Source: Candidatus Hepatoplasma crinochetorum (GTDB lineage: Bacteria; Bacillota_I; Bacilli_A; Mycoplasmatales; Hepatoplasmataceae). Taken from it: 64,000 nucleotides of DNA. Each line of letters starts with the position of its first letter. Positions within the stretch are counted from its first letter, which is position 1. The stretch lies in assembly GCA_001179805.1 (NCBI GenBank), contig CWGI01000001.1, forward strand, positions 434,001 through 498,000, given 5' to 3'. The notes under the pieces are model-generated. The model saw only the letters and a list, made by a program, of their open reading frames with translations, was not told where the DNA came from and did not search any database. The position numbers were made by a program, and so were the translations under genes. This document shows positions 1 through 64,000 of the stretch, in pieces.

Positions 1-537
1 AAATTAGATTTAATCAAAAACTTAGAAAATTTGATTAATATGAAAATTAAAAAAATTACTTATAAAAATGCTTTAAAAATTTTAAATGAAGCTAAAGATA
101 AAAATAATTTATTTAAAGATGATAAATTTATTTTTGGTAATGAATTATCTACTGAGCATGAAAAATATTTAGCAGAAAAATATGCTAATGGACCGATTTA
201 TGTTTATGATTATCCTGCAAAAAATAGTTCTTTTTATATGTACCGAAATAATGATAATGAAACAGCACGTGGATTTGATTTATTAGTCCCAAGAATTGGT
301 GAATTAATTGGGGGATCACAACGTGAAGATAATTATCAAAGATTAATTAAAATTATTAATGAAAAAAAATTAGAATTAAAAGAATTAACTTGATATTTAG
401 ATTTAAGAAAATATGGTTATGCTAAATCCTCTGGTTTTGGAATTGGTTTTGAACGACTAATTATGTTTATTACTGGAGTTGAAAATATAAGAGATGTATT
501 GCCTTTTCCAAGAACACCAGGAAAATTGGAGTTTTAA
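1..537 (+). CDS. asnS: Asparagine-tRNA ligase, C-terminal part (5' end outside window)
   Basis: Open from the first base, so only the last 178 residues are seen. Class II aminoacyl-tRNA synthetase that charges tRNA-Asn. The visible part carries the AsnS-type signatures GPIYVYDYP and [20 protein letters not shown], and the class II motif 3 region [15 protein letters not shown] followed by [14 protein letters not shown] close to the C-terminus, where AsnS proteins end. One Trp (in the stretch LTWYLDLR) is coded by TGA at 391-393. The stop TAA abuts the ATG of tsaD with no gap, so the two are probably co-transcribed and translationally coupled. AspS is excluded by the C-terminal motif spacing and the short tail. 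Confidence 0.95.
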
Positions 538-1527
538 ATGAAAAAATCAATAGATCATACTATTATGGCAATTGAAACATCTTGTGATGATACTTCTATT
601 GCTATTTTACGTAATGGAGTTGTGATTTCTCAAATTACTCATTCTCAAATTGAAAATCATAATAAATTTGGTGGTGTAATTCCTGAACTTGCAGCAAGAT
701 TACATTCAAAAAATATTTTTAAATTAATAAATTTATCAATTGAAGATTCAGCAATTAATTTAAAAAATCTCAATGCAATCGTTGTAACTGAAGGACCCGG
801 ATTAGTAAATACACTACAAGTGGGTTTTTTGGTCGCTAAAAGTCTTGCCTATGCTCTTAAAATTAAATGTTATAAAGTAAATCACTTAATTGGACATGCT
901 TTTTCTCCTTTTATAAATGAGTCAATTCAAAAAATTCCTCTTAAATCAATCGTTTTAATTGTTTCTGGTGGGCATACTATTTTAGCAATTAAAAAAAATT
1001 ATAATTTTATAATAATTGGAAAAACAAGAGATGATTCAATTGGAGAAGTTTATGATAAAGTCGCAAGAATGCTTGGTTTAAATTATCCGGGAGGGCCGAT
1101 AATTGATAAGATTGCTTATGAAAATAGTAATCGTAATTTTTTAAATGCACCGATTACAAATTTGGAAAAATTTGATTTTTCTTATTCTGGTTTAAAATCT
1201 TGGGTTTTAAACCATAAAAATGAAAATAAGGAAGAATTATTGAGTTCTTTTCAAAATGTTGCAATTGAACAATTAATTATTAAAATAAAAAAAGCAATGA
1301 AAGATTATGATTTAAAATATTTAATAATCGGAGGCGGAGTAAGTGCTAATCGATATTTAAGACAAAAAATAAGAGATATCAATGATATTTATTCTTTTAT
1401 TCCAAAAAAAATTTATTCTACCGATAACGCCGCAATGATTGGTAATGTTTATTTTAAAAGTAAGAGAAATATTAAAGAAGTAAAAATTTCAGATGATGTA
1501 AAACCCAATTTACTAATGGAGACTTAA
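538..1527 (+). CDS. tsaD: tRNA N6-threonylcarbamoyladenosine synthase subunit TsaD
   Basis: 329 residues, normal length. Transfers the threonylcarbamoyl group to A37 of ANN-decoding tRNAs together with TsaB and TsaE, neither of which is in the window. N-terminal ETSCDDTSIA phosphate loop of the ASKHA fold, the metal-binding HLIGHAFSP (H-x3-H), the VSGGHT loop, GGGVSANRYLR and the C-terminal STDNAAMI (metal Asp) are all present. The start directly follows the asnS stop. Its tryptophan is coded by TGG (in SGLKSWV), showing that UGG is used alongside UGA in this genome. Confidence 0.96.
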   Translation: MKKSIDHTIMAIETSCDDTSIAILRNGVVISQITHSQIENHNKFGGVIPELAARLHSKNIFKLINLSIEDSAINLKNLNAIVVTEGPGLVNTLQVGFLVAKSLAYALKIKCYKVNHLIGHAFSPFINESIQKIPLKSIVLIVSGGHTILAIKKNYNFIIIGKTRDDSIGEVYDKVARMLGLNYPGGPIIDKIAYENSNRNFLNAPITNLEKFDFSYSGLKSWVLNHKNENKEELLSSFQNVAIEQLIIKIKKAMKDYDLKYLIIGGGVSANRYLRQKIRDINDIYSFIPKKIYSTDNAAMIGNVYFKSKRNIKEVKISDDVKPNLLMET

Positions 1528-1529
1528 AA

Positions 1530-2378
1530 ATGAATGCAAAAATATTAGATGGTAATAAATTAGCAAAAGAATTATTAGATAATTTAAAACAAACAATTGA
1601 AAAAGAAAAATTAAATTTAAAATTAGTTGCTATTCAAATCGGGTCGATAGAAGAATCAAATATATATTTAAAATTAAAAGAAGCACAAGCTAAAAGAATT
1701 GGAATTAATTTTGAAATTAAAAAATATTCAAATGAAATAAATACTGATAAATTATTAGAAGAAATTAAAAAATTAAATTCTGATCAAAAAGTAGATGGAA
1801 TTATTGTTCAATTACCTTTGCCTAAAAAAATAGATTTAAATTTAATTTCGCAAGCGATTGTTCCTTGAAAAGATGTAGATGGATTTAATCCTTTTACTAA
1901 AGGACAATTAGATTTAAATAATTTAGAATTAGTTCCACCAACTGCTCTTGCTACTTTTTATATTCTTGATGCTTATAATATTTCATTTAAAAATAAATTA
2001 ATAACAGTAATTGGAAGAGGAGAGATCGCTGGAAGACCGATTACAAAAATGCTTTTAAATAAAGAAGCGATTATTATTTCAATTGGGCATAAAATTGATA
2101 ATTTAATAAATTACACAAAAAATGCAGATATTATTATATCTGCAACAGGTGAAAAAAATATTATTAATAGCAGTAAAATGATTAAAAAAGGAGCAGGATT
2201 AGTAAATATCGGTATTACTAAAGAAAAAGGTAAAGTTTTTGGTGATATAAATGAAGAAAAAGTAAATAAAAAAGCATCTTGAATTGTTTCTTCTGTCGGT
2301 GGGGTTGGGCCGCTTACAGTCGCTTTTTTACTTATTAATACTTATAAATGTTATATAATTAAAAAAAGTTCTAATTAG
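1530..2378 (+). CDS. folD: Bifunctional methylenetetrahydrofolate dehydrogenase/cyclohydrolase
   Basis: 282 residues with two TGA-Trp codons. Interconverts methylene-, methenyl- and 10-formyl-tetrahydrofolate, supplying one-carbon units for thymidylate synthesis (thyA lies at the far end of this window) and formyl-Met. Seen: Y-x3-K active-site pair in IYLKLKEAQ, GIIVQLPLP, the substrate motif KDVDGF, a nucleotide-binding loop VIGRGEIAGRP and the C-terminal SVGGVGPLT. In the loop a Gly replaces the usual Ser of GRS. GGAG at 1518-1521 is a suitable ribosome-binding site for the ATG at 1530, 2 nt after tsaD. Confidence 0.95.
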
Positions 2379-2386
2379 AAAATACT

Positions 2387-3412
2387 ATGAATAATAACAA
2401 AAATATAGCAGATCAGAAACCAATTAAGATGACTTATATAAAAATTAGTGATGGAAATGTAATTTATCCTGCAACTATTACAAAACGTATTTGTGCTAGA
2501 TTATTAGATTTTATTTTTGCATCGATTGTCCCTTTTATCCTGACATCGATTTATTATGCAAATTTTTCTAATAGTGAATTTATAGATTCATATAATACGC
2601 AAATAATGATTGAACTTTCAGTTTCCTTTGCTTCTTTTGCAATATTTTTTGTTCTAATTCCAATGCTTAATTTTAAAAATCTCGGTCAATCTTTAGGAAA
2701 GAAAATATTCAAAATTACTCCACTCTATTTTAAGGAAAAAAATAATTTTTGATCTTTTCTCTTAAGGGAGAGTTTTATAGGAATATTACTTATTCTTCCT
2801 ACTCTTATTTTTATAATTGTTGGTTTTAATCCAACAATTTCGACATCATTATATGCAAATCTTTATGATTCTAATCCAACGTTAAATAAAGTATTTTTAG
2901 ACCCTGCTTGAAAAAATCAAGGAGAAAGTGCTAGTGGACAGATTGATTTTCTTATTAATATTTGAGGAGAAGGATTTTATGTACAAAACATAGATCATCA
3001 ATATATTATTGAAGGTTGACAGGTTGGATTTGGAATTTTAGGGCTTGTAATTGGTTATTTATTTTTTGTTAGCATTATTGTTGTTTGAATTTCTGCTGGT
3101 ACAAACAATCAAAAAAGAGGATTACATGATAATTTAGCAAAAACAGCTATTGTTGATTTAAGAACAATCACAACTGAAAAAAATGCTCTAGATAACTACA
3201 ATAAATTATTAAATGTTTATAAAATTGATCCTGATCAAGAAGAAAAAATAAATCAAAATATCAATGAAGAATCATTTTCTTCATTAAATATTTTTGAAGA
3301 AGAAAAAAAAGAAGAAAAAGATTCTTCAAAAAATAACAAGAAAGAGCAAAATCAAGAAGATTCTGAAGATAAAAAAGTAGAGAAAAATGATAATAAAAAG
3401 GATATTCCTTAA
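2387..3412 (+). CDS. RDD family membrane protein
   Basis: 341 residues. The N-terminal part begins with an RDD-type entry (PATITKRICARLLDFIFA, with Arg and Asp near the first helix) followed by about four to five hydrophobic segments between residues 40 and 235; the segment KRGLHDNLAKTAIVD just after the last helix is the characteristic RDD end motif. The last 90 residues are a highly charged Glu/Lys/Asn-rich cytoplasmic tail. Several TGA-Trp codons occur. RDD proteins are membrane proteins of mostly unknown role, some linked to ion exchange; the substrate here is unknown. It sits 8 nt after folD and 10 nt before pcrA in the same transcription direction. Confidence 0.8.
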
Positions 3413-3422
3413 TTTTTAGAAT

Positions 3423-5525
3423 ATGGAATTAAATAAAAAACAACAAGAGGTTGTTTCTTATATTGATGGACCTTTGCGTGTCATTGCGGGACCGGGTTCG
3501 GGAAAAACAAGAACTATAATTGCAAAAATTGAATATTTAATAAAAGTAAAAAAAATCAATCCTAAAAAAATACTTGTTATAACTTTTACAAATAAAGCAG
3601 CAAATGAAATAATTGAAAGAATTAAAAATTTATTAGATATAGATAATTTTAATTCTGTCTATACATATCATTCTTTTTCATTTTATTTTTTAAGAGTAGA
3701 AGCCAATAATATAAATTTATCAAAAAATTATTTTATTTTAGATGGACAAGATCAAAAAGCTTTGATTAAAAAACATTTTAAAAATGAAGATTTTATTGAA
3801 AATAATTCAATTGATTTAAATGATCTTATTACAATTTTTCATAAATTAAGATTTGGAGAAGAAGATAAGATATCAAACGATAAGCAATTTATTCATAAAG
3901 TAGTAAAATTGTTCCAAAAATATCAAAATTATAAAAAAGAAATTTCTGCTCTTGATTTTGATGATTTAATAATTTTTTGTCGTGATATTTTATTTTCTAA
4001 TGAAAAAATAAGAGATAAATGAAAAAATAAATATGAATATATTTTTGTTGATGAATTTCAAGATATTGATCCTTATCAATATCAAATTTTAAAATCTCTT
4101 ACTGATAAAAATAGCAAAATAATGATCGTTGGTGATCCAGATCAAAATATTTATTCTTGAAGAGGAGCAAATATTAATTTAATCTTTGATTTTGAAAAGG
4201 ATTACCAAGATATTAAAACTATTATTTTAAATACAAATTATAGATCAACAAAATCTATTTTGCAGATAGCAAATAATTTAATTTCAAATAATAAGAAAAG
4301 AATTAGTTTTGATAATGTTCCTTTTAATAAAAAAGACTTTAAAATAAATCTTATTATAGCAAAAACAAGAGAAGATGAAGCACGTAGAGTAATCAATGAA
4401 ATAGTAAGATTAAATCGAGAAGAAAATATTTTATTAGAAGAGATTGCGATTATTTATCGATCAAATTATGTTTCAAAAGAATATGAAATTGAACTTATAA
4501 ATCGAGGAATAAATTATATAGTTGTCGGTGGATTTAGATTTTTTGAAAGAAAAGAAGTAAAAGAAACTTTAAATTTTTTACGTTTTCTTTTATTAAAAGA
4601 TAATTATTCTTTATCCTTGATAATAAATATTCCGGCTCGAGGAATAGGTGATAAAACTTTTGCAAAATTAGAAAAAGAAGCAATAGATCAAGGAAAAACA
4701 ATTTGAAAAGGATTGGAAGAAGAATCTATTTCTATTCCCAAAAAATTAAAAATATTTATAGAAGAAACTAAAAGAACAATAAAAGAAATAAATAATATTG
4801 AAGATATAAAAGACTTTTCTCGAATTATTAAAAAATATCTAAATAATCTTGATTTTTTTAGATATTATAAAAATTTTGCAGAGGAAAAAATTAAAAATAT
4901 TGAAGCTTTATTAGAATTAATAGGACAGCAATTTAAATCAAAATCTGAATTAATAAATGATCTCTATGAATTTTTAAAAAATTGTTCTTTATATTCATCA
5001 ACTGATACAAAAACAATTACCAATAATTTAACATTAATTACTGTTCATGCAGCAAAAGGATTAGAATTTAAGATTGTATTTTTTGTTGGTTTTAATGAAA
5101 ATATAATTCCATCGAATAAATCAATTATTGATAGTAAAGTAGAAGAAGAAAGAAGAATAGCTTATGTTGGAATTACAAGGGCAAAAAAATATCTCTATAT
5201 TTCTTATTTTAATGGGTATGATTTTTATAGAAATCCTTGGAAACCTTCTCGTTTTATTTATGAATTTAATTATCCTTTTAATTTAATTAATTCAAAAAAA
5301 GATGAACAAGAAAAATTTTTTAAAAGTGAACAAAATAATTTTATAAAAAAAGGTTATAGTCTTGATAAATCAAATTTAAAAGAAGGGGATATTGTTTATC
5401 ATCAAACCTTTGGCGAAGGAGTTGTCGTTAGATCGGATGATATATTTGCGACAATTGCTTTTAATAAGAAATTTGGAATAAAAGAAATTTTAATAGAACA
5501 TCAATTTTTATTAAAAAAGAATTAA
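3423..5525 (+). CDS. pcrA: UvrD/PcrA/Rep family ATP-dependent 3'-5' DNA helicase
   Basis: 700 residues, close to PcrA length. Superfamily 1A helicase for nucleotide-excision repair and removal of proteins from DNA. Motifs seen in order: Q-motif LNKKQQEVV, Walker A IAGPGSGKTRT, Ia TFTNKAANE, Walker B FVDEFQDID, motif III GDPDQNIYSWRGA, motif IV NYRST, motif V TVHAAKGLEF and motif VI RRIAYVGITRA. The C-terminus carries the Tudor-like PcrA tail GDIVYHQTFGEGVV. Three Trp residues are TGA (at 4019, 4157 and 4704) and one is TGG. UvrD/PcrA cannot be distinguished further, but the tail favours PcrA. Confidence 0.95.
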
Positions 5526-5546
5526 AAATATATAATTTAAGGAAAT

Positions 5547-7097
5547 ATGGTTGCTTGAATTCTTTTAACAATCTTAATTGTATCTATTATTTTTTTATTA
5601 ATATATTTATTTAAATTTTATTTTCTAAAAGAAAAGAAAGATCAAATTTTTCATATTGAAAAATTTAATGCATCTATTTTGATTGATTTAAATAGAATGG
5701 TTTTTATTACAACAGATGATAAAAATAATAAAAATTACTTTGATTTTGAAAAAATTTTTAAAAGATTAAAAATTTTAGATAAATCAAAGAATAATTCTTT
5801 TAATTCTTTTTTTAATTCTCTTTTGAATAAAGAGCAAAAAATGGATAATTCTTTGATTAAAAAAAATATTAAAAAATATTTAAATAATGAATATACTTTT
5901 TTTTCAAAATTATTGATTTCTGATTATGGATATTTTGGAGTTTTAAAGATTTCCAAATTTGATTCAGCAAAAAAACAAATTACTTTAATGGCTTATGGTT
6001 ATCGTACACAAAATAATTATTTTCAAGAATATATTTACAAAAAAAAAGTTTATAAGGAAGATAAATTTACAGATTATGAAATTTTTCAAAAATTTCAGCA
6101 AAAGATCAAAATGAGTAAATATAATTATAATATTTCGATTATCAAAGATTTAACATTAGCAAATTTAAATAATCTTTATAATAAATTTTTAATATGAGGA
6201 TTAAAAGCTTTTTTTAGTGAATATGAAGATGTTAAATTTTATATTGATAAAAGTAATAATCTTTATTTTTTAACAAAATCAAATAAAACAAAAAATGAAT
6301 TATTAATAAATAATTACTATATTGAAAAATTCAATCTTATTAAATTTCGATTTAATCAAGAAATGAAAATAAATTTTGATTTTTCAGGTTTTAAAATTGC
6401 AACTGCAAAAATAATTAATAATACAGAAGAGATGTTTGATATATCTTTCTGTCATATTCAAAAATATTTTGATGACATAAATGCAAATAAAAAGCACAAT
6501 TATCAAAATATAATAGAATATGCAAGTGAAATAATTAATTATTCCTATTCAAAAAAAGATGGTGTAAATATAGAAGTAAGAGATAATTATTTTTTAAATA
6601 AAAGTACAGTCTTTCTTTCAATTAATTTTTTAAATAAAAATGTTGAAGAAATAAATAATTATACTGTTTTTAAAAAATATGAAATGATAAATACTTTTTT
6701 TAAATCTATTTTATCTGTAGTAAAAGATAAGAAAATTAAAGATTATTTAATTTTAATCAATTTATCAACTTTTTCAAATCTAATTAATTATTTTGAAAAA
6801 AGAAAATTAAAAATTCATTCATATATTCTTGAAAATAGTTATAAATACCTATTCAAAAATGAATTAGAAATAAAAAAAATAAATTGAAATTTTTATCAAA
6901 TTTATCTTCTTCAAGATAATTTAATATTTGATTTAGATACAATTTTAGTTATTAATCCTAAAATTATTTTTATTACTCAAAATTATCTTTTTAATTTTGA
7001 AAATAATCAAATTGAATTTAAAAATTTAAGTGAAAAATATTTAAATCTTTTAGATATTAAAGAAAATTATAAGGAAATAGAAATAAAAAAAATATAA
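5547..7097 (+). CDS. Unknown membrane-anchored protein
   Basis: 516 residues starting with MVAW. One hydrophobic helix at about residues 3-24 and then a long soluble, Lys/Asn/Phe-rich region with no motif I recognise, so probably anchored by its N-terminus with the bulk in the cytoplasm. GGA at 5541-5543 precedes the ATG. It lies 21 nt after pcrA and 29 nt before the pstB-like gene. Mycoplasma genomes carry conserved hypothetical proteins of this length and plan, but I cannot name the family. Trp codons inside are TGA. No sign of truncation. Confidence 0.75.
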
Positions 7098-7126
7098 TTA
7101 TTTATAATTTTTTTGAAATCAAAATA

Positions 7127-8521
7127 ATGAAATCAACTCTTTATCAAAGTTTAAAAGAACTTTTAGATCAAAAAATAGAAAATTTAGATATTTTTACTAA
7201 TAATTTTTCAAAGCAAAAATCAGATTTTAATCCTAAAGAACAAAAAAAATTACATGCAAAAGAATGAGAAATATTTAAATTACAAAAAAAATTTCAAAAT
7301 TATCTGAATAAAATTGATAAAAGCATTCTAATATTACGAATTGATTTTATAAAAAATGAGGAAAAAATTTTATTTTTTAAAGATATTTTAAAAAATAAGA
7401 ATAATTTTCAAAAATATGAAAATAAAATAAAAATCTTAATTTCAGAAATTGAAAAAAATAAATTAAAAATAAAAATTCTAAAAAAAGAACAAAAACCTTA
7501 TTTTTCTTTTTATAAATTAAATGCTAAAAATAAACAAGAAATTAAAAAAATTAAACAAGAAATTAAAATTATTAAAAATAGTAATATTGAAAATTTAAAC
7601 TTAAAAATAGAAAAATTATATGCAAAAAATAATGAATTAGATATAAATTTAAAAATTAAGAATAGTGATTTAAATAAATTCATTAAATTGATTAAAAAAG
7701 CAGAAAATTCTTTAATTAATAAATCAAAAAATAAAATTAAAGATATGGCTTTTATTATTGAGAATTTAAGTGTTTATTATGGATCTAAAAAATCATTATT
7801 TAATATAAACATTGAAATTCCCAAAAATAAAATAATTGCAATAATAGGTCCGTCTGGTTGTGGAAAATCAACTTTTCTTCGAACTCTCAATCGAATAAAT
7901 GATGAAATTTCAAATTTTAGAAGTGAAGGAGAGATTTTGTTGAATGGAAAATATGATATTTATAAGTTGAAATCAATTATAAATAAATACGATAAAATTG
8001 AATTAACAGAATTAAGAACAAGAGTTGGAATGATTTTTCAAAAACCTAATCCATTTCCGATTTCAATTTATAAAAATGTTTCATATGGTCCAAAAATAAA
8101 TGGAATAAAAAATAAATCTCTATTAAATCAAATTGTTCGCGATTCACTTCAAAAATCAGCTCTTTGAGATGAAGTAAAAGATAATTTAAAAGAAAATGGT
8201 ACTTCTCTTTCGGGAGGACAACAACAAAGATTATGTATTGCAAGATCTATTGCAAATAGTCCTGAAATTTTATTAATGGATGAACCTACTTCGGCCTTAG
8301 ATCCAATTGCTGCTGCTAAAATTGAAAAATTACTATTAGATTTAAAAAAAGATTATACAATCATAATGGTTACACACTCAATGCAACAAGCGATTAGAAT
8401 TTCTGATTATACTGCATTTTTTTATCAAGGAAAATTAGTAGAATATGATACAACAGAAAAATTATTTAAAAACCCAATCCAAAAAAGAACAAGAGATTAT
8501 GTAATGGGTAAATTTGGTTAA
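7127..8521 (+). CDS. pstB: PstB-type phosphate ABC transporter ATPase with long N-terminal coiled-coil extension
   Basis: 464 residues by the longest continuous frame. Residues about 207-464 are a standard PstB: Walker [34 protein letters not shown] signature [16 protein letters not shown], Walker [13 protein letters not shown] and H-loop VTHSMQQA. The roughly 206 residues before it are a Lys/Glu/Ile-rich, probably coiled-coil region with no stop codon in frame (one TGA-Trp). A normal-length PstB could start at the ATG at 7745, but no clear ribosome-binding site precedes it. No pstS, pstC or pstA is next to it. The stop is 1 nt before proS. Confidence 0.88.
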
Positions 8522-8522
8522 A

Positions 8523-9962
<1,440 letters not shown>

Positions 9963-10009
9963 TTCATTAATTATTAAGAATATAAAATTAAATTAAATAA
10001 TTTATCAAT

Positions 10010-11146
10010 GTGTTAAATTATTTAGAAACAAACTATATATTTAATTTAATTTATCACCAAAAAGGTGATGTGGTTTTAAAATTAGATGATAAAAATTCTG
10101 AAAAATGAGCTTTAAACTTTTGAAATTTTTCAATAACAAATCATAATTTAAATTCTAATCAATTAATTTATTATAATAATCCAATTTATAAAAAATATGC
10201 TTTTAGTTATAAAATTGATAAAGTTATAATTGATGATTATAATCACTATCCTAAAATTTACTTAAATGCAAAATATAATTATAAAGAATATATATTTGAT
10301 TCAAGAACAAAAACTTTTTATTATAATGATTTTTTGCCAACAGATTTAATAATCAATGTAAATATAAATGGTAAATATCAAGAAACATTTGTTATTGATA
10401 AAATTAGTAAATTTAAAGAAAGCGAAACAATAATTTTAGAACCAGAAATTGATTGTTATGAAAACGATATTTCAATTAATATTGAGTGTAATTCTAGTTA
10501 TGGATATTTTTATAATAAATCAATATATTTACCAACAAAAATAAAGACAGATTATGATTTAAAATTTACTTCTAATTATTTATTAAATTTATTCATTCCA
10601 ATTTATTATCAAGAAAATGAAATCTATTATGATAAATTTTACTTTTTAAAGTTATTTAGAAATAAATTTTATTATCCAAAAAATATAAAAGCTCTTATTT
10701 TACTTTTATATGATGATCCAGATAATTGAGAAATTTCATTTGCGGATAAAGAATTATCAGGAAATATTTATCTTCCAGGAATTGCTGATAATTCTCATCA
10801 ATTTGAAATAAATTTTTATTCATATAAAAATATTTTTCTTTTTTATGTTGATGATATTTATTATTATGATTATAAAAATAAAGAAAGCATAAATGGAATA
10901 AATCAAGATTTTAATTCTGTAAATGGAATATCATTACCTTGGGATTATTCAAATAATGAAGGATATATTAATTTTAATTTATCATTGCTTTTATTTCAAG
11001 ATGCAAAAATAAATCTTAATTTTTATCTTCCGATTGAAATTAAAAATAGTTTAAGAGGGGAACAAAATTCAAAATTAAAATTAATTGAAGTTTTTGATTA
11101 TTCTGATTTTAATGATCCAAATATAATTTGAGAAAAATATGCATAA
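10010..11146 (+). CDS. Unknown Asn/Tyr/Asp-rich protein
   Basis: 378 residues, recognised only as a long open frame with mycoplasma-like composition. The only usable in-frame start after the stop at 9998 is GTG at 10010 (GTG TTA AAT TAT). No signal peptide or clear membrane helix is seen; the repeated alternation of short hydrophobic and N/D/Y-rich stretches suggests a beta-rich fold. Its last 8 nt overlap the start of the next small membrane-anchored gene, so the two are coupled and may act together. No family assigned. Trp at TGA codons. Confidence 0.65.
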
Positions 11147-11498
11147 AAAGAGATTAATTAGGAAAATAATTATAAATTTAATTATAGTGTCTTTTTTTAT
11201 CGCTTCTTGAAGTTATTTTTTCTTGATAATCAATAAAGATCAAAATAATAATCTTAACAATGATAAACCAATTATTAATATTAATAATCTAAATGATGCA
11301 ATTATTAAAGAAGATCCTTTTGTTGATTATGATTATTTTCAGTATCTATGAATCAATGATTTTGAAAATAATGATTTAAAATTTGAACCGATAATTTACT
11401 TTGGTTATAACGAACAAAATATTTATGTAAAGATTTTAGATGACCAAAAAATTGTTTTTGAATACAAATATTTTTTAGTAAATAATCAGATATTTTAA
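11139..11498 (+). CDS. Unknown small membrane-anchored protein
   Basis: 119 residues. Basic start MHKKRLIRK, then one hydrophobic helix at about residues 10-29, then about 90 residues rich in Asn, Asp and Tyr, so most likely a signal-anchored protein exposed outside the cell. There is no lipobox Cys. Start overlaps the end of the preceding gene in an ATGCATAA arrangement (11139-11146). Its 3' end lies just before the acpP promoter. No homology recognised. Confidence 0.6.
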
Positions 11499-11500
11499 TG

Positions 11501-11506
11501 TATAAT
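11501..11506 (+). promoter_or_regulatory. Promoter -10 box of acpP
   Basis: TATAAT preceded directly by TG, 10 nt before the acpP ATG. A start point about 7 nt downstream would leave almost no leader, and no ribosome-binding site is seen between, so acpP mRNA is probably leaderless. The -35 region is weak. Confidence 0.65.
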
Positions 11507-11516
11507 TCATTTTGTA

Positions 11517-11741
11517 ATGGAAATTTTTACTGAATTAAAAAAAATTGCTAAAAAAGAAACCGGAAAAGACATTTCAAAAGATGATACTTTCCGTGATTTA
11601 GGAATTGATTCTATTGATCTTTTGGATTTTGTTATGAAAGTTGAAAATCATTTTAATATTAAAATTGAAGATTCAGAATTGTTAAAAATCAATTCCATAA
11701 GTGATGTTATTTCAATTTTAGAAAAAAAAGTTAAGAAATAA
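11517..11741 (+). CDS. acpP: Acyl carrier protein
   Basis: 74 residues, standard ACP size, acidic. Carries acyl chains as thioesters on 4'-phosphopantetheine; the attachment serine is Ser32 in LGIDSIDLLD. Mollicutes usually lack fatty-acid synthesis and use ACP with PlsX/PlsY for phospholipid assembly from host fatty acids, which matches the two DegV/FakB-like genes just downstream on the other strand and gpsA and pgsA later in the window. Three tRNA genes follow in the same direction, possibly in one transcript. Confidence 0.95.
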   Translation: MEIFTELKKIAKKETGKDISKDDTFRDLGIDSIDLLDFVMKVENHFNIKIEDSELLKINSISDVISILEKKVKK

Positions 11742-11753
11742 TTTTTTTAATTT

Positions 11754-11830
11754 AGGGGTGTAGCTCAACTAGGTAGAGCAGCTGACTTCAGATCAGACGG
11801 TTGTGGGTTCGATTCCTGTCACCCCTGCCA
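11754..11830 (+). tRNA. tRNA-Trp (anticodon UCA), decodes UGA
   Basis: 77 nt cloverleaf including encoded CCA. Acceptor AGGGGTG pairs with CACCCCT, D arm GCTC/GAGC, anticodon loop CTTCAGA gives anticodon UCA after the invariant U33, discriminator G. The T stem contains several G-U pairs, and the top anticodon-stem pair is a G-A mismatch. It starts 12 nt after acpP. This tRNA is the direct molecular basis for reading UGA as Trp. Confidence 0.93.
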
Positions 11831-11868
11831 CTTAAAAACAAAAAGAAAATGATCTTTTGTTTTAACTA

Positions 11869-11945
11869 AGAGGTGTAGCTCAATTAGGTAGAGCATCTGA
11901 CTCCAGATCAGATTGTTGAGGGTTCGATTCCTTCCACCTCTGCCA
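11869..11945 (+). tRNA. tRNA-Trp (anticodon CCA), decodes UGG
   Basis: 77 nt with encoded CCA. Acceptor AGAGGTG/CACCTCT, D arm GCTC/GAGC, perfect anticodon stem TCTGA/TCAGA, loop CTCCAGA giving anticodon CCA, discriminator G, T arm GAGGG/CCTTC. Very similar to the UCA gene 38 nt upstream, so the pair arose by duplication. Retained because UGG codons still occur (tsaD, proS, pcrA). Confidence 0.95.
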
Positions 11946-12013
11946 AAATATATCTTGAAAAAAATTTAATCATTTTATTTAAGACCTAAAAAATAAAATT
12001 ATTTATAGTATAT

Positions 12014-12092
12014 AGGGGTGTAGCTCAATTCGGGAGAGCAATTGGCATTTTAAGAATGCTGGTGGTTGCGGGTTCAACTCCTGTCACTCCTA
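12014..12092 (+). tRNA. tRNA-like gene with enlarged anticodon arm (possible UAA anticodon)
   Basis: Acceptor AGGGGTG/CACTCCT (one G-U), D arm GCTC/GAGC and T arm GCGGG-TTCAACT-CCTGT are clearly tRNA-like and close to the tRNA-Trp(UCA) gene 184 nt upstream. The anticodon arm is abnormal: instead of 5 bp plus 7 nt it can form a stem of about 9 pairs (12041-12049 with 12055-12063) with a 5-nt loop, or a 5-bp GGCAT/ATGCT stem with loop TTTAAGA (anticodon UAA, Leu) flanked by extra unpaired bases. The long variable arm expected of tRNA-Leu is missing. The 3' CCA is CTA (12093-12095) in the DNA. Either a diverged duplicate or a functional unusual tRNA. Confidence 0.55.
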
Positions 12093-12107
12093 CTAGTTTA
12101 TTGAGGA

Positions 12108-12142
12108 TAAAAAAAGCAAGTTTAATAAACCTGCTTTTTTTT
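12108..12142 (+). terminator. Bidirectional intrinsic terminator
   Basis: Inverted repeat AGCA-a-GTTTA / TAAAC-c-TGCT with one mismatch, flanked by a run of A on the left and T on the right. It ends the acpP-tRNA transcript on the plus strand and the degV pair on the minus strand. Confidence 0.8.
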
Positions 12143-12164
12143 ATTATAAAAATATAAATATCTA

Positions 12165-13037
12165 TTAAGTATTTTTTTCGTGCACTATCAAACCAAATCC
12201 TGTTGCTCTGGGCCCAACGTGTGCTACTATTTCTGGCGCAATTATTGTTTCTTCAAATTTTTTAAAACCTTCTCGTGCTAATTTTTCTTTTAAAATTTCA
12301 AAGTTTTTGTCTGAATTAAGATTAATTATTTTTAATTCAACTCGATATCCTTTTTTAATTCAATTATTATATTGTTTTTTTAAAATTTCAATTGCTTTAT
12401 CATAAGCTTTGTTAACGGTTCTTTTTTTAATTACATCTTCACTGTCAATTCTTCCATTGCGTACAACAATAATAGGTAATACTTTTAAAAAACTTCCCGC
12501 AATGTATTGAGCTTTTGTAATTCTTCCCCCAGCATATAAGAAAACTAAAGTATCGGGAATTAAAAAAGCATTCATTTTGTCTTTTAAAAATGAAAGTTTT
12601 TCAATAATGAAATTCATTTTGATATCATCATTTTTAATTCATTTTTTAATATTTGGTAATTCATGATAAATTCAAGGAGTAATAAAATTAGAATCAAAAA
12701 CAAATACTTTTTCTTTATATTCATCATCATCTGCTAATACTTTTATCATTGAATTCATTGATGATAAATATTTTGAGATTGTGATTATTAATAATTGATC
12801 AACTTCTTTTAATGCCTTTTTTATTTCTTGCTCTACATCTCCCAATTTTGCAGTGGAAGTTTGAACCTTTGTTTTAAGATTCATATTATCTAATAAAAAT
12901 TTATTATCAATATCTATACCAGATTTATATTCTTTTCCATCAATATTTATTATTAATGAAGTATAATAAAAACCCATTTCTTCTGCTTGTTTTTTTGTTA
13001 ATCCTGTAGAAGAATCAATAAGTAAACCTTTTTTCAT
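12165..13037 (-). CDS. DegV family protein (FakB-like fatty-acid-binding)
   Basis: 290 residues. Begins MKKGLLIDSSTGL and contains TSTAK (the position of the DegV TS motif), DSNFITPW, AGGRITKAQYIAG and the C-terminal HVGPRATGFGLIVHEK, all DegV landmarks. In Firmicutes FakB members bind a fatty acid for phosphorylation by FakA, feeding exogenous fatty acids into phospholipids; the match here is inferred from family and from acpP next door. TGA-Trp codons are present. Start ATG at 13037 lies 13 nt after the stop of the second degV gene, with an AAGAGA ribosome-binding site, so the two are co-transcribed. Confidence 0.88.
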
Positions 13038-13050
13038 AAATTTCTCTTTC

Positions 13051-13941
13051 TTAAATTTTCATATCTCAAAAATAACTTAATCCAAATGCACCGGGTCCCA
13101 TATGAACGGTTTGTTCTGGTGAAATATGTTCTTCAAAAATAATATTATTTTCATCAACTTTAAAAATTGTTTTTACAAGATTTGTTAATATTTTTCTCGC
13201 TTTAGTTTCTTTTTCTCCTAAAATAAAAATTTTATATTCTATTTCATTCGCTTTTAAATTTTCGATATCGGATTTTAAAATATTAATCATTTTAATGGTT
13301 GCTTTTTTAATTGAAAAAGCTTTTTCAACATTATTTGGATCTATTTCTCCATTTTTTACTATTAAAATAGGATGAATATTTAAAATATTAGCTGTCTTAT
13401 ACTGTCTTTTTGTAATTCTTCCACCTTTATAAAATCAATAAATATCTCCTGGAGATAAAATTCCAATCATTTTTTCTTTTTGTTTATCTAAAATTTTATA
13501 AATTTTAGATATATCATCATATTTTTCCACAAGTTTTTTAAATGAATTATAATAAAGTTTAATCCAAGGAGAAGAGAATTGTGATTTATAAATAAATACT
13601 TTTCCTTTAAATTCATCTTTATATTCATTTATAATTACACGAGCATTATTTTGTGTAGAAGAAAATTTTTCTGAAAGACCTATAAAGATTAGTTTATCAA
13701 ACTTTTTTAAACCTTTTTTAAATGAATTATAAATATCTTGTAATTCTGGAGAAGCTGTTTTTATTTCAATATTTCTGTCTTCCATTTTTTTTAGTATTTT
13801 TTCTGAATCAATATCAACGCCGGCTTTATATTTTTTTCCATTTATTTCAATAATAAGAGGTATAAAAAAATTACCATCTTTTTCAATTTTTTCTTTTGAA
13901 TATCCACATGAGGAATCAAATACTAGCCCTATTTTTTCCAT
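13051..13941 (-). CDS. DegV family protein (FakB-like), second copy
   Basis: 296 residues, paralogue of the neighbouring gene. Begins MEKIGLVFDSSCGYS, has TASPE where the other copy has TSTAK, YKGGRITKRQY, and ends HMGPGAFGLSYFWDMKI. The Thr-Ser pair that contacts the lipid head group in FakB proteins is altered to Thr-Ala-Ser, so lipid specificity may differ. First gene of a two-gene minus-strand unit; AAAGGAAA lies about 19 nt upstream of the ATG. Trp residues coded by TGA. Confidence 0.88.
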
Positions 13942-14069
13942 TTTAAATGATAGTTATTTCCTTTATTTTTATTATTTGTCAACAAAATTATATAATATAA
14001 ATTAACAAATAATAAAAATAAATTATAAGATCTTTTTAGAGATAAATTTATTATAAATGTGAGTATAAA

Positions 14070-15116
14070 ATGGAAAAATTAAAAGAGCTTTTAAAAATTC
14101 CGGGTCTTTCGGGATATGAAAGTAAAATAATTGAATTTTTAAAAAAAGAATTTACTAATTTTGGTTACTCTTATAAAAGGGACAATTTAGGTTCAATTAT
14201 TTTTTTTAAAAAAAATAATAATAAAAATAGCAAAATAAAAAAAGTAGTAATTGATGCGCATATTGACGAAGTGGGTTTTTTAATTACGAATCTTAATGAT
14301 GATGGAACAGTTATTATCGAAAGTATTGGAGGAATAAATTTAAAATTTATGCAAACTCAAACATTTGAGATTTGAGATTTAGATTTTAAAAATAAATATT
14401 TAGGAATTTTAACTTTTCCAAATCAAGATGATAAAAATTTAGATTTAGAAAAAGCAATTTTGGATTTAGGTTTCAGAAATAAAAAAGATCTTTTAAATCA
14501 CAATATTAATATTGGTTCTTCAGTTACTTTTCCAGATTTTTTTCAAGAAAATGAAAAATCTATTTTAGCAAAAAGCATAGATAATCGATTGGGTACTTAT
14601 ATTGCTTTAAATATTGCAAAAGATTTTGCGAAAAAAGATTTAAAATTTGATTTGCAATTTATTTTTTCAGTACAAGAAGAAGTTGGTCTTAGGGGAGCAA
14701 GAACAGCAATATATAATCAAAATCCTGATTTAGTAATCGTTGTTGATATATCTCCTGCTTATGATATTGATCAAAAAGGTCCTCCTTATGGAATATTGGG
14801 AGAAGGAACAATGCTTAGACATAAAGATGTTTATACAATATATAAAAAAGAAGTTATTGTTTTTTTAAGAAATCTATTTGAGAGAAATAATATAAAATAT
14901 CAAGATTATTTTTCATTTGGCGGAACAAATGCAGGTATAATTCAATTGATTAAAGAAGGAATTTTTGTTTTACCATTTGGTCTTTGTGCAAGAAATATTC
15001 ATACATCTTTGGCGATTGTAGATAAAAAAGATCTTTTAGAAACAGAAAAAGGACTAAGAGTTTTAATTAACAAAATGAACGAAAATTTAACAAAAAAAGG
15101 AACTTTATTAAATTAA
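14070..15116 (+). CDS. M42 family metallo-aminopeptidase (glutamyl/endo-cellulase M type)
   Basis: 348 residues, normal for M42. Co-catalytic metal ligands seen in order: DAHIDEVGFL (His, Asp), DNRLGTY (Asp), VQEEVGLRGA (catalytic Glu and Glu ligand), VVDISPA (Asp) and RNIHTSLAIV (His). Cytoplasmic peptidase that trims peptides from the proteasome-like and ABC-imported pool. Begins after a divergent intergenic region (13942-14069) shared with the degV pair that contains a TATAAT-rich stretch near 13990. One TGA-Trp at 14373. Confidence 0.93.
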
Positions 15117-15153
15117 TTTATTGATTTTAATAAAGTAAAATATTCATAAAATC

Positions 15154-15705
15154 ATGATACAACAATTTTTAATTTATCTTATAAATTTAAACAACAATTA
15201 TTCAAATTATGGAGCCGATCTTGATAAAACACATGATATATTAATAATAATATTAATAGCATTTGCTGCCGTTGCAATTTTGTTTCTAATTATCGGACTT
15301 TTCTATTTAATTGCAATTTTAAAAAGAACAAACGTAGTAATGAAAAAAGTTGATTATTTAATGGAAGATATTACATATAAATCAGAATCATTAAATGTTA
15401 CTGTAGAAACATTAAATAAATTATCTAATTACCTATTATTATTTGATTCAAGTTCAAAAAATGGAATCAAAGCATTAGTTAAATTATTTTCTGAAAATAG
15501 AAATTATTTTTATTCATTTGCTGATAAACTTAGAGAAAATTTTGATAAAAAAGTTTCTGAAGGAAAAGATAAAATAAAAAAAGCAACACCAAAAGCAAAA
15601 GAGCAAGTACAAAAATTAAAAAAAGTTGTAGAAAAAAAAATTAATACTAAGAAAGAAAATGTAGATAAAGATAAGATTGATAATAATCATAAAAAAGGAA
15701 TATAA
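15154..15705 (+). CDS. YtxG/DUF948-like membrane protein
   Basis: 183 residues. Hydrophobic helix at about residues 29-54, then a heptad-rich region (VMKKVDYLMEDITYKSESLNVTVETLNKL) typical of DUF948 proteins, then a Lys-rich tail. No ribosome-binding site is obvious; TAAAAT lies about 12 nt before the ATG. It ends 1 nt before the next gene, a YtxH-like protein. In Bacillus ytxG and ytxH are also neighbours, in a general-stress operon. Assignment rests on architecture and pairing, not on a strong motif. Confidence 0.6.
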   Translation: MIQQFLIYLINLNNNYSNYGADLDKTHDILIIILIAFAAVAILFLIIGLFYLIAILKRTNVVMKKVDYLMEDITYKSESLNVTVETLNKLSNYLLLFDSSSKNGIKALVKLFSENRNYFYSFADKLRENFDKKVSEGKDKIKKATPKAKEQVQKLKKVVEKKINTKKENVDKDKIDNNHKKGI

Positions 15706-15706
15706 A

Positions 15707-16081
15707 ATGTTCAAAGAATTAATTGCTTTTTCTCTTGGTTTATTAGCAGGATTTACTATTTCAACATATAATGAAGAAACAAAAGAGATTATAGAATATA
15801 TTATTAAAAAAGGTAAAGTCTATTATGAAGATTTAAAAAATGTAATTTATCAATCAATTAAAAGTATTGAAGAATTAGATTCAGATTGAATAAAATTAAA
15901 TTATGAAAAAATAATGACAATTTTAAAAGATAAATTAAAAGATATTACAGAATTAGATTTATTAAGTGAAAAAATAGATTATGCAACACAAGAAATTTAT
16001 AATTTTTTTGATAAAAGTAAATTACAGGTTGCAAAAAATACTATTAATGATACAAAAACAGTAATTAAAAAGAGAAAATAA
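15707..16081 (+). CDS. YtxH-like small membrane-associated protein
   Basis: 124 residues starting MFKELIAFSLGLLAGF, a short hydrophobic N-terminal helix with spaced glycines as in YtxH, then an amphipathic charged remainder. The ATG at 15707 has AAGGA at 15696-15700 and is preferred over upstream codons inside the previous gene. One TGA-Trp. Paired with the YtxG-like gene; function unknown. Confidence 0.55.
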
Positions 16082-16105
16082 AGATTAAAAATATAGGAAA
16101 TTTTG

Positions 16106-17371
16106 ATGAATAAATTATTAGAAGATTTAAAGTGAAGATCACTTTTAAAAGAAATAATAACCGAGGAAGATATAGATAAAATTTTATTATTAGATAAAAA
16201 AAGATTTTATCTTGGATTTGATCCAACATCTGATTCTTTACATATTGGTCATTTTCTAGCAATAAATTTAGCAAATTTAATTTCTAAAAACTCCAATTTA
16301 ATTCCAATTTTTGTATTAGGAGGATTCACAGCTCAAATAGGTGATCCTTCAGGTAAAAATAATGAAAGAAAATTAATTTCACAAAATATAATTTCTGATA
16401 ATTCTAAGTCGATAAAAGAACAATTAAAATTTATTTGCAAAAATTTAGATATTAAAAATTATGAAATTTTTGATAATTTTGATATCTATAAAAATTTAAA
16501 TTTAATAAGCTTTTTTAAAAATTATGGAAAATTAGTAAATATATCAAAAATGCTTTCTCGTGATGTAGTAAAAAGTAGATTGGATATAGGAATGTCTTAT
16601 ACAGAATTTTCATATCAAATTTTTCAAGCAATTGATTTCTTATATCTTTTTGAAAATAAAGATGTTTTAATTCAAATTGGTGGATCTGATCAATTAGGAA
16701 ATATCTTAACTGGAATTGAAATAATTAAAAAAATAAAAGGCAAAAATTCTTTGGTATCTGGAATTACGGTTCCTTTATTAGTTGACGAAAAAGGAAACAA
16801 AATTGGTAAAAGTGAGGGTAATCCGCTTTGAATCTCAAAAGAAAAAATGTCTCCTTATTTTATGTATCAATATTTATTTAATTTATCTGATTTATTTGCA
16901 GAAAAATTATTATTGCAATTAACTTCCATTAAAAAAGAAGATTTTTTGAATTTATTAAAAATTGCAAAAAAAGAAAAGTCAAAAAGGCATTTGCAAAAGG
17001 AATTAATAAAAAGATTGTTTATTTCTTTTTACGGTAAAAATGATGATTATAATAAATTTAAAAATATTTCTAAGTATTTATTTGTAGAAGATTATTTAAA
17101 TATTGATGAAGATTTTTTATTGAGTATATTTAAAAACTTAGAAACCTTTAAATATGATTTTTCAAAAGATTTATTTACACAATTAAGAAAAAGAAATTTT
17201 ATTTCTTCTAAAAGAGAATTTAATCAATTTTTAAAAGATGGGGCTTTAAAAATTAATAATAAAATAATTATGGAAAGCGATTTTAAATTAACAAAAAATG
17301 ACTTTATTAAAAGAAAATTTATAATTTTATCAATAGGAAAAAAACAAAAAATAATTGTCAAATTAAATTAA
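16106..17371 (+). CDS. tyrS: Tyrosine-tRNA ligase
   Basis: 421 residues. Class I synthetase: HIGH-type motif SLHIGHFL, tyrosine pocket FVLGGFTAQIGDPSG, YTEFSYQIFQAIDFL, QIGGSDQLGNI, the KMSKS-type loop KIGKSEGNPLW, KMSPYFMYQYLFN, and a C-terminal S4-like RNA-binding region (about residues 355-421). GGAAA upstream of the ATG acts as a ribosome-binding site. Trp at TGA codons. Confidence 0.95.
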
Positions 17372-17444
17372 TTTAATAATTATTTTTTATCAATTATATT
17401 AATATTTTATAATTCATTTATAAGGGGATATATTTGTAAATATT

Positions 17445-18629
17445 ATGAAAGATTTTTTTTATAATAATAAAAAAAATAATTTAAATTTTTTGTATGTAAA
17501 AAAGATAAATGAGAATTGAAGTAGAAATAAAAAAATTATTTATTTACACTTAAATTATAATTTGAGTTTAAATGGTATTTCACAAGAATTTGGATTAACA
17601 AAAGAAAGAATTAGACAAATTTTAATTAAATTTGTTTCTAATTTTAAAGATCAAGAAAAAGAAGAATTTTTCTTTGATTTTTATGTAAATAGAAAAAAGT
17701 TTAAATTTGTTTCTAATTTTTTTAAAAAGGAATTAAATAATTACAAAAAAACATTAGAAAGGGAAATTGAAAGTATTTCATTTATATTTAAATGAAATGG
17801 AAATTTATTTAAAGTTATTGAAAAATCTTTAATATTAAAATCAAATTTAAAATATTTTTTAAAAACAAATAATTATTTTAAATTAAATATTTCAGAATTT
17901 ACAGATAAATTTATATTACCTTTTTGAAAGCAATTTGAATTTAAAGATATAATGGCTAGAAAAGATAAGGTTGATATTATTGCAAAAGCTTATTTTAAAC
18001 CTTATGTAAAATATAAAATTAATGAAATAATATTGACTTATAATCAATATTTTCCAAAATTAAGTAGAAGAGCAATTGAAGGCATGCTTTTTAATTACAA
18101 TGAAATTTTTTCTCTTTCTGCTGGGAAATATATGATTTCTTATTATAAGGATCAAAAAGAATTTTTATATTTTTCAAATATTGCAGATTTAATTTATGAA
18201 AGAGTAAATGATTTCTTTTTAAATGATGAAAATATTATATGTGATATATCAAAATTTAAAGAAGAAAATGATTTTCATTATCCTTTTTTAAATGAACATC
18301 ATTATTATTTTTTTGCTAAGAAATATTCAAAAAAATTTAGTAATAAATTTGATTCATTTAGATCACCTATAATTTTTAAAAAAGAAGAAAAATTAAATAT
18401 TTCTGGAAAAGATATTCAAATACTTTTTAAAAAGCAAATTAATTCTTTCTTAGAGGAAGAGAATTTGTATAATAAATGAATAGATAAAGATTATTTTTTG
18501 AAAAATATTCATGATAAATATGGAATTAAAGATTATTATTTTTTTCAAAAAATACATTTATTTAATATAGATAAAATTTTAGGAAATAGATATGAAAAAG
18601 GAAAAATAAAATTTAAAAAAAATTATTAA
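17445..18629 (+). CDS. Sigma-70 region 4-like DNA-binding protein
   Basis: 394 residues. Near the N-terminus (about residues 38-62) is a helix-turn-helix LSLNGISQEFGLTKERIRQIL that matches sigma-70 region 4 (EIGKEFGVTRERIRQIE). No sigma region 2 (core-binding, -10 recognition) is found, and the HTH lies at the wrong end of the protein for a sigma factor. Around residues 190-220 the stretch SRRAIEGMLFNYNEIF followed by SLSAGKYMIS resembles a winged-helix module. May be a regulator or a lineage-specific alternative initiation factor. AAGGGGA lies 17 nt before the ATG. Trp at TGA. Confidence 0.6.
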
Positions 18630-20587
18630 ATTTTATTATGCTTAATTTTTCTGATTTCAAGATTTTTATCATTTGCAAATTGAAAAAGAGTTAGACTACT
18701 TAAATCTATTTTTTTATTTATTTTACTTTTACTTAATTTTATAAAGGTATTTTTATATTTTTCATTATCATCAATTTTTAAAATTAATTCTTTTAAATCT
18801 TTTTCTTCAATATTGCCAATTTCTAATATTTCATCAAATAGAAGATAATTTTGGTAACTATAATTATTAGAAATAATGTATTTATCTAAAATTAAATCGA
18901 AGTTTTTATCTATATATTTTATTTTATTTTCATTACTAAAATCTTTTGATTGGAAAATAGGTTGATAAAAATAAGGTATATTAATTAATTTTGTTTTATT
19001 ATTTTTTGAAATATAATCTGAAAGAGGTTTGAAATAATTTTTTTGTACACCAACAAATAATTCTTTAAAATAAGGCATTTTATCAATAATAATTTCTTTA
19101 AAATTTCCATTTAAAATTTGATATTTTCAATTTATTATTGGATCATTTATTTCTCCAAATATAAAAGATCTTAAGTTTAAAATATAAGGATTTTTATTTT
19201 TTAAAATAAATTCAAAAAATTTATTTTGATAATCAATGGAATTTTTTAATAAATCTTCTACTAAAACCATAAATGTTAATTCTTCATTTTTTATTTTAAT
19301 ATTAAGTGTTTTTATTAAATTTAAAATGTTTTTCTCATTTTCTAATTTATAGTCTTTAAATATATTTTCACGTATATATAATTTAGAAATATTTTCTATT
19401 ATTGGTTTTAATTCTTCTTTAAATACGTTATTAATTGAAATTATAAAATTGTCTTTTAATAGCTTTTCAAATAATATTTTTATTTTTGATTTATTTTTTA
19501 TTTTATAAATTATTTCATTTAATTCTTTAGTATCAAGAATTTTATTTTTATTAAAATGATTGAAAATTTTTTCAAATAATTTTCAATCATTTTCATTTTT
19601 ATAGATATTATAGATAACAATAATTGTATCTAAAGATAATTTTGTTTCTTTTGTACTTAATTTATTATATTGAAGATAGAATTTAATAATTTTTTCTAAT
19701 TCTAATATTGAGATTCTTAAGTTAAAATTATTTTTTTCAATATAATATGAAATTATTTGATCACTTAAATCTTTTTTTGCAGCTTCAAATTCATCTTTTT
19801 CAATTGCATTTTTACTTAATTCATTTCTTATTACTTTAATATTTTCAATTTCTTTTCTTTCAATATTTAATACGTAATCAATATATTTTAAATCTTCATT
19901 AAATAATTTATCTTCAGAATCAGTTTCAATAATAATTATTTTTTTATAATCTATATTTATTAAATTTAAAAATCATTTACTAAATTTACTTTGTTTACTT
20001 TTTTCTTTAAATTCAGAAATAAATCTGTAAACAGCAATTTCAACATCTTTTCCCTCTTCTGACATTCTATTTATTTCATCAAATATATAAACCTTTTTTT
20101 TGTTGAAAAATAAAGGAATAATAGGCAAAACAAAGATTGCAAATATAGCAGAAATAAAAAGTCACAATGCAGTCATTGATTCGCTTTGATCTAAAATTAT
20201 TAAAATAAAAGAAAAAGATATTCAAATAAGAGCAATTAAGTAATAGAGATTTCTAATTTCAGAAAGAAATGAAACTAATTTACCTCTATAACCGAAAATA
20301 TCTCTTTCAAAGGCAGGGTATTGGAAGCGTCTTTGTTCAAAAGATTTACAATCAATTTTTTTAATTTTGGATTTTTTTACATTTAATTTTGATAATAAAT
20401 AATTTAAATAATATGTTTTTCCGCTTCCTTTTTTTCCTGTAAAATTAATAATAATTGGTTCATTGTATTTAAAGTTTTTTTGCTTTTTTTTAACTTTTTC
20501 AACTATAAAATTAATTTGAGAAACTAACTCTTTTGATTTGTAATTACTTTTATTTTCATCATCGAAAATATCCTTTTTAAAACCCAT
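18626..20587 (-). CDS. KAP-type P-loop NTPase with two membrane helices
   Basis: 653 residues. Walker A GKKGSGKT at residues 51-58; two hydrophobic helices at about 113-132 and 138-161; then a Walker B-like VYIFDEINRMSEEG (about 166-179) followed by FISEFKEKSK. A P-loop ATPase with two helices inserted between Walker A and B is the KAP family layout. The remaining 470 residues are Lys/Asn/Ile-rich and helical. KAP NTPases are membrane-tethered and some occur in phage-defence islands; the role here is unknown. A TATAAT 9 nt before the ATG suggests a leaderless mRNA. Its stop overlaps the end of the convergent sigma-like gene by 4 nt. Confidence 0.7.
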
Positions 20588-20596
20588 ATAGTAATA

Positions 20597-20602
20597 ATTA
20601 TA
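20597..20602 (-). promoter_or_regulatory. Promoter -10 box of the KAP NTPase gene
   Basis: TATAAT on the minus strand, 9 nt before the ATG at 20587, with no ribosome-binding site between; predicts a leaderless transcript. Confidence 0.6.
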
Positions 20603-20614
20603 TTTAAAAAAAAT

Positions 20615-20643
20615 AAAAAAATTCTCCTAAGAGGGAATTTTTT
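20615..20643 (-). terminator. Intrinsic terminator of ppa
   Basis: Hairpin AAAAATTC-TCC ... GGGAATTTTT with T run on the minus strand, starting 5 nt after the ppa stop codon. Confidence 0.75.
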
Positions 20644-20647
20644 GATT

Positions 20648-21184
20648 TTATTTATATTTATTTGGATATTCTTTTCTCATAGTTTTAATAAATTTATCTT
20701 TTTTTAAATTACTATATTTTTTATAAAGGTTTTTTGATTCTTGCAATTCTTTTATTGCAAAAGAAATATCTTCAAATCCCAAAATTTCAACTTTTTTATT
20801 TTGTAAATTTTTATAATTTTCAAAAAAATCTTTAAACTCTAATAAAATATTTTTATTTAAATCACCTAATTTATTAATATTATTAAATCTTGGATCTACA
20901 TCAACAACTGTAATAATTTTTGTATCTGTTTCACCTGCGTCAATCATTTTCATTGCTCCAATAATTCTTACTGGAACAATGCAATTCGGTAAAAACTCTT
21001 GATCTGAAATCACAAGAGCATCAAGAGGATCTCCATCTCAATCTAGAGTATTTTCAAAATATCCATAATTTGCCGGATAATTCATGGCTCCATATAAGAT
21101 ACGATCAACTCGTAATTTTCCATTCTCTTTTTCATATTTAATTTTTGAATTCTTAGGTATTTCTATTACTATATCAGCTTTCAT
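20648..21184 (-). CDS. ppa: Inorganic pyrophosphatase (family I)
   Basis: 178 residues, usual family I size. Hydrolyses pyrophosphate to drive nucleic-acid and aminoacyl-tRNA synthesis. Active-site features: [21 protein letters not shown], the metal-binding motif [11 protein letters not shown] (three Asp) and [16 protein letters not shown]. One Trp is TGA. The gene runs against its plus-strand neighbour (ECF component) from a promoter with TATAAT 9 nt before the ATG. Confidence 0.96.
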
Positions 21185-21193
21185 ACAATAATA

Positions 21194-21199
21194 ATTATA
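21194..21199 (-). promoter_or_regulatory. Promoter -10 box of ppa
   Basis: TATAAT on the minus strand, 9 nt before the ATG; no ribosome-binding site, predicting a leaderless mRNA. Confidence 0.6.
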
Positions 21200-21244
21200 T
21201 TATTAATTTATAATTAAATTAAATTTTTAGAATTAATTAGAAAA

Positions 21245-21793
21245 ATGGAAAATGCGCAGATAAAAAATTTTAAAAAAATTTCCACTGCTGGAATATTTTT
21301 GGCTCTTACATTTATTGCAATGATTATTCAAATTCCAATTCCAGCTACTTTTTTAAAATTAGATTTTTCAATTTCGATAATTCTTTTATCAATTAAATAT
21401 ACAAAAATAATTTATACAATTCTTATTTCAATTATCTCTCCTTTTATTTTATTTTTTGTTGGTGGAGAAATAATAGGAATTATGTTTTTGGTATTTTTAA
21501 ATTTAATCGTTATTTTTTTTCAAGTTTTTTTTGAAAAATTTTTTTTAAAATATTCAAAGACAAAATTAATTCTTTTTTGTGAATATTTTTTATTAATAAT
21601 TGTTTTAGTTATTTTAATTTCTTTTATAAATACTCTTATATTTACCCCAGCTTATTATAATTTTGATTATGTCTTTATTTTTGATAATTTTTTTAAAATA
21701 TTCTTTTTTGCAATTCTATTTAATTTTTTCAAATTATCTTCAAATTATTTTTTTTATTTCTTTTTATTAAATAATTTTTATAATTTAGATTAG
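21245..21793 (+). CDS. ECF transporter S component (substrate-binding membrane subunit), RibU-like
   Basis: 182 residues, almost entirely hydrophobic with about five to six helices. N-terminal cytoplasmic KNFKKISTAGIFLAL contains the A-x3-A-type helix that docks to the EcfT subunit, and the stretch IPIPATFLKLDFSISI matches the RibU-type loop after helix 1. Expected to bind a vitamin (riboflavin or another) and work with a shared EcfA1A2T module elsewhere in the genome. No riboswitch is visible in the 60 nt upstream. Confidence 0.72.
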   Translation: MENAQIKNFKKISTAGIFLALTFIAMIIQIPIPATFLKLDFSISIILLSIKYTKIIYTILISIISPFILFFVGGEIIGIMFLVFLNLIVIFFQVFFEKFFLKYSKTKLILFCEYFLLIIVLVILISFINTLIFTPAYYNFDYVFIFDNFFKIFFFAILFNFFKLSSNYFFYFFLLNNFYNLD

Positions 21794-21822
21794 ATGAATA
21801 AATATAAAGGTATTTTTAAAAT

Positions 21823-22296
21823 ATGAAAATTTTAGTTATTTCAGATGTTCACGGAAATATAGAATTGATGAATAAAATAATAAAGGAGAATAATGTTGAT
21901 TTAAAAATTTTTTGTGGAGATTTACAAAAAAATGATAAAAGCATTTTGAGTAAAAATTTTGATTATTATGTAACAGGTAATGCTGATTATTTTCATTTAG
22001 ATGAAATAAAAGAATTAGAAGTAGATAAAGTTAAAATTTTATTAACTCACGGTCATTTATTTGAGACTTTTTGAGAAAAAATTAATTTTGATAAATTATA
22101 TAAATTGGGAGAACTTTTAAAAGTTAAATTAATTATTCACGGTCATGATCATTTGAGTGTAATTGAAGAAAAAAACAAAATAATTCGTTTTAATCCTGGA
22201 TCAATAACTTATCCTCGCGGAAATAGTAAAGCAAGCTATGGAATTATTGAAATAAAAAATTGCAAAATTATAAAATTGAAACACATTTATATTTAA
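21823..22296 (+). CDS. YfcE/MJ0936-type metallophosphoesterase
   Basis: 157 residues. Calcineurin-like fold with two-metal motifs: ISDVHGN (Asp, His), FCGDLQKND (Gly-Asp), TGNADYF (the GNCD/GNH position, Asn ligand), LLTHGHLF (His) and IIHGHDH (His, His). Likely a cyclic-nucleotide or general phosphodiesterase. One TGA-Trp at 22072-22074. Last gene before the tRNA-Arg promoter. Confidence 0.9.
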
Positions 22297-22345
22297 TTTT
22301 TATAAAAACTTGAAGTTTACTATTTAATCAAAATTTAAAATAATG

Positions 22346-22351
22346 TATAAT
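22346..22351 (+). promoter_or_regulatory. Promoter -10 box of tRNA-Arg
   Basis: TATAAT directly preceded by TG, 12 nt before the mature tRNA 5' end. Confidence 0.65.
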
Positions 22352-22363
22352 TTTATTGTTATT

Positions 22364-22440
22364 GCCCGCGTAGCTCAGCAGGATAGAGCACGTGCCTTCT
22401 AAGCATGGGGTCGGAGGTTCGAATCCTCTCGTGGGCGCCA
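22364..22440 (+). tRNA. tRNA-Arg (anticodon UCU)
   Basis: 77 nt cloverleaf with encoded CCA: acceptor GCCCGCG/CGTGGGC, D arm GCTC/GAGC, anticodon stem CGTGC/GCATG, loop CTTCTAA giving UCU, T arm GGAGG-TTCGAAT-CCTCT, discriminator G. Decodes AGA/AGG, the main Arg codons in this AT-rich genome. Confidence 0.96.
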
Positions 22441-22478
22441 TCTTCTTATTAATAAAATTTTGGATTTTAGATTTAAAA

Positions 22479-23246
22479 ATGAATAAAAATAATTATTATG
22501 ATCAGATAATTTTTGATATTAAAGATTTTATTAATAAAAAAGAATATGATAAGGCTTCTAAAATAATCGAAGACGAATTAAATATGCCATATATTCCTTT
22601 GGATTTTGAAGATAAATTATTTAATATAAAAAAAAATTTATCTTCAAAATTTAGTGATGATAGAAATAAAAAGTATAATTCAATTTCAATTGTTTGATAT
22701 TTTGATTTTTTACGTAATGAAAAAATTGATTTCTTTGAAAAATTTGAAATAATTAAAAATTTTGATAGTTTTAATTTGAGAAACAATTTTTTAATTTTGA
22801 AAAAAATATTTTTTGATAAAAAAATAAATGATTTATTAAAATTAAAATTATTATTAATTATTAAAAGACAAGAAATTAAAAAAGATATAGATATATTATT
22901 TAGTGATGGCAAAAAGGAAAATTTTAATTTAGAGAAAATCGAAGATTTTTATCTAAATAAGAATTTTCTAGAGGATTTAAATTTAATTGAAATTTTTTTA
23001 TTTAAAGATCCTGTAATTAAAAATTTTAGTTTTTTAATTCTTGAAATATTTTATATTTTTGAATTAAGAAAAAAAAATATTTGAAATAAAGAAAAAAATT
23101 TATTTTATTTGAAATCAATGTATATATCAGCTATTTTTTTTCAAAATCAAAATTTACAAAATCTGATAAAAAAACAAATTTTAGATTATGAATCCTTTAT
23201 TTTAGAAATAAGGAATTTTTTTATTAACTTTAATTTAAAAAAATAA
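22479..23246 (+). CDS. DUF3196-like hypothetical protein
   Basis: 255 residues, all-helical composition. The N-terminal stretch KASKIIEDELNMPYIPLDFED resembles the conserved opening (EELsMPYIP) of the mycoplasma DUF3196 family, whose function is unknown. An upstream in-frame open stretch runs back into the tRNA-Arg gene and is not coding; the ATG at 22479 is the sensible start. Trp at TGA codons. Ends 76 nt before tig, which has its own promoter. Confidence 0.65.
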
Positions 23247-23265
23247 TATAAGTATTTTGATATTG

Positions 23266-23271
23266 TATAAT
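23266..23271 (+). promoter_or_regulatory. Promoter -10 box of tig and the following gene chain
   Basis: TATAAT directly preceded by TG. The expected transcript has a leader of about 45 nt ending in the strong ribosome-binding site AAGGAGA (23311-23317), in contrast to the leaderless genes. Confidence 0.6.
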
Positions 23272-23322
23272 ATAAAAAGTAAAAGTAATTTTTAATGTTT
23301 TTTGAATATTAAGGAGAAAGAA

Positions 23323-24612
23323 ATGAAAAAAATAGACGTAAACATAGACAATAAGAATATAAATTTAAAATTAATTTTAAAAGGAGAAGATTGAACTAAT
23401 ATTTTAAAAAAAGTTAATAATGATTTAATTAAAAATTTAGAATTAAAAGGTTTTCGCAAAGGAAACGTTCCTCTAGAGATTGCTGAAAAGCATATTAAAA
23501 AAGAGCAAATTTGAAATAGTTCAATTGATGAAGTTGTTAATAATAATTATGATCAAATTATTAATGAATTTAAAAAACACAATGTAATTTCTGGTCCAAA
23601 ATTAGAAATTAATAAAATAACAGATGAAGAAGTTGAAATAAATTTTAGTGGTGTTTTATTTCCAAAAATCAAATTAGGAAATTTTGATAATTTAAAAATA
23701 GATTATACAAGTGAAAATATTACAGAAAAAGATATTAAAAATGAAATAGAAAAAATGGGCGATTTTTCAGTTGAAAAAAAAGAAGTTTTAGATAAAAATT
23801 ATCAAATTAAAAAGGATGATATTACTATAATTAACTTTATTGGAAAAGTTGATGGAGAAGAATTTGAAGGTGGCTCAGCAAAGGATCACGAATTAAAAAT
23901 TGGATCAAATTCTTTTATTGGAAATTTTGAAAATCAATTGATCGGTGCTAAAATAGGAGAAAGCAAAGAAATTAAAGTTAAGTTCCCAGAAACATATCCT
24001 GTAAAAAATTTATCTAACAAAAATGCTGTTTTTAGTGTTAAAATTAATAAAGTATTTCAAGAAGAAAAATTATCAGATAAAAAATTAGTTGAAAAATTAG
24101 AGAAAATTGGAATAAAATCAATTGATGAATTTCATAATAAAATTAAAAAAATTTTAACTGAAAAAAATATTCAACAAGCAAATGATAATTTTTTTAGTAA
24201 ATTTTTAGATGAAGTAAAAAAAATAGAAAAAACAGAAATAGATATTCCAAATGAATTAATTGAGCAAGAATTAGAAAAAGAATTTTCAGATTTTAAAAAT
24301 CGTTTAGAAGAACAAGGAATTAAAATGAAAGATTATTTTGAAATTCTTAAAACAGATGAAAAAAATTTTAAAGAAAATAACTTAAAAATAAGTATAAAAA
24401 ATAAAATTGAAAATAGTTTAATTTATTCAAAATTACTTAACGATTTAAAAATTGAAATATCTGAAGATGAATTAGAAAAGGAATATAATACAATTTCAGA
24501 GGATCAAAAAATTGCGATCGAAGAAACTAAAAAACAAATTCCTGAAGAAACAATTAGAAATTCTTTAATATATCAAAAATTAATAAATACATTAATTAAC
24601 AAACTAAAATAG
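23323..24612 (+). CDS. tig: Trigger factor (ribosome-bound chaperone, PPIase)
   Basis: 429 residues. Binds nascent chains at ribosomal protein L23. The ribosome-docking signature GFRKGNVPLEIAEKHI (GFRxGxxP) is at about residues 46-61; an FKBP-like PPIase domain (DDITIINFIGKVDGEEFEGGSA) follows, then a long helical C-terminal chaperone domain. AAGGAGA 6 nt before the ATG is one of the clearest Shine-Dalgarno sites in the window. lon follows 21 nt downstream. Confidence 0.95.
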
Positions 24613-24633
24613 GATTTTACAAATAAAAAAATT

Positions 24634-27003
24634 ATGTCTTTAAATAAAAAATTGCCATTAATAATTACCAAAGGAAATATTTTGTTTCCTAATTTTGTCA
24701 CAAGCTTAGGATTTAAAAAGGAATATTTATCAGAAGATTTTATTAAAAATTTTCAAAATAGTGATTTGAATGTTATTATTACTTCTTCATTTGAAGAAGA
24801 TAATTTTGAAAAAACACGAGAACAGAAAAAAAGTTTAAAAAAACTTAAAATTTTGGAATATGGAACATTTGCTTCTGTTGGCAATATTGTTGAAAAAGAA
24901 GATACAATAAATATTTTTTTTAATGGTCTTAAACGTGTAAAAATTGTTGATTTTATTGAAAAATCACCAGGTAATTTTTTAGCTGAATTTACTGATTTAA
25001 AAGATGTAAATGTAGATTCTAATAAATCTCTTGAATTAAAAGGTAAAATTCGCAATTTGATTTTGCAAAGAATGAATCAACTTAAATTAAGATCTGATAA
25101 TATGGAACCATTGTTTCAAGCTCCTGCTGGAGCATTTTCTGATTCAATTGCAAATATTTTGCATCTTACAAATGCTGAAAAATTTGAATTAATAAGTGAA
25201 AATAATGTTGAAAAAAGATTAGAGATATTATTAGATAATTTACAAACTTCTTTACAAGTTAATGAAGATATTGCTCGTGATATTAACACACGAGTAAGAG
25301 AAAAATTTACAAAACAACAAAAAGAATTTTATTTACGTGAACAATTAAAGGCAATTAGAGAAGAACTTGATGAGATGTCGGGTGAGGAAAATGACATAAA
25401 AACACTTAAAAAAAGAGCAGAACAAAATCCTTATCCTGAAAATATTAAATCAAAAATTTTAAAGGAAATTGGTAGACTTGAAAATACACCAAATTCAGCA
25501 CCAGAAGCCGGAATTATTCGAACTTATTTAGATTGAATAATGAATGTTCCATGATGACAAAAAGATAATGAAAAAATTGATATTGTAAAAGCAAAAAAAA
25601 TTCTTGATGAAGATCACTATGGACTTGAAGAACCCAAAAAAAGAATTATTGAATACCTTGCTGTAAAACAAAATAATCCTGATTCAAAAGGTGCAATAAT
25701 ATCTTTAATAGGTCCTCCCGGAACAGGAAAAACATCACTTTCAAAATCAATTGCAAGAGCATTAGATCGTAAATTTATAAAAATTTCCCTTGGGGGAATT
25801 AAAGATGAATCTGAAATAAGGGGTCATCGTCGTACTTATATTGCATCAATGCCTGGTAAAATTATTCAAGCAATGCGCAAAGCCGGGGCAACAAATCCTG
25901 TTATTTTGCTTGATGAAATTGATAAAATGTCTACTGATTTTAGAGGAGATCCAGCTTCTGCGATGCTTGAAGTATTAGATTATGAACAAAATAGTAAATT
26001 TCAAGATCATTATTTAGAAGAAGAATATGATTTATCAAATGTTTTTTTCCTTGCAACTGCAAATTATGTTAAAGATATTCCTGAACCTCTCTATGATCGT
26101 TTGGAAAAAATTGAAATAACTTCCTATACAGAACTTGAAAAAACAGAAATTGCAAAAAAATTCTTAGTTCCCCGTGTAATTAATGAAACAAATCTTAAAA
26201 CAAAAAATTTTAAAATTGATGATGATACATTAAAATTTATTATTCGTCATTACACAATGGAAGCGGGAGTAAGACAATTACATCGTACACTTGAAAAAAT
26301 TGCTCGTGGTATTTTAGTGATGAGTTTAGATGGAGAATTAAAAAGCAATGGTGTTTATAAAATTAATAAAAAACATGTTGTTAAGTTATTAGGAAAAATT
26401 ATATTTAACTATACCAAAAAAGAAGATGTTCCACAAATTGGAACGGTAAATGGACTTGCTTGAACAGCGTACGGTGGAGATATTTTGCCAATTGAAGTTA
26501 CACTTTTTCCGGGGAAAGGAAATTTAATTTTAACAGGACAAATTAAAGATGTAATGAAAGAATCGGCTTCGATTGCTTATTCTTATATTAAATCAAATTA
26601 TAAAAAATTTGATATTAAAGCAGATCTTAAAGATAATAAAAATATTTTTAAAGATTTTGATGTTCATGTTCATTCTCCTGATGGAGCAACACCAAAAGAT
26701 GGTCCATCAGCTGGAGTGACTTTTACAACATCATTAATTTCTGCTCTTCGAAGAATTCCTGTTTCTGAAAAAATAGGAATGACAGGTGAGATAACTTTGA
26801 GAGGTAAAATATTACCAATCGGAGGATTAAGAGAAAAATCGATCTCTGCTTATCGTTCAGGTTTAGAATCGATATATATCCCAAAAGAAAATTTGCGTGA
26901 TATTGATACATTGCCAAAAGAAATTACAAAAAATTTAAAAATAATTCCTGTTGCAACTTTTGATGAACTTTATAGAAGATTAAAAAAAGATCATCGAATA
27001 TAA
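24634..27003 (+). CDS. lon: ATP-dependent protease Lon
   Basis: 789 residues, full length. Degrades misfolded and regulatory proteins. N-terminal substrate domain starting LPLIITKGNILFPN, AAA+ domain with Walker A GPPGTGKTS (about residue 360) and Walker B ILLDEIDKM, and a C-terminal protease with catalytic Ser692 in PKDGPSAGV and Lys735 in LREKSISAYRSG. Trp residues are TGA. Follows tig, making a protein-quality-control pair at the head of a long gene chain. Confidence 0.96.
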
Positions 27004-27019
27004 AATTATTAATTTAGAT

Positions 27020-29599
27020 ATGGAAGACAAAAACAACAATAATAAAAATATATATAATCCTGATCAATTTGAAGAAAAAATTTATGATTTCTGAAAAAGA
27101 AATAATTTTTTTAATAAAAAAAATCAAGGAAATAAAAGTTTTTCGATAATTCTTCCTCCTCCAAATGTAACAGGAGATCTTCATTTAGGACATGCTTGAG
27201 ATCTTTATTTTCCTGATCTTTTAATTAGATATAAAAAATTAAAAGGATATAATGCAATTTGATATCCAGGAACCGATCATGCTGGAATAGCAACTCAAGC
27301 AAAAATAGAAAAAATAATTTTTGAAGAAACTGGTAAAAATCGTTTTTCAATAGGAAAAAAAGAGTTCCTTGCAAAAATTTGAGATTGAAAAAAACTTTAT
27401 GAAAATAATATTTTTAATCAATGATATAAAATCGGGGTTTGTTTAGATTTTGATAAATATAAATTTACTCTTGATAAAAAAGTAAATGATTTAGTAAATA
27501 AAACTTTCATAAATTATTATAATGAAGGTTTAATATATCAAGATACAAAACTTATAAATTGAGATCCAAAATTGCAAACAGCTATTTCAAATATTGAAAT
27601 TGAAAAAAGAGAAACAAAATCTAAATTGTATTATATTCGATATCCATTTTTAAATGATAAAAAAAATTATTTAATTATTGCAACAACAAGACCAGAAACA
27701 ATTCTTGGAGATACTGCTATTTTTGTAAATCCAAAAGATCAAAGATATCAAAAATATATTGGAAAGTTCTTATTAAATCCTTTAAATGATCAAAAATTAA
27801 AAATACTAACAGATGATTATATTGATATTTCTTTTGGAACAGGAGTTATGAAAGCTACTCCTGCACACGATTTTAATGATTATAATTTAGGTAAAAAGTA
27901 TAATTTAAATTTTATTAATATTTTAAATAAAGATGGAAAAATGAATCAGCAGTGTTTAAAATATGCTAATTTAGATAGATATGAAGCTCGAAAAATTATC
28001 ATAAAAGATTTAAAAACAAAAAATTTGATTGAAAAAATTGATCACAATTATATAAATAATATTTCTTATTCACAACGATCAGGGACGATTATTGAACCCC
28101 TAATTTCAAAACAATGGTTTTTAAAATCTTCAAATCTTGCTAAAAATACTTTAAAATTTAATAATGATAAGATTTATTTTTATCCAGAAAGATTTTTAAA
28201 AGAATACAAAAAAGCAATTAATAATATGGAAGATTGATGTATTTCTCGTCAATTGTGATGAGGACATAGAATTCCTGTTTGATATTTTGAAGACAAAATA
28301 AGAGTACAAGAAATTTCTCCTGGAAAAAATTGAAAACAAGACGAGGATGTTTTGGATACTTGATTTTCTTCTTCTCTCTGGCCACTTGTTAATAAAGATC
28401 AAAAGATAATTGATAAATCAGAAAATAAATTTTATTTATCGGATACACTTTTTACAGGTAGTGATATTCTTTTCTTTTGAGTTGTAAGAATGATTTTTCA
28501 GTCAATTCAAATTGAAAAAAAATATCCTTTTAAAAATGTAATTATTCATGGATTAATTCGTGATAAAAATGGTAAGAAAATGTCTAAATCACTAAATAAT
28601 GGAATAAATCCAATTGATACCATTAATAAGTGAGGATCTGATTCTCTAAGATTTTTTTTGTTAGCAAATTCAACACCGGGAAATGATTTAAATTTTAATG
28701 AAGAAAAAATAAATTACTCTTGAGATATTAATAATAAATTATTTAATATTAATAATTTATTACTTAAATTAAGTTTAAAAGAAAAAATCTATCGAACTGA
28801 AATTTTTAATTTAAAATTAAATCCATTAGATAATTTTTTACTTTATAAACTAAAAAAACTTTTAATATTAATTGAAAATAATCTTGAAAAATATAATTTA
28901 ACAATAATATTTAATAATATAAGTAGTTTTTTAATAGATGATTTTTCAAGTAATTATCTTGAACTTTTAAGAGAATATAAAAATACAAATAAATATCAAA
29001 ACGCATTAAATATTTATTTACAAATTTTAATTATATTGCATCCATTTATTCCTTTTCTTACAGAAAAAAATTACCAATCTTTAAAAGATAAAATTGAAAT
29101 TAAAGAGTCTATTTTATTGGAAAGTTATTTAGATTTAAAAGATATTAATTATTTAAAAATTAATTTTAATATAATTAAAAAAGTACTCGCAGTTTTAAAA
29201 GTTTTAAGAAAAATTAATTCAAATTTTGAATATAAAAAAAATTATAAAATTTTAATTTTAAATAACGATTTGAATAATAAAGAAAAAATCTATATTAAAG
29301 AATTTTTTAAAAGTAAATATAATTTTGAATTTATTGAACAAATAGAAAAAATAAAATTTAATGATATATATATTTCAAAAAGTATTGGAGCGATTTTTTA
29401 TAGATTTAGTGATAAAAATTTAAAAACAATCGATTATTTAAAAACAAAAGCACAAAAATATTTTAAATTTGAATATGATCGTGCTGATAATTTATTAAAT
29501 AATAATGGATTTTTAAAAAATGCAAATAATCAATTAATTGAGAATGAAAGAAATAAAAAAGAAAAATATAGAAAACTTTTAAATTTAATAAAAAATTAA
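27020..29599 (+). CDS. valS: Valine-tRNA ligase
   Basis: 859 residues. Class I synthetase: [15 protein letters not shown] (HIGH motif), [13 protein letters not shown], editing domain with [15 protein letters not shown] and CP1 Asp in [38 protein letters not shown] and [14 protein letters not shown] (KMSKS). A charged C-terminal tail (ending near [12 protein letters not shown]) matches the ValRS coiled coil. At least a dozen Trp residues use TGA. Starts 16 nt after lon, ends 3 nt before rluD. Confidence 0.96.
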
Positions 29600-29602
29600 A
29601 GT

Positions 29603-30535
29603 ATGGAATTTACTTTTACAAACTTAAAACCAATTCGAATTGATAAATACCTTGTAGATTTATTGCAAAATGAGTTAACAAGAAGTCAAATTAACAATCT
29701 TATTGAAAATAATGTTGTTTTTGTCAATGAAAAATTGATTACAAAATCTGGATATATTATAAAAGGTAGCGGGGAAATTAAAATAGATGACATTTTTTTA
29801 AATAATAAAAATCAAGAAAAATTAAATAAATGAAACAATCCAAAATTAATTGATATAATTTTTGAAACAGATGATTATATTGTAATTAATAAACCATCTA
29901 ACTTGTCTGTTTATCCTGGATCTAAAAATAATGATCATACATTAGTTAATATTCTTATCTCAATTCGAAAATATTTATCTAATATAGATACTAAAAGACC
30001 AGGTATCGTTCATAGAATTGATAAAAATACATCTGGTGTTTTAGTAATAGCAAAAAATAATAAATTCAGTATTTATTTGCAAAAACAGTTTCAAGAACGA
30101 AAAGTTTATAAAGAATATTTAGCAATAACAAAGGGTAATCTACCTGCAAAAAAAGGGATAATAGATGCGCCGATTGGAAGAGATGCTAATAATAGAAAAT
30201 TAATGACGGTAACTAATAAAAATAGTAAATATGCAATTACAGAGTATGAGGTTATTGAAAGATTTTTAAATCATGATTATTTAAAATTAATTATAAAAAC
30301 AGGAAGAACTCATCAAATTCGTGTTCATATGAGATTTTTAAATACTCCAATTTTAAATGATTTTGATTATGACAAAAAAATCAAAAAAAATAATAATTAC
30401 GGACAATTTTTGCATTCTTATAAAATTTGCTTTTATGACTATCAAAATGAGCAAAAATGTTTTAAAGCAAAATTACCTTCTTATTTTAAAAAACAATTAA
30501 ATATTTTAAAAAGGAAAAAAAATGGCGAAAATTAG
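29603..30535 (+). CDS. rluD: RluA/RluD family 23S rRNA pseudouridine synthase
   Basis: 310 residues. N-terminal S4 RNA-binding domain (RIDKYLVDLLQNELTRSQINNLIE) and catalytic domain with GIVHRIDKNTSGVLVIAKN (catalytic Asp in HRID), YKEYLAITKG and GRTHQIRVHM. Modifies uridines in 23S rRNA; exact target among RluA-family members not decidable. Its last 14 nt overlap the next gene. One TGA-Trp. Confidence 0.92.
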
Positions 30536-32174
30536 ATTATTAGGTTTAGGTGGTCTAGATGAAAAAGCTAAAGATTTATATATATTAGAAATTGATTCAA
30601 AAATATTTATATTAGATGCTGGTATATCTGAACCTTTTTATCCACTTTTAGGAATAAATTATTATATTCCCAAACTTGATTATTTAAAAGAAAATTATGA
30701 CAAAATAAAAGGGATTTTTTTATCTTCTCCCAATAGAAATATGATTGGAGCGATTTCACAAATATTGAAATTGTTCCCCAAAATTCCTATTTATGGATCT
30801 GATGTTACGATAAAATCTTTAGATATTTTTTTCAAAGATAATTTTCAAGTAAAAAAAGCAAATAAAAATATAATTTCTGAAAATAAAGAATTAAAAATTA
30901 ATGATGTTGTTATAAGGGTTGTTGATTTAAATTCTTCTTGTCCTGGAACTTTAGGATATGTTTTTAATACAAAAGACGGGAATATATTTTATTTTTCATC
31001 TTATATTTTTGATTATATTGAAGAATATAATATTTCTATCTTTGATCATATAAAAAAATATACAATTGAAAAAAATCTTTTATTTATATCTGATTCATTA
31101 AATATGAATCGTAATTCTTCTATATATCCGCTTTATAAAATTAGTAATCATATTGAAAAGTATTTTGATGAAAAGAAAAGAATTTTTATAACTCTTTATG
31201 AAGATAACATTATTAATATGGTTGAGATAATAAATTTATCAAAGGAATATAAAAGAGACATTTATATATTTGATATTGAGTTTTTGGATCTTCTTAAAAT
31301 GATGATGCTAGCAAAAAAAATTCCTAATTTTAATCTTAAGAAAGCATCGGAATTAAAAAATTCAACTCCACCAGAAAAAGTAATTATTATAATGTCTGGA
31401 ACAAGATCTAATCTTTATCATCGTGTAAAATCAAGTTTAATTGAAGATAATATTTATAATTTAGAAATTGAAAAAGAAGATATTTTTATTTTTGCATCTG
31501 AACCACAATCTGGTAATGAAGCTATTTTTCAAAATATTACAAGTGAAGTTTCAAAAATTGATCCAGAAACTTTGATTTTGGGAGAAAATGATAAAATTTG
31601 AATTCATCCCACACAATATGATTTAAAAAACTATATCGGGTTATTAAAACCGAAATTTTTTATGCCTGTAAAAGGATATTTTAAAGAATTCATTGAAGCT
31701 AAAAAAATTTTAAAATCAATTGATTATAAAGATAATCAAATTATAATTGCTGAAAATGGCGAAATATTTGAAATAAATGATGGAAATAATTTAGGTATTG
31801 TACGCAAATTAAAAGAAATTGGCGTACAAGTTGTTGAGGGAATAAATGATGAATTGATTGATAATGAAATTATCACCCAAAGACAAGCTTTAGGGAAAGA
31901 TGGATTACTTACAATTGGTTGTATTGTAAGTAAAGACGAAAAATTTAAAATAATTTCTAATATAGATATTCAAATGCGAGGTTTAATTTATATTAAAAAT
32001 CAAGAAAAATTAATGCAAAATCTAGAAAATGAAATTAAATTAATAATTGAGGAAAATCGTGAAGATTTTATCTTAAATAGAGTACAATCTATTATTATTA
32101 AAAGAATTAATAAGATGTTGCGTTTGTCAATTAAGAAAATTCCAACTATAATAATAAAGATTAAACAAATATAA
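30522..32174 (+). CDS. RNase J-like protein with lost catalytic motifs
   Basis: 550 residues in the RNase J length range, and the fold is followed throughout: GGLDEKAKDLYILEID, IFILDAGI, GYVFNTKDGNIFYF, SGTRSNLYHRV (TGSQGEP region) and EPQSGNEAI (the SSPIPGNE region). However the metal-binding HGHEDH that should sit at about residues 67-76 reads FLSSPNRNMIGA, and MPVHGEYRH reads MPVKGYFKEF, so nearly all metal ligands are gone. Likely an inactive J2-type partner or a purely RNA-binding scaffold. Start ATG overlaps rluD by 14 nt with AAGGA just upstream. Confidence 0.8.
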
Positions 32175-32198
32175 TTTTAATTATGAGGCTAAATTAAA

Positions 32199-34205
32199 AT
32201 GAGTAACAAAAAAAATAAAAATAAAAAAAATATTTTTTCGTTTGGATTAAATGGAATTATGAGTTTTTTTAAAAATATTTCAAAAACAAAAAAGGATGAA
32301 ACTATTTCTTTAGAAAACACGAGTTTTGAAAGTGAAAATATTTTAAAAAATGATCAAAATAATTTTGATCTTTTAAAAGAAAATGCTCGTCTTTATAAAG
32401 TAAAGAATAAAATTTTATCGAAAAAAAAGGGTGAAGAATTTGTTGATGAACATTTAAATTTGCAAACAAATACTGCACAATTTCTTTTTGAAAATATTTT
32501 TGAAGCAGAAAAACTAAAAGAAAAATTAGAAGAGTTAAATTTAGAAAAGGAGATTGAAGTTGAAATTGGTGATAAAGATAAAAAATCTTATACATTAAAA
32601 TTTAATGATGATAACTTAAAATTGGAAGAAAAAAAAGAAAATAATCTATTTTCTGATTTTGATTATGAAAAAGATTTTGATTTTGATTCAGAAGAAAATG
32701 AAGAAGAATTAAAAAAAAAAGAACAGAATAACTTAAATCAAGATGAAATAGAAAATGAGAGTGAAATTTTAAAAAAAAAAGAGAATAACGTAAAATTTCC
32801 CTTTTTTTTATTAAAAAAAAGGGAAATTGAAATTAAAGATCAAAATGCTAATTTAATTGGAAAATATGAAAGAAAAATAAATTATATTTTAAGAAATATT
32901 GATTTTCCAGGAGAAATTACAAAAATTAATAGTTGTTCAACATTTTCAACTTTTACAATTTCACTTTTTAAAAATTTTAATCTTAAAGATTTATATTACT
33001 TCAAAAGTCATTTTAATAAATATTTTTATAAAATAAAATATCGCTTTGATATTAATAAAATTAATCAAAAAATATTAATTTTGGAAATAAAAAATTATTA
33101 TTATGAATCTTTTAATTTTAATAATCTTTTAGAAAAAATGCATAATGATTTCTTTGATGAGAAATTATTACTAGGAGAAAATTATAAAGGTGAATTAATT
33201 TGTAAATCTTTGTCTAAATTATTTGTTATTGCTCAATCAAAAGAGAAAATTAATTTTATTCATAATTTAATTACCTCAATTATTTTTAAAAAAAGTTCAA
33301 ATGAAATAAAATTTAAAATTTATTTAAATCAGAATGTAAATTTAAAATATAATCTTAATTTTCCATATTTTATTAAAAGTGATAAAAATAAAAAATATTC
33401 ATTAAATGATATTATAGATATTTTTGATAAAAGACACGAACTCTTTATTAAAAATAATGTTAAAAGTTTTGAACAATATAATAATATTTTAATTGATGAA
33501 GATAAAAAAATAGAAAAAATAGTTTTAGTTGTATCTGAATTAAATGATATATTGAATAATAATGACAATTTTAATCTTAATAAATTTACAAAAATAATTG
33601 AAAAAGGAGAAAAATTAGGTATTTATACTATATTATTGACAGATAAAATTTTTGAAAATAATTTAAGTAAAATGAATTTAAATTTATTTAAAGAAGAACA
33701 AAAAATTTTATTTTTTAAAAATAAAATACAATCAAATTTTTATTTTTTCAAAAAAAAGGAAATTGATCAATTATTTCTTACTGGAGATTTTATTATTTCA
33801 AGTCAAAATGAATTAATACATTGTCAACAAGCGATTATTTCAGATAAAGAATTAGATTTAATAAATATTTATTTGAAAAATTTTTATAATTTTAAAAGCG
33901 AACAAAAATCAATTGAAATTGAAGAAGAAAGATTTATGGAAAAAGAATCAAAAAAAAATCAAATAAAAGAAGAAGAAATTTTAAGTAAAGATGATTTTTT
34001 ATTAAAAACAGCAAAAATAATTTTATGCGAAAGAAAAGAAATTAATTTACAAATAATTCAATCCTATATGGGAATTGATTATAACAAGGCTTATTTAGTT
34101 TTAAACAGTTTATTTAAATATAAAATAATTTCTTCTATAAAAAATAACAATAATTATTATAAATTAATTAATAATGAGGTTTGTGATGAAGTTAAATATT
34201 TCTAA
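32199..34205 (+). CDS. Degenerate FtsK/SpoIIIE-like protein lacking Walker A
   Basis: 668 residues. Acidic Lys/Glu/Asn-rich linker (1-205), then an FtsK motor layout: alpha domain around 220-300, LLGENYKGELICKSLSKLFVI (324-344) matching the strand before Walker A, but where GATGSGKS should stand is AQSKEKIN; RHELFIKNNVKSFEQYN (412-428), KIVLVVSELNDIL (440-452) in place of Walker B DELADLM, KLGIYTILLTDK (GIHLILATQRP region), GDFIISSQNELIHCQQAIISDKE, and a C-terminal winged-helix gamma domain (597-645, IQSYMGIDYNKAYLVLNSL). No N-terminal membrane helices. ATP hydrolysis looks impossible. No TGA codon occurs in this frame. Confidence 0.72.
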   Translation: MSNKKNKNKKNIFSFGLNGIMSFFKNISKTKKDETISLENTSFESENILKNDQNNFDLLKENARLYKVKNKILSKKKGEEFVDEHLNLQTNTAQFLFENIFEAEKLKEKLEELNLEKEIEVEIGDKDKKSYTLKFNDDNLKLEEKKENNLFSDFDYEKDFDFDSEENEEELKKKEQNNLNQDEIENESEILKKKENNVKFPFFLLKKREIEIKDQNANLIGKYERKINYILRNIDFPGEITKINSCSTFSTFTISLFKNFNLKDLYYFKSHFNKYFYKIKYRFDINKINQKILILEIKNYYYESFNFNNLLEKMHNDFFDEKLLLGENYKGELICKSLSKLFVIAQSKEKINFIHNLITSIIFKKSSNEIKFKIYLNQNVNLKYNLNFPYFIKSDKNKKYSLNDIIDIFDKRHELFIKNNVKSFEQYNNILIDEDKKIEKIVLVVSELNDILNNNDNFNLNKFTKIIEKGEKLGIYTILLTDKIFENNLSKMNLNLFKEEQKILFFKNKIQSNFYFFKKKEIDQLFLTGDFIISSQNELIHCQQAIISDKELDLINIYLKNFYNFKSEQKSIEIEEERFMEKESKKNQIKEEEILSKDDFLLKTAKIILCERKEINLQIIQSYMGIDYNKAYLVLNSLFKYKIISSIKNNNNYYKLINNEVCDEVKYF

Positions 34206-34533
34206 TCATTCAATTTATGAATTAAAAGAATTGATCGAAATATCAAAAGATCAATTAATATTTGTTTATTTTTCAGCAAAATGGTGTGGCGAATGTAAAA
34301 TGTCTAATTTAGTTTTTCAAAAATTAAAGTTAATTTATGAAAAAAAATTTTTATTTTTTAAAATTGACGTTGATGAAGAAAAATTATGAGAACATAAACA
34401 AAATGAATTTTTTAAAATTAAAAAAGTTCCGACTTTTTTAATTTATAAAAATCAAAATGAAATTTCAAGATATTTAAATTTTAAAGAATTTGGTTTTCAT
34501 GAAAAAGAAATTAAAAAATATCTTAAATTTTAG
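34186..34533 (+). CDS. Thioredoxin-fold protein with WCGEC active site
   Basis: 115 residues. FVYFSAKWCGECKMSNLVFQKL carries the two redox cysteines at residues 34 and 37, but the usual WCGPC is WCGEC. The cis-proline loop is VPTFLIYKN. Start chosen at the ATG at 34186, which has GAGG 6-9 nt upstream, rather than the ATG at 34174; it overlaps the ftsK-like gene by 20 nt. Either a thioredoxin with shifted redox potential or a thioredoxin-like oxidoreductase; the main trxA may be elsewhere. Confidence 0.8.
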
Positions 34534-34557
34534 TAATGAAGTGACTTTGGGATTAAA

Positions 34558-35196
34558 ATGAAAATAAAAGAAATAGAATTAACATTAGAAGAACAAAATT
34601 TAATTTTAAATATTAATAAAAATCTAAATAATAATTCAATACAACATAACAATTTATTTAATAGTTTAAATAGTATATTCGAAAATGATTTTTTTGAACA
34701 TAATAAAATTATTTTAAATAATTTTAAAAAAATTTTAAATTCTTCTAATTTAATTTATAAAAATTATTTGGAAATCAATAATAATATTTTAAAAAATGAA
34801 ATTTTATTTCAAAATCAAGAAAATTATATTACAAAAAATTGCGAAAAATTTAATGTTAAATTAATAAATATAAATAAATTATTTGTAGAAAAAGAAAAAG
34901 CAGAATCTTTAAATTTTTTAAAAAATACGCGATTAGAAATTAATAAAAATTTAGAAGAAAAATATTTCAATTTACATAATAAAAATTTAAAAAAATTAGA
35001 TTTTTTGTTAAAAGATGAAAGTATTTTAAAAATTGAATCGTTGATCAATGATTATAAATTAATTAATAAAATAAAAAATTTAAATGTAGATATCAATGTA
35101 TTTCAAAAAAAACACAAATGATTTCTTTTTCTAATTATTTTTTTAAATATAATTTTAGTAGGTATTTTTATATGAACTTTAATAATTATAATATAG
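34558..35196 (+). CDS. Unknown coiled-coil protein with C-terminal membrane anchor
   Basis: 212 residues. About 185 residues of Asn/Lys/Glu/Leu-rich helix with likely coiled coil, then a hydrophobic C-terminal segment read through the TGA-Trp at 35119 ([19 protein letters not shown]), giving a tail-anchored membrane protein with its body in the cytoplasm. Its end overlaps the cmk start by 25 nt. No family recognised. Position between a redox protein and cmk in a tight gene chain suggests constitutive expression. Confidence 0.65.
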
Positions 35197-35849
35197 CAAT
35201 TGATGGATATGCTGCAACAGGAAAATCAACTTTAGCTTTAGCACTTTCTTTAGATTTAAAAATGAAATTTTTAAATACAGGAAAAATGTATCGTTTGGTT
35301 GCTTTATTTTATTTAAGAAATAATTATAATGAAGAGCAACTAAAAAAAAATATAGGTAAAATAAAATTTAAATATAAAAATAATAAAATAGATATTAAAA
35401 ATTTTTCTTATGATTCTTTAGAGTTAGAATTTCCAGAAATTTCTGATTTATCTTCAAAATTATCACAGTTGAAATTTGTCAGAGATTATCTTACTAAAGT
35501 ACAAAAAAAAATTTTAAAAAAAGGAGGATTTATTGTAGAGGGCCGTGATATAGGAACAATAATTATTCCTGATGCTAAAATAAAATTTTTTCTTACAGTT
35601 AGTGATGAAGAAGGGGCAAAAAGAAGATTTGCAGAAATTAAAAAAATGCATAAAGATATAAAATTTGAAAAAATATTAGAAAGAATCAAAATGCGTAATA
35701 AAAATGATAAAAATAGAAAATTAGCTCCTTTAATTCCGGCTAAAGATGCTATAAAAATTGATACAACTAATAAAAATTATAAGCAAGTATATGATTTAAT
35801 TAAGATAAAAATTTTGGAGATTAATAATAAAAATGATAAATTTGCCTAA
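35172..35849 (+). CDS. cmk: Cytidylate kinase
   Basis: 225 residues. Phosphorylates CMP/dCMP. P-loop [23 protein letters not shown] (the NMP-binding GxxYR region), [11 protein letters not shown] and the lid region [10 protein letters not shown]-type ([15 protein letters not shown]). Start ATG at 35172 preferred because the longer in-frame opening (from 35118) lies inside the previous gene; AGTAGG is 10-15 nt upstream. The 3' end overlaps der by 17 nt, the common cmk-der order. Confidence 0.95.
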
Positions 35850-37146
35850 AGTTGTAATTATCGGAAGACCAAATGTTGGTAAATCAACTCTTTTCAATAG
35901 ATTATTGGGAAAAAAAATTTCAATTACTTTTGATCAAGAAGGTGTAACAAGAGATAGGATTTATCAAAATTGTTTTTGAGTAGATAAAGAATTTTTATTA
36001 ATTGATACAGGAGGATATTCAAAAAATAATAAAATATCTTTTCAAACTGACATTAATTCGCAAATTGAAATTGCTTTAAAAGAAGCGGATTTAATTTTGC
36101 TGGTTGTTTCAAAAAAAGAAGGATTATTAAAAGAAGATCGAGAAATTGCAAAAGAAATTTTAAGACTTAAAAAGCCAGTGATATTAGCTATTAATAAATC
36201 TGATAATTTAAATGAAATAAATTTAAATATTGAGAAATTTTATTCTCTTGGAATTAAGGATCTTTTTCCAATTTCTTCAATTCATGGAGTAAATATAAAT
36301 AATTTATTAGATAAAATAATTCAAAATTTAAATTTTGAAAACTTAAATGAAAATGATGATTTTTTGAAAATAGGAATAATAGGTAAACCAAATGTTGGTA
36401 AATCAACGTTATTAAATAAAATTTTAAATGATAAAAGAATAATTGTTTCAGATAAACCAGGAACAACAAGGGATTTTGTTGATACATTTATCAATATAAA
36501 TGATAAAAAATATCAAATAACAGATACAGCTGGAATTAAAAAAAATAAAAAGGCTCTCGATGATATTGAATGATTATCAGAATTGAGATCAAATTTTGTA
36601 ATTATTAATTCTCAATTTATTCTTTTGATTATAGATTATACTCAGGAAATTTCTTTTATAGATCAAAAAATATTAGCAATTTTAAAATCAGAATATAAAC
36701 CTACAATTTTATTAATTAATAAAATTGATTTATTCACAAATGATGATTATAAGAATGTGAAAAATGAAATAAAAGGTAAATTTAAATTTGCATCATGAGT
36801 TTCTTTTGAATTTGTTTCAGCAAAAACAGGAAAAAATTTAGATAATATTTTTAATTTAGTTGAAAATATATGAAAAAATAGACATCAGGATATTAAAAAA
36901 TCAATTTTAAATCAATTTTTAAACGATATACAAATTTTAAAAAAACCACCAAGACATAATGGTATTTTAATAAAATTAGATTACATTACATATTCTAATA
37001 AGGAATATCCTAATTTCATTATTTTTTCAAATTATCCTCAATATATTCATTTTTCTTATAAAAGATTTATAGAGAATCAAATTCGAGAAATTTTTAATTT
37101 TGAAGGAATTCCAATAAAATTAACTTTTAGAAAGAGCACAAATTAA
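35833..37146 (+). CDS. der: Ribosome biogenesis GTPase Der (EngA)
   Basis: 437 residues with two tandem G domains. Domain 1: [22 protein letters not shown]; domain 2: [26 protein letters not shown]; followed by the C-terminal KH-like domain ([10 protein letters not shown] ... [12 protein letters not shown]). Needed for 50S subunit maturation. Several Trp codons are TGA. Stop codon directly abuts the gpsA ATG. Confidence 0.96.
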
Positions 37147-38178
37147 ATGAAAAATATAAATTTTAGAAATGATTTTTTATCAGATTATAATTTTACAATA
37201 ATTGGTTCAGGAGCTTTTGGAACAGCTGTTGCTAATTTTTTAGTTTCAAAAAATGATAATGTTATTATTTATGGAATAGATGAAAAAGAGATAAGTGATA
37301 TTCAAAATAATCATAAAAATACAAAATATTTTGAATCAATAAAATTAAAAGCAAAATTAAAAGCTACAACAGATATAAAAAGAGCACTACAAGATGCAGA
37401 TATTATTTTAATTGCTATTCCTTCGCATTCTTTTCGAGATGTATTAAGAAAAAATATTTTACCAAATATGAAAAAACCAGCATATTTTGTTAATTTAGCA
37501 AAAGGATTAGATTATCTTGAAATAAAATTTTTAAATCAAATAATTGAAGAAGAAATTCCACAAAAAATGAATCTAGGAGTACTTAAATTATCTGGACCTT
37601 CTTTTGCAAAAGAACTTGTAGAAGAAGAGCCAACAAAATTTGTTTTAGCTTGTAAAGATATTGAAATTGCTAATAATTTAAAAAAATATTTTGAAACGGA
37701 ATATACAAAAATTGTAACTTCTAATGCTATAGTTGGAATTGAAGCTTTATCTGTAATTAAAAACTCTTTAGCTATTTTATTAGGTATTGTAAACGGACTT
37801 GGTTATGGAATGAATTCAAGAGCATATATATTTACTGAATCTTTAGAAGAAATGAAAAAAATTGTTAAATTATATGGTTTTGATGAGAATATTATATTTC
37901 TTCCTGCTGGGGTTGGCGATTTGTATTTAACGGGAAATTCAAAGAAATCACGGAATTTTTCTGTTGGATATAAAATAGGAAAAGCAAATAAAGTAAATAA
38001 GAAAATTCTTAATTCATTTGTTACTATAGAAGGATTAAGATCAATAGAAATTATTTTTTCCTTAGCAATTAAAAAAGGAATTAAGTTAAATTTATTCAAT
38101 TTATTATATAATATAACATATAAAAATATCCGTCCTAGTGAGGTTATGGATCAATTTTTCAAAGGAATAGACAAATAG
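37147..38178 (+). CDS. gpsA: Glycerol-3-phosphate dehydrogenase [NAD(P)+]
   Basis: 343 residues. Makes or oxidises sn-glycerol 3-phosphate for phospholipid backbones. Nucleotide-binding IIGSGAFGTAVANFL, AIPSHSFRDVL, catalytic-lysine region KLSGPSFAKELV, KNSLAILLGIVNGLGYGMNSRA and AGVGDLYLTG. Fits with pgsA and acpP in the window for phospholipid synthesis. Follows der with no gap; hup follows after 1 nt. Confidence 0.95.
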   Translation: MKNINFRNDFLSDYNFTIIGSGAFGTAVANFLVSKNDNVIIYGIDEKEISDIQNNHKNTKYFESIKLKAKLKATTDIKRALQDADIILIAIPSHSFRDVLRKNILPNMKKPAYFVNLAKGLDYLEIKFLNQIIEEEIPQKMNLGVLKLSGPSFAKELVEEEPTKFVLACKDIEIANNLKKYFETEYTKIVTSNAIVGIEALSVIKNSLAILLGIVNGLGYGMNSRAYIFTESLEEMKKIVKLYGFDENIIFLPAGVGDLYLTGNSKKSRNFSVGYKIGKANKVNKKILNSFVTIEGLRSIEIIFSLAIKKGIKLNLFNLLYNITYKNIRPSEVMDQFFKGIDK

Positions 38179-38179
38179 T

Positions 38180-38458
38180 ATGAATAATAAAAAAGATTTA
38201 TTTGAAGATATATCTAAAAATACAGGTTTAGCAAAGAAAGATGTTCAAGAAATTTTTGATTTAATTTTTATAAATGTTGAAAAATCATTAAAATCTAGTG
38301 CAGAATTTGCAGTTCCCCAATTTGGTAAATTTAAATTAGTTTCTCGTGCAGCACGCGAAGCAAGAAATCCAAGAACAGGGGAAAAAATTAAAATTCCAGC
38401 TCAAAAAGCTGTCGTTTTTAAACCATCAAAAGTTTTAAAAGAAAAATTTAATAATTAA
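38180..38458 (+). CDS. hup: HU-type histone-like DNA-binding protein
   Basis: 92 residues, HU/IHF family size. Typical opening NNKKDLFEDISKNTGLAKKDV, FGKFKLV, and the DNA-contacting arm RAAREARNPRTGEKIKIP with the intercalating proline in RNPRTG. C-terminus KAVVFKPSKVLKEKF. End of the long plus-strand chain that starts at tig. Confidence 0.96.
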   Translation: MNNKKDLFEDISKNTGLAKKDVQEIFDLIFINVEKSLKSSAEFAVPQFGKFKLVSRAAREARNPRTGEKIKIPAQKAVVFKPSKVLKEKFNN

Positions 38459-38490
38459 ATTTATCTTATGATATTAAAAAAGTAATAAAA

Positions 38491-38520
38491 TGTAAAAATT
38501 GTGAAATTTTTTCATTTTTT
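38491..38520 (+). terminator. Weak terminator-like hairpin after hup
   Basis: AAAAATT-GTGA-AATTTTTT repeat followed by T-rich DNA, between hup and the next promoter. The stem is AT-only, so termination may be partial. Confidence 0.4.
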
Positions 38521-38532
38521 GTTTTTAATCAA

Positions 38533-38538
38533 TATAAT
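38533..38538 (+). promoter_or_regulatory. Promoter -10 box of the yugP-like gene
   Basis: TATAAT followed by AT-repeat DNA, about 36 nt before the start codon, giving a leader that includes the strong GGAGG ribosome-binding site at 38564-38568. Confidence 0.5.
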
Positions 38539-38574
38539 TAATATATATATAAAATCAGAAGTTTGGAGGCGAGA

Positions 38575-39324
38575 ATGGAATTTTATGTTTGATATTGAAT
38601 ATTATTTATTCTAATAATATTTCTAGTTATTATGCAAGTGGTTGTTGCAAATAAATTTAAGAAAACTTTAGTTCATTATAGTTCTATTGGTAATAAAGCT
38701 AATATAACAGGATCACAGGTTGCAAGAGATATTTTGGCTAAAAATGGTATTTCAAATGTTATTGTTATTAAGGGTAATAAAGAAGGAATTGATCATTATG
38801 ATCCAAGAAAAAATCATATTATGCTTTCCCCTAGTATTTATGATTCAAGCTCGATAGCTGCTGCAGCTGTTGCTTCTCATGAGGTGGGTCACGCTATTCA
38901 ATGAGGTAAAAAGGAGTTAGGTATTAGATTTAGAGATACTCTTGCTCAACCTGTTGGAATAATTTCACATATTGGTTCAGTTATGATGAATGTTGGATTT
39001 ACATTATTAATCTTTGGATTAATATTTGGTTCAAATTCTACATTTGGAACTTTTGTGTTTTGAATTTTAGTTCCTGGTGTTGTTGTTTATGGTGCTACTG
39101 CTTTATTTCAACTTGTAACATTGCCAATTGAATATAATGCTTCATATAAAGGAAAAAAACAATTACAAGCAATGGGATTTGTGACTACACAAGAAGAGAA
39201 GGACGCTACTAAAAAAGTTCTTAATGCTGCTGCATTAACTTATGTAATGGCACTTCTTGCAACACTTGCTGTTTTTGCATTGTATTTGTTAAAATTATTA
39301 GCAATTTTAGGAAGCAGACGTTAA
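38575..39324 (+). CDS. Zinc metallopeptidase, YugP/DUF2268-type membrane protease
   Basis: 249 residues. N-terminal membrane helix, catalytic HEVGHAIQ (HExxH) at about residues 102-109, and two to three further helices, the last near residue 225-245. The YugP family is a set of integral-membrane zinc proteases of unknown substrate. GGAGG 7 nt before the ATG. Trp residues are TGA. It stands alone between hup and the DnaD-like gene. Confidence 0.88.
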
Positions 39325-39349
39325 TTTAAAAATAGGTGTATTGATAATT

Positions 39350-39928
39350 ATGATAGATGTTGGTAGTTTATTACATGACAATCTAATAAATAAAGAGAGA
39401 TTACTGTTAAAAAAATATAAATTATTAGGATTAAAAGAACAAGAGGTTCTTCTAGTAATTTCAATTTTAAATTTTGATTCAAGTGAAAATATATCACTCA
39501 ACAAGATAGCAAAAGGACTTGATATTTCAAAATCTAATGTAGATAAAATTTTAACCTCTTTAGTTCAACAAAAATTAATTAAAATTGATTTACGTGGAAA
39601 AGAAATATCTTTTAACTTCAATAATTTATGAGAGAGATTATTAAATCTTTATTATATTCCAAATGATAATTCATCAAAAGAAGATCGTTATTATTGGTTT
39701 ATCAAGCGAATGAACTTTAATAATAATACGGTAGTCAAGGTTAAATTTGAGAATTGAATTGAACAAAAATTATGATCTAAAATTATTGAAGTAATAGATA
39801 AATTAGAAAAATTTAATTTTAATTTTTCTGTTTCTTGAAATGAGTTTGAAAAAATCATTGATGAAAATATTAAACCGATAAAAAAAGATATAAATCAAAT
39901 TTTACATACTAATTGATTAACTGAATAA
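39350..39928 (+). CDS. DnaD-like replication protein (winged helix)
   Basis: 192 residues. The first 90 residues look like the DnaD N-terminal winged helix: LGLKEQEVLLVISILNFDSSENISLNKIAKGLDISKSNVDKILTSLVQQKLIKID. The C-terminal half is shorter than the DnaD C-domain and has no clear YxxxIxxRW-type motif. Could serve in primosome loading or be a small transcription regulator. AGGTG lies 12 nt before the ATG at 39350. Overlaps the convergent recU by 20 nt. Confidence 0.5.
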
Positions 39929-40394
39929 AAAAAGGAATAAATTCATTTAAATTTGTCTTATACCCTATTTGTTTTATTTTTTGCATATTGATACTTTTTT
40001 TATCATTTAATTCAATTAAATTTAAATAATCAAATATTCTAATAATAATAATCAAATTATTCTCTTTTTTTAATCTAAATAAGAGAAATGATTCTCCTCC
40101 TAGTTTTCTGATTTTTACAAGCTGATTTATTTGATGCTCTTTTAGTCTTCTTAATTCAAAATTATTACTTGAAATATCTTTTAATTCTAGAAGTATGAAT
40201 TTTTTATTAAGTATTCCAATAAAATCACAGAGTGCTTTTTGATAATAAACATACTTTTCTTTTTTCTTTATTGTAACTTTTTTAATGGGGGTCGGAGATT
40301 TAATAAAAAATCCAATTTTTTTCCGATTAATTTCTTTTAATTGCTGTTCGATTAATAATTCAAACTTTATATTTCTACTGTCTTGCTTATTCAT
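39909..40394 (-). CDS. recU: Holliday junction resolvase RecU
   Basis: 161 residues, about 40 shorter than Bacillus RecU, the loss being at the N-terminus. Family features: FELLIEQQLKEINRKKIGFF, KSPTPIKKV, the nuclease core CDFIGILNKKFILLELKD (Asp, then Glu-x-Lys), and LKEHQINQLVKIRKLGGESFLLFRLK. Resolves recombination intermediates together with RuvAB; recA is 2.3 kb away. Minus strand, convergent with the DnaD-like gene and divergent from rnpB. Confidence 0.85.
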   Translation of the reverse strand: MNKQDSRNIKFELLIEQQLKEINRKKIGFFIKSPTPIKKVTIKKKEKYVYYQKALCDFIGILNKKFILLELKDISSNNFELRRLKEHQINQLVKIRKLGGESFLLFRLKKENNLIIIIRIFDYLNLIELNDKKSINMQKIKQIGYKTNLNEFIPFFIQLIN

Positions 40395-40444
40395 ATAAAT
40401 AAATTAAAATCAATTATTTCTTTTTCTTATTTTTGTTTATTTTG

Positions 40445-40450
40445 TATAAT
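40445..40450 (+). promoter_or_regulatory. Promoter -10 box of rnpB
   Basis: TATAAT directly preceded by TG, 5-6 nt before the predicted 5' end of the RNase P RNA. Confidence 0.65.
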
Positions 40451-40454
40451 TATA

Positions 40455-40805
40455 GTGTTATCAACTGATTGCAGGATAGTAAAATATTTTGAGGAAAGTC
40501 CATGCTAGCACTTGCTGCGAAGCAGGTAACGTTTGTGGAATAGTAAACGATAACTATTCAAACAAGAGTAAACTTGTTATGGCAAATTTAAATCTAAGGT
40601 TTTTTTAACTATGATTAAAATTGTAGTGCCACAGAGACGAGCTTGAAAGAAATTTCAAGATGAAACGCGGTAAACCCCACAAGCTAGAAACCTAAATTAT
40701 GGTAAGGGAACCAAAATAGGGAAATGAACCGATTTTTGGAATTAAGAATATATTCTTAATTAGATAAATGATCAGATAAACAAAACATGGCTTATGATAA
40801 CATAA
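40455..40805 (+). ncRNA. rnpB: RNase P RNA, Bacillus-like type B
   Basis: About 350 nt. Conserved core elements: GAGGAAAGTCCATGC (P4 and J3/4 region) at about 40490, ACAGAGACGAGC and GAAACGCGGTAAACCCCAC in the middle, and GGTAAGGGAACC toward the end. The ends pair as P1, TGTTATCA (40456-40463) with TGATAACA (40795-40802). Together these define both ends. Processes tRNA 5' ends. Confidence 0.93.
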
Positions 40806-40816
40806 ATCAAAATGCT

Positions 40817-40845
40817 AAAAGCAGTTTTATAACTGCTTTTTTTTT
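40817..40845 (+). terminator. Intrinsic terminator of rnpB
   Basis: AAAAGCAGTT-TTAT-AACTGCTTTT hairpin followed by a T run, 12 nt after the RNA 3' end. Confidence 0.88.
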
Positions 40846-40871
40846 ATTTAAAAAATTAGAAAAATTTTTAT

Positions 40872-40877
40872 ATAATT
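40872..40877 (+). promoter_or_regulatory. Promoter -10 box of the 40886 gene
   Basis: TATAAT ending 8 nt before the ATG, no ribosome-binding site; leaderless mRNA predicted. Confidence 0.6.
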
Positions 40878-40885
40878 AATTTAAT

Positions 40886-41389
40886 ATGTTTGCGATAATT
40901 TTTATAACTTTATTCTTTTTGGTAATAATAATCTTAGTTGTTGTTGCTGTTTTTGGTTCGAAAAAAGATAAACAAAAGCAGCAAATTGATCTTATGAAGA
41001 AAAAGAAAGATAATAAAGTTTCAAAAGAAGATTCTATTAAAATTATTCTCACTCTTTACGTGTTATTGGATTTTGTTTCAAAAGATCTTAAAAATTTTAA
41101 ACCATCGATTGGAACAAAATCAATAGGTGATATTAATAATTCAGCTTTAAAAATAATAAAAGATTTAAATTCTTCAGAAGAAATAAAAAATATTTATCTT
41201 ATTACAGAAAGAGAAAATGAAATAAAACCGATTATTGAAGAATTAAAAAAAACTAAACCAGCAAAATGAGAAAGTCAAGCTTTTTTTTCAGTTAATGTTA
41301 TAAGAAATAAAGCAGAATCATTGCTTATTAATAATAAAAAAAATCAAAAATTACTTAAGGAAATTCAAAATGAATTTAAATACACCTAA
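40886..41389 (+). CDS. Unknown membrane-anchored protein upstream of pgsA
   Basis: 167 residues. N-terminal helix at about residues 2-23 (IIFITLFFLVIIILVVVAVF), then a Lys-rich cytoplasmic helical domain of about 140 residues. One TGA-Trp at 41267. The stop overlaps the pgsA start by 20 nt. Bacteria often carry an RodZ or small membrane protein before pgsA-cinA-recA; this one has no such domain and is unassigned. Confidence 0.65.
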
Positions 41390-41987
41390 TAAATTAATAG
41401 TTTTAAGATTTATTTTAACTTTATCAATTATAGTAGTTTTATCTTTTGTACCTCTTTCTTTAAAAAATGAATTTTATTTTTCTATTGGTAATGGAATATA
41501 TGTTAGTTGATTAAATGTTATTGCGCTTTTTTTATTTATAATTGCTTCTCTTACAGATTATTTTGATGGTTATCTAGCAAGAAAAAATAATCAAATTACA
41601 GATTTTGGCAAATTCTTTGATCCGCTTGTTGATAAAATTATGATTAATTCAGTTTTAATATTTTTTGCTGCTTATGAATATCTTCCTATTTGAATTGTTG
41701 TTGTTTTTATAATAAGAGATATTATGATTGATGGATTAAGAATGACTTTATCGACAAAAGGTAAAGTATTAGATGCAAAAAAATCAGGTAAATTAAAAAC
41801 ATTTTTTCAAATTATTGGAATATTGGTTTTATTTTTAATACATTCTCAACCTAATTTAAATGAATATTGAGGATATAATTATGATAGTTATTATGCTTTT
41901 TCGTTAATTCCAATTTTAATTGCACTTTACTTTTCTCTTTATTCGGGTTTTGAATATTTTTATAAAAATATTAAGGAGATTTTATAA
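41370..41987 (+). CDS. pgsA: CDP-diacylglycerol-glycerol-3-phosphate 3-phosphatidyltransferase
   Basis: 205 residues, four to five membrane helices. CDP-alcohol phosphotransferase signature [20 protein letters not shown] then DPLVDK (D-x2-D-G-x2-A-R-x8-G-x3-D-x3-D) complete. First committed step of phosphatidylglycerol synthesis at the membrane. Three Trp codons are TGA. Stop overlaps the next ATG (TAATG). Confidence 0.94.
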
Positions 41988-42181
41988 TGGAAAATAAAAA
42001 AAATAATGGTGATGTAAAAAAAATAAAAATAGATAAAAATGAACAAGATAAACATAAAAATCATCAATTTACAGAAGCGGAAAAAAAAGAGCGAAAAAGA
42101 TTTATTTTTTGAGGATTAGTAATTATTATTGGACTTGCTATTATTTTAACAACAATTAGCGAAGCCATTTATTTGATTTAA
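41987..42181 (+). CDS. Unknown small membrane protein between pgsA and cinA
   Basis: 64 residues: 40 charged, Lys-rich residues followed by one C-terminal membrane helix (FIFWGLVIIIGLAIILTTI). Start ATG shares one base with the pgsA stop, and it ends 1 nt before the cinA ATG. Trp is TGA. Too small to assign; the tight packing argues that it is real. Tail-anchored orientation expected. Confidence 0.6.
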
Positions 42182-42182
42182 T

Positions 42183-42662
42183 ATGAAATTAGATAAAAAT
42201 TTGTTAAAAAAAATAATACAAAAATTAAAAGAAAAAAAAATTACAATTTCTTTTGCTGAATCAATTACAGGTGGTAACGCTGCAGCTAGTCTTGTTTTTT
42301 TTTCTGGTTCAAGTAATTATTTTAATTCATCTATTGTCACTTATACTAATGAACAAAAAATTAAATTACTAAACGTTAAAGAAATAACTTTATCTAAATA
42401 TGGAGCAATATCAGAGCAAACAGCATATGAAATGGCTCTTAACTTAAAAAATAAAACTGAATCTGATATCTGTATTTCTTTTACAGGTAACGCGGGTCCA
42501 ATTGTGCATGAAAATAAAAAAGTAGGATTAACATTTATTACTTTAGTAATTTTTGATAAATTTTACAATTATAAATTTGAATCTAATCAAACAAAAAGAT
42601 CATTAATAATTATTGATACAATTAATTTTGCTTTTGCAAAATTAAATAATTTACTTTTATAA
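42183..42662 (+). CDS. cinA: CinA C-terminal domain protein (PncC-type nicotinamide-nucleotide amidase)
   Basis: 159 residues, only the CinA C-terminal domain; the N-terminal molybdopterin-binding-like domain is absent. Motifs: FAESITGGNAAASL, GSSNYFNSSIVTYTNEQKIKLLNV, YGAISEQTAYEMA and SFTGNAGP. Probably deamidates NMN in pyridine-nucleotide recycling. cinA before recA is a classical gene order, 45 nt apart here. Confidence 0.88.
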   Translation: MKLDKNLLKKIIQKLKEKKITISFAESITGGNAAASLVFFSGSSNYFNSSIVTYTNEQKIKLLNVKEITLSKYGAISEQTAYEMALNLKNKTESDICISFTGNAGPIVHENKKVGLTFITLVIFDKFYNYKFESNQTKRSLIIIDTINFAFAKLNNLLL

Positions 42663-42707
42663 TAAGAAAAATTTAATTTTAATAATAATGTTATTAAAGA
42701 GAAAAAT

Positions 42708-43673
42708 ATGAAACAAAATGAATTAAATTCTTTATTTAAAGAAATCGAAAGAGAATTTGGGAAAGGTTCTATTTTGAATTTAGATAATTCAAAAAATTAT
42801 AATATTTCAAAAATTTCTACAGGTTCATATTTATTAGATGACGCGATCGGAATAGGTGGATATCCGAAAGGGCGTATTGTAGAAATTTTTGGTCCAGAAT
42901 CATCAGGGAAAACAACATTGGCTTTATTGGCAATTGCGGAAGCACAAAAAGAGAAAGACAAATATGCTGCTTTTATTGATGCAGAGCATTCTCTTGATGT
43001 AAAATATGCACAAAAATTAGGTGTTAATCTTGAACAAATTGCAATATCTCAACCTGATTCTGGTGAACAAGGAATGGAAATTGCAGAAAAATTAATAGCG
43101 TCAAATTTAATAAATATTTTAGTTATTGATAGTGTTGCAGCACTTACACCGATTGCTGAAATTGAAGGTTCGATGGAGGAAGTGACAATAGGTGCTCAAG
43201 CTAGATTAATGTCTAAATCTTTGCGAAAATTATCAGGTTTAATAAGTAAAAGTGAAACAATTGTTATTTTTATAAATCAAATTCGTGAAAAAGTGGGTAA
43301 TTTTTATGGAAATAAAGAAATAACACCTGGAGGGAAAGCTCTTAAGTTTTTTTCTACAATTAGATTTAATATTAGGGTAATAGAAAAAATTAAAGGAAAA
43401 GATGGATTTATTGGACAGACAACAAAAATTAAGGTAATTAAAAATAAAGTATCTTCACCTTATAAAGAAGCAAATGTAACTATTTATTATAATGAAGGGA
43501 TTGATAGAAATAGAGAAATTTTTGACTTGGCTTTAAAAAAGGAAATTTTAAGTATTAAAGGATCTTGAATCTATTACAAGAATGAAAAAATTGCTCAAGG
43601 AAAAGATTCTGCTTTGAATTATTTAATTGAAAACAATAAAATTAAAGAATTAAAAGATGAAATTTTCAATTAA
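42708..43673 (+). CDS. recA: Recombinase RecA
   Basis: 321 residues, slightly short at the C-terminus. Walker A GPESSGKTTL (residues 62-71), AFIDAEHSLD, LLVIDSVAALTP-type Walker B (ILVIDSVAALTP), GAQARLMSKSLRKL, INQIREKVG and GGKALKFFSTIRF (the ALKFYAS region). Homologous recombination with RecU as a probable partner. AAAGAGAA upstream of the ATG. One TGA-Trp near the end. Confidence 0.97.
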
Positions 43674-43696
43674 TTTTCTAATAAAGCATTATTTAA

Positions 43697-43702
43697 TATA
43701 AT
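43697..43702 (+). promoter_or_regulatory. Promoter -10 box of ymdB
   Basis: TATAAT ending 9 nt before the ATG; leaderless mRNA predicted. Confidence 0.55.
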
Positions 43703-43711
43703 GTTATTGAA

Positions 43712-44491
43712 ATGAAAATATTAATAATAGGCGATATATTTGGAAAAGCTGGAAAAGAAATAATTAAACAACACTTAAAGGATTATAAAAAGAAATTTAA
43801 TCCAGACGTAATTATTGCGAATGGTGAAAATGTTTCTGAAGGAGGCAAATCACTTGTTAAAATGGATTATGATTTTTTAAAAAATTGTGGAATTGATTAT
43901 TTTACAATGGGAAATCATACTTTTCATAATAGGGAAATTAATACTTATATAAATAATATTAATGATATGGTAAGACCTGCAAATTATAAAAATAAAGTAA
44001 AAGGACAAGGATTTTTGATTTTTAATTGAAAAGGTAAAAAAATTTTACTATTAAATTTATTAGGAATGGGGTTTATGAATATTCCTGTTAACAATCCTTT
44101 TATAATAGCTGATCAAATTTTAGAAAATAATCAATATGATATTTCAATTTTAGATTTTCATACTGAAACAACATCAGAAAAAAAAGTTTTATCAAATTAT
44201 TTAAAGGATAAAGTAACTATTTTTTATGGTACTCATACACATATTCAAACATCTGATCTTTATATTTTAAATAAAAAAATGGTTTATATTACTGATATAG
44301 GTATGACAGGTATTAGAGATTCTGCAATCGGAGTTGAATATAAAGAGGTTACAAATCTTTTAAAAAATGGAATTAAAGATCAATTTAAAGAGGCGACTGA
44401 GGGACCTAAAATTTTTAATGCTATTTTTATTGAAATAAATGATAGTACAAATTTGCCTGTTAAAATAAAAAGAATTTCTAATATTTTTTAA
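43712..44491 (+). CDS. ymdB: YmdB-type metallophosphoesterase (2',3'-cyclic-nucleotide phosphodiesterase)
   Basis: 259 residues. Two-metal phosphoesterase of the TIGR00282/YmdB family: IIGDIFGKAGKE, IIANGENVSEGG, MGNHTFHNRE, ILDFHTETTSEK, YGTHTHIQTSD and YITDIGMTG all match. Cytoplasmic; in Bacillus affects biofilm and motility decisions through 2',3'-cNMPs, but in mollicutes the role is open. One TGA-Trp at 44027. Last gene before the rRNA operon. Confidence 0.92.
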
Positions 44492-44519
44492 AAAAATTTA
44501 TTTATTTCCTTTTTTCGTA

Positions 44520-44525
44520 TATAAT
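44520..44525 (+). promoter_or_regulatory. rRNA operon promoter P1, -10 box
   Basis: TATAAT in CGTATAATAAGAG, about 175 nt before 16S. The -35 region is A/T-rich and weak. Located in the 205-nt spacer after ymdB. Confidence 0.55.
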
Positions 44526-44601
44526 AAGAGTGCGAATTTTCAAAGGCAATTTTTACTATTTTATTTATAAATAAAATATTATAAAAAAAGTTTTAAAAAA
44601 A

Positions 44602-44630
44602 TTACTTTTTATTAAGAAATTTGCTATAAT
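44602..44630 (+). promoter_or_regulatory. rRNA operon promoter P2
   Basis: Extended -10 TGCTATAAT (44622-44630) with a TTACTT -35-like hexamer at 44602 and a 17-nt spacer. Closest strong promoter to 16S, about 65 nt before it. A short GTCG/CGAC hairpin and a boxA-like TTCTTTGAAAAC follow. Confidence 0.72.
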
Positions 44631-44676
44631 AATTGTTGTCGGTAACTCGACGATTTTTAAAAAAAATAATTCTTTG

Positions 44677-44692
44677 AAAACTAAATAGAACC
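44677..44692 (+). repeat. 16S processing stem, 5' arm (pairs with 46284-46299)
   Basis: AAAACTAAATAGAACC is a perfect 16-bp complement of GGTTCTATTTAGTTTT at 46284-46299, forming the RNase III-type stem that loops out the 16S precursor. Confidence 0.85.
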
Positions 44693-44695
44693 AGC

Positions 44696-46249
<1,554 letters not shown>

Positions 46250-46283
46250 ATGGATATAGAAAATGTACAATTTTTAATTATTA

Positions 46284-46299
46284 GGTTCTATTTAGTTTT
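46284..46299 (+). repeat. 16S processing stem, 3' arm
   Basis: GGTTCTATTTAGTTTT, perfect complement of 44677-44692. A second boxA-like GCTCTTTGAAAAC lies at about 46335-46347, before 23S. Confidence 0.85.
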
Positions 46300-46368
46300 G
46301 AGAGGATTATTTACATAATTCATTCTCAATATTAGCTCTTTGAAAACTATATATTTGTCAAATATTAA

Positions 46369-46390
46369 TTAAAATAAGATTTTAATTAGG
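46369..46390 (+). repeat. 23S processing stem, 5' arm (pairs with 49413-49435)
   Basis: TTAAAATAAG (46369-46378) and ATTAGG (46385-46390) pair with CTTATTTTAA (49426-49435) and CCTAAT (49413-49418) across the 23S gene in nested order. Confidence 0.75.
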
Positions 46391-46449
46391 ATATTCCAAA
46401 CAAAAAAATAAAATTTAAGCGCAAAAAGCATTCGATTGTTATTTAATAA

Positions 46450-49387
<2,938 letters not shown>

Positions 49388-49412
49388 TTTTTGTAGCTTT
49401 AATTTTATTTTT

Positions 49413-49435
49413 CCTAATCTTTTAGCTTATTTTAA
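49413..49435 (+). repeat. 23S processing stem, 3' arm
   Basis: CCTAAT and CTTATTTTAA, complements of 46385-46390 and 46369-46378. Confidence 0.75.
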
Positions 49436-49525
49436 TTTTATACGCAAATATGTAGTTTTGAAAGAACTAGTATCTTTCTTTATCTCATCGAGAATTATGA
49501 TTATAAGATATTTTTATAGTTATAA

Positions 49526-49635
49526 TTGTCGGTGGAGATAATACTAAGGAAACACCTGATCCCATTCCGAACTCAGAAGTTAAGCTTAGAGATGCCGAAG
49601 GTAGTCGCAAGGCGAGAATAGGAAACTGCCGACTT
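49526..49635 (+). rRNA. rrf: 5S ribosomal RNA
   Basis: About 110 nt. Terminal helix GTCGGTGG with CTGCCGAC, core ACACCTGATCCCATTCCGAAC and CAGAAGTTAAG are typical 5S. 140 nt downstream of 23S, same strand, followed by a strong terminator. Confidence 0.95.
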
Positions 49636-49654
49636 AATCAAGAAATTGACCAAT

Positions 49655-49687
49655 AAAAAAACACCATATAAATTATGGTGTTTTTTT
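49655..49687 (+). terminator. Terminator of the rRNA operon
   Basis: Hairpin with 14-bp stem AAAAAAACACCATA / TATGGTGTTTTTTT and loop TAAAT, T run on the 3' side. The core ACACCATA recurs in the terminator at 52623-52660. Confidence 0.9.
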
Positions 49688-49744
49688 ATTCTTAAATTTA
49701 AGAATAAAAAATATATAATAAAATTAAATTATAAATGAATTAAA

Positions 49745-50551
49745 ATGTCAATATTTAAAAAAGTAGATTATTCAAAAATAAAAGATGAATTATTAAATTA
49801 TTCTGTTTTAGAAATTAAAAAATATTTAAATAATAATTTTATTTATTTTCCTCACAATGGTTATCAAAAAACTAACTATTCGTTAAAATGATTAATTAAT
49901 AAATTTATTATTGAAATTTTGCACGAACCAGGTTATGATTTTTATATTAATAATATTTTGAAAGATAATAAAATAGAATTTTTGGAATTGTATTTAAATT
50001 CAATTGTATTTTTTGATTTTTATTTATCTTCAAAAAATTTTAAAATTAATGAAAATTTAATTGATAGTTTAAATGGAATAAGAAATTCTATTATCAATAT
50101 TATTAATAATAATAATATTGATTCAATTAAAGAAAATATTGAATACAAAAATAAATCTATTATTTTTTATAAATTTATAAACAAAGATATAAAAACATTA
50201 ATAAATAATTTAAATAATAAGGATTGAAGAGATCAAATGATTAAATTTTTTAATGAAAAAAAAATAATTGAACGAGAAAAAATATTGTGTTGATTTAATG
50301 AACATATGGGTAATAAGATAAGAAAAGAAATTAATAATTATTTTTTTAATAAAATGAGAATAAATGATTTATTTTTTGATCTTAATAATTTGTATAAGCA
50401 TCTTGATAAAACAAATAATAGTAATGAAAAACAAATTACAAAATATGAAGATTATAAAAAATTATCAAAAGAACAAAAATATAAAAAAACAGAAGAAGAT
50501 GCAAGGTTAATTCTTTATATTCTTATAGAATATGAAAACAAAATAAATTAA
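49745..50551 (+). CDS. Unknown protein between rRNA operon and toxin-antitoxin-like genes
   Basis: 268 residues, Asn/Lys/Ile-rich, helical, no signal peptide, no membrane helix and no motif recognised. Trp codons are TGA. A TATATAAT lies about 30 nt upstream of the ATG. Its stop overlaps the convergent stop of the neighbouring partner gene by 4 nt. Composition and location suggest an accessory gene, possibly linked to the Panacea modules next to it, but there is no direct evidence for that. Confidence 0.6.
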
Positions 50552-51099
50552 GAATCTATCATATTTTCTATTTTGTTAATTATATGATTAGAATCTGTAA
50601 TAAAATCTCATTCGTAAGATTTCTTCACTTTTGCTTCTCTTTGTTTTCCTATATCTCTGGAATTTGATACAGAAATTAATAAATGATGAAGATCAAAAAT
50701 AATAGGATAGATTACTTTCTTTTTTGTATCAATTGAGCAAATTAATCTACTACTTTTTGTTATTCGATATTGATAATATAAAAATGATTTTTGTTCTATT
50801 TTTTTAAAAATTTTAGGATATATTCTTTCCAAAATTTGTCTAATTAATCTTATATCCTTTTCTGCAATTTCATGTGTTCCCTTTCTTATTTTTAGTAAAT
50901 TAGAATTATTTCTTTGTATTTTTAAAACTTCAGCCACATTATCAATATAATTTTTACTAATTTCACATTTATTAAAATTTTCATTTAATTTCTTAAATGA
51001 TTTATTATGTATTCTTGTTGAAATATCATTAAAATATTTTAAATTAATTAATTCATAATTAATTTCTCATCCTCTTTTTCTAATTTTTCCTTTTTCCAT
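50548..51099 (-). CDS. Panacea-associated partner protein 1 (putative toxin)
   Basis: 183 residues, soluble, basic, no helix of membrane type. Paralogue of the gene at 52640-53224: both start with a short basic stretch and a W-x-I motif, share HNK(S/T)FKK near residue 33 and a C-terminal signature P(I/V)IFDLHHLLI preceded by an Arg-rich beta strand (SSRLICSIDTKKKVIY). The ATG at 51099 is chosen by comparison with copy 2; it lies inside the upstream Panacea gene with 52 nt overlap, so the pair is translationally coupled. Order antitoxin-then-toxin and pairing with a Panacea domain suggest a toxin. The fold may be RelE/ParE-like, but this is inference. Confidence 0.6.
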
Positions 51100-51527
51100 T
51101 CTTTTATAAATTTTTCATCTATTTTATTATTTGAAACCTGATCATCATCTAAACCTTTTCTTGCTTCTATTCATGATATATTTGCATGTGTAATATTTAC
51201 TAATTCTCAAGGATCTAATGAATTATATTTTTCAATATATTTATCATATATTTTAAATCTTTCTTCATCTTCTTTTTTTGGTAAAAAAGTTTCCAATTCA
51301 TCATCATTGTAAAAATATGGTCTAAAATAAAAATATGATTCTGGATTAACAGGACCATTTATTCATGCTTCAAAATTAAAATTTTTAGCATAAATATCAT
51401 TTTCAATGTTATTTTTTTCCTCTTCATATCTAATCAAAAATAATATCTTTTGTAATTTTATTGGTGAAGTAATAATGTATTTTTTAACAATATATTTTGA
51501 TAATTCAATAATGTTATTTTTTTTCAT
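51048..51527 (-). CDS. Panacea (DUF4065/SocA-like) domain protein 1, putative antitoxin
   Basis: 159 residues. Clear Panacea hallmarks: IIELSKYIVKKYIITSPIKLQKILFLIRYEE (split below 20: LSKYIVKKY, then SPIKLQKILFLI), NFEAWINGPVNPESYFYFRP and DPWELVNITHANISWIEARKG. Panacea proteins neutralise unrelated toxins in PanAT toxin-antitoxin systems (established for other bacteria), and SocA is an adaptor antitoxin in Caulobacter. AAGGAAA about 10 nt upstream of the ATG acts as ribosome-binding site. Trp at TGA. Divergent from the membrane protein at 51700. Confidence 0.82.
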
Positions 51528-51699
51528 TTTTTTATTTTTCCTTGCAAAATCTCTTACTATAAAAAATTATCTATTAATTATAAATTTTTCTAATATTTAT
51601 AATTAATTTAATATTTAATATTAATATATTTTCTTTATAAACAAAATTATATAATTTTATTAATAAAATTTTTAAAAAGAAAAGTAAAAGAAAGTTTAT

Positions 51700-52623
51700 A
51701 TGAAAAATATAGAGAAATTGGATATTTTAGATGAAAAAAATCTTAATTTTAATAATGATAAAAAAGATTTAAAAGAAAATAAAAATAGTTGAAAAAATTT
51801 TTTTAAGAAAAAATTCTTAATTATTTATTTTTTAATATTAATAATTGTAATAATTATTATTTCATTATCGTTAACACTTACAAATAGAAATAAAAACAAA
51901 TTAAGTGAATTTTATGTTTATGGATCAGATTGTCCTTATATTATTAATTATTCACAAGAATATGTTGGTTATGGAAGAATAGGATTAGAAATGGGTTTTG
52001 AAATTCTTGATCCTGAATATGTAGCTAATGATTATATTTCTATATATGAAATTCCAAATGATATTAATGAAGAACCAATTTTTATAGAAAATTATCCTTT
52101 AGAATATACAATTTATTATGATGGATCATATCCAAATGGTCTATATAATACTTATATGTATATTCCTTACAATACAACTGATCATAATAAAACTTATTCT
52201 GCTCAGGTGGACATTAACGATAAAGAAAATGGAAATTATATTGGAACAGTAGAGTTTGAAAGATTAACTTTATATAACAATCGCAAACCTAATGGTTTTT
52301 CAATTAGCAATGTAAAAGATTATGGAGATTGCTATATGGAATATGAAATTTTTTATCCAGAAGGAAGCGGAAGAATAGAAGAAGTTTATCTGGAAGATGC
52401 TTCTGGAAATATTTTGAGCACAAGTAAACCAATGACATCACAATATTTTCATTATGATTATCATGGAGTTTTATATTTACCTCCAAATTATACTTCTGAT
52501 CCCCAAACTTATAAAATTTATGCAAAATATAGTCACAATATTACTTCATATGGAAGAATTACACAAGAGTATCAAATTTTACTTGATGATGAGATTATAG
52601 TTCTTCCTTTTGATCCTGATTAG
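51700..52623 (+). CDS. Type II membrane protein with beta-rich extracellular domain
   Basis: 307 residues. About 42 charged residues, a basic WKNFFKKKF stretch, one membrane helix (about 47-66, IIYFLILIIVIIIISLSL) and a 235-residue outer part rich in Tyr, Asn, Gly and beta-forming residues, such as two related blocks NGLYNTYMYIPYNT and GVLYLPPNYTSD. A cell-surface protein is likely. No lipobox and no homologue recognised. Lies between the two Panacea pairs on the opposite strand, and ends at a perfect palindromic terminator. Confidence 0.65.
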
Positions 52624-52660
52624 AAATAAAAACACCATATTAATATGGTGTTTTTATTTC
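52623..52660. terminator. Perfect 38-nt palindrome, bidirectional terminator
   Basis: 19-bp arms with core ACACCATAT / ATATGGTGT and flanking A and T runs on both sides. It terminates the 51700 gene (+) and the second Panacea pair (-); the stop codon of the latter (52640-52642) lies in the middle of it. Confidence 0.88.
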
Positions 52661-53224
52661 ATTAATATCCAATGATTCTATATATATTTTTTCATTAATA
52701 ATATCCAATATATTTTTTCTTTTTTCTTCTAAATTTCATTCAAATCCTTCATTATGTTTTTTTCTTCATTTGCTTTTTTCTTTTGTATTTATTAATAAAT
52801 GATGTAAATCGAATATTACTGGAAATATAATTTTTTCTTTGTAATTAATAAAATATATAATTCTTTCTTTTCCATTTGTACTTTGCGAAAAAAAATCACA
52901 CTTTTGATCTTCATCAAATTCTATTATCTTTTGGTAAGCATTGTTGTAGTAATTTTCTAAATTTTGCAAAATTGAATCATAATCATCATTTTTCTTTGTT
53001 ATGTGAGCTTTATCATCTTTCGGAAAGTCAATTCGATCTCATTTATTTATTTGATTACAAAATCTATCTAAAAATTCTTCTGTAATTTCACAAATTTCAT
53101 TATTTTTCTTTTTAAATGTTTTATTATGCAATTTTGTTCTTTTGTTAAAAAAATAGTGAAATTCAGTAAATTCAAAAGAAATAGATCATTTTTTACTAAT
53201 TCTATTATGTGATTTTTTCTTCAT
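52640..53224 (-). CDS. Panacea-associated partner protein 2 (putative toxin)
   Basis: 194 residues, paralogue of the 50548-51099 protein with the same HNKTFKK and PVIFDLHHLLI signatures and an ERIIYFINYKEKIIF strand before the latter. Starts MKKKSHNRISKKW, and the ATG overlaps the end of the upstream Panacea gene by 20 nt. Sequence divergence from copy 1 outside the motifs is large, so the duplication is old or the copies came in separately. Toxin role inferred from pairing and order only. Confidence 0.6.
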
Positions 53225-53663
53225 TTATTTTTCTTTTGTTCAAAGTTATTTCACTTTTTTTTAATCCTCTTCTTGCTTCGATTCATCCTAGATTTTTATG
53301 AGATTTTTTTACTAAATCTCATTTATTTTCATAAACATATTTTTTAATATATTTATCGTATTTTCTAAATTCACTAATATATTTATTATTTGGAATATAT
53401 TCTTCAGGATCATTTATTTCATAAAAATATGGTCTGAAAAATATATATGTTTGTGAATTAACTGGACCATTTACTCAAGCTTCAAAATTATAATTATCTT
53501 TAAATATTTTTGAATCTATTTTATTTTTCTTTTCTTCGTATCTAATAAAAAATAATATTTTTTGTAATTTTATTGCAGAAATATTTTCTTCCTTGTATTT
53601 TCATATTATATATTTTGCAAATTCTATTATTTTGTCATTTATACTTATTTTTAAATCATTCAT
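53205..53663 (-). CDS. Panacea (DUF4065/SocA-like) domain protein 2, putative antitoxin
   Basis: 152 residues, paralogue of the 51048-51527 protein. Shares SAIKLQKILFFIRYEEKKN, NFEAWVNGPVN, FFRPYFYE and LVKKSHKNLGWIEARRGL. In the TH motif of the canonical domain (ITHAN) this copy has KSHKN. AAGGTAAA about 10 nt before the ATG; promoter TATAAT about 25 nt before it on the minus strand. Trp at TGA. Confidence 0.8.
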
Positions 53664-53783
53664 ATTTAATTTACCTTACTAAAAAATTATATTATTTTAG
53701 TTTTTTTAATTATAAATTATTGTGTTTTTATGATTTTTCTAAATTATTTATTTTAATTGATATTTAATAAAATTGAAAATTTT

Positions 53784-55061
53784 TTAAATAATACTTATTT
53801 CAAATTTCCAATTATTTTCAAAATCTTTTTTTACTCTAATTGCTATTTTATTTTTATGTAAAAAATCATTTTTTTCTAAATATTTATTAATATCATTATT
53901 TTTTAAATTAAAAGTTTTATTTATTCATTGTATAAATGTAAGATTAATATCTTTTGGATGAAATCCAAAAGCACTAAAATATTTTTCTGTAATGTCCACT
54001 ATTTTAGCTCACGAACTTATTTCAATCGCATTAAAATTTAAATCATAAATACCTTTTATTTCTATATCATCTTCATCATAGATTTTTCCTATTAACTGTT
54101 CGATAATATCATTCATTGTGATTAAACCAATAGGAATTTTATGATTATTATTTTCTGTTACTATTACCATTCCTGTTCTCTTTATTTTTAAAAGATCGAA
54201 TAAACTATCTATTTTTGTTTTTTTTGTAGCAAAGATTGGTTTAAAAATAGATTTTTTAAAATTATTGTGATAGTTGATAGGATCATTTTCTTGATAAATA
54301 AAAAAGAATTTAATATTAAGTATTCCGATTATTTCATTATTTTTATTTATTACAGGAAGTCTTGAATAACTATTTTTAGAAATTATTTTTAATAAATCAT
54401 TTAGCAAAATATCATCTTTAATATGTACGGTAGAATCAAAATTATGCATAATATTATATGCATACTTTCTATCAAAGGCAAGAGAATTAATTATAAATTC
54501 ATTTTCATTCGGGTTTATAATTTTTTTCTTTTTACTCTCTTTTATTACTTCTTCTAATTCATCTTCATTTTTAATAATAATATCTTCATTTTCTTTTATA
54601 ATTTTTGCAATTAAAAAAGTAATTGGATAAAGTGTTTTATAAACAATTAATAATAATAAAGATAATTTCATAGCTCCTTTTTCTGGATTTTTTTTGGCAA
54701 GTAATTTAGGTAATATTTCTCCAAATGAAATTAAAAATAAAGCCATTAAAATAGAAGAAATAAGCAATCCTATATAACCAAATATTTCATTAAATAGCGC
54801 AGCGGCGATTGTAGTCGATAATATATTCATAATATTATCAATAATAATAATGCTAGTCGATGTTTTATTATAATGTTCCCTTAAATATATTATTCTATTT
54901 CCCTTTTTGATTTCCTTTTTATCTTTTGATGTTTTTGTCAAGGTTTGTATTCTGATTTTATTTAAATTAGCAAGCGCTATTTCACCATAAGAAAAAATAA
55001 AACTTGCTCCAATTAGTAATAATAAAATTATGAATAGGATTATATATGTAAAATTTTGCAT
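53784..55061 (-). CDS. CNNM/HlyC-CorC type membrane protein (DUF21 + CBS pair)
   Basis: 425 residues. N-terminal DUF21 domain with about four helices (FTYIILFIILLLLIG and others up to residue 170) containing FGEILPKLLAKKNPE, then two CBS domains (about 190-325, including SRLPVINKNNEIIGIL and MVIVTENN..PIGLITMNDIIEQLIG) and a CorC-type C-terminal domain read through a TGA-Trp at 54009. Family members are magnesium/sodium-dependent ion transporters or efflux regulators, often annotated as hemolysin. Its ATG sits at the edge of a perfect 40-bp palindrome. Confidence 0.88.
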
Positions 55062-55100
55062 GATTAATATTATATCTTTTAAAAGATATAATATTAATCA
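55061..55100. promoter_or_regulatory. Perfect 40-bp palindrome between divergent genes
   Basis: TGATTAATATTATATCTTTT (55061-55080) is followed without a spacer by its exact reverse complement (55081-55100). Each arm carries TATAAT, so it can act as a symmetric promoter/operator or form a cruciform. The minus-strand TATAAT (55069-55074) lies 7 nt before the cnnm start; the gatC promoter is separate, at 55139. Confidence 0.7.
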
Positions 55101-55138
55101 ATAATTTAATGATATTTAATTCACATTTATTAAAATTG

Positions 55139-55144
55139 TATAAT
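55139..55144 (+). promoter_or_regulatory. Promoter -10 box of gatCAB
   Basis: TATAAT directly preceded by TG, ending 9 nt before the gatC ATG. No ribosome-binding site; leaderless mRNA predicted. Confidence 0.6.
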
Positions 55145-55153
55145 TTATTTATT

Positions 55154-55450
55154 ATGAGTATCTCCAATGAAATAAAAAATCTAGAAGAAATTGCAATGAT
55201 AAAATTATCTGAACAGGAAAAGAAAAAATTTATTGAAGATTTATCAGTTTTTAAAAAATCTTTAGTTGCATTTGAAAAAATAATTGATTTTAATAAAAAG
55301 TTTGAAAATAGAGAATTTATTAATGAAATTAATGTAAGTGATTTAAGAGATGATGTTGAGGAAAATTTATCACAAGCAGATCTAAAAATTTTATATAAAA
55401 ATTCAAAAAACTTCAAAAATAATTTATTTGTAATTAAGAAGAAAGATTAA
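55154..55450 (+). CDS. gatC: Asp/Glu-tRNA(Asn/Gln) amidotransferase subunit C
   Basis: 98 residues, usual GatC size. Opening SISNEIKNLEEIAMIKLSEQEKKKFIEDL matches the first helices, and NEINVSDLRDDVEENLSQADLKI the conserved D-D-V region. A longer in-frame opening (from 55109) runs through the promoter and is not used. Member of the gatCAB operon, which makes Gln-tRNA(Gln) from Glu-tRNA(Gln); no glnS is seen in the window. Confidence 0.9.
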   Translation: MSISNEIKNLEEIAMIKLSEQEKKKFIEDLSVFKKSLVAFEKIIDFNKKFENREFINEINVSDLRDDVEENLSQADLKILYKNSKNFKNNLFVIKKKD

Positions 55451-55451
55451 A

Positions 55452-56834
55452 ATGAATACTGTTTTTAATAAATTAAATTGAGAAAAGATAAATTTTTCAA
55501 ATTATGCACAAGAAATTAATAAAAAATTTGCAAAGGAAGGGCCAATTTTATCTGTTTTTGATCTTAATAATTTTAAGATACTAAAAAAAGGGAAGTTAAA
55601 TAATATTCCTTTTGCAATCAAAGATAATTATTCAGTTAAAAATATCAATACAACTGCAGGGACCACTTTACTTGATAATTTTAAACCACTTAATTTTTCT
55701 ACAGTTTTTGAAAAATTATTATCAGAAGGTGCAATTCCTTTATTTAAAGCAAATCTTGATGAACTTGCAATGGGTTGATCGGGAATGACATCACATTATA
55801 AAGTTGTTAATAATCCTTTTAATAAAAATTTAATTATTGGAGGATCTTCTTCAGGATCAGCTTATTTAGTTGCAAAAGATATAGTTTCATTTTCATTGGG
55901 TTCAGATACTGGTGATTCTGTACGAAAGCCTGCCGTTTATGGAAACGTAATTGGATTTAAACCAACTTGAGGACTTGTTTCTAGATATGGTTTATTTGAT
56001 TTTGCTCCTAGTTGAGACACAGTAGGTTGATTTACAAAAACAATTGATCAATCAGTATTAATTTTAGATATTTTAAAAGGTTATGATTTTAGAGATCAAA
56101 CAAGTAAAAAAATAGATCAAAAATTTTCTTATTTTGATAATTTAGATAAAAATGAAAAAAATCTTGTAGTCGGATATTTTCCAGAAATATTAAATGAAAT
56201 TAAAAATGAAAAAATAAAGGAAACTTATCTTTTGTTTTTAAATAAATATCAAAAAATGGGTTACAAACTTAAAAAAGTAAAAGCAAATTTTGAATTATTA
56301 TCATTAATTTCAATTATTTATGATGTTGTATCTTCTACCGAATCTCTTTCATGTAATTCTAATTTACAAGGATTTTTATTTGGTAATGGTTATGATCAAA
56401 ACAAAAATTATTTAGAATCTATTAAAAAAGCTCGTGGAGATAATTTTGTTTATGAGGTAAAAAAAAGGTTTTTATTTGCTGCATACTCAATTTCAAAACA
56501 TGAAAAAATTTATAATCAAGCAAGAAGAATAAGACATTTAATAAATAAAGAATTAGATAAAATTTTTGAACAAGCTGATGCATTGGTTCTTCCCGCAGTA
56601 ATGGATTTTGCTCCCGATAAAAAAATAGCACAACAAAATAGAATAAAAAATTCACGAACATTAGCAGATAATTTTTTAACTTTATTTAATAGTAATGGTT
56701 CTCCTTCTTTAAGTCTTCCGATTACAAATGAAGGATCTGAATCTGTTTTTGTAAATATTGCAACAAAACCTAATGATGATTTAAATTGTTTTAGAATTGC
56801 AAAAATTTTTGAAAGGTTAAAAGATGAAAAATAA
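55452..56834 (+). CDS. gatA: Asp/Glu-tRNA amidotransferase subunit A (amidase)
   Basis: 460 residues. Amidase-signature enzyme that releases ammonia from glutamine. Catalytic triad region: Lys in [10 protein letters not shown], cis-Ser in GGSSSGSAY and nucleophile Ser in [14 protein letters not shown], where the usual GGSIRQPA carries G-to-D and I-to-V changes. [15 protein letters not shown] follows. Several TGA-Trp codons. Overlaps gatB by 11 nt. Confidence 0.95.
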
Positions 56835-58281
56835 TTTTAATATTGAAGACAAATATATTCCAACTTTTGGTGTTGAAATTCATGCCCAATTAAAAACAAG
56901 AACAAAAGCATTTTCTCCTGCAAAAAATGATTTAAATACAAAAGAAAATATTAATATTAATCCAATAGATTTAGGTTATCCTGGAGAAAAACCATTAGTA
57001 AATAAAAAAATGATTGAATTTGGTTATCGCATTGCAAAAGTTTTAAAAGCAAATGTGGCAAAACAAATTTCTTTTGATCGAAAAAATTATCATTATCCTG
57101 ACCTTGCAAAAGGTTTTCAAATTACACAATATTATCAACCAATTGGTACAAAAGGAAAATTTACAATTGTTAATCAAGATGGAAAGGAAAAAGATATTTT
57201 TATATCTGATATTCATTTAGAAGAAGATACAGCTAAAAAAATTGAACTAACTGATGTTCTTATTGGATATGATTTTAATCGTGCTGGAATTCCACTTATT
57301 GAAATTGTTAGTGGTCATAAAAATTTTCAAAACATAAATGATGTTTTAAATTATGTGAAACAAATTGCAAATCAATTAGTTTTTATTGAGGTTAATGATG
57401 GAAAATTATTTAAAGGTTCTTTTAGAGTTGATGTAAATATTTCAGTTCGTAATAAAAAAGATAAAAAATTAGGAACAAGAGTAGAATTAAAAAATTTAAA
57501 TTCATTTAATAATATTAAATTAGCTCTTGAGGCAGAAATTAAAGACCAAATTGAAAAAATAGAAACGGGAAAAAAAGTTTTAAAAGTCACAAAAAAATTT
57601 GATGAAAAAAGTAATAAAACTATTTTTATCAGAAAGAAAACATCATTAATGGAATATAATTATATTCCTGAATATAATATTCCAATTATTAATTTGGATG
57701 AAAAATCATTGGAGGAATTTAATAAATTTAAAATTATTGATACGCAATTATTGCGAAAAAAATTTATTGAAAAAAAGTATTTGCAAAATGAAATAGATTT
57801 TATTTTATCTTCTCCAAAAATATATAATCTTTATCAAGAATTATTAAATTTAAATATTGAAGAGAAAAAAATTTTATCATTTCTTACAACAAATTTACAA
57901 AGACAATTTAATTTACTAAAAATAGATTCCCTAAGTTTTAATTTAGATCACAAATTAATTGCAAAAATTATTAAATTATATAATGAAAATAAAATTACAA
58001 CAACAGACTCAAATAAATTGTTGAGCAATTTAATTTTAAATAAAGATATCAGTAAAAATTTAGATTTTTTTAAAAATCAAATTCAATTTTCAGAAATAAA
58101 ATTAAAAGAAATAATTTTAGAAATAATTAAAGAAAACAATAAAATTTCAAATCAATATAATGAACGTCCGGAGAGAGTTGAAAAATTTATTGTTGGTCAA
58201 TTGATGAAAATATCAAAAGGAAAGGCAAATCCTAAATTAGCAATGAAATTAATTAAGGATTATTTTACAAAAAATGAGTAG
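56824..58281 (+). CDS. gatB: Asp/Glu-tRNA amidotransferase subunit B
   Basis: 485 residues. Kinase domain with FGVEIHAQLKTRTKAFS, NPIDLGYPGEKPLVN, the conserved FDRKNYHYPDLAKGFQITQY, HLEEDTAKKI, FNRAGIPLIEIVSGH and RVDVNISV, and a C-terminal YqeY/GatB tRNA-binding tail ending FIVGQLMKISKGKANPKLA. No TGA codon is used. Third gene of gatCAB; its stop overlaps the mnmA ATG by 8 nt. Confidence 0.96.
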   Translation: MKNNFNIEDKYIPTFGVEIHAQLKTRTKAFSPAKNDLNTKENININPIDLGYPGEKPLVNKKMIEFGYRIAKVLKANVAKQISFDRKNYHYPDLAKGFQITQYYQPIGTKGKFTIVNQDGKEKDIFISDIHLEEDTAKKIELTDVLIGYDFNRAGIPLIEIVSGHKNFQNINDVLNYVKQIANQLVFIEVNDGKLFKGSFRVDVNISVRNKKDKKLGTRVELKNLNSFNNIKLALEAEIKDQIEKIETGKKVLKVTKKFDEKSNKTIFIRKKTSLMEYNYIPEYNIPIINLDEKSLEEFNKFKIIDTQLLRKKFIEKKYLQNEIDFILSSPKIYNLYQELLNLNIEEKKILSFLTTNLQRQFNLLKIDSLSFNLDHKLIAKIIKLYNENKITTTDSNKLLSNLILNKDISKNLDFFKNQIQFSEIKLKEIILEIIKENNKISNQYNERPERVEKFIVGQLMKISKGKANPKLAMKLIKDYFTKNE

Positions 58282-59656
58282 TTTAAAATTTAAAATAATA
58301 GGATTATTATTATTTTTAATAATAATATTTATTTTTATTTGAGAATGAGGGTGAACAATTTCAATATTTTTTACCTTAATTTTAATTTATGTTCTTTTCT
58401 CAAAAAGAGGAGGATCGATTTTTGATGCTTTTAAAATGTTTAAAGCAGAACAAGAAGAATTAAAAGAAGAACAAAAAGAAGAAGACCAAGAGAATATTAT
58501 TCAAATTTCTTTAAGTGACTTTAAACCGAAAAAAGGAGCAAAAATAGCAATTGCTCTTTCTGGGGGGGTTGATTCTGCAACTTCTGCTTATCTTTTAAAA
58601 AAAGAAGGATATGAATTAAAAGCTTTCTTTATGGTAAATTGAGATTCAACAATAAATTCTGAACTTAATTATATTTTAACTGATGATGAAGTTTGCCAAC
58701 AAACTAAGGATTATATTGATGCTAAAAAAGTAGCTGATTTTTTGGGAATTGAACTTATAAGAATAAATTTTATTAAGCAATATTGGGATTTAGTATTTCA
58801 AAAATTTTTAAAAGAAATCAAAATGGGAATAACGCCTAATCCTGATATATTTTGCAATAAATATATAAAATTTAAAGAATTTACAGATTATATTTTTAAA
58901 AATTATCCTGAAATGGAATATGTTTCAACAGGACATTATGCTTCTGTTAAAGAAAAAGATGGAGAATTATTTTTAGGAGAAGCGGTTGATACATTTAAGG
59001 ATCAAACTTATTTTTTATCTGAAATAGATCGTAAAATTTTAAGTAAAGTATATTTTCCGCTTGCAAATATTAAAAAAAGTGAAGTTAGAAAAATTGCAAT
59101 AAAAGCGAATTTACCTACAGCAACAAAAAAAGATTCTACCGGAATTTGTTTTATAGGGAAAAGAAATTTTCCTGATTTTATTGCTAATTATCTTAAAGAA
59201 AAACCAGGAAAAATTATTGATCAAAAAACAAATAAAGAATTAGGAAAACATCGGGGAGTTTTATTTTATACTTTGGGACAACGAAAAGGGCTTAATTTAG
59301 GTGGGCAAGAATATCCTTATTTTGTTAGTAAAAAGGATATTAAAAAAAATATTTTATACGTAGCAACTGAAAAAAATCCTGAATATTTATATTCAAATTA
59401 TATTGAAACTAACGATTTTAATCTATTAGCTCCATTTGAATTATTAAAAGACAATGTCTGAATAAAAACAAGACATTCAGAAATTATTTATGAAGCTAGA
59501 ATATTAGATGTTGTAAATAAAAATGGTAAAATTAAATTAATTTTAAAAACAATGGAAGATATAAAAGCTGTTACACCAGGGCAAGAAGTCGTTGTTTATA
59601 AACATAAATTATGTCTTGGTGGTGGACAGATCAGTAAAAATGAACTTAAAATTTAA
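58274..59656 (+). CDS. mnmA: tRNA 2-thiouridylase MnmA with N-terminal two-helix membrane extension
   Basis: 460 residues, about 90 more than usual. Residues about 90-460 are MnmA: PP-loop ALSGGVDSATSAYLL (96-110), first catalytic Cys in DEVCQQTKDYIDAKKVA, NPDIFCNKYIKF, TGHYASV, DQTYFLS, KDSTGICFIGKRNF (second Cys), GQRKGLNLGG and CLGGGQI. In front are two hydrophobic helices (about 5-25 and 27-43) and an acidic Glu/Gln linker, with no stop or separate start. An internal ATG at 58436 (M55) exists; GAGGAGG lies 22 nt upstream, too far for normal use. Start overlaps gatB, supporting the long form. Confidence 0.9.
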
Positions 59657-60560
59657 AAATATATTTTACCCTTTGATTGTTTGATTATTAACTTTTATTT
59701 TCTTCTTCTTTTTCATTTTATTTATTGGACTTCCTTTTACAAGTAAAACAATATTAGAATTTAATAATTCTCAATCATGAATATTTTGATTATCTTTTTT
59801 CTTTATATATTCAATAGTAATATATTTAATTTTATATTTGGATACGAAAAAAAATAACCTTGATTCTGCAAAATATTTTAAATTATTTTTTGTGTTTTTA
59901 TTTGTAAATGCAATTTTAAGTTTAATTCCAATGCTTATTTTTATAAGTTTGAGTGGATTTATAAAAGGCGATGTTTCAAACACTGTTAGAATTTCATTTA
60001 TTATTTTTATTTATCTTATTTTACTTTGATTTTTATTTGTTTATTATTTTAATTTATTAATTTCTATTTCTTTAGAAAAGGAAAAAATTCTACAAATTAT
60101 TAATCACAATATCTGATTTTTTATTTTTAATAAGATAAATTTTAAAATAAAAGGAAATCTTTTATATGAATTTGAAATTAAAAGAAAAAATTTAATTTTT
60201 GCTTGTTATTTCATTGATGAAAAATATCATGTAATTCAAATTCAATTTGAAGATCAAATTGAAATTTTAGGAAAATCAAAAGATAAAAATAAGGTAGTTG
60301 ATTTTTTTGTTGATGTATTAGAGAAAAATCAAAATAATGATAATAATTTGCAAAAAATAGCAGCCGATGATATAGCAAAAATAAGTCTAGATTATTTAAT
60401 TAATAATCCATCTAATTATTTTATTTATCTTAATAATAATTTTGAAAATTTGATATTAAAGGGAAAAATACCTGAAAAAGTTATAATTATGAAAGAAAAA
60501 AATTTTGTTTATCAATTTAAAAAAATTTTAAAGAAAATAAAAAAAGAGGAAATAAATTAG
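59640..60560 (+). CDS. Unknown membrane protein with four helices
   Basis: 306 residues. Four hydrophobic helices between about residues 8 and 145, then a 160-residue soluble cytoplasmic part with no recognised motif. Start overlaps mnmA by 17 nt and its end abuts the next ATG, so co-translated. Several TGA-Trp codons. No family assigned. Confidence 0.7.
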
Positions 60561-61400
60561 ATGTTTAATGATATTGAAGCGGTATTTATTGATCTTGATA
60601 AAACACTTACAACAAGAAAAAAAAAATATGATGTCTCTCTTGATAATAGATTACAAATTAAAAATTTGCAAAAGAGAAAAGTTTGAACAATTATTACTAC
60701 CGGTAGAACAAAACAAGATATTATAAGAGTATGAAATCAAATTCACTTGAATAATTATTGTGACTATGTTATTTATTCAAATGGAGCGATGATTGAGAAT
60801 TTTCGTAAAAACGAAATAATTCATCAAAAAAAAATTAATTTTAATCAAATTTTAGAATTTTTAGAATATATTAAAGAAAATCATCCAAAATGAATTTTTC
60901 GTTTTGCTGATGGAACAGATTTTTTTACATTTAATAATATTGGATTAAAATATAAATTTTTAAATTTATTAATTAAAGATTTTAATATTAAAAAATTTTC
61001 CTTGGAAGAATTTAATAAATTTAAAAAATTTGATACCTCTAAAATAGGAATTATAGGATCTTTTAGTGGAAAGAAAACTAAAAAAATTTTAAATATTATT
61101 CAAGAAAAATTTCCTAATTTTAAAATTGTAAACTCTGGTCTTAAAATTTATCTTGAGATAACAAATCAAAATGTTACAAAAGGAATGGCTGCTATCGTTC
61201 TTGCTGATTATCTTAATTTAAATTTAGATAATACAATAGCAATAGGTGATTCAAATAATGATAAAGCATTATTTGAAATTGTTGGATATCCAGTTGCGAT
61301 GAAAAAATCTGATAAAGATCTTCTAAAAATTGCAAAATTTAGAACAAAATCAGCAAAAAAAAATGGTGTTGCAAAAGTAATAAAAAATATAAATATTTAA
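60561..61400 (+). CDS. HAD-superfamily phosphatase, Cof type
   Basis: 279 residues. Haloacid-dehalogenase motifs: FIDLDKTLTT (two Asp nucleophile/acid; Gly of the usual DxDGT replaced by Lys), TTGRTKQD (Ser/Thr motif II), KGMAAIVLAD (Lys motif III) and AIGDSNNDKALFEIVGYPVAMKKS (motif IV). The Cof-type cap lies between motifs II and III. Substrates of this family are sugar phosphates, nucleotides or FMN. ATG begins directly after the previous TAG. Trp at TGA codons. Confidence 0.9.
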
Positions 61401-61417
61401 ATAAATAGAGGTTTAAA

Positions 61418-61819
61418 ATGTTTGATAAATTAAAAAAATTATTAGAAAATTCATATGCTCCATATTCAGCTTTTAAGGTAGCATCAATTATAAAAACTAA
61501 AAGCAAAAAAGAATATTTCGGAGTAAATGTTGAATCTGCTGCTTTTTCTAATACAATGTGTGCTGAAAGAAATGCTATTTTTAGTGCAATTAGCAGCGGG
61601 ATTAAATGAGGAGATATTACTGAGATTCATTTACTAGCGTTTTCAGAAAAGAAAAAGAATCAAAATGAATTCGCAACTCCTTGTGGTAGTTGTAGACAGA
61701 TTATTAGTGAATCTTCAAATAATAAAGCTTTAATTTATATTTACAATTTAAAGGGAGAGATCAAAAAGACAACAATTGAAAAATTGTTGCCTGATAACTT
61801 TAATGATAAAGATTTTTAA
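61418..61819 (+). CDS. cdd: Cytidine deaminase
   Basis: 133 residues. Homotetrameric-type CDA: YAPYSAFKVA, GVNVESAAFSNTMCAERNAIF (Cys and catalytic Glu) and ATPCGSCRQII (two zinc Cys). Feeds uridine/deoxyuridine into the pathway with dut, tdk and thyA just after. AGAGG at 61407-61411 before the ATG. One TGA-Trp. Ends head-on against dut with no gap. Confidence 0.95.
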
Positions 61820-62320
61820 TTAATAATTTGTATCTTGTCTTGTAAAATTTATTTGATTTTTTAATTTATAAGAATTAAAAATTTCCCCTACTTCAAAATC
61901 ATAATAAATCCCAATTTGTAATAATTTTACAAATATTTCTTTTAATGCTTTTTTTTCTTGTTTTTTCTGTAAAACCAAAATTAAATTAATAATTTCTAAA
62001 TAAAGAATTTCAATTTCTTTATTTTCTTCTTTTATTTCGATATCTCAATCATCATATTTTAAATCATTAGCAATTGAAATTAAAAAGTGAATAATATCAA
62101 CAAACTCATCTAAAATAACTTCTTTTTTACTATGCTCTTTTTTCGATCAATATTTAAAAAATCTTAATTCATTTGCAAATTCTCCTAATTCTACAAAAAT
62201 AGCAATTATTTTTTTATTAAATATTTCTTGATTATTTTTAAAATTACTTTTTTTTAATATATATTGATCTAAAATTTTTTGTTGGTCTGAAATATTTTTA
62301 AAATTAATTTTTAATATCAT
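61820..62320 (-). CDS. dut: dUTPase, all-alpha (dimeric, MazG-like)
   Basis: 166 residues. Converts dUTP to dUMP and PPi, keeping uracil out of DNA and supplying thyA. All-alpha type signatures: AIFVELGEFANELRFFKYW (ExxE metal site) and VILDEFVDIIHFLISIAND (ExxD). Not related to trimeric beta-type dUTPase. Convergent with cdd, stop codons adjacent. TGTAAAAT lies 6 nt before the ATG, another probable leaderless start. Confidence 0.92.
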
Positions 62321-62326
62321 AGTTAA

Positions 62327-62332
62327 ATTTTA
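62327..62332 (-). promoter_or_regulatory. Promoter -10 box of dut
   Basis: TAAAAT on the minus strand, preceded by TG, 6 nt before the ATG at 62320. Confidence 0.5.
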
Positions 62333-62438
62333 CATTAATAAAATTATCAAATTATTAAAGATTGATTTTTAATTTAAAATTGATAAAATCTAATTATTAA
62401 TAATATTATTAATAAAATTAAAGGAAATATTTGTAAAA

Positions 62439-63059
62439 TTGAAACCAAATTCAAATTTATATCTTTATTATGGTCCTATGTTTTCGGGGAAATCAAAAAA
62501 GTTAATTGAAGTCTATAATTCTTTAAAATTAGAAAAAATAATTTTTAAACCAAAAATTGATACTCGAAGTAAAAATTTTGTGATTTCTCGAGAAGGCGGA
62601 AAAATTGAGGCAATATCAATACAAAAAATTGAAGATATATATAGTTATCTTGAAAATATTGATATAAAAGACATTTTTTTTGATGAAATGTTTATGCTTG
62701 AAGGGAATATAAATAATGTAGTAGATGATTTACTATTAAAAAATTATCGTATTCATATTGCATCATTAGATAAAAATTATTTAGGAAATGAATTTATTGA
62801 AATAAAAAAATTAATCAAAAAAACTCCTGAGTATAATAAACACAAATTATTCGGACGTTGTCATATTTGTAATATGCCTTCCAATTGAACGGTTCGTTTA
62901 GTTGATGGATATCTTGATAGCGATAAATCACCAGAAATAATTGTTGATGATGATAATAAAAAAGTTATTTATGAAACAAGATGCGATAATCATAAATTTA
63001 CAGAAAAAATTTTAGAACAAGAAAAAATTTATAAAGATTCGGAGGCAATATATAATTAA
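62439..63059 (+). CDS. tdk: Thymidine kinase (type II, zinc-containing)
   Basis: 206 residues. P-loop YYGPMFSGKSKKLIE, Walker B/DRH region FFDEMFML, zinc Cys in LFGRCHICNMPS and ETRCDNHKF, one TGA-Trp. No ATG is placed well; TTG at 62439 follows AAGGAAAT (62421-62428) and gives the usual N-terminus. The stop overlaps the thyA ATG (TAATG). Confidence 0.93.
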
Positions 63060-63925
63060 TGGAACAATATTTAAATTTATTGAAAAAAATTTTAAATGAA
63101 GGGGATTTTAAAGATGATCGAACTCAAATAGGAACAATTTCTTATTTTAGTTTACAGACAAGATATAATTTACAAAATGGATTACCAATTATTACAACAA
63201 AGGAAGTAAATTTTAAAGCAATCTTACATGAATTATTATGATTTCTTAAAGGTGATACAAATATTAGATATCTTGTTTTAAATGATGTTTCAATTTGAAA
63301 TGCTTGACCTTTTGAGAATTTTAAAAAAAGTAGTGATTATAAAAATCAAGATATCAACCAATTTGCTGAATTAATTAAAAATGATTCTGAGTTTGCAAAA
63401 AAATATGGTGATTTAGGTCCAGTTTATGGAAAACAATGAAGAAATTTTAATGGAAAAGATCAATTAAAAGAGGCTTTAAAATTATTGAAAGAAAACCCTA
63501 ATTCAAGACGAATAATTATTTCTGCTTGAAATCCAAATGATGTTGATAAGATGCTTTTACCACCTTGTCATGCTTTTTTTCAATTTTATATTTTAAATGG
63601 GAAATTAAGTTGTCAATTATATCAAAGATCAGCAGATCTTTTTTTAGGGGTTCCTTTTAATATAACATCTTATTCTATTCTTACAATTTTGATCGCTCAT
63701 CATCTTGGATTGGAAGCAAAGGAATTTGTTCATGTTCTAGGTGATGCTCATATTTATAAAAATCATATCGAACAAGTAAAATCTCAACTTAAAAGAAAAC
63801 CATATAATTTACCACAATTGAAAATTAAAAAAAGATATCAAAATATAGATGATTATAGTTTTGATGATTTTGAATTATTAAATTATAATCATCATCCAAA
63901 AATAATCGGAAAAGTAGCGGTTTAG
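63059..63925 (+). CDS. thyA: Thymidylate synthase
   Basis: 288 residues. Methylates dUMP using methylene-tetrahydrofolate. Catalytic Cys170 in [56 protein letters not shown] and [16 protein letters not shown] all present. GGAGG at 63041-63045 precedes the start. Several TGA-Trp codons. folA follows 3 nt later, the common thyA-folA order. Confidence 0.97.
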
Positions 63926-63928
63926 TAA

Positions 63929-64000
63929 ATGTTAAAAATAATAGCAGCTCATGACAACGAATTTTTAATTGGAAATAAAAATAAATTACCTTGAAATATT
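63929..64000 (+). CDS. folA: Dihydrofolate reductase, N-terminal 24 residues (3' end outside window)
   Basis: Starts MLKIIAAHDNEFLIGNKNKLPWNI, the DHFR opening with the conserved I-G-x-x-N-x-LPW (Trp coded by TGA). Cut by the window edge. Regenerates tetrahydrofolate consumed by the thyA reaction just upstream. Confidence 0.88.

What the first reader, a model, noticed from the sequence alone, without database searches (positions are those of the whole stretch)
12014..12095. tRNA-like gene with a nine-pair anticodon arm next to two tRNA-Trp genes
The acceptor, D and T arms are good, but the anticodon arm is enlarged by about 6 nt, can hold UAA in a 7-nt loop, the long variable arm of tRNA-Leu is missing and the DNA-encoded tail is CTA rather than CCA. 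Similarity to tRNA-Trp(UCA) upstream suggests a duplication that diverged. It could be a decayed copy, a substrate-mimic, or a tRNA for a non-standard role.
Basis: partly seen in the sequence, partly recalled or inferred. Interest (0 to 1): 0.7.

Follow-up and report, generated by a model that had tools for sequence, protein, structure and literature searches.

The report
Conserved tRNA mimic that cannot decode
Next to the two tryptophan tRNA genes of a reduced crustacean-gut bacterium sits a third tRNA-shaped gene with an over-long anticodon stem and no CCA end; three related species have kept its shape by matched mutations although it almost certainly cannot carry an amino acid or read a codon, so it probably has a job outside translation.

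Summary
Window 12014-12095 (Candidatus Hepatoplasma, probably strain Ps) folds as a cloverleaf with normal acceptor, D and T arms, a 4-nt variable loop, an 8-bp anticodon stem (9-10 if loop pairs are counted) and the tail A-CTA. It is not a lone decayed copy. The same gene lies at the same site (acpP, trnW-UCA, trnW-CCA, this gene, degV) in H. scabrum and H. crinochetorum Av. Across the three, all 23 pairs are kept (69 of 69 cells), with one two-sided compensatory change in each of the four arms; 16 stem substitutions break no pair, where random placement breaks 6-11. The "anticodon" is not kept (loops UUUAAGA, UUUUAAGA, UUUUUUAG) and the tail is CTA, CTG, CTA. All 27 other tRNAs of the genome encode CCA, and no CCA-adding enzyme is found in 59 Mycoplasmatales genomes, so the RNA should not get an acceptor end. 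Canonical tRNA-Leu(UAA) exists elsewhere. A model of it finds only these three among 320 genomes of the order; H. vulgare lacks it at the site. Best reading: a former tRNA-Trp duplicate kept as a non-decoding, non-chargeable tRNA-like RNA. Expression and target are unknown.

The parts
12014..12095 (+). tRNA-like gene, 82 nt including the CTA tail
   Evidence: ARAGORN and RF00005; orthologs in two other species
12014..12020 (+). acceptor stem 5' strand AGGGGTG, pairs with 12085-12091 CACTCCT
   Evidence: fold; kept in three species with a compensatory pair 7-66
12023..12039 (+). D arm, 4 bp GCTC/GAGC, 9-nt loop with G18G19
   Evidence: compensatory G-C to A-U at pair 10-25
12041..12063 (+). enlarged anticodon arm: 8-bp stem ATTGGCAT/ATGCTGGT around loop TTTAAGA (12049-12055; nominal anticodon TAA 12051-12053)
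   Evidence: one of the pairs beyond the normal five is C-G in two species and U-A in the third
12064..12067 (+). 4-nt variable loop GGTT (no long variable arm)
12068..12084 (+). T arm GCGGG TTCAACT CCTGT
   Evidence: compensatory C-G to U-A at pair 50-64
12092..12095 (+). discriminator A and CTA in place of CCA
   Evidence: ACTA/ACTG/ACTA in the three species; all 27 other tRNAs of the genome end in CCA
11754..11830 (+). tRNA-Trp(UCA), reads UGA as Trp (ARAGORN names it SeC)
   Evidence: UCA/CCA pair known from PMC3942034
11869..11945 (+). tRNA-Trp(CCA)
12109..12142 (+). hairpin with U-run just downstream, probable terminator of the cluster
   Evidence: -9.9 kcal/mol, z -3.1; a 15-bp terminator-like hairpin at the same place in H. 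crinochetorum Av

Best explanation
A functional, non-decoding tRNA-like small RNA that arose in the ancestor of three Hepatoplasma species, most likely from a third copy of tRNA-Trp in the trnW array. Shown: the cloverleaf, including extra pairs in the anticodon stem, is kept with compensatory changes; the anticodon sequence and loop length are not kept; CCA is not encoded; no CCA-adding enzyme is found. Inferred: it is transcribed with the trnW genes or from its own promoter, is cut by RNase P at the 5' end and trimmed by RNase R at the 3' end, stays uncharged, and acts through its shape as a mimic that binds a tRNA-recognising protein (a synthetase, a modification enzyme or a processing RNase). 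The U-rich loop could instead pair with an RNA.
For: Orthologs at the same site in H. scabrum and H. crinochetorum Av. 69 of 69 pair cells formed, 4 two-sided compensatory changes, one in each arm, with slid controls at 30-71% paired. 16 stem substitutions and no broken pair; simulation expects 11 with random bases (0 of 100,000 runs without a break) and 5.8 with transitions only (P 0.0009). Loops and anticodons differ. Tail CTA/CTG/CTA while 27 of 27 other tRNAs here, 26 of 26 in Av and 26 of 26 in H. vulgare encode CCA. No PF01743 CCA-adding enzyme in 59 relatives, found in 10 of 14 controls; PMC4014445 states that Mollicutes lost it early and that RNase R trims tRNA 3' ends. RNase R is present, no RNase Z above its cut-off. 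Canonical tRNA-Leu(UAA), (UAG) and (CAA) are present.
Against: Only three sequences, so covariation rests on a few events, all on the Av branch. No RNA-seq. The gene evolves much faster (73-89% identity) than canonical tRNAs (mean 97.5-98%). It is absent in H. vulgare and not detected in the rest of the order, so it is dispensable outside this clade. No binding partner is known.
Confidence: 0.62

Rival explanations
1. Decaying pseudogene of a tRNA-Trp duplicate: the anticodon arm grew by a small insertion, CCA was lost, and the gene is drifting.
For: Fast divergence relative to canonical tRNAs; loss of CCA, of discriminator G and of a fixed anticodon; lower tRNA model score; the neighbouring trnW-CCA is itself the fastest-evolving canonical tRNA.
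Against: No broken pair among 16 stem substitutions, compensatory changes in all four arms, G+C kept at 35-49% in genomes of 22-25% G+C, core nucleotides U8, A14, G18, G19 and T-loop TTCAA kept, persistence over species at 61-64% amino acid identity.
Confidence: 0.17
2. A working tRNA for leucine (UUA), or a four-base (UUAA) reader, with an odd arm.
For: ARAGORN reads TAA here and TTAA in H. scabrum; discriminator A fits Leu.
Against: No encoded CCA and no CCA-adding enzyme found; no long variable arm; anticodon not conserved, with an almost all-U loop in Av; three canonical tRNA-Leu present; three extra pairs would shift and rotate the anticodon in the decoding site (inference).
Confidence: 0.06
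3. A processing element: a tRNA-shaped RNase P signal at the end of the trnW transcript that frees the 3' end of tRNA-Trp(CCA) and separates it from the terminator; the released body has no role.
For: Last unit before a terminator hairpin in the same array; acceptor and T arms, the parts RNase P reads, are kept; tRNA-like punctuation is known in organelles (own knowledge).
Against: It does not explain why the D arm and the extra anticodon-stem pairs are also kept by compensation; H. vulgare has the same tRNA-Trp(CCA) gene without it.
Confidence: 0.12
4. Bait for an anticodon nuclease: the U-rich loop resembles that of tRNA-Lys.
For: Loop UUUUAAG resembles the tRNA-Lys loop CUUUUAA.
Against: No PrrC-type AAA_13 protein above cut-off in any of the four genomes, one weak partial match in H. 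vulgare only, which lacks the tRNA-like gene; part of H. scabrum is masked. Other nuclease families were not searched.
Confidence: 0.03

Closest known systems
tRNA-Other of Bacillus cereus (pseudo-tRNA, PMC3399842)
   Same: A tRNA-shaped RNA outside translation in a Firmicutes lineage, with a Trp link (it carries a Trp anticodon); expressed and able to affect gene expression there.
   Different: Keeps a definite Trp anticodon and can be poorly charged with lysine in vitro, next to a pathogenicity island. The Hepatoplasma RNA has no fixed anticodon, an 8-bp anticodon stem and no CCA.
tRNA-Pyl and mitochondrial tRNA-Ser(UCN) (reviewed in PMC7609411)
   Same: Elongated anticodon stem.
   Different: Only 6 bp, with a fixed anticodon, and active in translation.
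allo-tRNAs and selC* tRNA-Cys (PMC7609411)
   Same: Non-canonical cloverleaf with some longer stems.
   Different: Longer acceptor stem and long variable arm; here acceptor and T arms are the normal 7/5 and the variable loop is short.
tandem tRNA-Trp(UCA)/(CCA) array of Hepatoplasma and Entomoplasmatales (PMC3942034)
   Same: The array in which the gene sits and probably its source.
   Different: The passages read in that paper discuss only the two tRNA-Trp genes, not a third tRNA-like gene.

Membership tests
Canonical elongator tRNA (RF00005) | Sequence/structure score above the family cut-off | tested here: met
   38.7 bits against a cut-off of 29, lowest of the 28 matches in the genome
Canonical elongator tRNA (RF00005) | 5-bp anticodon stem with 7-nt loop | tested here: not met
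   7-8 bp stem, loops of 7 and 8 nt
Canonical elongator tRNA (RF00005) | Defined anticodon conserved in orthologs | tested here: not met
   UUUAAGA / UUUUAAGA / UUUUUUAG
Canonical elongator tRNA (RF00005) | 3' CCA, encoded or added | tested here: not met
   CTA/CTG/CTA encoded; no PF01743 in 59 relatives
tRNA-Leu | Long variable arm | tested here: not met
   4-nt variable loop; three true tRNA-Leu elsewhere
tRNA-Trp | G73 and CCA/UCA anticodon | tested here: not met
   A73 in all three, no Trp anticodon
Retained non-decoding tRNA-like RNA (tRNA-Other kind) | tRNA fold kept by selection | tested here: met
Retained non-decoding tRNA-like RNA (tRNA-Other kind) | Expressed and not associated with polysomes | not testable with these tools
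   No transcriptome data held

The most novel reading that the evidence does not exclude
A spare tRNA-Trp copy, in a lineage that reassigned UGA to Trp, has become a dedicated uncharged tRNA mimic with a lengthened anticodon stem that regulates or sequesters part of the translation machinery. This would be a type of tRNA-derived regulator that I have not found described, kept in one of the smaller bacterial genomes.
Probability: 0.3. Interest if true: 0.75.

Novelty: new variant of a known kind. Interest (0 to 1): 0.55.

Why it matters
Mollicutes are used to define the minimal translation apparatus. A tRNA-shaped RNA kept by selection that has neither a CCA end nor a stable anticodon, where no enzyme to add CCA is found, is a clean natural case of a tRNA fold serving outside decoding. 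It also shows that automatic tRNA annotation (Leu, or an undetermined four-base anticodon) mislabels such genes.

Tried and rejected
Leu(UAA) reading: rejected (no long variable arm, no CCA, canonical copy present). Refold to a normal anticodon arm: none found. PrrC-type anticodon nuclease bait: no AAA_13 protein above cut-off in the genus. Other carriers: no match to the T-side pattern in viral contigs and none in 317 further Mycoplasmatales genomes at E below 1e-12. The consensus promoter scan found nothing upstream of the gene on its strand; AT-rich -10-like words are at chance level. The terminator scanner missed the downstream hairpin in this strain, probably because of a mismatch; folding shows it. 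About 36 kb of H. scabrum read N, which explains RNase R and three tRNAs not being found there.

Full report
What is there. The window lies in a 621-kb, two-contig genome of the genus Candidatus Hepatoplasma (G000, window = C1:434001-498000). By elimination G000 is probably the draft H. crinochetorum Ps; this is inference. At 12014-12095 ARAGORN calls a tRNA-Leu(taa) and Rfam a tRNA at 38.7 bits, well below the other tRNAs. The fold is a cloverleaf with 7/5 acceptor and T arms, a 4-bp D arm, an anticodon stem of 8 bp around UUUAAGA and the tail A-CTA.

It is conserved. The same gene lies between trnW(CCA) and degV in H. scabrum (90% identical, 8-nt loop, ARAGORN anticodon "ttaa") and in H. crinochetorum Av (about 74%). 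In H. vulgare the two trnW genes are there but the third is not, even with unfiltered model search. Across the three copies all 23 counted pairs form in every sequence (69 of 69 cells), and four pairs change on both sides: acceptor 7-66, D 10-25, one pair of the anticodon-stem extension, and T 50-64. Relative to the consensus there are 16 stem substitutions and no broken pair. Random placement breaks 11 pairs on average with random bases and 5.8 if only transitions are allowed (0 of 100,000 runs, and 0.09% of runs, without a break). The ancestor in that simulation is the majority sequence, which favours paired states slightly. The gene evolves faster than canonical tRNAs (73-89% against means of 97.5-98%) but is more conserved than the spacers directly beside it (44-62% counting gaps).

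It cannot decode in the usual way. The loops are UUUAAGA, UUUUAAGA and UUUUUUAG, so no anticodon is kept. The encoded 3' ends are A-CTA, A-CTG and A-CTA, while all 27 other tRNA genes of this genome, 26 of 26 in Av, 26 of 26 in H. vulgare and 25 of 25 readable ones in H. scabrum end in CCA. No CCA-adding enzyme (PF01743) is found in 59 genomes of the order, whereas the same search rings in 10 of 14 control genomes. PMC4014445 states that Mollicutes lost this enzyme early, encode CCA in their tRNA genes, do not need RNase Z and trim tRNA 3' ends with RNase R. Here RNase R is found in three of the four species, the fourth being masked at that place, and RNase Z only as weak, partial matches below cut-off. 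The discriminator is A, not the G of tRNA-Trp. Normal tRNA-Leu(UAA), (UAG) and (CAA) genes are present, so nothing needs this gene for leucine.

Origin. Outside the anticodon arm the closest tRNA in the genome is trnW(UCA): 47 of 55 positions in this strain, 44 of 55 in H. scabrum; in Av the best is tRNA-Ser(GCT) at 44 of 55, with trnW(UCA) at 39. Together with its place in the array this favours a third tRNA-Trp copy, without proving it. A covariance model of the three copies finds only these three at E below 1e-12 in 320 genomes of the order; in the family, ordinary tRNAs score at most 64 bits against 99-108. The gene is therefore an invention of one Hepatoplasma clade, or was lost in H. vulgare.

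How it most likely works. Shown: the tRNA shape is kept with compensatory changes, including extra pairs of the anticodon stem, while the anticodon and the acceptor end are not kept. Inferred: the RNA is made as the last unit of the trnW cluster, before a terminator hairpin that Av also has at this place, is cut by RNase P, and remains an uncharged L-shaped RNA that binds a tRNA-recognising protein. Which protein is unknown. Rivals are a slowly decaying pseudogene, a pure processing signal, a real tRNA with an odd arm, and a nuclease bait; the first is the main one, because three sequences give few independent events.

What is known. The nearest described case is tRNA-Other of B. cereus, a pseudo-tRNA outside translation with regulatory effects (PMC3399842). 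The review of non-canonical tRNAs describes anticodon stems of 6 bp (tRNA-Pyl, mitochondrial tRNA-Ser) as elongated (PMC7609411); none of the passages read there describes 8. The passages read in the two Hepatoplasma genome papers mention the adjacent tRNA-Trp genes only.

Noticed in passing
11869-11945: trnW(CCA) is the fastest-evolving canonical tRNA in all genome pairs compared (86-92% within the clade against a mean near 98%), perhaps because UGG is rarely used where UGA means Trp.
   Followed up: partly
11833-11872: A hairpin with a U-run lies between trnW(UCA) and trnW(CCA), and the H. scabrum and Av spacers seem to hold a similar inverted repeat; the two trnW genes may be separate transcription units.
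   Followed up: no
11980-12013: A short GRCC-like word about 30-35 nt upstream of the tRNA-like gene looks shared by the three species in otherwise AT-rich spacer.
   Followed up: no
11754-11830: ARAGORN labels the UGA-reading tRNA-Trp(UCA) as selenocysteine tRNA, an artefact of the standard code.
   Followed up: yes
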